Positions 1 to 25,672 of a stretch of 25,672 nt of DNA are shown piece by piece. The translations under genes were made by a program, and so were the position numbers. Within the stretch, counting starts at the first letter, position 1; each line of letters opens with the position of its first letter. The notes below the pieces were generated by a model that did not search any database, was not told the origin of the DNA, and was given only the letters and a program-made list of their open reading frames with translations. The DNA is from a virus, in the IMG/VR virus record IMGVR_UViG_3300022874_000041, positions 1-25,672 of that record. One strand, 5' to 3'.

Positions 1-56
1 TTGATGTATTTCCACGAACCATCTCCCATCTGAACTTCGTAGGCTTCAGGCAAACA
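1..56 (-). other. Start of an intein in nrdJ (N-terminal splicing segment, partial)
   Basis: Residue 253 of the reductase is Cys (codon 56-54), directly after GGVRR. From there the translation CLPEAYEVQMGDGSWKYI has the form of intein block A: catalytic Cys1 followed by Leu, then an x-V-x-x-x-D-G-x-W-K-x-I run as in Hint domains. GGVRR|S is a known intein insertion point in class II reductases. Only 18 full residues are visible, so the intein's length, any endonuclease domain and its C-terminal junction lie outside the window. Confidence 0.8.
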
Positions 57-812
57 ACGCCTAACTCCGCCGCTGAGCACAGCATCAGAACAATGCATCA
101 AAATATCGTATGCAATAATAGGAGTCATCTTAATGCTTGCTACTGTAATATAAGATTCTAATAGACGTTCTATTCTTTCTAAAGACTGCTGAAGTCCTTC
201 ATGTCCTGGTGCTTTAAATCCTCCAGCTATCAGAGATCCTCTTTGTCTTATTAGACTATAATCAAAGTGAACAACGCTATTTTTATATTCTGGGAATGTA
301 CGGTCAGCATCAAAATATGAAGACATTAATACTCCAACTGCATCTGACCAACCTTCAATAGAATCTTGAATTACATATGTCTTAGTACCGTTTGTTCTTT
401 TAGATACTGTAGGCAGTTTAGCAACATACGGTTTTAGGAATGACATTCCAACTCCACAGCCACAAAGTAACATATACATAGCTTCCTGGAATACTGCCGT
501 TCTATCACAATATGATACAGTACAATTGTACATCTTGGCGTTATGCTTCATAATAGGTGCTCCGCTAAACTGCAAAGATCTTTGAGACGCTAATACTAAT
601 TTCTCTTGATATGCACTAACTGCACTATCAAACATCTTAACAAATTCTTTGTTCTTAAAAGCTTCTTTAAACTTTGGATTTGTACGGTGCATATCCATTA
701 CACTATCAACCCTCTCATCCCAGGTCTGTTTTCGCTCTAACTTCTCGTTGTACTTCGAGTAGTCATTGTAAAATTTAATGTCAGATAAAATTCGCGTTCC
801 ATTCATTTTCAT
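1..812 (-). CDS. nrdJ: Adenosylcobalamin-dependent (class II) ribonucleoside-triphosphate reductase, N-terminal part, interrupted by an intein; partial
   Basis: Makes deoxyribonucleotides for phage DNA synthesis using a B12 radical. Translating from the ATG at 812 gives 270 residues before the window edge. Features typical of monomeric class II reductases are RSLQFSG (about 78-84), an NCT substrate-site cysteine (96-98), the glycine/cysteine-rich stretch LLCGCGVGMSF (115-125) and SGGVRR (247-252). Straight after GGVRR the protein reads CLPEAYEVQMGDGSWKYI, which is an intein start rather than the expected Ser-Ala of the reductase. MKMNG gives two possible ATGs (812 and 806). No clear Shine-Dalgarno lies upstream, only an A-rich leader. 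It is the last gene in the window and follows the DNA polymerase fragment. I cannot see whether the intein is contiguous or split, or where the rest of the reductase lies. Confidence 0.85.
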   Translation of the reverse strand, partial: MKMNGTRILSDIKFYNDYSKYNEKLERKQTWDERVDSVMDMHRTNPKFKEAFKNKEFVKMFDSAVSAYQEKLVLASQRSLQFSGAPIMKHNAKMYNCTVSYCDRTAVFQEAMYMLLCGCGVGMSFLKPYVAKLPTVSKRTNGTKTYVIQDSIEGWSDAVGVLMSSYFDADRTFPEYKNSVVHFDYSLIRQRGSLIAGGFKAPGHEGLQQSLERIERLLESYITVASIKMTPIIAYDILMHCSDAVLSGGVRRCLPEAYEVQMGDGSWKYI

Positions 813-846
813 TTATATTATTTTCTTTTTGGTAAAGTTAAAATAA

Positions 847-895
847 CCACTTAAATGTATGCTTTGAATTTCTTCATATAGCTACATTTAAGTGG
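847..895 (-). terminator. Perfect 13-bp inverted repeat between polymerase fragment and nrdJ
   Basis: CCACTTAAATGTA at 847-859 pairs perfectly with TACATTTAAGTGG at 883-895 around a 23-nt loop. Read on the minus strand, the stem is followed by TTATTTTAACTTT, so it could be a weak intrinsic terminator or an mRNA-stabilising or attenuating hairpin in the nrdJ leader. The stem is AT-rich and the U tract is interrupted, so termination is only a suggestion. Confidence 0.45.
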
Positions 896-906
896 CAAGA
901 TTGTGC

Positions 907-937
907 TAGATAATGTCTCCGTGAGTTAAATTATCTA
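907..937 (-). other. 8-bp inverted repeat in the nrdJ leader
   Basis: TAGATAAT (907-914) and ATTATCTA (930-937) form a perfect 8-bp stem with a 15-nt loop, only 11 nt from the 13-bp hairpin at 847-895. The two stems together fill most of the 165-nt gap between the polymerase stop and nrdJ. I see no small gene here. Role unknown. Confidence 0.4.
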
Positions 938-942
938 TAGTA

Positions 943-950
943 TATTTATA
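943..950 (-). promoter_or_regulatory. Exact match to the T4 late-promoter octamer TATAAATA
   Basis: The minus strand reads TATAAATA, the T4 late promoter core, in the non-coding gap after the polymerase stop and 131 nt before the nrdJ start. The same octamer occurs by chance inside genes of this AT-rich DNA, so only its intergenic position supports it. nrdJ is usually an early or middle gene, which argues against a late promoter. Confidence 0.25.
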
Positions 951-977
951 CCGCTTAAGTTTGTAGTAAATGTCTTA

Positions 978-2393
978 CTAGGACTTAGATATGGCTTTCT
1001 CCATCTCGTACGCTTGGGTCTGAAGCTCAAACGATTTCTTCTTATAAGTCTTTCTCTGGCCATACAAATCAGTTAGAATTTCTTTCAAAATAGAAGTGTC
1101 CGTGCTATAGACAGCACCGTTAATTGCTACAATTCTATCTGGTCCAAGTTCAGTATCTTTTTCTTCAGGTGCCACTTTAGCAATAAAACTTTCAGGTGAT
1201 ACATTCATCTGTCTCATTATCGAAGGATATAGCGATGCAAAGTCGAAGCAAGCAACAGCAGAGTGAAGTCCTGGAATAGGGTGTTTTACAAATGCGCCTG
1301 CATACTTCCCAGTCTTAATTGATACTTTAGCTGGATCCTTTGCCATAACTAAATCCTTACCCAATAATGCTCGGCAGATTAAAGATTCTGTTACCGCAAC
1401 CGGAGAACCTGCTTTGAATACTGTTACTTGGCTTAAGTGAGATATTGTTAATGCAATCTCCATCGTTTTAATTCTTTCATGAATTAACTGAACAAGAATA
1501 GTATCTACTCCATTATAGAAGATGTACTTAGGATATTCCTTTTCATACATGTCCTGAATAGTGCCATCGTACTTAACTTTCCTAATTCCTAAAACTGCTT
1601 CGCCAACAGTGTCAAGTTTAAAGTCTTCCTTGATGTCAACTGAGTGATCCCATTTTTTATAGATGTCCATGTAATCCATAATTCCTACATGAAGTGGAAA
1701 TTCATCGTTAGTCTGTCCTAGTTCCTTGATAGGTGAAGCAATTCTTGGATCGATGTTGATCTTCCGTGCTCGGTTTCGAATATATGCCCAGTCAAATTTA
1801 ATGAAGTTCCAACCTGTCATCATTGGGAAGTTCTTTACGAACTTATCCAAAAATGTATATAACATATCATATTCAGAATCGAAACACTTAAATTCAAATT
1901 GGTATGTGACATCAAGATCTTTAAAGTGATTGTTGATACGATTTTCAATTTTAGCAATCTCCCCTTTAGGAAGTTGTTTAGTTGCTAATATTATGCACTG
2001 TCGGTTGGGTGTTACTACACAGATAGCGGTGATTGGAGTGGCTGCCTTGGACGGCTCAGTAAAATCATTATTCTCATTTACTTCAACTTCAATATCTACA
2101 AAGTATGTTCGTGGAAAATGATAACCAAAAATCAATTCACGATCAGAGAACCCAATATCTGATATGTATTGGATCATCCTGTGCTTATTGAGTCTCATGG
2201 CTTTCACTTTCTTAACTGGGCGACCATCCCAATTTTTCATCTTAGTGTCAGCTTTCTTATCACCTTCCCTGCATACTTCCCAATTATACATTTCTTCAGG
2301 TAGAACATCATAAGTCTTAAACCTTGTCTTACCTTCTAAATTGTAATATGAAATCCAAATCTGCTTGTCGTGTTGGGAAATATCTAATAGCAT
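978..2393 (-). CDS. 43: Family B DNA polymerase (T4 gp43-like), N-terminal exonuclease plus palm motif A part of a split enzyme
   Basis: Replicative polymerase fragment of 471 residues; T4 gp43 is about 900. Visible motifs: Exo I YFVDIEVE (D100, E102), Exo II GWNFIKFD (N196, D201), Exo III YNGVDT (Y293, D297) and polymerase motif A DFASLYPSI with catalytic D384. The protein ends about 87 residues after motif A in a Lys-rich helix (YGQRKTYKKKSFEL), i.e. along the first fingers helix. Motif B (KxxxNSxYG) and motif C (DTDS) are absent. The stop is TAG followed at once by TAA, and no reading frame of the next 165 nt carries motif B. The exonuclease should be active, but synthesis needs a C-terminal partner encoded elsewhere. 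No intein sequence is seen at the C-terminus. The A-rich leader AAAATAAAGA precedes the ATG. Confidence 0.9.
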   Translation of the reverse strand: MLLDISQHDKQIWISYYNLEGKTRFKTYDVLPEEMYNWEVCREGDKKADTKMKNWDGRPVKKVKAMRLNKHRMIQYISDIGFSDRELIFGYHFPRTYFVDIEVEVNENNDFTEPSKAATPITAICVVTPNRQCIILATKQLPKGEIAKIENRINNHFKDLDVTYQFEFKCFDSEYDMLYTFLDKFVKNFPMMTGWNFIKFDWAYIRNRARKINIDPRIASPIKELGQTNDEFPLHVGIMDYMDIYKKWDHSVDIKEDFKLDTVGEAVLGIRKVKYDGTIQDMYEKEYPKYIFYNGVDTILVQLIHERIKTMEIALTISHLSQVTVFKAGSPVAVTESLICRALLGKDLVMAKDPAKVSIKTGKYAGAFVKHPIPGLHSAVACFDFASLYPSIMRQMNVSPESFIAKVAPEEKDTELGPDRIVAINGAVYSTDTSILKEILTDLYGQRKTYKKKSFELQTQAYEMEKAISKS

Positions 2394-2442
2394 TCTTTAT
2401 TTTTATGAGGGTTATTAATTATATCTAAAAAACTATGATAAC

Positions 2443-2934
2443 TTAATATCCGGTGCGGGCTCTGTTCCAATTTTCTTCATTCTTACTTAGGTAATAATTG
2501 TAAATCTCCTGAGATGTAATGCCTAAAGCTAACCCATTATTAAACATGAAGTGCATTGCATCTATAAACTCCATCTTAAGTTCTTTCATATCATTATCAG
2601 ATAAGTCAGAAAGTTTCTTTTCTCTAATTTCAGCATTAGCACTCTTCCAAGGCTTCCATGCTGCATTACCAGCACCATCATCAATTCCACCAACCGCATC
2701 TACCATCTCGTGAAGCTCATCTACTAGCGCGTGGTTATTCATCATCATAAAATCTATCACTTCACCGATGTTGAACTCGCCAAATGATTTCTTTCCTTGT
2801 TTTTGTGCATACATATCCTGAGTTTTACCTTGGAGTTCGTATAAGTCACCTAAAGAAGATTTTTCATCATATCCATTTTCAGTATAATAATCTCTAACTT
2901 CTAGATCTGCACACTTATTGTCTGTATTTGCCAT
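2443..2934 (-). CDS. Dimeric all-alpha dUTPase
   Basis: Hydrolyses dUTP to dUMP and pyrophosphate, keeping uracil out of phage DNA and feeding dTMP synthesis. The 163-residue protein shows the dimeric dUTPase/MazG-type metal motifs: ELHEMVDAVGG (E-x-x-E helix), the WKPWK loop, EFIDAMHFMFNNGLALG (E-x-x-D-x-x-H-F helix) and the C-terminal YYLSKNEENWNRARTGY, matching the family's Y-x-x-K-N-x-x-N-x-x-R-x-x-G-Y tail. It lies just upstream of the polymerase fragment, so nucleotide metabolism and replication genes are adjacent. No Shine-Dalgarno is evident (TCTAAACGACAAT before ATG). A related NTP pyrophosphohydrolase specificity is possible, but the WKxWK and C-terminal motifs favour dUTP. Confidence 0.82.
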   Translation of the reverse strand: MANTDNKCADLEVRDYYTENGYDEKSSLGDLYELQGKTQDMYAQKQGKKSFGEFNIGEVIDFMMMNNHALVDELHEMVDAVGGIDDGAGNAAWKPWKSANAEIREKKLSDLSDNDMKELKMEFIDAMHFMFNNGLALGITSQEIYNYYLSKNEENWNRARTGY

Positions 2935-3058
2935 ATTGTCGTTTAGAGATTATATGAACATGAACAGATTTGTTTTCATTTTCTTCATATTTATCCACAC
3001 TATTCATCAGATGCTAGTAATACTATAGTGAAATCGTGTGTAGTCGAAAACAAATGAC

Positions 3059-4015
3059 TTATTGCTTAACCATCATTATACCAGCTACATTTAATGGATT
3101 TACAGCTGCACCTGTAGTCTGGTAAATATCACCAGTAGCTAAACCCGCAGTGCCTGCTACAGCATCATTATCGTATGCAGGGATGATGCTTGGTATGCTT
3201 GGAGTTTCCCAAGTTAGGTTTCCGTTTCCATCGGTCTCAATAATTTGACCGGCAGTTCCGTCACCATCAGGTAAAGTGTAAAAACCTAGAGCTGAACCTA
3301 TTCTTATACCAGAATCAACAACTGTAATGGATCTCTCTTCTCCACCATTCTCGTCTTTAAGAAACAAACCAGCTGAAGCGTTCTCTAAAATAAGTTCTGC
3401 TTTGTAGTCAGCGTTGCCAAACTCCACACTGGACGCAAACTCATCAAGAATAATGCTTGCTGATTCGTTTTCTCTGTCTAAGTTAAAATAGATTGAATCA
3501 GTGTTTGAACCTAAGGCTGCTGTATTTCCAGTTACATCGTCTTCGGTAAGAGAAAAGAGCCCTACTCCAGCTCCTACCTCACTACCGTCTCCAACAATTA
3601 AACCTGAAAACAAATCACCCTTCAAGTAAGTAAGACCTGAACCTATAATTGGAGTTCCAATAAGGTTTTCCCAATTTCCAGCTCCAACGTCCATTTCATC
3701 GCCTGCTTTCATAACAGAAGTAACGTAGAACTTATCTTCGGCTCTATAAAAGAACTCATCAGATGCAAACTCTCCGTTATCGTTGTATTGAACTTCGTTT
3801 GTACTCCCGGCTGGGGTTCCTCCTCCACTTCCCCCGGGTGATGATATCGTAATCTGTCTACCAGATGGTGTATCTATGCCTGTGATGAAAATGTTTGATC
3901 CAGCTATAAGTGCTGGATTATAAGCAGAGTCTATAAGGTTAGTCATAGAGTCCTGACTTATAAGATCGCCAGTTTGAAAAAGATCTTTAAGTTGATATTT
4001 AGGTGTGATTGCCAC
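3059..4015 (-). CDS. Tail-fibre-like or other virion adhesin protein
   Basis: A 318-residue protein rich in Gly, Ser, Thr and Asn with no enzymatic motif. It has a glycine-rich hinge (SSPGGSGGGTPAGS, about 73-86) followed by NEVQYNDNGEFASDEFFY, a sentence type common at the start of shaft or repeat regions in phage fibre proteins. Beta-rich segments follow, with a C-terminal part built of short Gly/Asp loops (DGDGTAGQIIETDGNGNLTW). The start is a GTG directly after the stop of the upstream gene (TAA GTG), which suggests translational coupling. It could be a fibre, whisker or head-decoration protein. There is no recognisable chaperone or peptidase domain. The 124 nt after it (2935-3058) hold no gene I can support. 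Confidence 0.55.
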   Translation of the reverse strand: MAITPKYQLKDLFQTGDLISQDSMTNLIDSAYNPALIAGSNIFITGIDTPSGRQITISSPGGSGGGTPAGSTNEVQYNDNGEFASDEFFYRAEDKFYVTSVMKAGDEMDVGAGNWENLIGTPIIGSGLTYLKGDLFSGLIVGDGSEVGAGVGLFSLTEDDVTGNTAALGSNTDSIYFNLDRENESASIILDEFASSVEFGNADYKAELILENASAGLFLKDENGGEERSITVVDSGIRIGSALGFYTLPDGDGTAGQIIETDGNGNLTWETPSIPSIIPAYDNDAVAGTAGLATGDIYQTTGAAVNPLNVAGIMMVKQ

Positions 4016-4420
4016 TTATGATTGTTTATTTCCTAGAGTAAAACTTTCATATGTTTTAACATATTTGAGTTTCTTCTTTTTCTTCTTCTTTTTGCTAAGT
4101 GCAAAAGGAATATCCCCGCTTCCGGGAGTTTGGTCGCCAAATGAATTAATTGAACTAGGATCTCCTGGGAAAGAAACATTCCCCATTCCTGGAACATTTA
4201 TATTAGGATTTAAATGTGCTTCCATTTCTTCTACATGATCAGGAAGATCATCATGTTTAGTTTCAGCAAAATCCTTAAGATCTTCTAATGACATACCGTC
4301 AACAAGTTCTTTTACTTTATCTCTGTATGAAGAGTCAATATCACTAAATTTAGAATCGCCTTTCTTTACAGAGTAAGCCATTCCCATTAGTCTTTGTTGT
4401 GCTTTTGAAGTTGCTGGCAT
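4016..4420 (-). CDS. DUF3008-type small protein with poly-lysine tract and C-terminal KTYESF sequence
   Basis: A 134-residue protein starting MPATSKAQQRLMGMAYSVKKG, the typical opening of the DUF3008 family of small phage and bacterial proteins of unknown function. A middle acidic helical part (SLEDLKDFAETKHDDL) is followed by a Pro/Gly/Asn linker, a run of eight lysines, and the ending LKYVKTYESFTLGNKQS. That ending resembles the capsid-targeting N-termini of neighbouring proteins (MKTY-x-x-F), but sits at the C-terminus. Its ATG directly abuts the stop of the upstream gene (TAAATG) and its own stop abuts the GTG of the next gene, so three genes form a tightly coupled unit. Function unknown; it may be a DNA-binding internal head protein, given the lysine run. 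Confidence 0.65.
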   Translation of the reverse strand: MPATSKAQQRLMGMAYSVKKGDSKFSDIDSSYRDKVKELVDGMSLEDLKDFAETKHDDLPDHVEEMEAHLNPNINVPGMGNVSFPGDPSSINSFGDQTPGSGDIPFALSKKKKKKKKLKYVKTYESFTLGNKQS

Positions 4421-4744
4421 TTAGTCTTCATTTAAATTTCTTGTACGAGTTCTAATACGGTTCCCGTGCTTAGACAATGTAAAGTTCTTCACTCCTTCTT
4501 TGTCTTCAGTCATCTTAAAAAGATTACCGTTCTTTTTGAACCATCGTGTACCAGCATTAGCAGTCTTTAGAATATTCTGAACTTCTTCTTCAGATAATAT
4601 TCCGTCTGCCATTGCATCTAAGACAGCGTTTCTTACACGAGCTGAAGTAGATGCATTTTTGGCTGGATGGTTTTCTGTATACTTTCGCTTAATGACAACA
4701 TTCTTTTCTAAAAGAAACTCATCTAATGATTTTATATGTTCCAT
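4421..4744 (-). CDS. Small basic protein with capsid-targeting-like N-terminus
   Basis: A 107-residue protein I do not recognise. The first 13 residues, MEHIKSLDEFLLE, match the recurring N-terminal signature of this window (aromatic/hydrophobic-x-x-F-L-x-E) and end in L-L-E, the prohead-protease-type P3-P1, although the next residue is Lys rather than Ala/Gly/Ser. The remainder is basic and helical (KRKYTENHPAKNASTSARVRNAVLDAMADG), then an EEEVQNILKTANAGTRWFKKNGNLFKM segment, ending in RIRTRTRNLNED. A packaged, DNA-contacting internal head protein would fit. The gene lies between the DUF3008 protein and the long ligase fusion. Confidence 0.6.
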   Translation of the reverse strand: MEHIKSLDEFLLEKNVVIKRKYTENHPAKNASTSARVRNAVLDAMADGILSEEEVQNILKTANAGTRWFKKNGNLFKMTEDKEGVKNFTLSKHGNRIRTRTRNLNED

Positions 4745-4773
4745 ATTTTACTATTTTTTTGTTAAACTTCCAG

Positions 4774-7617
4774 TTAAGCTTTTACTTTTACTTTAACAGT
4801 TCCAGCTGTTGCTGCGTAAAATTGAGTTTGATCTAGACTGCCTGAAATAGCATCTTTATAATGAATGCCCATAAAACGCTTCCTACTATTAGTTTGTACA
4901 AATATAAACTTTTCATTAACTTTACCAAACCCAGCAACTAGTTCTTTTTCAATTGCATTAAAAGATTTTAGTGTTAACGTACTACCTGTGGATAAGATAG
5001 TTTTTATTTTACTTAATGTTTTTGCATCAGTAAGATCACCCAAAATTTCTCCGCTTGAGTTAGATATCATCAGTTTATTGGTTGGTGATTCTTCAATATT
5101 AAAAGCTAATGCGGTGTGAATTTCAACAGGGTCAATACTTCTAACTTCCTTTACAAATTTTCCGAATTCTTGTCTTCCTGTTAAAGCTGCTATCTCAGAT
5201 CCTAGTTTTGTTGATATGTCTAATTCTGGTAGTACATCTTTAAGGCCATCATAAAGAAGTTTAAGATTTGCTAATGTATGCTGAATAATAGATCTATGCT
5301 TTGCACCAGTCCTCCAATTATATAGCCAACCGTCTATAGACAGCTGAGCTTCTTTTAATTCCGCTTGATCTGATACAGCATGTTTATCATTATACAGCGT
5401 TAAATCAATATCTTGCGAGCCTCCACCAATACTGCAATTTTCTATAATATAAGCTAACATAATTTCACCTCTACCTATCCCAGTGACGTCAGCGCCTAAC
5501 TTTACTAATATATCTGCTGCGTTTTGGTCTCCTTTAAGATATTTTTCAACCTTCTTTATATCACTAGTATTAAAACTATTTAACTTAAGCCTACCGTCGT
5601 ATGGTGCTTTACCTTTAAACAAACTCACATTGATTAAATCGTAAAGAGCATCTTTATCTTCTTTTTTATTAGACTGTGCCAAATACATATACTTCCTTTC
5701 ACTTGCTTCAGTTATTAGCTCTTCTGATTCTGTCATTTCGGGGGTAAGAACATTCTGAAGAATTGAATACATGTCATGAATACTCTTTGGAGTCATTTTC
5801 TTGAAAGTAGACTCATCATCTAATTCAATTGCTGTCCTAACTTTAGAAGCAGACACATCGTCATCACCTCTTTTAATTTCATATCCTTTAAATTCTGGTT
5901 CAACATCTAAGTCTTTTCGATATTCTGGTTTGCTAATCATGCCTTCATATGCCTTCTTACGATCTGTTCCAAATCCCCATAACATTGGTTCGTAAGCTGG
6001 TCTTAACGTTGCATAAAGAGTATCAATAGCTGCATTAGGTACTGTGTACATAGCCTCTAAAAATGGATATTGCTTCTTCATCTTATTGAACATAACGTTC
6101 TGTTCATCTTCACTAAATGGACTCTTTTCAGGGTTTGGCTTTTTACCTCTTACAGTAAAGACTACTACTGGGAGTCCGTTTTGCTTATGTAGCTGTTCGA
6201 AGACTTTAACATGACCTAAAGTAAAAGGCTGAAATCGTCCGACGATCATATTGACTTTCTTCTTACCACGTTCTTTATATGGAACTGTTAGTGCTTCACT
6301 TACTGCCGATAGATCAACTATATCAAGAGCTTGGAAGTCTTTAAAAGTTAATACTTTTTCTTCACTAATTGATTTGACTGGGTCTTCTTCTACCGTTTCG
6401 TTTACCTTTTTGAGCTTAAGGTAATCTTCAAATGTTTTGAATTTACCATCATCCTTAGATGTGCTGATACTGTTGAATTTATCTACCATTTTGTTAAAGT
6501 CTTCTATCACTGATGGTGTAAGTATTGCACCTGTTTTCTTTGGGTCTCTTTTCTTTCTTAACGATCCTAACATAACTTTGTATAGATCTTTAAGACTTTC
6601 TGAGCTTGATACTAATTTCTTTGTCTTTTCGTTTGATATTAAATCTGTGTTTAGATCAAACTCTGGTGCCGATGCAAAATCTGCTTTATTGAATGCTATA
6701 CCTTCTAGGCTATCGCCCCGTTGAGCAACATATTCATTAAAAAGTAATGATACTAATTGAATATACCGTTCTTCACCATTACCCGTTAATGTATCACTTT
6801 TTGTGATTCCACGCTCTTCAATAAAAGCAAGCAAATCAAGCAGAATGATTTCGTTCATATCTGCTGGTGCTCGTCTCATATCAACTGGGACTTTCTCTTT
6901 CATTAAGAATTTAGTGTAAGGATCTATCATCCTAGCTGAGAATGATTTGCCACTTCCAGCTGTAATAAATTTAAAGATTAACGAATCTATAGGATTTGAT
7001 AAATTACCATGCAATGTAGTTGAAGTTGTATTAGGATTAAGAACTTGTAAGATATATTCAGCAAAAGATGCTGTACCAAATAGTTCTTCTTGATCCTCAG
7101 TAGGAATTCTTATAAATTCTTCGATCTTTGATTTTTGTTCAGGTGTTAAGTTACCAGAATAAAATGGTTGGAGTGCTGTTACAGTTAGATTAGCTGCCCA
7201 ATCTTTTATTACTCTCGGATCATCTATAACTTTAGCTGTCTTTCCAGTTTCACCTCTTATGTGAATATGTGTAAGTACTAAATTATTCTCAGGAAGTTTC
7301 GTATAGCTTATAATACCAGGTTCGTTATGAACAAAATACTGAAAGCAAAATCTCCAGTTATTTGGAAGTTCTATTTTACTTGAAGCCAGTATATTCTTAA
7401 TATGTTGTATTGCTGGTTCATAATAAACCATAATCGTCCTATCTACTAAGTTAATAGGTTTTTGAGAGGTTCCTTTAAAAAACTGAAGTCTGTCTTTGGT
7501 TTGTTCAGTTGCAAAGGATGATCCAGATAACTTCTCAGTAACTATAACGTAGTCACTTAGTAAGTCGTCAATAAATCCTTGACCTGCATCTTTATATATG
7601 TTATGAAGTTCTTTCAT
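4774..7617 (-). CDS. Multidomain RNA-ligase-like / NMN-adenylyltransferase-like fusion with a third C-terminal domain
   Basis: A 947-residue protein in three parts. Part 1 (about 1-250) looks like the nucleotidyl-transferase domain of an ATP-dependent RNA ligase: EKLSGSSF with candidate AMP-accepting Lys29, a strand region NWRFCFQYF (88-95) and a Lys/Arg region near 216-240. Part 2 (about 455-625) is a cytidylyltransferase-like fold close to NadM/NadR NMN adenylyltransferases: GRFQPFTLGH (460-469, the (H/T)xGH motif) and SASKVRTAI (589-597, the ISSTxxR-type motif). Part 3 (about 640-947) is unrecognised; GGGSQDIDL (731-739) and AELKE (752-756) could form a D...ExK nuclease-type site. Part 2 is preceded by LTFKDF...VSE|A and followed by LITE|A (634-638), which look like prohead-protease sites. 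Substrates are unknown; NAD synthesis, RNA end-joining or RNA capping chemistry are all possible. Confidence 0.72.
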   Translation of the reverse strand: MKELHNIYKDAGQGFIDDLLSDYVIVTEKLSGSSFATEQTKDRLQFFKGTSQKPINLVDRTIMVYYEPAIQHIKNILASSKIELPNNWRFCFQYFVHNEPGIISYTKLPENNLVLTHIHIRGETGKTAKVIDDPRVIKDWAANLTVTALQPFYSGNLTPEQKSKIEEFIRIPTEDQEELFGTASFAEYILQVLNPNTTSTTLHGNLSNPIDSLIFKFITAGSGKSFSARMIDPYTKFLMKEKVPVDMRRAPADMNEIILLDLLAFIEERGITKSDTLTGNGEERYIQLVSLLFNEYVAQRGDSLEGIAFNKADFASAPEFDLNTDLISNEKTKKLVSSSESLKDLYKVMLGSLRKKRDPKKTGAILTPSVIEDFNKMVDKFNSISTSKDDGKFKTFEDYLKLKKVNETVEEDPVKSISEEKVLTFKDFQALDIVDLSAVSEALTVPYKERGKKKVNMIVGRFQPFTLGHVKVFEQLHKQNGLPVVVFTVRGKKPNPEKSPFSEDEQNVMFNKMKKQYPFLEAMYTVPNAAIDTLYATLRPAYEPMLWGFGTDRKKAYEGMISKPEYRKDLDVEPEFKGYEIKRGDDDVSASKVRTAIELDDESTFKKMTPKSIHDMYSILQNVLTPEMTESEELITEASERKYMYLAQSNKKEDKDALYDLINVSLFKGKAPYDGRLKLNSFNTSDIKKVEKYLKGDQNAADILVKLGADVTGIGRGEIMLAYIIENCSIGGGSQDIDLTLYNDKHAVSDQAELKEAQLSIDGWLYNWRTGAKHRSIIQHTLANLKLLYDGLKDVLPELDISTKLGSEIAALTGRQEFGKFVKEVRSIDPVEIHTALAFNIEESPTNKLMISNSSGEILGDLTDAKTLSKIKTILSTGSTLTLKSFNAIEKELVAGFGKVNEKFIFVQTNSRKRFMGIHYKDAISGSLDQTQFYAATAGTVKVKVKA

Positions 7618-7620
7618 AGT

Positions 7621-8187
7621 TTATGTTCCACTAAAGTCTTTAAATTCTGTATCAGTTTTGAATAATTTCCCAAAGGCTTTAAATGCAAGTTTCTGCTCTG
7701 TCGATGAAAGTTTAGAATACAGATCACTTAGAGTTTTTTGATGTGCTTGACCGTTCTTATATGCTCTTTGATCATCTGCATAGTGCCAAGTGTTATCATA
7801 TCCTTTTATTGATAGTAGATATTGATCAAGATCAGTTTCCCTAGCACTTAGAATTTTTCTTACTGTAGCTGCATCTTTCATCCTTTTCTTATTGAAGTAA
7901 ACTTCCCAATCGCCTCTGAATCTTCCAGTTTTGTACAAATGAATAATGTCACCTGAATGTAAAGTAACTTCAAATTTTATACCTTTCTTATCGCTTGATT
8001 GATCGACGATATTTACAATGCTTTCTTTTGCATCATCCCAATCTTTTGGGATCATATGTTGAACTGTAATTTCAGCATCTCTCTTTACTTCTTCTGGAGT
8101 AGCCCAAGTATCACCAGCTTGACCGTAGTCTAAGTAGGTTTGATACTTAGCTTCGAAGATTTTAAAACTGTCTATGTACTTTCCCAT
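7621..8187 (-). CDS. Unknown protein with capsid-targeting-like N-terminus
   Basis: A 188-residue protein without a family I can name. It begins MGKYIDSFKIFEAKYQTY; IFE|A at residues 10-13 fits the T4 prohead protease rule (I/L)-x-E|(A/G/S), so the first 12 residues may be a removed capsid-targeting peptide. The rest is a mixed alpha/beta sequence with a strand-rich patch (GIKFEVTLHSGDIIHLYKTGRFRGDWEVYF, about 75-104) and a helical C-terminal half (TLSDLYSKLSSTEQKLAFKAFGKLF). It precedes the ligase fusion by 3 nt and is likely cotranscribed with it. No catalytic motif is evident. Confidence 0.6.
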   Translation of the reverse strand: MGKYIDSFKIFEAKYQTYLDYGQAGDTWATPEEVKRDAEITVQHMIPKDWDDAKESIVNIVDQSSDKKGIKFEVTLHSGDIIHLYKTGRFRGDWEVYFNKKRMKDAATVRKILSARETDLDQYLLSIKGYDNTWHYADDQRAYKNGQAHQKTLSDLYSKLSSTEQKLAFKAFGKLFKTDTEFKDFSGT

Positions 8188-8207
8188 CTGTTTGCATTTG
8201 TTTATTT

Positions 8208-8226
8208 ATTGACAAGTATTGTCAAT
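8208..8226. repeat. 8-bp perfect inverted repeat at a gene end
   Basis: ATTGACAA (8208-8215), 3-nt loop, TTGTCAAT (8219-8226). The repeat overlaps the stop codon of the gene ending at 8222. On the minus strand it is followed by A-rich rather than U-rich sequence, so it is not a standard terminator. It could be an RNA hairpin protecting or separating the two messages, or a protein-binding dyad. Confidence 0.4.
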
Positions 8227-8404
8227 CATGTCCGTGCCACCAATCATCATCTGATAAAACATCAAGATTATGCTGAGCATGCTCTTTGTCTTCAAATATT
8301 TCATCTAACACAAAATCGATACTTTCTAAGAACTCATCCTTCGTTTTGGCTATTTTAAGTTTGTCGTAAACTGAGTGGTATTTGTTTTGTTGTGATTGTG
8401 TCAT
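8222..8404 (-). CDS. Small acidic hypothetical protein
   Basis: A 60-residue protein, MTQSQQNKYHSVYDKL at the start and SDDDWWHGHD at the end, strongly acidic in its second half and predicted helical. No family recognised. Its ATG lies 1 nt after the stop of the preceding gene and is preceded by GTAGGATGAT, one of the few plausible Shine-Dalgarno sequences in the window. Both overlap spacing and this AGGA support real translation. It lacks the capsid-targeting signature of its neighbours. Confidence 0.5.
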   Translation of the reverse strand: MTQSQQNKYHSVYDKLKIAKTKDEFLESIDFVLDEIFEDKEHAQHNLDVLSDDDWWHGHD

Positions 8405-8405
8405 A

Positions 8406-9290
8406 TCATCCTACATCTGATGGTAATGGTAAACCAGAATGTGTCATTCTCATTTTAAATTCGTCAAGAATAGCATCTACTTTTTCTGGAAATTTAAACG
8501 ATCCTGATTCTAATAATGCTTTCAATCCTTCGTATGTATTAACATCCTTTGGTTTTGCACCGTTGAATATCATGTCTACTACTTCTTGTGGTTCTCTTGT
8601 GATCTCTTTATCAAAGTCTCTTAATAGTTTCGCGGTTTTAATCAATCCTTTCTTACCTTGAAATGTTTTTCTAATTTGAACTATTCCTTGGTTCAATCTA
8701 ATTATTCTGGCTTCGTATTCTTTAGTTGCTCCTTCTGGAGTTTTACTTAATGTCTTGCCAAAGGATTGTCCTATTATTGACATTAATAAAATATTACGAT
8801 ATGCTCCTTTATATTTCGATTCTCCGGTTCTGAAGTCAGGTGATTCGTAAATAAACTTAGACCATTCCATATCAGTTGAAAGCATTAAGTCAACTTGACC
8901 AACACCATTCTTAATGTCACCGTCAATTGGAGCCGCTATACTTACTTGGCCAAAACCTGCGGCCATTTTAGTTTCGTAGCCTAATTTCTTGAGTGTACTG
9001 TTTAGTTCAATTAAAACGTTCTGAAGTGAAACATCTAAATACCCAGCAACTCGGTCTGCTGAAATTGCAATATCAATGTCACCGCTTGTGTCTCCTGGCA
9101 ATTTCTTCCCGGCACTTCCAATAACTGCAGCATCGTCACCCATCCCAGATAGTCCAATCTTAGGAAAAACGTTTTTCTCTAACCACTTTAAAGTTCCAGT
9201 AACTTGATCTTGTTGAAATGGCTGAGCATCTTCTACAGAATTACCGCTTTCAGTTAATATGAATTCTTCAAATAATTTAATGTATGCCAT
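8406..9290 (-). CDS. Polymerase-beta-superfamily nucleotidyltransferase with capsid-targeting-like N-terminus
   Basis: A 294-residue protein. After the signature N-terminus MAYIKLFEEFILTE|SGN (L12-T13-E14|S15 fits the prohead protease rule) comes a minimal nucleotidyltransferase core: the GS motif in VIGSAGKK (G58, S59), the paired acids GDIDIAI (D71, D73) and a third acid in GQVDLML (D134). This is the arrangement of the pol-beta/MNT fold, which transfers a nucleotide to an RNA end, small molecule or protein. The C-terminal half is helical (RIIRLNQGIVQIRKTF and following), as in many family members. The substrate cannot be deduced. It lies in the block of packaged-looking proteins, next to two ligase-like genes. 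Confidence 0.7.
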   Translation of the reverse strand: MAYIKLFEEFILTESGNSVEDAQPFQQDQVTGTLKWLEKNVFPKIGLSGMGDDAAVIGSAGKKLPGDTSGDIDIAISADRVAGYLDVSLQNVLIELNSTLKKLGYETKMAAGFGQVSIAAPIDGDIKNGVGQVDLMLSTDMEWSKFIYESPDFRTGESKYKGAYRNILLMSIIGQSFGKTLSKTPEGATKEYEARIIRLNQGIVQIRKTFQGKKGLIKTAKLLRDFDKEITREPQEVVDMIFNGAKPKDVNTYEGLKALLESGSFKFPEKVDAILDEFKMRMTHSGLPLPSDVG

Positions 9291-9295
9291 GTCGT

Positions 9296-10117
9296 TTATT
9301 TTTTAAAAGCTAAAGACTTTTTTATTATCTTCATCAGACGATAAAATGTTGGTGGTGAAATACCAAGTTCTTTTATCATATCTTTGCTTTTCATGTTGTG
9401 CAATAACAATTGTTTAATTTTATCTATTCTGAGTTCATCTCGTTTAGCCCAAGCCTTTCGTCTACCAGCTAAAGCTTTACGCTGCAATTCTTTTTGGTCA
9501 AGCTTGGCCATTGCTTTTTTTGTACCTATAGAAATATTTTCCTTCCATTCTTCAGTAAATACTCTACCGGTTAGAGTATCAGAAAGTTTCTTTTTAGTTT
9601 CCTCTGAATGTGTATATCCCATTTTAGTTCTAACAGCGTTTCCTATTTTGCCAATTTCTATTCTTCTTAGAGGATCTTTACACCATCCACCATATTTTTT
9701 GTTTCTTGCAACTGTATGCTTTCTTATAGAGTTTTTTATAGTTTCAGCTTTCTCTTTACCATACATCTCCTCGTATGTTTTACCTTTACATCTTTTAGTT
9801 GCTGCAATAGAAGCATTTTCGTTATAACCTCCTGTACCACCGGGCATCATATTATAACCATTCTTACTATAGTTACATTCTAATTTTTCAATCCAATAAC
9901 ATTCTGCTTCATCTAATTCTGACTTGGTCTTGCATTCTTGCAAGGTTGTCCAAACAAATCCTTCGGTACCATAAGATCTCAATGCATTATGAAATATCCA
10001 CTTGGAGCCTGCTTTAACTGAGGCTATGTGACTTGACACTCTAACATCTAAGCTATTTTTAGTTTGACCTACATAAGATTTTCCAGACTTTTTATTTAGT
10101 GCTCTATAAACTATCAT
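9296..10117 (-). CDS. GIY-YIG homing endonuclease (Seg-like, free-standing)
   Basis: A site-specific DNA endonuclease that spreads its own gene. From the ATG at 10117 the protein begins MIVYRALNKKSGKSYVGQT, the GIY-YIG core (here VYR...SYVG), followed by LDVRVSSH with the catalytic Arg and DEAECYWIEKL with the catalytic Glu. Then come NUMOD-like DNA-binding repeats (THSEETKKKLSDTLTGR, TEEWKENISIGTKKAM) and a C-terminal helix-turn-helix (KDMIKELGISPPTFYRLMK). I prefer 10117, or 10123, over the longer in-frame start at 10237, because the longer form overlaps the previous gene by 86 nt with a tail unlike the family, and ACAGG sits just ahead of 10123/10117. The gene separates two packaged-type enzyme genes. 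Confidence 0.85.
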   Translation of the reverse strand: MIVYRALNKKSGKSYVGQTKNSLDVRVSSHIASVKAGSKWIFHNALRSYGTEGFVWTTLQECKTKSELDEAECYWIEKLECNYSKNGYNMMPGGTGGYNENASIAATKRCKGKTYEEMYGKEKAETIKNSIRKHTVARNKKYGGWCKDPLRRIEIGKIGNAVRTKMGYTHSEETKKKLSDTLTGRVFTEEWKENISIGTKKAMAKLDQKELQRKALAGRRKAWAKRDELRIDKIKQLLLHNMKSKDMIKELGISPPTFYRLMKIIKKSLAFKK

Positions 10118-10137
10118 TGCCATACCTGTGTTTTTAT

Positions 10138-10145
10138 TATATATC
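10138..10145 (-). promoter_or_regulatory. GATATATA element upstream of the GIY-YIG gene
   Basis: GATATATA on the minus strand, 15 nt before ATG 10123 and just after the stop of the upstream gene. The same octamer lies shortly upstream of three other genes in the window (12459-12466, 14263-14270, 20868-20875). It may be a promoter -10 or late-promoter core of this phage; AT-richness makes chance matches likely. Confidence 0.3.
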
Positions 10146-10151
10146 AGGGTT

Positions 10152-11435
10152 TTATTTTTTATAAGCGATAATAGATCTGATTGTGTGGAGCGGAGCAAAG
10201 ATCCCAGTATATTTGTACGGCTTACCTTTATACACAAATGTAATACCTTCTGTTGGAACTATACTTTCAATTCCGCCAGCAGCTGTAAGTCTTAATAATT
10301 CCGCTTCGAGTTTTTTAACATCTTCAGCGTCACCACCTGTCTTAATACTATTAATAACACCTTCGACTTCTTTTTTCATTGCCTGCGTAGCGGCTGTAGG
10401 ATTAGCTGATAGGAACACTGATACGTTTTTCATCATTTCAGTTCCTACCTCTAAAAATATTCCTTCAAGAGGTGCATAAATTTTACGCTTTAACCTTTTA
10501 TAGTCTTTCTTCTCTAAATCAATGAACCATTGAGCGTCATCTCCAAGTTCATGTTTAAGAGTTGGTACAGTATACGACTTATCAACTCCTCCGATTCGTC
10601 TAGCAAGACCTTCTACAGCATCACTTGGTATACTAACTTTAGCTTTTTTGGCTTCGTCCTGAAGTACTTTAACGGCACTGCCCATAACGTAGTCTCTAAT
10701 AGTACTATTTAGATTAGTACCACTTTCTGCCATGATTCTCTTCAGTTCATTATTATAATAAGATGCTCTTTTCTTAGTATTTGGAAATGGCATGATAGAA
10801 ATATCAACTGGACCTCTTACGTAATAGGTTGCTTGAGCTGCTACGTTAGCATCATTGATAAGATTGCCGATTTTTCGTGCAGCAGTTTTATCTTCTCCTA
10901 TAACATTAGCAGCTTCATCATATTCAACTAAACCATGAAATACTAAAATATTCTGACCGTATGGGATAGTGTTTTGAGTTACGGGGGTTATTACTTCAAC
11001 ACTTGCAAATTTTCTACCACTATCGAATAAGTCTAACTTATCTTTCTCTGATAGTGCACCGATAGAAGCTGCTAAATCTGTCATTGCAGTATTATATGCA
11101 ATTTCAATATCCCCTCGACCTTTAAATAAATCAGCCATGCCCTGAGCGGTAAGTGCATTTTCGCCAGCATTTCTTAAGTGGCTCTTATTCCTCGCAGCAA
11201 TTAACCGCCCATCTTTCCAAGAGATCATAATGTTTTGACCATCAACCTTCTCCTGTACAAAATTATCTGGACCGAAGGCACCTTCAATAGTTGCATCGAT
11301 CATATCTTGTACGTCTCTCATAGTTAGGTCGAGATCCTCAAACGGATGTGCTAAGTGCCCATATGCTCCACCTTCTAACAATAATGGCTGACTATCATTA
11401 GTCAGCCATTGTTCAAATAACAGTATATGTCTCAT
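10152..11435 (-). CDS. ATP-dependent ligase-like nucleotidyltransferase (KVDG family) with capsid-targeting-like N-terminus
   Basis: A 427-residue protein of the covalent nucleotidyltransferase (DNA/RNA ligase, capping enzyme) fold. Motif I is QEKVDGQN, with candidate Lys63 accepting AMP. RLIAARNKSHLRNAGE follows (motif Ia-like). FASVEVITP resembles motif III, NILVFHGLVEYD motif IIIa/IV, and the C-terminal KGKPYKYTGIFAPL motif V-like. The start MRHILLFEQWLTNDSQPLLLE|GG has the recurrent signature and a perfect L-x-E|G site (L19-E21|G22), so about 21 residues may be removed on head maturation. It would join nucleic-acid strands, or modify an end or protein, in the injected cell. Whether it seals RNA or DNA cannot be told from sequence. 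It follows the acidic repeat protein gene by 9 nt. Confidence 0.72.
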   Translation of the reverse strand: MRHILLFEQWLTNDSQPLLLEGGAYGHLAHPFEDLDLTMRDVQDMIDATIEGAFGPDNFVQEKVDGQNIMISWKDGRLIAARNKSHLRNAGENALTAQGMADLFKGRGDIEIAYNTAMTDLAASIGALSEKDKLDLFDSGRKFASVEVITPVTQNTIPYGQNILVFHGLVEYDEAANVIGEDKTAARKIGNLINDANVAAQATYYVRGPVDISIMPFPNTKKRASYYNNELKRIMAESGTNLNSTIRDYVMGSAVKVLQDEAKKAKVSIPSDAVEGLARRIGGVDKSYTVPTLKHELGDDAQWFIDLEKKDYKRLKRKIYAPLEGIFLEVGTEMMKNVSVFLSANPTAATQAMKKEVEGVINSIKTGGDAEDVKKLEAELLRLTAAGGIESIVPTEGITFVYKGKPYKYTGIFAPLHTIRSIIAYKK

Positions 11436-11444
11436 TTGGTATTT

Positions 11445-12440
11445 TTATTGTTTTCCGCTTGACAATGCACCGATCATTGCACCGTAATCGTCTTTGTATT
11501 TTTTCTTAAGATCAGCGATAACTTTATTTGCAACTTTCTCATCGAAATCATCTGGATGAGCTTTCATCAAGACAGCATTTGCATATTCTTCAAAATCAGC
11601 GTCAGTTTTAATATCAGCTTCTTTTAGCATTGCTTCAGATACAACGACAGTTCCTTGAATATCTGAATCATCTGTTGAATCTTCAGGCTTAATTACAATC
11701 TCTTGGTGTTTAGTAACTAATTCTCCATCGTCATCGAGTTCTTTAGTTATACTTAATGGATTAGCACGTGCTTCGATATCTTCTGCTGCATCCTCTTTAA
11801 GTTTAGCGGCTTTTTCTTCATCCTCAATAGATGCAAATTCGCTATTGTCTTTTCCGTCTGCAACTGGTAGTGCATCGTCTTCTTCTTCTTCATCATCACG
11901 ATAGCTAATGTTCTTATTAACTGTTTCTTCGCTTTCTTTAATGAATTCTTCAAATGACATAATCCGTGATCTTGGAATTACCGTTGCATCGCTCGTATCT
12001 TCTGGACTATCTGGAACTTTCCCAGCTACTTCTTGATCAGTAGTGACTAATTCTTCGCCTTCTTCATCGGCAACTTTTTCAGGTTCCCCTTTAACTTTAA
12101 CTTCGTCTTCAATGTCTTCAGCTGCATCTTCGGCAACTTCTACATCATTATCTCCACCTACTACTCCGTCCTCTTCTTTTTCGCCAGCTTTATTAGCAAG
12201 TGATTTCTCTTCTCCTTTTTTCTTCAGATTAGCTTCGATGTCTTCAACAGCGTCTTCACTTACATCAGCATGTTTAGGTAGTTCTTTGAATAAAGCTTCA
12301 AGTTTAATCAATATAGCTTTTTCTTTCTTAATTTCTTCTAAACTACCAAACCCTAATTTCTTAACAATTTCGAGAATGTCTGCTCCCCTACTTTTAGATT
12401 CGTTTATAGTTTCAGAGAACTTCTTAATTCTTCTTTCCAT
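11445..12440 (-). CDS. Acidic repeat-containing internal-head or scaffold-like protein with two capsid-targeting-like motifs
   Basis: A 331-residue, very acidic protein. It begins MERRIKKFSETINE|SKS (I12-N13-E14|S15 fits the prohead protease rule). A second such motif sits in the middle, MSFEEFIKE|SEE (about 160-168). Two kinds of internal repeat are visible: SEDAVEDIE, AEDAAEDIE and KEDAAEDIE (three copies), and ELVTTDQEV...PEDTSD / ELVTKHQEI...PEDSTD (two copies), so the middle arose by duplication. Further L/V-x-E sites (VSE|A, LKE|A) lie near residue 270. The last 60 residues look like a compact helical domain. By charge and processing sites it resembles T4 scaffold-type or internal proteins that are cut to acidic peptides, but there is no clear homology that I can name. 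Confidence 0.6.
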   Translation of the reverse strand: MERRIKKFSETINESKSRGADILEIVKKLGFGSLEEIKKEKAILIKLEALFKELPKHADVSEDAVEDIEANLKKKGEEKSLANKAGEKEEDGVVGGDNDVEVAEDAAEDIEDEVKVKGEPEKVADEEGEELVTTDQEVAGKVPDSPEDTSDATVIPRSRIMSFEEFIKESEETVNKNISYRDDEEEEDDALPVADGKDNSEFASIEDEEKAAKLKEDAAEDIEARANPLSITKELDDDGELVTKHQEIVIKPEDSTDDSDIQGTVVVSEAMLKEADIKTDADFEEYANAVLMKAHPDDFDEKVANKVIADLKKKYKDDYGAMIGALSSGKQ

Positions 12441-12458
12441 GTTTTTCTTTATTTGATT

Positions 12459-12466
12459 TATATATC
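12459..12466 (-). promoter_or_regulatory. GATATATA(AATC) element upstream of the acidic repeat protein gene
   Basis: The minus strand reads AGATATATAAATC, 19 nt before ATG 12440, combining the recurrent GATATATA with TATAAATC, one base from the T4 late core TATAAATA. It lies in the short gap after the stop of the uvsW C-terminal gene. Candidate promoter for the packaged-protein block. Confidence 0.35.
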
Positions 12467-12479
12467 TATAGTTTTACTC

Positions 12480-13415
12480 TTAAAATTTGACGGTCTGAAC
12501 ATCATACTTAAATTGTTCCTCCTCGTAGATCTTCCTTCGTTCAGCTCCATGCTTATACATATAGTTTTTCCAATTCAAATCTTCTCCAGTATATCGGAAA
12601 TCATCTATAAAGTCGTAGATTTTAACCAATTCCTTAGAGTGATGTTTTCTTAGACCTCTACCAATTGACTGTCTAATGATAACTTCACTCTTGAAGCTTT
12701 CAGTAAAAAAAATGTTATGGATGTTCTTAATAGAAATTCCAGTACTAAAAGTTCCATAGCTTGCTACGATGATCACATCATCATTCTGCTCCATCCTTGC
12801 TTTGAACTCTTCCCTCATATCACCACTAACACTACCATCTACATAATAGACCTTCTTATCAGTAATGTTTCGTAATTGTCTATATAGTGCTTCACCATAA
12901 TCTATCTTATGAAATAACACCAACGAATTTGAATGTGACTTATTGATTACTTTCGTAACGAAGTTAAGTCGCTTTTCGTTTTGGTTAATAAAGTTCTTTT
13001 CAAGTGTAAATAACTCTCTTCGTTGTTTTGGGTTCTTAGATAAGAATGCGAATGCTTCTTTCTGCTCATCTGAAGCATAGTCCATTGTAATCTGTAAAAC
13101 CTTACAGTTTGCAATATGACCTTCATCTTGAAGATGTTTTGCTTTTACTTGGGTTACTAAGGGACCCATAGCAGACATTAATGCTAGTCGGTCAACAGTT
13201 CCTTTCTTTGGAATGGTTCCACTTAAACCAAAGCGATAATCACAATGCCAGCATTTATCCATTATAGTTTGAATTGACTTGCTTTTCGCTTTGTGACAAT
13301 TGCTTACATTTAAGCCATCAGCTATGTAATTATGATTTAAACCAGTGTCGGATTTAATTCTAAGATTGTATACATCACCGATATAATCTATAGGTTTAAT
13401 TGATTTGATTTTCAT
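12480..13415 (-). CDS. uvsW: UvsW-like helicase, C-terminal part, preceded by the C-terminal half of a split intein
   Basis: A 311-residue protein. Residues 1-39 are a split-intein C-fragment: GDVYNLRI (block F) and NHNYIADGLNVSN (block G) ending in Asn39, with Cys40 as the +1 extein nucleophile. Residues 40-311 continue an SF2 helicase from inside motif II: CHKAKS completes the DE|CH box, GLSGT is motif III, and IRQSIGRGLRKHH is motif VI. Splicing in trans to the N-terminal gene would yield 228 + 272 = 500 residues, matching T4 UvsW (503). UvsW unwinds R-loops and branched DNA in recombination-dependent replication. The start overlaps the stop of the endonuclease gene (ATGA). Without splicing this half would lack ATPase motifs I and Ia and cannot work. 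Confidence 0.88.
   Translation of the reverse strand: MKIKSIKPIDYIGDVYNLRIKSDTGLNHNYIADGLNVSNCHKAKSKSIQTIMDKCWHCDYRFGLSGTIPKKGTVDRLALMSAMGPLVTQVKAKHLQDEGHIANCKVLQITMDYASDEQKEAFAFLSKNPKQRRELFTLEKNFINQNEKRLNFVTKVINKSHSNSLVLFHKIDYGEALYRQLRNITDKKVYYVDGSVSGDMREEFKARMEQNDDVIIVASYGTFSTGISIKNIHNIFFTESFKSEVIIRQSIGRGLRKHHSKELVKIYDFIDDFRYTGEDLNWKNYMYKHGAERRKIYEEEQFKYDVQTVKF
13299..13415 (-). other. Split intein C-fragment (IntC, 39 residues)
   Basis: Residues 1-39 of the downstream uvsW gene, starting at its own ATG. The sequence has the Hint blocks F and G and ends VSN|C, where Asn39 would cyclise and Cys40 accept the extein. The usual penultimate His of block G is Ser here. The fragment length matches known natural split inteins such as NrdJ-1 and gp41-1 (about 37-41 residues). 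Confidence 0.88.
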
Positions 13416-14245
13416 ATTAGTCTAAACTGTTTTAATAGTCTTTTCATTTTTAATTCATCTGGTTGGTCTTCCAATAAAAATTCATCATAATTCTTAGAAA
13501 ACCAATTATTACCTATAATTTTAAACTTGAAGTCATTTGTCTTACACCAATCTTCCGCAGCTTTAAACTTGCTAAGATTTCTTTCAGATTCTCTAAATCC
13601 ATCTGGTTTTATTTCGTAAATTGTTTTATTCTTCTCATCAACAAAATCTACAATGTAAGTTGATATTTTATCATTGAATTGATATGGAATTCTGACTTTT
13701 TCGTATATAAATCCAGGATGCTTAAGTTGAAAGTATGCGTCCCAAGATGATCTACATTTAATTTGATATTGCTTTAAATCTCTTTCAATATTCACTATAC
13801 ATCTTGATCTGGCCCAAGAATTCGTTACAGCTGGTGTAAAAGTACCATCTGCTATCATTTTCTTCAGTCTAATACCATTTTCTTTACCAATTTCTAGTTG
13901 CCTAGTTTTACTGACTTTATGACAATTGTTATTATCTCCACTCATAATGTCACTCCTCCATGAATGTAGACATTTCTTAGAGCAAAATTTAGAATATGAT
14001 CCTTTTGTTATTTTTGAATTACGAAATCCTAGAAATTTGCACTCATTGCCACATATGCATAGTTTACCTGCACCATTATGTAAGTAGTCGTAAGTACTTT
14101 GACTATCACTCAAAACAATATCTGGAACATTAAGAATAGCTCTTTCTCTTAGCCAGTGCTGTTTTGCATTAACTGTTTTTTGTTGAGAGAATGAAAGTAT
14201 TTCAATTGATATGACATTATAAATTTCTTCTTTAGGTATTGGCAT
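13412..14245 (-). CDS. PD-(D/E)xK-type (VSR-like) homing endonuclease lying between split intein halves
   Basis: A 277-residue protein. The N-terminal half has a helical lead-in and a cysteine cluster (C63, C65, C69, C88, C92: LCICGNEC and KFCSKKC) likely to bind zinc. A conserved-looking linker follows (KENGIRLKKMIADGTFTPAVTNSWARSR in register, 122-148). The C-terminal domain looks like a PD-(D/E)xK/VSR-like nuclease: E182 in FIYEKVRIPY, D200 in YIVDFVDE, and E211-x-K213 in IYEIKPDG, then a helix NLSKFKAAEDWC and strand FKFKIIG. It starts 24 nt after the IntN stop and ends overlapping the IntC start by 4 nt, so it is part of the fractured-gene element. A GATATATA element lies 18 nt upstream, suggesting its own promoter. 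Confidence 0.8.
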   Translation of the reverse strand: MPIPKEEIYNVISIEILSFSQQKTVNAKQHWLRERAILNVPDIVLSDSQSTYDYLHNGAGKLCICGNECKFLGFRNSKITKGSYSKFCSKKCLHSWRSDIMSGDNNNCHKVSKTRQLEIGKENGIRLKKMIADGTFTPAVTNSWARSRCIVNIERDLKQYQIKCRSSWDAYFQLKHPGFIYEKVRIPYQFNDKISTYIVDFVDEKNKTIYEIKPDGFRESERNLSKFKAAEDWCKTNDFKFKIIGNNWFSKNYDEFLLEDQPDELKMKRLLKQFRLI

Positions 14246-14262
14246 TGAGTTTATGTTTTGAG

Positions 14263-14270
14263 TATATATC
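14263..14270 (-). promoter_or_regulatory. GATATATA element upstream of the intein-associated endonuclease gene
   Basis: GATATATA on the minus strand, 18 nt before ATG 14245 and touching the stop of the IntN gene. It may allow expression of the endonuclease independently of uvsW; the same octamer precedes the GIY-YIG gene. Weak evidence because the DNA is AT-rich. Confidence 0.3.
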
Positions 14271-15253
14271 TAAGACATATCTTTAATGCTAATAATTTCA
14301 TCAGTTAAAGTTAACTCATCTACTCGCTTGTATTCTCCGCTTACAAGTTTAACTTTATGGTTACCTGTAATTTTTATGGTTGTATCTTCTAACTCTATTT
14401 CATACATTTGATTATCTCTAGATAAATTATGATGTACAAAGTCAACTTCATTAGTTTCAAGGCTTCCTGTGATATCATTAATTGTTTTTACCATATCACC
14501 TGGTACTACATCTGATATTTTTTTAAATGTATTGTTAGCCATGGATATCATAGTGTTAGGATGTAGACATTCATCTACTAATACTGCATCAAATTGTGAG
14601 AAGTATTCTTCATCATAGTTTACCAGTGATTGATAAGTACCTACAACAATATTACTACTCTTACGAATCTCAGCACCCGAATAGATCTGCTGAGTTTTTA
14701 TGCTTAATTTACCAGCGTTATATTGTTCAAAGTCACCTGTTGCCTGAATCACAAGACTTACATTTGGTACGATCATTAATATTTTCTTCTTACCTAAAAC
14801 TTCCATAAGATAGCCTATGACCATAAATGAAATTAATGTCTTTCCTGCAGAAGTTGCTAATTCAGCTAAACATCTTTTGTATTTTAGTATTTTGAATGCA
14901 GCATCGATCTGATAATCTCTCGGAGTGATTTCTCGTCCTTCGAAGAATTTTAATGCCCAAGCTTCAAACTCATCTACTTTGATAGTGTCATTGAAAATAC
15001 GAGTAATTCCAACCATTGTTAATTGGAAATCATATTCCTTACATATATCGGCTACTTCTTTCCATAGGCCAGCTGGGATGAGGTTTTTCTTAACAAATGA
15101 GATCTTGCCATCCCACACACCACGCTTCACAAGTGGATTAAACCTCCAGCCATCGATGCGTTTAGTTAAACTTGCTTTGAGTTGGTCATATTCTAACTCT
15201 GTACAAGAAGTAATAACTAAGAATTTGTTATTTTCACTTAATGTTAATTGCAT
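14270..15253 (-). CDS. uvsW: UvsW-like helicase, N-terminal part, ending in the N-terminal half of a split intein
   Basis: A 327-residue protein. Residues 1-228 are the N-terminal part of a T4 UvsW-like SF2 helicase: a leader domain with GWRFNPLVKRGVWDGKISF (35-53), a Q-type motif PRDYQ (111-115), the Walker A ELATSAGKT (131-139), LMIVPNVSLV (159-168, motif Ia), NIVVGTYQSL (201-210), and the first half of motif II, AVLVDE (223-228). At Cys229 it switches to a 99-residue intein N-fragment and stops. ATP binding is encoded here, but motifs III-VI are in the gene at 12480-13415, so an active helicase needs protein trans-splicing. It follows uvsY, as in T4. The leader is A/T-rich (AATAGCATATTA) with no Shine-Dalgarno. 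Confidence 0.9.
   Translation of the reverse strand: MQLTLSENNKFLVITSCTELEYDQLKASLTKRIDGWRFNPLVKRGVWDGKISFVKKNLIPAGLWKEVADICKEYDFQLTMVGITRIFNDTIKVDEFEAWALKFFEGREITPRDYQIDAAFKILKYKRCLAELATSAGKTLISFMVIGYLMEVLGKKKILMIVPNVSLVIQATGDFEQYNAGKLSIKTQQIYSGAEIRKSSNIVVGTYQSLVNYDEEYFSQFDAVLVDECLHPNTMISMANNTFKKISDVVPGDMVKTINDITGSLETNEVDFVHHNLSRDNQMYEIELEDTTIKITGNHKVKLVSGEYKRVDELTLTDEIISIKDMS
14273..14569 (-). other. Split intein N-fragment (IntN, 99 residues)
   Basis: Residues 229-327 of the upstream uvsW gene. Block A is CLHPNTMISMANNTFKKISD with Cys1 followed by VVPGDMV; block B is IKITGNHKVKL with the T-x-x-H signature (T296, H299), then SGEYKRVDEL. The fragment ends IISIKDMS at a stop. Length and endings are those of natural split-intein N-fragments (about 90-110 residues). 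Confidence 0.9.
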
Positions 15254-15301
15254 TAATATGCTATTTTATTTTAATGTCCCAATTCTTTACTTTATTGAAA
15301 T

Positions 15302-15328
15302 ATTTATCTAAGTGTTCTAGAGATAAAT
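15302..15328 (-). other. 8-bp inverted repeat between uvsY and uvsW
   Basis: ATTTATCT (15302-15309) and AGATAAAT (15321-15328), loop 11 nt, beginning at the uvsY stop codon. On the minus strand the following sequence is mixed A/T, not a U tract, so it is more likely an mRNA-processing or attenuation hairpin than a terminator. The rest of this 74-nt gap holds nothing I recognise. Confidence 0.3.
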
Positions 15329-15828
15329 TAATAATCTGACTCACTCAGAGTAATTCGATTTCGTATAGCAAAGGCCATATTGTCTAATGTCTTTACACAG
15401 TCTTGATAAAATTCAAGATGAGCACCAAGTAGCTTTATTTGAAATTTAAGTGAAGCCATATCAGCTTGGATGAATGAAATCTTTTCTTCCTTAGTTAATT
15501 TCATATCGTAATCTAAACTGTAATATCTGTATTTCGTTTTATGATATGAATCCCAGAATGCACTTCGTTTATAAATAGTAGCTTTTAATTCTACCATCAA
15601 GTCAATTACAATCTGCCGGTAAGATAGCATATCAATTTGCACTTCAGTAAGATTGCGAACTTCTTTAGTCCTATAGGCCAGACTTTTTATTTTTTCTGTC
15701 CAGGACTTTCGGTTCCCAACCAACTTCTTTTCCAATATAACATTCTTAGCACGAGTGTCAAGATCATTATATTCGGTATTCTTTATCTTTGTACTTTCAA
15801 AAAGTAGAGCTCCGTCCTGGTCTTCCAT
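15328..15828 (-). CDS. uvsY: UvsY-like recombination mediator
   Basis: T4 UvsY loads the UvsX recombinase on gp32-coated single-stranded DNA. This 166-residue, largely helical protein resembles UvsY (137 residues) mainly in its C-terminal half: a FWDSYHKTKYRYYSLDYD segment with aromatic and basic residues, then IQADMASLKFQIKLLGAHLEFYQDCVKTLDNMAFAIRNRI in register with T4 UvsY's end, where a long helix pair ends in a similar D-x-I/M-x-x-x-x-F-A-I-(K/R) string. Gene order supports it: it lies directly before uvsW and in one run with gp32- and gp61-like genes. The start overlaps the upstream small gene by 32 nt; no later in-frame Met would keep the N-terminal helices. Confidence 0.68.
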   Translation of the reverse strand: MEDQDGALLFESTKIKNTEYNDLDTRAKNVILEKKLVGNRKSWTEKIKSLAYRTKEVRNLTEVQIDMLSYRQIVIDLMVELKATIYKRSAFWDSYHKTKYRYYSLDYDMKLTKEEKISFIQADMASLKFQIKLLGAHLEFYQDCVKTLDNMAFAIRNRITLSESDY

Positions 15829-16027
15829 GTTTAGATCGTTTTATTGGTCGCTTGACCTTAGGTTGAAATTTCTTCTTAGGTGGACTGAATGTCATCTTAG
15901 GTACCTCGGGTATAATATCTAATTGAGAAACCCAAGTTAGAAGGTATCTGATGTTACGGTTTTCATTATCGACATCGTCGTAAAAATCTTCAAGTTCATC
16001 AGCCACTATACTTTCAGTTATTTTCAT
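15797..16027 (-). CDS. Small protein with basic tail between primase and uvsY
   Basis: A 76-residue protein. The first half is acidic (MKITESIVADELEDFYDDVD) and helical, through a hydrophobic IRYLLTWVSQLDIIPEV. The second half is basic and Pro-rich (SPPKKKFQPKVKRPIKRSKH...). It overlaps the primase stop by 4 nt and uvsY by 32 nt, so it is translationally coupled within the replication operon. I do not recognise a family. Position near gp32 recalls T4 gp33 or gp59, but neither the T4 gp33 clamp-binding end (LDFLL) nor the length fits. A small replication or transcription adaptor is only a guess. Confidence 0.55.
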   Translation of the reverse strand: MKITESIVADELEDFYDDVDNENRNIRYLLTWVSQLDIIPEVPKMTFSPPKKKFQPKVKRPIKRSKHGRPGRSSTF

Positions 16028-17097
16028 AGGTACACTATATCCAGATTCGTAGTTGTAAAATAAGAATCTAAATTGTCAAGGCAACCCTTTCTATATTTAT
16101 ATTCATACTTCACTAAATCGTTTAAGTCTTTGATAGATTTACTTGATATGTTATAATCTTCTAATAGCTTTTTCCACATAAAGACACTCTGTCCAATCTG
16201 TGCTTTCTCTATCATTTTTCGTTTACCAGCAATATCATTATCGAAGAAGTATCGAACATGTGGAATATCATCAAACTCTGAAATCTTTTTCTTAACTCCA
16301 GTAATACCTAAAGAGTTGCGCATAAACATTGCATCTATAGGTCCTTCAAATACAGTGAAGGTTCTTGACATATCTACCTCAAGTATACCAAAGATCATTG
16401 AGATTTTATTTAAGCTATTAAGATGATCCTCAGGAAGATCAATTTTAAGTTTTAGCCTTTCGTATATTCTCTCTATGTTGTAAGTTCTATACTTAGGACC
16501 TATGCCATCTAATGATCTAACTTGAAATCCAATAATCTTACCGCTTGGAGAGAAATTATAAATGTAAAGATCTTTCTTTCGTGGATCGTATGCAAACTTA
16601 TTTGCCTTCTGGTGCAAAAGTCTACTCTTAAGATATGGATATACTCGGTGTGTCTGTTCGTTAATTGGATATGCATTAAAAGCAATACCAATTTGTTCGT
16701 ATGTTAAACCGTACTTATCAATTTCATCAAAAAGATAAAAATCTAAGGTTTCTTGTAACTGTATTTTAAAACGATGATCTTTAATGTAGTTAATTACATT
16801 TACTCGTTCTTCTCCCTCGAAGTTTTTATCGAAATGCTCTAAGAAGTAATCTACAGTTTCATGGACATTGCAGTTATAGCAATGGTAATAAAGATCATTC
16901 CAATAAATGTTACCTCGTTTCTTTCGTTCGTCATCTGCAGAATCTCCACAATATGGACAAGCAAAGTTTAAACGATCTTTACTATCTTCAGTCCTTCTTT
17001 TCTCACCGACTGGGTGTGATATGTAAAGGATCCCAGTCACCTTATCGATGATCTGGGATCTCATATTTACATCAAGCTTTACAGCTTCTTCAACCAT
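16024..17097 (-). CDS. 61: DNA primase (T4 gp61-like)
   Basis: Makes RNA primers for lagging-strand synthesis with the replicative helicase. The 357-residue length matches T4 gp61 (342). A zinc-binding domain comes first: CPYCGDS (C47, C50) and HCYNCNVH (C73, C76). A central strand/helix region (SPSGKIIGFQVRSLDG, 184-198) leads to the catalytic TOPRIM domain: TVFEGPIDAMFMRNS (E251, D255) and YFFDNDIAGK (D287, D289). The gene begins 3 nt after the SSB stop and overlaps the next gene by 4 nt, forming one operon. No helicase domain is fused, as in T4 where gp41 is separate; gp41 is not in this window. Confidence 0.88.
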   Translation of the reverse strand: MVEEAVKLDVNMRSQIIDKVTGILYISHPVGEKRRTEDSKDRLNFACPYCGDSADDERKKRGNIYWNDLYYHCYNCNVHETVDYFLEHFDKNFEGEERVNVINYIKDHRFKIQLQETLDFYLFDEIDKYGLTYEQIGIAFNAYPINEQTHRVYPYLKSRLLHQKANKFAYDPRKKDLYIYNFSPSGKIIGFQVRSLDGIGPKYRTYNIERIYERLKLKIDLPEDHLNSLNKISMIFGILEVDMSRTFTVFEGPIDAMFMRNSLGITGVKKKISEFDDIPHVRYFFDNDIAGKRKMIEKAQIGQSVFMWKKLLEDYNISSKSIKDLNDLVKYEYKYRKGCLDNLDSYFTTTNLDIVYL

Positions 17098-17100
17098 TTC

Positions 17101-18036
17101 TTATAGGTCTAATCCATCAAGAAAGTCATCTAATTTTTCATCAGCGTCTACTGGCGCTTCTGCAGTTGCAGTTTCTGTCTGTGCTGCCACAGTTTCAGTT
17201 GCTTTTGTTGCTGCTGCTTCGGTCTTCATATTACCGCTTGGCTTTGTGCTCATAGTTTTCTGTGTTATAGCTGCTATTGAACTTCCAGGCGATGCGAACA
17301 TTGAAAGAACGCCATGTACACGATTTGCTTGGTCAGTAGTCCAAGGTGTATAATCCCAACTATCTAATTTTGGAGCAGCATTCAAGTAAGCAAGAATTGC
17401 TGTTCTGCTTTCAGAACTATCAGATACAGCTTCACCTTCAAGAATCATTGGACTAGTTTTACCCATGAACTTACAAGAGTCATAATTTGGATAACCACCT
17501 TTCTTAGAGATGTTAAGTTCAAAGTTCTTACCATCAAACGGATCAAATACTTGTACTGGTTCATCGAACTTAGGATTTAACTCATCGTCAATCTTAAGCT
17601 TAATCTTATATCCAAATTTGAATATTTTAAGTTGACCTTCAAGTGCTGGATTTTGCTTGTCAGTTACGATTTGAACTAACGCGTAATATACTTCTTTACG
17701 TTTCAATTCTTCAGACATTTTATTGTCTACAGCTGAATCACTGTTACGAAGTCTGAAGAACATGTCTTGAATAATACACTTGTCACCAATAGTTGACGGA
17801 GAGTCAACGTAGAAACCCTTTCCATCAGAGTCAGTTAACCAATAAACATACTTGCGTATGAATGGTTTTCTTGGATTAGATGGGTTTGGTAGGAATCTAA
17901 TCTGAGAACTATAAGTTCCATCAGATCCTTGTTCTGCTTTAGGTGCATATAGATCGCTACCACCTTTTTTTTCGTCTCCAGTGTCGAGATCACTTACTCC
18001 AACACTAAAAATATCGAATTCTTTTTCATTTGCCAT
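17101..18036 (-). CDS. 32: Single-stranded DNA-binding protein (T4 gp32-like)
   Basis: Coats single-stranded DNA during replication, recombination and repair and recruits partners by its acidic tail. The 311 residues follow T4 gp32 (301): an OB-fold core with IRFLPNPSNPRKPF (46-59), a KRKEVYYALVQIVTDKQNPALEGQLKIFKFG strand region in register with the T4 core (112-142), NFELNISKKGGYPNYDSCKF (173-192), then an Ala/Thr-rich linker and the acidic end DEKLDDFLDGLDL, equivalent to the T4 protein-interaction tail. Where T4 has its zinc ligands (His64, Cys77, Cys87, Cys90), this protein reads SPSTIGDKCIIQDMFF and has only two Cys in all, so zinc is probably not bound. A repeat-bearing leader upstream suggests autogenous control. 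Confidence 0.85.
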   Translation of the reverse strand: MANEKEFDIFSVGVSDLDTGDEKKGGSDLYAPKAEQGSDGTYSSQIRFLPNPSNPRKPFIRKYVYWLTDSDGKGFYVDSPSTIGDKCIIQDMFFRLRNSDSAVDNKMSEELKRKEVYYALVQIVTDKQNPALEGQLKIFKFGYKIKLKIDDELNPKFDEPVQVFDPFDGKNFELNISKKGGYPNYDSCKFMGKTSPMILEGEAVSDSSESRTAILAYLNAAPKLDSWDYTPWTTDQANRVHGVLSMFASPGSSIAAITQKTMSTKPSGNMKTEAAATKATETVAAQTETATAEAPVDADEKLDDFLDGLDL

Positions 18037-18040
18037 TTTT

Positions 18041-18141
18041 ACTTGCCTTATTTTGTTTTACTTATTAATTTACATAAGCTCCACAATACTTGTCTCTTAG
18101 CTGCCTAGAATTTCTGCCAATTAACTTGCCTCGTTTTGCCT
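18041..18141 (-). promoter_or_regulatory. Repeat-bearing leader of the gp32-like gene, candidate autogenous operator
   Basis: The 158-nt gap before the SSB gene carries five short related repeats on the minus strand: AGGCAA (18141-18136), AGGCAAGT (18131-18124), TGGCAG (18119-18114), AGGCAG (18106-18101) and AGGCAAGT (18048-18041), the last just before the ATG. T4 gp32 represses its own translation by binding a pseudoknot and unstructured repeats in its leader; this region is a reasonable analogue. An AT-rich TCAATATATAACTAG further upstream (about 18166-18180) could be the promoter. No pseudoknot has been proven here. Confidence 0.45.
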
Positions 18142-18194
18142 AATTTGAAAGGGCCTACCTTCCACTAGTTATATATTGATACTCTTGGTTTGTT

Positions 18195-18482
18195 TTAACT
18201 TATAATAACATCTAATGCTATTATACCGCTAATTATCTTCTCTTCAACCAAAATATATTCAACATCGTTATAGTTAAGAACTTGAGCTCCCGACCAGTGA
18301 TATGCAACTTTCATCCCAAGTTTAAATCTATCTGTACATTTAGTACCTATAGAGACGATCGTTCCAGCATAAGGTGGGATATTACCACTATCAGTGCTTG
18401 GTGTGACTAGATATATTGAACCTACCTTCTCAGGGGCCTTATCTTTAAGAATGAGAATCTTTTTTCCTATTATTGTGATCAT
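18195..18482 (-). CDS. GroES/gp31-like co-chaperonin
   Basis: Caps the host GroEL chamber so that phage proteins, in T4 the major capsid protein, can fold. The 95-residue protein has GroES length and layout: KKILILKDKAPEKVGSIYL (first strands), a mobile-loop region TPSTDSGNIPP, then YAGTIVSIGTKCTDRFKLGMKVAYHWSGAQVL in register with the GroES barrel, and EYILVEEKIISGII, matching the conserved end (EYLILRESDILAII type). No roof hairpin of full length is obvious. It stands alone, between the RuvC-like gene and the SSB gene. The identification rests on pattern and length, since overall identity to either GroES or gp31 appears low. Confidence 0.72.
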   Translation of the reverse strand: MITIIGKKILILKDKAPEKVGSIYLVTPSTDSGNIPPYAGTIVSIGTKCTDRFKLGMKVAYHWSGAQVLNYNDVEYILVEEKIISGIIALDVIIS

Positions 18483-18542
18483 AATGAAACAAGTTGTGAA
18501 ATCTGCGGTATAATGTTTACTAGATGTTACGAAGGAAAAGAG

Positions 18543-18562
18543 TCTAGTTATTTCTAGTTATT
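18543..18562. repeat. Perfect 10-bp tandem repeat, two copies
   Basis: TCTAGTTATT occurs twice in direct succession (18543-18552, 18553-18562) in the 188-nt gap between the RuvC-like gene and the co-chaperonin gene. It could be a binding site in the co-chaperonin leader or simple slippage. Confidence 0.4.
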
Positions 18563-18623
18563 GATTTTTGGTAAACAAAGATCTTACAATTATATAACTA
18601 TCTATAAGTCTTTTAAGATTCAT
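18558..18623 (-). CDS. Possible 21-residue leader peptide
   Basis: A short frame, MNLKRLIDSYIIVRSLFTKNQ, starts at ATG 18623 behind AAGGAAAAGA, one of the best Shine-Dalgarno-like sequences in the window. It lies in the 188-nt gap before the co-chaperonin gene. Only the ribosome-binding site supports it; the peptide may be a leader peptide or may not be made. Confidence 0.25.
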   Translation of the reverse strand: MNLKRLIDSYIIVRSLFTKNQ

Positions 18624-18670
18624 TCTTTTCCTTATGATTATTAGACATCATTATTCTTAATGTAGTTTAC

Positions 18671-19327
18671 TTAATCATTACTATTCAGTTTAGCCTCTAA
18701 ACATTTTACAATAAAATAGCTATCTACAATGTCATCTACTGGTTTACTTATCTTCTTAGGATCATAAGTCTTATCCTGAATCCACTGCCAAAACGGATTC
18801 TGTTCTAAGATAGGATCTTTTAAGACATTACTTTTAAAAGCATTTACCATATACAGCTTATCACAATTGCCTTTCCCTGCCAGTTTCTTTACTGCAGATG
18901 GTTGAAAAATGTAAAATGATCTCAGCCCGTAAGAAGAGATTAATTTCTGTCTTAAATAAGTATTGTACATTATCATATCGATAAAGCTGTTACCTTTAGA
19001 TCCGTATGAAAATCCTTCTATGGCAAAATCGCTTATGTCGTACTTATCTTTTAAAGTCGTATCTATTAGAGTTGCAATATCTGAAGCGTCTTTCTGCTTA
19101 TTTAATTCCTTCTCTCGGAAATCATCGTTTGCAACGTCACGCTTGTACATTACTCCAGTGATTCTATTAGTACTCATTAATTCGTCATGAATTAAAAATG
19201 CTTTCTTGATAGGACTCTTGAATGAATCTTTAGGGTAATTGAAAAATGAAATGAATTCGTAAGCCCCGTCTACAAAGATACATGCTGCTGGACTATTAAG
19301 AGAAAAATCTATACCGACTAATGCCAA
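18671..19327 (-). CDS. RuvC-like Holliday junction resolvase / RNase H-fold nuclease
   Basis: A 218-residue protein with a RuvC-type RNase H fold: a first strand with acid MALVGIDFSLNSPAACIF (D7), a second with FAIEGFSYGSKGN (E104), and a C-terminal helix KPVDDIVDSYFIVKCLEA (D198/D199/D202). These are the expected positions of the metal-binding acids. It would resolve branched DNA before packaging, the role held in T4 by the unrelated endonuclease VII (gp49). No zinc finger or fused domain. It lies between packaged-type small proteins and the replication block. Other RNase H-fold nucleases are possible, so resolvase is inferred. Confidence 0.7.
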   Translation of the reverse strand: MALVGIDFSLNSPAACIFVDGAYEFISFFNYPKDSFKSPIKKAFLIHDELMSTNRITGVMYKRDVANDDFREKELNKQKDASDIATLIDTTLKDKYDISDFAIEGFSYGSKGNSFIDMIMYNTYLRQKLISSYGLRSFYIFQPSAVKKLAGKGNCDKLYMVNAFKSNVLKDPILEQNPFWQWIQDKTYDPKKISKPVDDIVDSYFIVKCLEAKLNSND

Positions 19328-19349
19328 TGTTGTTATTCTTTAAATATTA

Positions 19350-19652
19350 TTACCAAGTACCAAATTCTTTATGCCAGTATAAAGCAGAGAATGGATCTTT
19401 AGCGTGTTTTGAATTACGTCCACCCATTCTACTCCAGAAATTATCCTGTCTATCTTTATCTTTATGCTGTGTAAAGTCTTCCATGTTAGAATCTCCACCA
19501 TGAACCACTTTATATTTGTCTCCTTTCTTAGCCAAAACCATCCACTTTTTAGCTTTGTCGGACGATTTCCGCTTTACACCAACTTTAGTAAAGCCTTTCT
19601 TACGATAGCGTTCTGGTATTTCTGATTCTTTTAAGAATTCTGAAAAATTCAT
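19350..19652 (-). CDS. Small basic protein with capsid-targeting N-terminus (conserved KWMVLAKKG...RMGGRNS type)
   Basis: A 100-residue protein. It starts MNFSEFLKE|SEIP, with L7-K8-E9|S10 an exact fit to the prohead protease rule. The mature part (VGVKRKSSDKAKKWMVLAKK, then YKVVHGGDSNMEDFTQHKDK, then FWSRMGGRNSKHAKDPFSAL and a final YWHKEFGTW) resembles a conserved small phage protein of unknown function that I have seen elsewhere without the targeting peptide. It is basic and compact. Packaging in the head is inferred from the N-terminus and gene company. Confidence 0.65.
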   Translation of the reverse strand: MNFSEFLKESEIPERYRKKGFTKVGVKRKSSDKAKKWMVLAKKGDKYKVVHGGDSNMEDFTQHKDKDRQDNFWSRMGGRNSKHAKDPFSALYWHKEFGTW

Positions 19653-19657
19653 TAGGC

Positions 19658-20473
19658 TTATTCTTTAAGTTTTGCTATCAATTGAATTGTATAGAATTTA
19701 GCATCTTGCCAATCATCATTAGCATCTTCCCATTCTTCATATTCTTCACTATCCTCATCATAGTCTTCGTTATCTTCTACCATTTCATAATCTTCTAGAG
19801 TATTTACTGCTCTTTCGATATTATCACCAATTTCGGTAAGTGCTTTAGGATTTTTAGAGTTTGCTGATAGTTCATCTACTACGCCTTGAACATTATCAAA
19901 GTCAAAATCATCAGCACCTTGAGTTTCAAGATCTGCTAATAGATTAAACAATGTTTCTGCCGATGTACCTTTCTTAGGCTTCCAGTTAGCATATTTCTTT
20001 ACATAATTTGCTGCCTCATTAACAGAATCAAGATTTTCTGCCATTGAACGCATGAGCAGCTCGGGATATCTAACAGAATCTTCGACAATACTTTGAACAT
20101 GGTAGTAGTACGTATTATTTAATTCCTCTTCATATTGTTCAGGATAGAGTGGAAAACCTTGTTGCGTTCGTTGCTTCTTAGTTGTTTCGATTCCCTTCCA
20201 CTTCTTTTGAAGTATTACGGCTCCCGCTCCAGTTAGTGGATATGCATTCTTACGTTGAAGATGCTCGTTCTTTTTGTACCACGCCTTCTGCTTCTTAGCG
20301 AGTCGCGCAGTAAATTTTCCGTGCCTTGCAAGAGTAAGCAGGTCAAAGAGATATTCTTGAACTGTACCCTTTTGAGGAGTCCAGCCAGCATATTCTTTAT
20401 TCCACGACCCTGGCTCAACTCCAGTTCGAGTTTGCTCGTTTAGAAATTGTGAAAATGTTGAAATGTGTTTCAT
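19658..20473 (-). CDS. Duplicated-domain protein with capsid-targeting-like N-terminus
   Basis: A 271-residue protein starting MKHISTFSQFLNE, the window's signature, with L-N-E followed by Gln instead of Ala/Gly/Ser. Two copies of a motif are visible: YAGWTPQKGTVQEYLFDLL (about 29-47) and YANWKPKKGTSAETLFNLL (about 160-178), each followed by a helical stretch, so the protein arose from a tandem duplication. The N-terminal half is basic (RLAKKQKAWYKKNEHLQRK); the C-terminal part is very acidic (EDNEDYDEDSEEYEEWEDAN). I recognise no family. The leader has AAATATATAC about 22 nt upstream and an A-rich, Shine-Dalgarno-free start. Confidence 0.6.
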   Translation of the reverse strand: MKHISTFSQFLNEQTRTGVEPGSWNKEYAGWTPQKGTVQEYLFDLLTLARHGKFTARLAKKQKAWYKKNEHLQRKNAYPLTGAGAVILQKKWKGIETTKKQRTQQGFPLYPEQYEEELNNTYYYHVQSIVEDSVRYPELLMRSMAENLDSVNEAANYVKKYANWKPKKGTSAETLFNLLADLETQGADDFDFDNVQGVVDELSANSKNPKALTEIGDNIERAVNTLEDYEMVEDNEDYDEDSEEYEEWEDANDDWQDAKFYTIQLIAKLKE

Positions 20474-20509
20474 AATAATTTGTTTTGTTTTTTGTATATA
20501 TTTAAGACT

Positions 20510-20863
20510 CTATAGTTTTTTTCCAAGTGCTGAGCCTAAAGCAGCACCTACTAATCTACTCGTAAGAAGGTCATAAATCACACCCTTCTCAATACCTAAT
20601 ACTTTCGCAATTAATTTACCGATAGTTTTACCTAAAGCAAAACCAGTTAGTCCACCAAATATAGATCCAAATAAACCTTCGTTAATTACTTCTTGCATTG
20701 CTGCTTCCAAGTCTTGACCATTAGCATTTGCAGTTAATAGCTTTTCAACGACTAAATCAATAGCTACATCTTGATCTTCTGTAAGTTCAACAGATTCTTG
20801 AAGTGCTCTTTGAAATAATACATCTTCATCAGTCTCTAATAAGTATTCTTTGTAGGTCTTCAT
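20510..20863 (-). CDS. Capsid-targeted precursor of a glycine-zipper hydrophobic peptide
   Basis: A 117-residue protein. MKTYKEYLLE is nearly the T4 internal-protein targeting sequence (MKTYQEFIAE). Three prohead-protease-like sites follow: LLE|T (8-11), LQE|S (21-24) and INE|G (60-63). Residues 11-62 are acidic and helical. Residues 63-117 are hydrophobic with glycine-zipper spacing: GLFGSIFGGLTGFALGKTIG, KLIAKVLG, then LVGAALGSALGKKL. Cleavage at INE|G would release a membrane-active-looking peptide. Proteins with such glycine zippers often insert in membranes. No enzyme motif. The start lies 5 nt from a GATATATA element, and the downstream neighbours carry the same targeting signature. Confidence 0.65.
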   Translation of the reverse strand: MKTYKEYLLETDEDVLFQRALQESVELTEDQDVAIDLVVEKLLTANANGQDLEAAMQEVINEGLFGSIFGGLTGFALGKTIGKLIAKVLGIEKGVIYDLLTSRLVGAALGSALGKKL

Positions 20864-20867
20864 GTAT

Positions 20868-20875
20868 TATATATC
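20868..20875 (-). promoter_or_regulatory. GATATATA element just upstream of the glycine-zipper protein gene
   Basis: The minus strand reads GATATATAATACATG; the element ends 5 nt before the ATG at 20863. That is too close for a normal leader, so either translation is nearly leaderless or the match is chance. Listed because the same octamer precedes three other genes. Confidence 0.2.
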
Positions 20876-20877
20876 AA

Positions 20878-21435
20878 CTATGCTTTATAGCCGTATTTTA
20901 TTTCGAGAATGTTATACTTAAAGTTAAGATCAAACGTATTAAACTCAACTGTATTATTACTAAAGTTAAGGTCTAAGCCACTGATTCCTATGAATAACAT
21001 TTCCTTCATTTGAACATTTACAAATACATTACCTTCTCCGTCAAATAATTGTATTCCTGCACCTTCTGGGATCCAGGGCTTATCTCCACCAAGTCCATAA
21101 TAATACTCAAAAAGTTCAAGTGCCATCCAGTAGTTAAAAAATCCATCAAAAGATTGCATAGTTACTGTAAGATCTTTTTGGTATAGTCGTTGAGTAGGTT
21201 CAGAAGATCTAAAGCTTCTTTCGTATCCTGGCGCATCTAATTGAGACACTGGATCAAACGATGGTCCTGGTAAGTTCAACGATTGTATGCCATAATTGAA
21301 AGCATCTATAGGCTCCTTAATCATACTACCTGGCATCTTATTAAGTACAGGTTTGTACTTATCTACAATCGACTGTGGAATAAAGTTCCTTGGAAAATCG
21401 AATTTGAAGTGATCATTTTTTGAACTTAAAAACAT
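20878..21435 (-). CDS. Tail-tube-like (T4 gp19-fold) virion protein
   Basis: A 185-residue protein. The first part (KFDFPRNFIPQSIVDKYKPV, then FNYGIQSLNLPGPSFDP) is followed by a strand-rich region: LYQKDLTVTMQSFDGFFNYWMALELF, then VFVNVQMKEMLFIGISGLDLNFSNNTVEFNTFDLNFKYN in sequence. The last part, with a G-L-x-x-x-F-x-x-N-x-x-x-x-F-x-T-F-x-x-x-F string, is the pattern seen at the end of T4 gp19-type tube proteins (WPTNVGELQLDWDSNN then EIQTFEVTL). It could be the tube, a tube initiator or a related baseplate hub protein; a strong call would need structure comparison. The ATG shares one base with the stop of the upstream gene (TAATG), showing tight coupling. Confidence 0.5.
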   Translation of the reverse strand: MFLSSKNDHFKFDFPRNFIPQSIVDKYKPVLNKMPGSMIKEPIDAFNYGIQSLNLPGPSFDPVSQLDAPGYERSFRSSEPTQRLYQKDLTVTMQSFDGFFNYWMALELFEYYYGLGGDKPWIPEGAGIQLFDGEGNVFVNVQMKEMLFIGISGLDLNFSNNTVEFNTFDLNFKYNILEIKYGYKA

Positions 21436-22268
21436 TATATCATTGTTCTTTGAAGTGCAGCAGCTGCTACTACAACTGTTGCTTTATCTGTCTTACCTTT
21501 AACCTTACCTTGAACAACAGCAGTCTGCCCAGCTTTATTCTGAGCATCTTGTGCTAATTTCTGAGCACTTCGTGCAGCAATTTGAAGTGCTTCGATAGTA
21601 CTATCTTGGCCTTCGTTCTCTGTAGTAAGTTCAGTTATAGTGTTTGACATTTGTTGATTTGAAGCTTTTAATGCAGAGATAGTAATATTTTGATCTGCAA
21701 CTTGTTGAGCTAAATCATTTCTCTCTATTTTAAGTGCTGCTGTTTCTACTTTTAATTTAGCAACTTCCTCACTATATTTTAGTGTTAAGTCTTCTATTTG
21801 CGATGTAAGAGTTTTCCTAGCATCATCTGTAAGAGATAGAAATTTCCCAGTGTATAAAACAGTTTCATCTGAAGTATCACCTTCAGGGCTTACGTCTTGA
21901 GTTGATATGTAAAAGTTATCGTTATTTAATTTGAGTATCTTCTTGCTATCCTCAGCACTTATTCTGAATATGACTTGGCCTTGAGATAAATCTAAATCCT
22001 TTACGTTAGTATAGTACGCAATTCGTACCTCATCTTTTTCCCCAATAAATGATATGTAAACATTACCAACATTAGAAAGATCAATCGGTGTATCTTCACC
22101 ACTCGTATCTTCGTATAATGTAAAAATGAAATAATCATCAAATGGACTTATTCGTATTGAACCATCACCTTGTGGTAGTGGTTGTTCATTAACTGACGTA
22201 GCTTTAAACTCTTTATAAGTTTCAGCTTTCTGTCTGTCAAGTGATATGTTAGTTTCAATACTTGCCAT
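21435..22268 (-). CDS. Virion structural protein with N-terminal beta domain and C-terminal coiled coil
   Basis: A 277-residue protein. Residues 1-150 are strand-rich (GSIRISPFDDYFIFTLYE, NVYISFIGEKDEVRIAYY, GQVIFRISAEDSKKIL). Residues about 153-247 form a long heptad-repeat coiled coil (SQIEDLTLKYSEEVAKLKVE, AQQVADQNITISALKASNQQ, ENEGQDSTIEALQIAARSAQ). A short Lys/Ala/Val-rich end follows (TDKATVVVAAAALQRTMI). This head-plus-fibrous-stalk design is common in phage fibres, whiskers and baseplate accessory proteins. I do not recognise a specific T4 counterpart. It is coupled by one-base overlaps to both neighbours, so it is likely assembled with the 451-residue protein and the tube-like protein. 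Confidence 0.55.
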   Translation of the reverse strand: MASIETNISLDRQKAETYKEFKATSVNEQPLPQGDGSIRISPFDDYFIFTLYEDTSGEDTPIDLSNVGNVYISFIGEKDEVRIAYYTNVKDLDLSQGQVIFRISAEDSKKILKLNNDNFYISTQDVSPEGDTSDETVLYTGKFLSLTDDARKTLTSQIEDLTLKYSEEVAKLKVETAALKIERNDLAQQVADQNITISALKASNQQMSNTITELTTENEGQDSTIEALQIAARSAQKLAQDAQNKAGQTAVVQGKVKGKTDKATVVVAAAALQRTMI

Positions 22269-23623
22269 TATGTATCAGTTATTGTTTTTACTGTAGCTGG
22301 TGAGATAGCTGCTTTAATATTCATCCTATCCCTAAATGCTGTAATGTATCGTGTTCTTACAACTAGTTTTTCTGCTTGCTTATCTGAACCTTCTCCTTGA
22401 TTAGATGAAGAATCAGTTATTACTATTCGTCGACCATCGTCAGGTTCAAGTTGATTGTAAACCTTAGCAACAGTTGGCACAGTGCCAAGATTTATCTTCA
22501 TTAACTTTCTTCCGTATTTCTTTACATCGAAACTCGATAGTCTTGCTTTTTTTATAATCTGAGTACTATCTTGACGATTAAAAAGTCGAAGTGTATAATC
22601 TATTACGAAACTTATAGCAGTTGCACTATGTGTAATGATAGGTCTAAAATCTATAGACTCGTCAAAGTGTCCAGTCTGTGTAAATACTTGATTGCTCGTT
22701 GGAACAAAGTTAGTACCAATTTGTTCAGTTACAGTAATTTCATGGAATACTACATACGGTCCACTATGGGTGAGGAGTGGTTGAATAAAGTTCTCAAATG
22801 TAGATCCTAATACTTGTCCTGATAATTGAAAGTAATCTCCGTCAGGTGCTTGGATAACCTCAGCGTATAAATTATCGTAAATATCTCTATTGAGAATAGT
22901 TGCAGAATTTATTTCTTCTAGGTCATAATAACTATAGCTGTTATTGACTGTCGTTTCAGTTATCCCAGTTGCTCTTATCGTAATGACTGGAGTACTAATA
23001 AAACCACCAGCTCCAGCCAATCTAAATCCAAGTGTATTCGGATCTGTACTATCAAATGCATTATTCATATAGAACAGCGCTGGCACTTTAAATTCAATAT
23101 ATGTACTGTATAGCTTGCTTGCTAAGAGGAACGGTTCAGCAACAAGTAAAGGTGTATCAGTTCTTAAATAATTGATAGATGCTAGATTAAGCTCAACATT
23201 ATCACTTCTATTAGTTAGAATTTCAAATATCAACCCATCATAATTATCAAAGCTATAACCAGCAGTAAAGTAAACTCTTACTGTGTCGTATTCAACAGGA
23301 AGCTGTGGTGAGAAGGTTTGGACTAATTGTGGAGTGTTAGTTAGCTGTGGATCGAAATCATTATACGGAACACCGAAGCTACTATTAAGACTTACTGACT
23401 GTGTCTTATTAACAACTATGTTTGCTACAGATCTATCTCTGTAGTTTCTCATTGTATTCTGAACACTTGCAGCATTCCAAAGATAAGAACCGCCAGTATG
23501 ACCATCTCTCATTATCTCAATTGGAAAAGTAGTAGTATTATAAGTAGCTGGGTTAGCCTGGTCAGTATAAATATACTCGACTAAAATATCCGCTGACAGT
23601 TGTATGTATCTTGAAGAATCCAA
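22268..23623 (-). CDS. Large beta-rich virion structural protein
   Basis: A 451-residue protein dominated by strand-like segments with Tyr, Asn, Thr and Ser, no enzyme motif and no signal peptide. Examples: IQLSADILVEYIY (7-19), TVRVYFTAGYSFDNYDGLIF (114-133), TYIEFKVPALFYMNNAFD (174-191) and KYGRKLMKINLGTVPTVAKVYNQLEP near 369-394. The end carries an Arg/Lys patch and a Ser/Gln loop (SSSNQGEGSDKQAEK). Position in a coupled trio with a coiled-coil protein and a tube-like protein suggests a baseplate or tail component. I do not recognise a family; an adhesin or baseplate-wedge role cannot be separated from sequence alone. Confidence 0.5.
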   Translation of the reverse strand: MDSSRYIQLSADILVEYIYTDQANPATYNTTTFPIEIMRDGHTGGSYLWNAASVQNTMRNYRDRSVANIVVNKTQSVSLNSSFGVPYNDFDPQLTNTPQLVQTFSPQLPVEYDTVRVYFTAGYSFDNYDGLIFEILTNRSDNVELNLASINYLRTDTPLLVAEPFLLASKLYSTYIEFKVPALFYMNNAFDSTDPNTLGFRLAGAGGFISTPVITIRATGITETTVNNSYSYYDLEEINSATILNRDIYDNLYAEVIQAPDGDYFQLSGQVLGSTFENFIQPLLTHSGPYVVFHEITVTEQIGTNFVPTSNQVFTQTGHFDESIDFRPIITHSATAISFVIDYTLRLFNRQDSTQIIKKARLSSFDVKKYGRKLMKINLGTVPTVAKVYNQLEPDDGRRIVITDSSSNQGEGSDKQAEKLVVRTRYITAFRDRMNIKAAISPATVKTITDT

Positions 23624-23632
23624 ATTTGCTTC

Positions 23633-23866
23633 TTATTTTTTGAAGTAAGCAACGAAATCATCCATTGCATCTTTAAAGTCTATTGACGGATTAGCTCCTC
23701 CATCAGTATTATCATCTATGATTTTAAAGATATCATTATATGAGAATTTAAAATCAGTTGTCTTTCTTAGAAATTTAACTATGTCCTTTGCAACTTCTTC
23801 TATAGTGTCAAAATTTCCACGGTTAAAGCTAACCATTTTGTTTTCAAGTTGGTTAAGCTCTCCCAT
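23633..23866 (-). CDS. Small hypothetical protein
   Basis: A 77-residue, helical protein (MGELNQLENKMVSFNRGNFD at the start, DAMDDFVAYFKK at the end). KDIVKFLRKTTDFKFSYNDI and IDDNTDGGANPSIDFKDAMD are its main blocks. No family recognised and no targeting signature. It sits 9 nt before the 451-residue structural gene and 2 nt after its upstream neighbour, so it is likely cotranscribed. Confidence 0.5.
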   Translation of the reverse strand: MGELNQLENKMVSFNRGNFDTIEEVAKDIVKFLRKTTDFKFSYNDIFKIIDDNTDGGANPSIDFKDAMDDFVAYFKK

Positions 23867-23868
23867 CT

Positions 23869-24159
23869 TTAATCTTTTTCATTAAGAGATATAGATTCAT
23901 CCATACTAATGAATTCTTCCACTTCTTTTTTAATTAACTTCCAAATTTTCTTGGCTGCTGTATCTTTACTAATCATCCTAAACATATCCTCTCCTGGAAA
24001 TCCTATCCCGTACGGATCACCAACAAAGCCATCTACACTATAGGCAAGTTCGTAAGTCTTACCGTCTTTTTCAACATTAAGATTACCATGCTTAGTTCTA
24101 CTAAACGTTGCTTTCTCCCTAAGTGCTTTAAATTCTTCGTATTCTAGTAAGTGTTCCAT
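23869..24159 (-). CDS. Small protein with possible capsid-targeting-like N-terminus
   Basis: A 96-residue protein starting MEHLLEYEEFKALREK, a looser version of the window's signature (aromatic-x-x-F, then L-x-E, followed by Lys). The middle is strand-like (GNLNVEKDGKTYELAYSVDG) with a Gly-rich turn (GDPYGIGFPGED), and the end is helical and acidic (KIWKLIKKEVEEFISMDESI). No family recognised. The leader is A-rich with the decamer GATAAAAATA repeated in tandem. It is the weakest member of the targeting-signature set. Confidence 0.5.
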   Translation of the reverse strand: MEHLLEYEEFKALREKATFSRTKHGNLNVEKDGKTYELAYSVDGFVGDPYGIGFPGEDMFRMISKDTAAKKIWKLIKKEVEEFISMDESISLNEKD

Positions 24160-24163
24160 GCTG

Positions 24164-24189
24164 TATTTTTATCTATTTTTATCTATTTT
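24164..24189. repeat. Decamer tandem repeat TATTTTTATC, about 2.6 copies
   Basis: TATTTTTATC at 24164-24173 and 24174-24183, then a partial copy. It spans the stop of the spanin-like gene and the leader of the gene starting at 24159; on the minus strand it reads GATAAAAATA twice. It could be an A-rich translation enhancer, a promoter element or slippage. Confidence 0.4.
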
Positions 24190-25025
24190 CCCCATTGTGC
24201 CCATTTTGGAGAGTAGTTTAAACCAACTCCAATATACGGACCGTGTGCTATTCCTATTCTATTTATATTCATCAGGTTAAGCATTGCACCATAACCTGCA
24301 CTTACGCCAACTGAAAACTCTTTTCTAGCTTTCTTTAGTACTTTTGCATTTTCCTTGTCATCCTGAATAACAGCCCCTCGAATTGCAGTGAATGTAACGC
24401 CAGGATATTTAGTAGTAACTTGAATTTCTATCTTTCCAGTTTTCTTATCTCGTTTAAGGACAGTTTGGAGGGACATAGACTGTTCTAAGTTAAATATACT
24501 TTGGCCAAGATTGATCTTATTTAAAGCAGTATCTATAGCAAAGGGAATCGTTCCAGATAGGTATCTCCAATCAGTTGGACTATACCTAGCACTATCAGAA
24601 ATTGCAATTAAGCTATCACCTATAATAGCAGCATCAACATAAATAAGAGAATCCCTAACTTCAGTTACAGTATTCGTAATAGTCAGTGGTGGCTTATTCT
24701 TTTCAATTTTATAGTCACCTAACAACTTGTCGTAATCTTTGTTAAGTTCAGTAAGCTTTAAATCGTATCCAGAAATTTCACCTATAAGTTCACCATTTTT
24801 ACCAAGTGTCATTATAACAGAATCTCGAGAAGCTTCCAAGTTATTTACTACTCTTACAGTTTCTTTTTTCTCTGCTTCAACGGCACCCTTTAAAGTACTT
24901 ACTCTTCCACACGTTATCATAAGCATTATGATAAGTGCAGCTATTATACCAGTACCAATAAGTTGACGATTTTTAGAATCTACCAACCATGCAAAGATTT
25001 TAGGTATGAACATTAAATGATTCAT
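24183..25025 (-). CDS. Membrane-anchored coiled-coil protein with outer-membrane-like C-terminus (spanin-like candidate)
   Basis: A 280-residue protein. One transmembrane helix lies near the N-terminus (IGTGIIAALIIMLMITCG, about 23-40) after a short cytoplasmic stretch. A periplasmic coiled-coil-like region follows (STLKGAVEAEKKETVRVVNN, then KLTELNKDYDKLLGDYKIEK), then a strand-rich part (TNTVTEVRDSLIYVDAAIIG). The C-terminus looks like outer-membrane or porin-type beta strands (FSVGVSAGYGAMLNLMNI and HGPYIGVGLNYSPKWAQWGK). This layout, inner-membrane anchor plus periplasmic rod plus outer-membrane-like end, would suit a protein linking the two membranes at lysis, or a tail/entry component. 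No spanin homology can be claimed. Its ATG overlaps the upstream stop (ATGA). Confidence 0.5.
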   Translation of the reverse strand: MNHLMFIPKIFAWLVDSKNRQLIGTGIIAALIIMLMITCGRVSTLKGAVEAEKKETVRVVNNLEASRDSVIMTLGKNGELIGEISGYDLKLTELNKDYDKLLGDYKIEKNKPPLTITNTVTEVRDSLIYVDAAIIGDSLIAISDSARYSPTDWRYLSGTIPFAIDTALNKINLGQSIFNLEQSMSLQTVLKRDKKTGKIEIQVTTKYPGVTFTAIRGAVIQDDKENAKVLKKARKEFSVGVSAGYGAMLNLMNINRIGIAHGPYIGVGLNYSPKWAQWGK

Positions 25026-25258
25026 TCTTCTATATATTGAGCTAGTTTGTTTGGAGTAACTTCTTTTTCACCGTATTCTTTAATGATATGTTTTAAGAAA
25101 CCCTGTTCTTCGATTTTCATTTCTTCTAATCTTGAAATGAAATTATCTCGTTTTTCAGCTAAGCTATTAATGCTTTTTTGCATTAAGTCTAAGTTGAATT
25201 GAATTTCTTTGTACTCTTTTACGAAACCATTAAGTTTCTTTTGATCTTTTGTTGTCAT
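25022..25258 (-). CDS. Small coiled-coil protein
   Basis: A 78-residue, highly charged helical protein with heptad-like spacing (FVKEYKEIQFNLDLMQKSIN, LAEKRDNFISRLEEMKIEEQ) and no Cys. It precedes the membrane-anchored protein with a 4-nt ATGA overlap, which suggests that the two are made together and may interact. No family recognised. Confidence 0.55.
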   Translation of the reverse strand: MTTKDQKKLNGFVKEYKEIQFNLDLMQKSINSLAEKRDNFISRLEEMKIEEQGFLKHIIKEYGEKEVTPNKLAQYIEE

Positions 25259-25263
25259 TGTTG

Positions 25264-25672
25264 TTATATTAAAGTATATGATGCTGTGAAATGAATTTTA
25301 ACAGTGTTGTTTGGATTTGTGCCAGCAGCAACATCTAATCTTATCTGATCAGAAATTCCTTGATTTACTACTGTATAAGTCGCTGCTCCATCTTCACTAA
25401 TACCTGTTCCAGTAACGTTATTCAATATTCCAGAGATTCTTAGTGGAACAGTTAATACAGTTTCTGCTGAGTGTACATGTCCAATTAATGTTACTACATT
25501 TCCAACTCTCGTCCAATTTATTTCAGCAAATTGAATTTGTAATGGATTAAGTGGATCTCCTCTAAAGACACCACTCATAAATATATTGCCATTAGGACTC
25601 ACATAACGATATTGATTATATGCACCTGGAGGTACTGTTGTTGGGTCTCCAGTATCATGAATATTAGCATCC
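25264..25672 (-). CDS. C-terminal part of a fibre-like virion protein; partial at the window edge
   Basis: The frame is open to the window edge, so the true start lies outside. The GTG at 25602 is probably internal: the upstream codons read on without a stop (DANIHDTGDPTTVPPGAYNQ, then YRYVSPNGNIFMSG). The visible 136 residues are beta-rich (INWTRVGNVVTLIGHVHSAE, then TVPLRISGILNNVTGTGISE, ending NTVKIHFTASYTLI), like the terminal domain of a phage fibre or collar protein. An N-x-x-x-x-x-G-N-V-V-T-L-x-G-x-V string is common in tail-fibre ends. A specific receptor role is not shown. Confidence 0.55.
   Translation of the reverse strand, partial: DANIHDTGDPTTVPPGAYNQYRYVSPNGNIFMSGVFRGDPLNPLQIQFAEINWTRVGNVVTLIGHVHSAETVLTVPLRISGILNNVTGTGISEDGAATYTVVNQGISDQIRLDVAAGTNPNNTVKIHFTASYTLI

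What the first reader, a model, noticed from the sequence alone, without database searches (positions are those of the whole stretch)
978..2393. DNA polymerase ends after palm motif A, within the fingers
Exo I-III and motif A are intact but the gene stops (TAG TAA) before motifs B and C. By alignment of motif A with T4/RB69 gp43, residue 471 falls near the far end of the first fingers helix, so the break is close to the fingertip loop, a place where a two-piece enzyme could still assemble. Split gp43 genes are known in some T4-related Aeromonas phages. No intein marks the end, so this would be assembly rather than splicing.
Basis: partly seen in the sequence, partly recalled or inferred. Interest (0 to 1): 0.72.

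Follow-up and report, generated by a model that had tools for sequence, protein, structure and literature searches.

The report
Two-gene DNA polymerase in huge phages
This phage gene encodes only the first half of its DNA-copying enzyme, and in close and distant relatives the second half is a separate gene, so the enzyme is almost certainly built from two proteins that meet at the tip of its 'fingers'; such splits are known from a few phages, but here the split looks fixed across a large group of huge phages.

Summary
Window 978-2393(-) encodes the N-terminal half of a T4-type family B DNA polymerase (Exo I-III, motif A, first fingers helix) and stops at TAG TAA. It is not an error or remnant. 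A phage 99.0% identical over 3.9 kb carries the missing half 12.5 kb downstream, as a separate gene starting just before motif B and carrying an in-frame intein at motif C.

All 83 IMG/VR contigs collected with this N-half end it 88-97 residues from motif A. 61 also carry a separate C-half; the other 22 end within about 6 kb of the N-half. Ten reference phage genomes (Lak, PAU, PTm5, MA9V-2, five unnamed huge phages) have the same two pieces, up to hundreds of kb apart and sometimes on opposite strands, and no other PolB, PolA or PolIII was detected. Both halves are under strong purifying selection and evolve together (r = 0.95). No intein or intron marks the fingertip junction, so non-covalent assembly is the best reading.

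The same break arose independently in Aeromonas T4-likes (gp43A/43B, reported active) and in Agrobacterium phage Atu_ph07. I call it a new variant of a known kind. Assembly itself was not tested.

The parts
978..2393 (-). gene for the N-terminal half of a T4-type family B DNA polymerase (471 aa): N domain, 3'-5' exonuclease, first part of the palm, first fingers helix
   Evidence: Pfam PF03104 + PF00136; PHROG 2062 over its whole length; RB69 gp43 as best solved relative
2082..2099 (-). Exo I motif, residues 99-104 VDIEVE (D100, E102)
   Evidence: invariant D100 and E102 in 15 and 45 homologues
1788..1811 (-). Exo II motif, residues 195-202 (N196 .. D201)
   Evidence: invariant
1503..1517 (-). 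Exo III motif, residues 293-297 (Y293 .. D297)
   Evidence: invariant
1221..1244 (-). palm motif A, residues 384-391 DFASLYPS
   Evidence: D384, L388, Y389, P390 invariant; matched to RB69 FDLTSLYPSI
981..1091 (-). first fingers helix, residues 435-471, ending at the fingertip
   Evidence: AlphaFold helix 435-470; side-by-side tails with unsplit Vibrio phage K567 and T4-like gp43
975..980 (-). tandem stop codons TAG TAA
   Evidence: read directly; same pair in L003
2443..2934 (-). neighbour upstream: MazG/dUTPase-like nucleotide pyrophosphohydrolase
   Evidence: PHROG 173 E 1.5e-17
3..812 (-). neighbour downstream: ribonucleotide reductase, cut by the contig end and running into an intein-like stretch
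   Evidence: PHROG 367 E 1.8e-35; intein-like end absent from L002

Best explanation
The gene encodes one of the two subunits of a split T4-type (gp43-like) replicative DNA polymerase. The N-subunit brings the N domain, the 3'-5' exonuclease, palm motif A and the first fingers helix. The C-subunit, encoded elsewhere in the genome, brings the second fingers helix with motif B (KxxLNSIYG), motif C (DTDS), the rest of the palm, the thumb and a C-terminal LF/VF tail. Shown: both genes exist, they divide the polymerase without a gap at the fingertip, both are conserved and selected, and no second polymerase was detected. Inferred: the chains fold together without a covalent link, the two fingers helices pairing as in an unbroken fingers hairpin and the palm sheet forming from strands of both chains, so the catalytic aspartates of motifs A and C meet only in the complex. 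In some relatives, including the one nearly identical to this phage, the C-subunit must first splice out an intein at DTDS; in others it is made from two genes with a split intein there, giving a three-polypeptide polymerase.
For: Partner found in a 99.0%-identical phage: 549-aa ORF, motif B + intein + DTDS. In 83/83 loci the N-half ends at the same place; 50 contigs have an uninterrupted C-half within 3-7 kb, always with NSxYG and DTDS and never motif A, and 11 of 14 contigs of the window's own subgroup have it further on. PHROG 262: N-half to position 495, C-half from 496. Ten reference genomes have these pieces only; no PolA or PolIII match. dN/dS 0.045 for the N-half, 0.057 for its last 30 codons; 0.01-0.04 for both halves in five pairs of loci where both could be calculated. 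N and C distances correlate at r 0.95, 0 of 2000 permutations. Precedent: gp43A and 43B of Aeromonas phage 25 co-purify with polymerase activity (PMC2988022).
Against: Nothing direct. The window record itself ends before the C-half. No two-chain model or experiment could be run. The C-half model alone is poor (mean pLDDT 68; global fit to RB69 weak, TMq about 0.35), so the interface rests on homology to RB69 gp43.
Confidence: 0.92

Rival explanations
1. Sequencing or assembly error: a frameshift or chimera cuts a normal one-piece polymerase gene.
For: None found.
Against: Same end in L002 (99.0% identical), in L003 (90%) and in 83/83 loci from other metagenomes; the next gene downstream is RNR, not a C-half; C-halves start with their own ATG 2-14 bases after another conserved gene in the loci inspected.
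Confidence: 0.01
2. A decaying remnant: another polymerase does the work and this half is a relic.
For: None found.
Against: dN/dS 0.045, and 0.057 for the last 30 codons; all exonuclease and motif A residues invariant; no other PolB, PolA or PolIII in ten reference genomes.
Confidence: 0.02
3. The halves are joined into one chain: trans-splicing of RNA by a split intron, or protein splicing by a split intein at the fingertip.
For: Split inteins are common in these phages, one even in the C-half at motif C and one in uvsW in the window.
Against: No intein sequence at the end of the N-half or the start of the C-half; no Rfam intron in the window; in the loci inspected only 2-14 bases lie upstream of the C-half start, no room for half an intron; the N-half ends in a stop codon at the natural end of its helix.
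Confidence: 0.04
4. The N-half works alone, as a 3'-5' exonuclease, and does not form a polymerase with the C-half.
For: The exonuclease domain is complete.
Against: Motif A and the first fingers helix, useless to an exonuclease, are conserved up to the stop (dN/dS about 0.06); the C-half lacks motif A and could not polymerise alone; the two evolve in step (r 0.95).
Confidence: 0.02

Closest known systems
gp43A/gp43B of Aeromonas phages 44RR2.8t and 25 (T4-type split polymerase)
   Same: Two genes; break between the two fingers helices; no intein at the junction; N-part has exonuclease + motif A, C-part motif B + C. For phage 25 the two parts co-purify and have polymerase activity (PMC2988022).
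   Different: Separate origin: all split polymerases as one clade rejected (AU p 6e-9). In Aeromonas phages the genes are adjacent or parted by one homing endonuclease; here they are 2 to hundreds of kb apart, in several huge phages on opposite strands, and some add an intein at motif C.
Tenacibaculum phage PTm5, Sphingomonas phage PAU, Chryseobacterium phage MA9V-2
   Same: Members of the same PolB clade with the same fingertip split. PTm5 ORF-237 is annotated 'intein-containing split DNA polymerase precursor'.
   Different: About 27-30% identical to the window N-half; the halves were annotated as separate polymerases, and in the papers I could read no remark on the fingertip split was found (and searches).
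RB69 and T4 gp43 (unsplit)
   Same: Same domains; best solved relatives of both halves.
   Different: One chain; T4 gp43 has about 20 more residues at the fingertip.
Split archaeal PolB (Methanothermobacter; Nanoarchaeum equitans)
   Same: A family B polymerase encoded by two genes (PMC4104785).
   Different: Archaeal enzymes; the N. equitans parts are joined by a split intein, which is absent from the fingertip junction here.
Pseudomonas phage MIJ3 polB with split intein
   Same: Jumbo phage PolB gene interrupted by a split intein with a nuclease gene between (PMC6892783), like the motif C interruption in some relatives here.
   Different: That break is an intein; no fingertip split is reported there.

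Membership tests
T4-type family B DNA polymerase (gp43) | Exo I, II, III residues in the N-terminal part | tested here: met
   D100, E102, D201, Y293, D297 conserved; PF03104 E 2e-13
T4-type family B DNA polymerase (gp43) | palm motif A (DxxSLYPS) | tested here: met
   D384 FASLYPS
T4-type family B DNA polymerase (gp43) | motifs B and C in the same chain | tested here: not met
   absent from this ORF; present in a separate gene in 61 IMG/VR contigs and ten reference genomes
T4-type family B DNA polymerase (gp43) | closest solved fold is RB69/T4 gp43 | tested here: met
   N-half: Foldseek E 6e-25, TMq 0.71; C-half E 4e-9 but weak global fit
Two-gene split gp43 (Aeromonas 43A/43B kind) | two separate genes that together cover the polymerase, break between the fingers helices | tested here: met
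   PHROG 262 positions 91-495 and 496-845; tails aligned
Two-gene split gp43 (Aeromonas 43A/43B kind) | no intein or intron at the junction | tested here: met
Two-gene split gp43 (Aeromonas 43A/43B kind) | common descent with the Aeromonas split | tested here: not met
   AU test rejects one clade, p 6e-9; T4 and K567, unsplit, lie with Aeromonas phages
Two-gene split gp43 (Aeromonas 43A/43B kind) | the two chains form an active polymerase | not testable with these tools
   needs expression and assay
Intein-split PolB (N. equitans, MIJ3 kind) | N- and C-intein halves at the break | tested here: not met
   none at the fingertip; present at motif C in some relatives only

The most novel reading that the evidence does not exclude
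In a whole lineage of huge phages, including Lak megaphages of over 500 kb, the replicative polymerase has been an obligate two-chain enzyme since their common ancestor, and separate genes let the phage control its subunits separately, for example an N-subunit that also acts alone as a proofreading exonuclease, or polymerase that becomes active only after a spliced C-subunit appears.
Probability: 0.15. Interest if true: 0.75.

Novelty: new variant of a known kind. Interest (0 to 1): 0.5.

Why it matters
Replicative family B polymerases are almost always one chain. Here one has been kept in two, with the genes often far apart, across a broad group of phages; the same fingertip was broken at least three times independently. 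It marks the fingertip as a tolerated break point in a moving part of the enzyme, offers a ready split site for engineered polymerases, and warns annotators that the two 'DNA polymerases' in many huge phage genomes are one enzyme.

Tried and rejected
C-half in the window's own record: impossible to find, since the record is only the 25,672-base window. First run of the split-point mapping by one big MAFFT alignment scattered the terminal residues and was discarded; the tails were compared directly instead. The gene directly upstream of the C-half in 50/50 loci, suspected to be a gp45-like clamp by its place, has no significant match in Pfam, PHROGs, PDB or to T4-type gp45 by HHalign, so I do not name it. 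Opposite net charges of the two arms at the break (r -0.64 over 11 lineages, post hoc p 0.017) look like helix pairing, but unsplit enzymes lean the same way (r -0.42, n.s.), so it is weak. The solo AlphaFold models have low confidence just before motif A and at motif C, which fits a palm shared between chains but could reflect shallow alignments. Searches of open papers found no description of this clade-wide split, but subscription papers were not readable. OLB35's two-piece gp43 is an unverified record broken elsewhere and was ignored.

Full report
What was checked. The ORF at 978-2393 on the minus strand encodes 471 aa and ends with TAG TAA. Pfam finds the family B exonuclease domain and the start of the polymerase domain, profile positions 6-145 of 453. 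The catalytic residues of Exo I-III and motif A are invariant or nearly so in a diverse set of 15 and a closer set of 45 homologues. The best solved relative is RB69 gp43 by sequence and fold (E 6e-25). The predicted structure (mean pLDDT 84) ends in one helix, 435-470, which corresponds to the first fingers helix.

The other half. The window is a complete IMG/VR record of 25,672 bases, so it cannot show the partner. The contig behind L002 (39,235 bases) is 98.97% identical to window 56-3944, with an identical N-half protein. It carries, 12.5 kb downstream on the same strand, an ORF of 549 aa that starts at the second fingers helix and holds motif B, an intein of about 155 aa and motif C (Pfam Intein_splicing E 1e-12). 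Against the unsplit family PHROG 262 the window N-half covers positions 91-495 and the C-half of relative L006 covers 496-845. Between QRK and the NSxYG motif, unsplit Vibrio phage K567 has 57 residues; window plus partner have 28 + 34. Nothing is missing.

How general it is. A profile search brought 80 loci, 83 with the earlier ones. In all 83 the N-half ends 88-97 residues from the start of motif A where that motif could be located, and none continues into motif B. Fifty contigs hold an uninterrupted C-half, 3.0-7.0 kb downstream on the same strand, all with NSxYG, DTDS, KKKY and a terminal LF/VF. In the window's own subgroup 11 of 14 contigs hold it further away, eight uninterrupted, one with a cis intein (G001) and two with the intein split between genes (G003, G006); the other three end within 5 kb of the N-half. 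Ten reference genomes, among them two Lak phages, PAU, PTm5, MA9V-2 and five unnamed huge phages of 462-735 kb, have the same two pieces, from about 2 kb (PTm5) to hundreds of kb apart, and in LR756501, LR756502, LR756504, LR745206 and Lak-A2 on opposite strands. They hold no other significant PolB gene and no PolA or PolIII match. PHROGs already keeps the two halves as separate families, 2062 and 1918, matched by 45/45 N-halves and 33/33 C-halves.

Selection. dN/dS between window and L003 is 0.045 over the N-half and 0.057 over the last 30 codons before the stop. In five pairs of loci where both could be calculated it is 0.01-0.04 for both halves. Distances among N-halves and C-halves correlate at 0.95 over 43 paired loci; the best of 2000 permutations gave 0.35.

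Evolution. In the N-half tree the window, Lak, PAU, PTm5, MA9V-2 and the huge phages form one supported group, with one unsplit, long-branched member, Flavobacterium phage MaF61. The data do not reject one origin of the split in this group (AU p 0.33), but reject one origin for all split rows (AU p 6e-9): Aeromonas phages sit with unsplit T4 and K567, and Atu_ph07 with unsplit Hallingskeid. So the fingertip was broken at least three times. In 50/50 loci the C-half follows closely on one conserved gene of unknown function, and in 49/50 uvsX follows it. In cyanophages uvsX directly follows the whole gp43 gene, so the C-half probably kept the old place and the N-half moved (inference).

How it works. 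By homology with RB69 gp43, polymerase chemistry needs the aspartates of motifs A and C together; here they lie on two chains. No intein or intron marks the fingertip, so non-covalent assembly is the best reading. In phage 25 the two parts, broken at the matching place, co-purify with polymerase activity (PMC2988022). Assembly of the enzyme in this clade is not shown.

Novelty. A split T4-type polymerase is known, and PTm5 already carries the annotation 'intein-containing split DNA polymerase precursor'. I found no open paper that describes the fingertip split as a fixed trait of this group, its unlinked genes, or the three-piece form with a split intein at motif C. Open-access coverage is partial, so the claim of novelty is moderate.

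Noticed in passing
window 12480-15253 (-): uvsW helicase gene in three ORFs: helicase N-part with an intein start, a TnsA-like nuclease gene, and an intein end with the helicase C-part: a split intein with a nuclease gene between, as in 'fractured' genes.
   Followed up: partly
window 3-75 (-): The ribonucleotide reductase runs into an intein-like sequence (GGVRR|CLPEAYEVQMGDG); the 99%-identical phage L002 has an uninterrupted gene there, so the intein seems to be coming or going within the species.
   Followed up: partly
L009 31721-35121; Lak-A2 and Lak-B2; L004 and L007 contigs: The C-half is itself broken at motif C by a split intein (in L009 with a nuclease gene between), so these phages would build their polymerase from three polypeptides.
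   Followed up: partly
window: N-termini of ORFs 4421, 8406, 10152, 19350, 19658, 20510, 23869 (-): Otherwise different proteins share a start like M(K)xxIxxFEEF(L/I)xE (9 of 32 ORFs match a pattern chosen after looking, 1.4 expected), reminiscent of the head-targeting propeptides of T4 internal proteins.
   Followed up: partly
directly upstream of the C-half, e.g. L006 17565-18356: A conserved gene of 247-267 aa stands 2-14 bases upstream of the C-half in the loci inspected and just upstream in 50/50; no family match. A divergent sliding clamp is a guess from its place only.
   Followed up: partly
L054 2683-5652 (Agrobacterium phage Atu_ph07): A third, independent fingertip split of PolB, with adjacent genes of 565 and 417 aa.
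   Followed up: partly
window 9296-10237 (-): GIY-YIG homing endonuclease with a NUMOD3 motif, overlapping the next ORF.
   Followed up: no
L016 9944-12928 (Flavobacterium phage MaF61): The only unsplit member found within the clade; its fingertip is longer than in other unsplit enzymes, so it might be a re-fusion or an early branch.
   Followed up: partly
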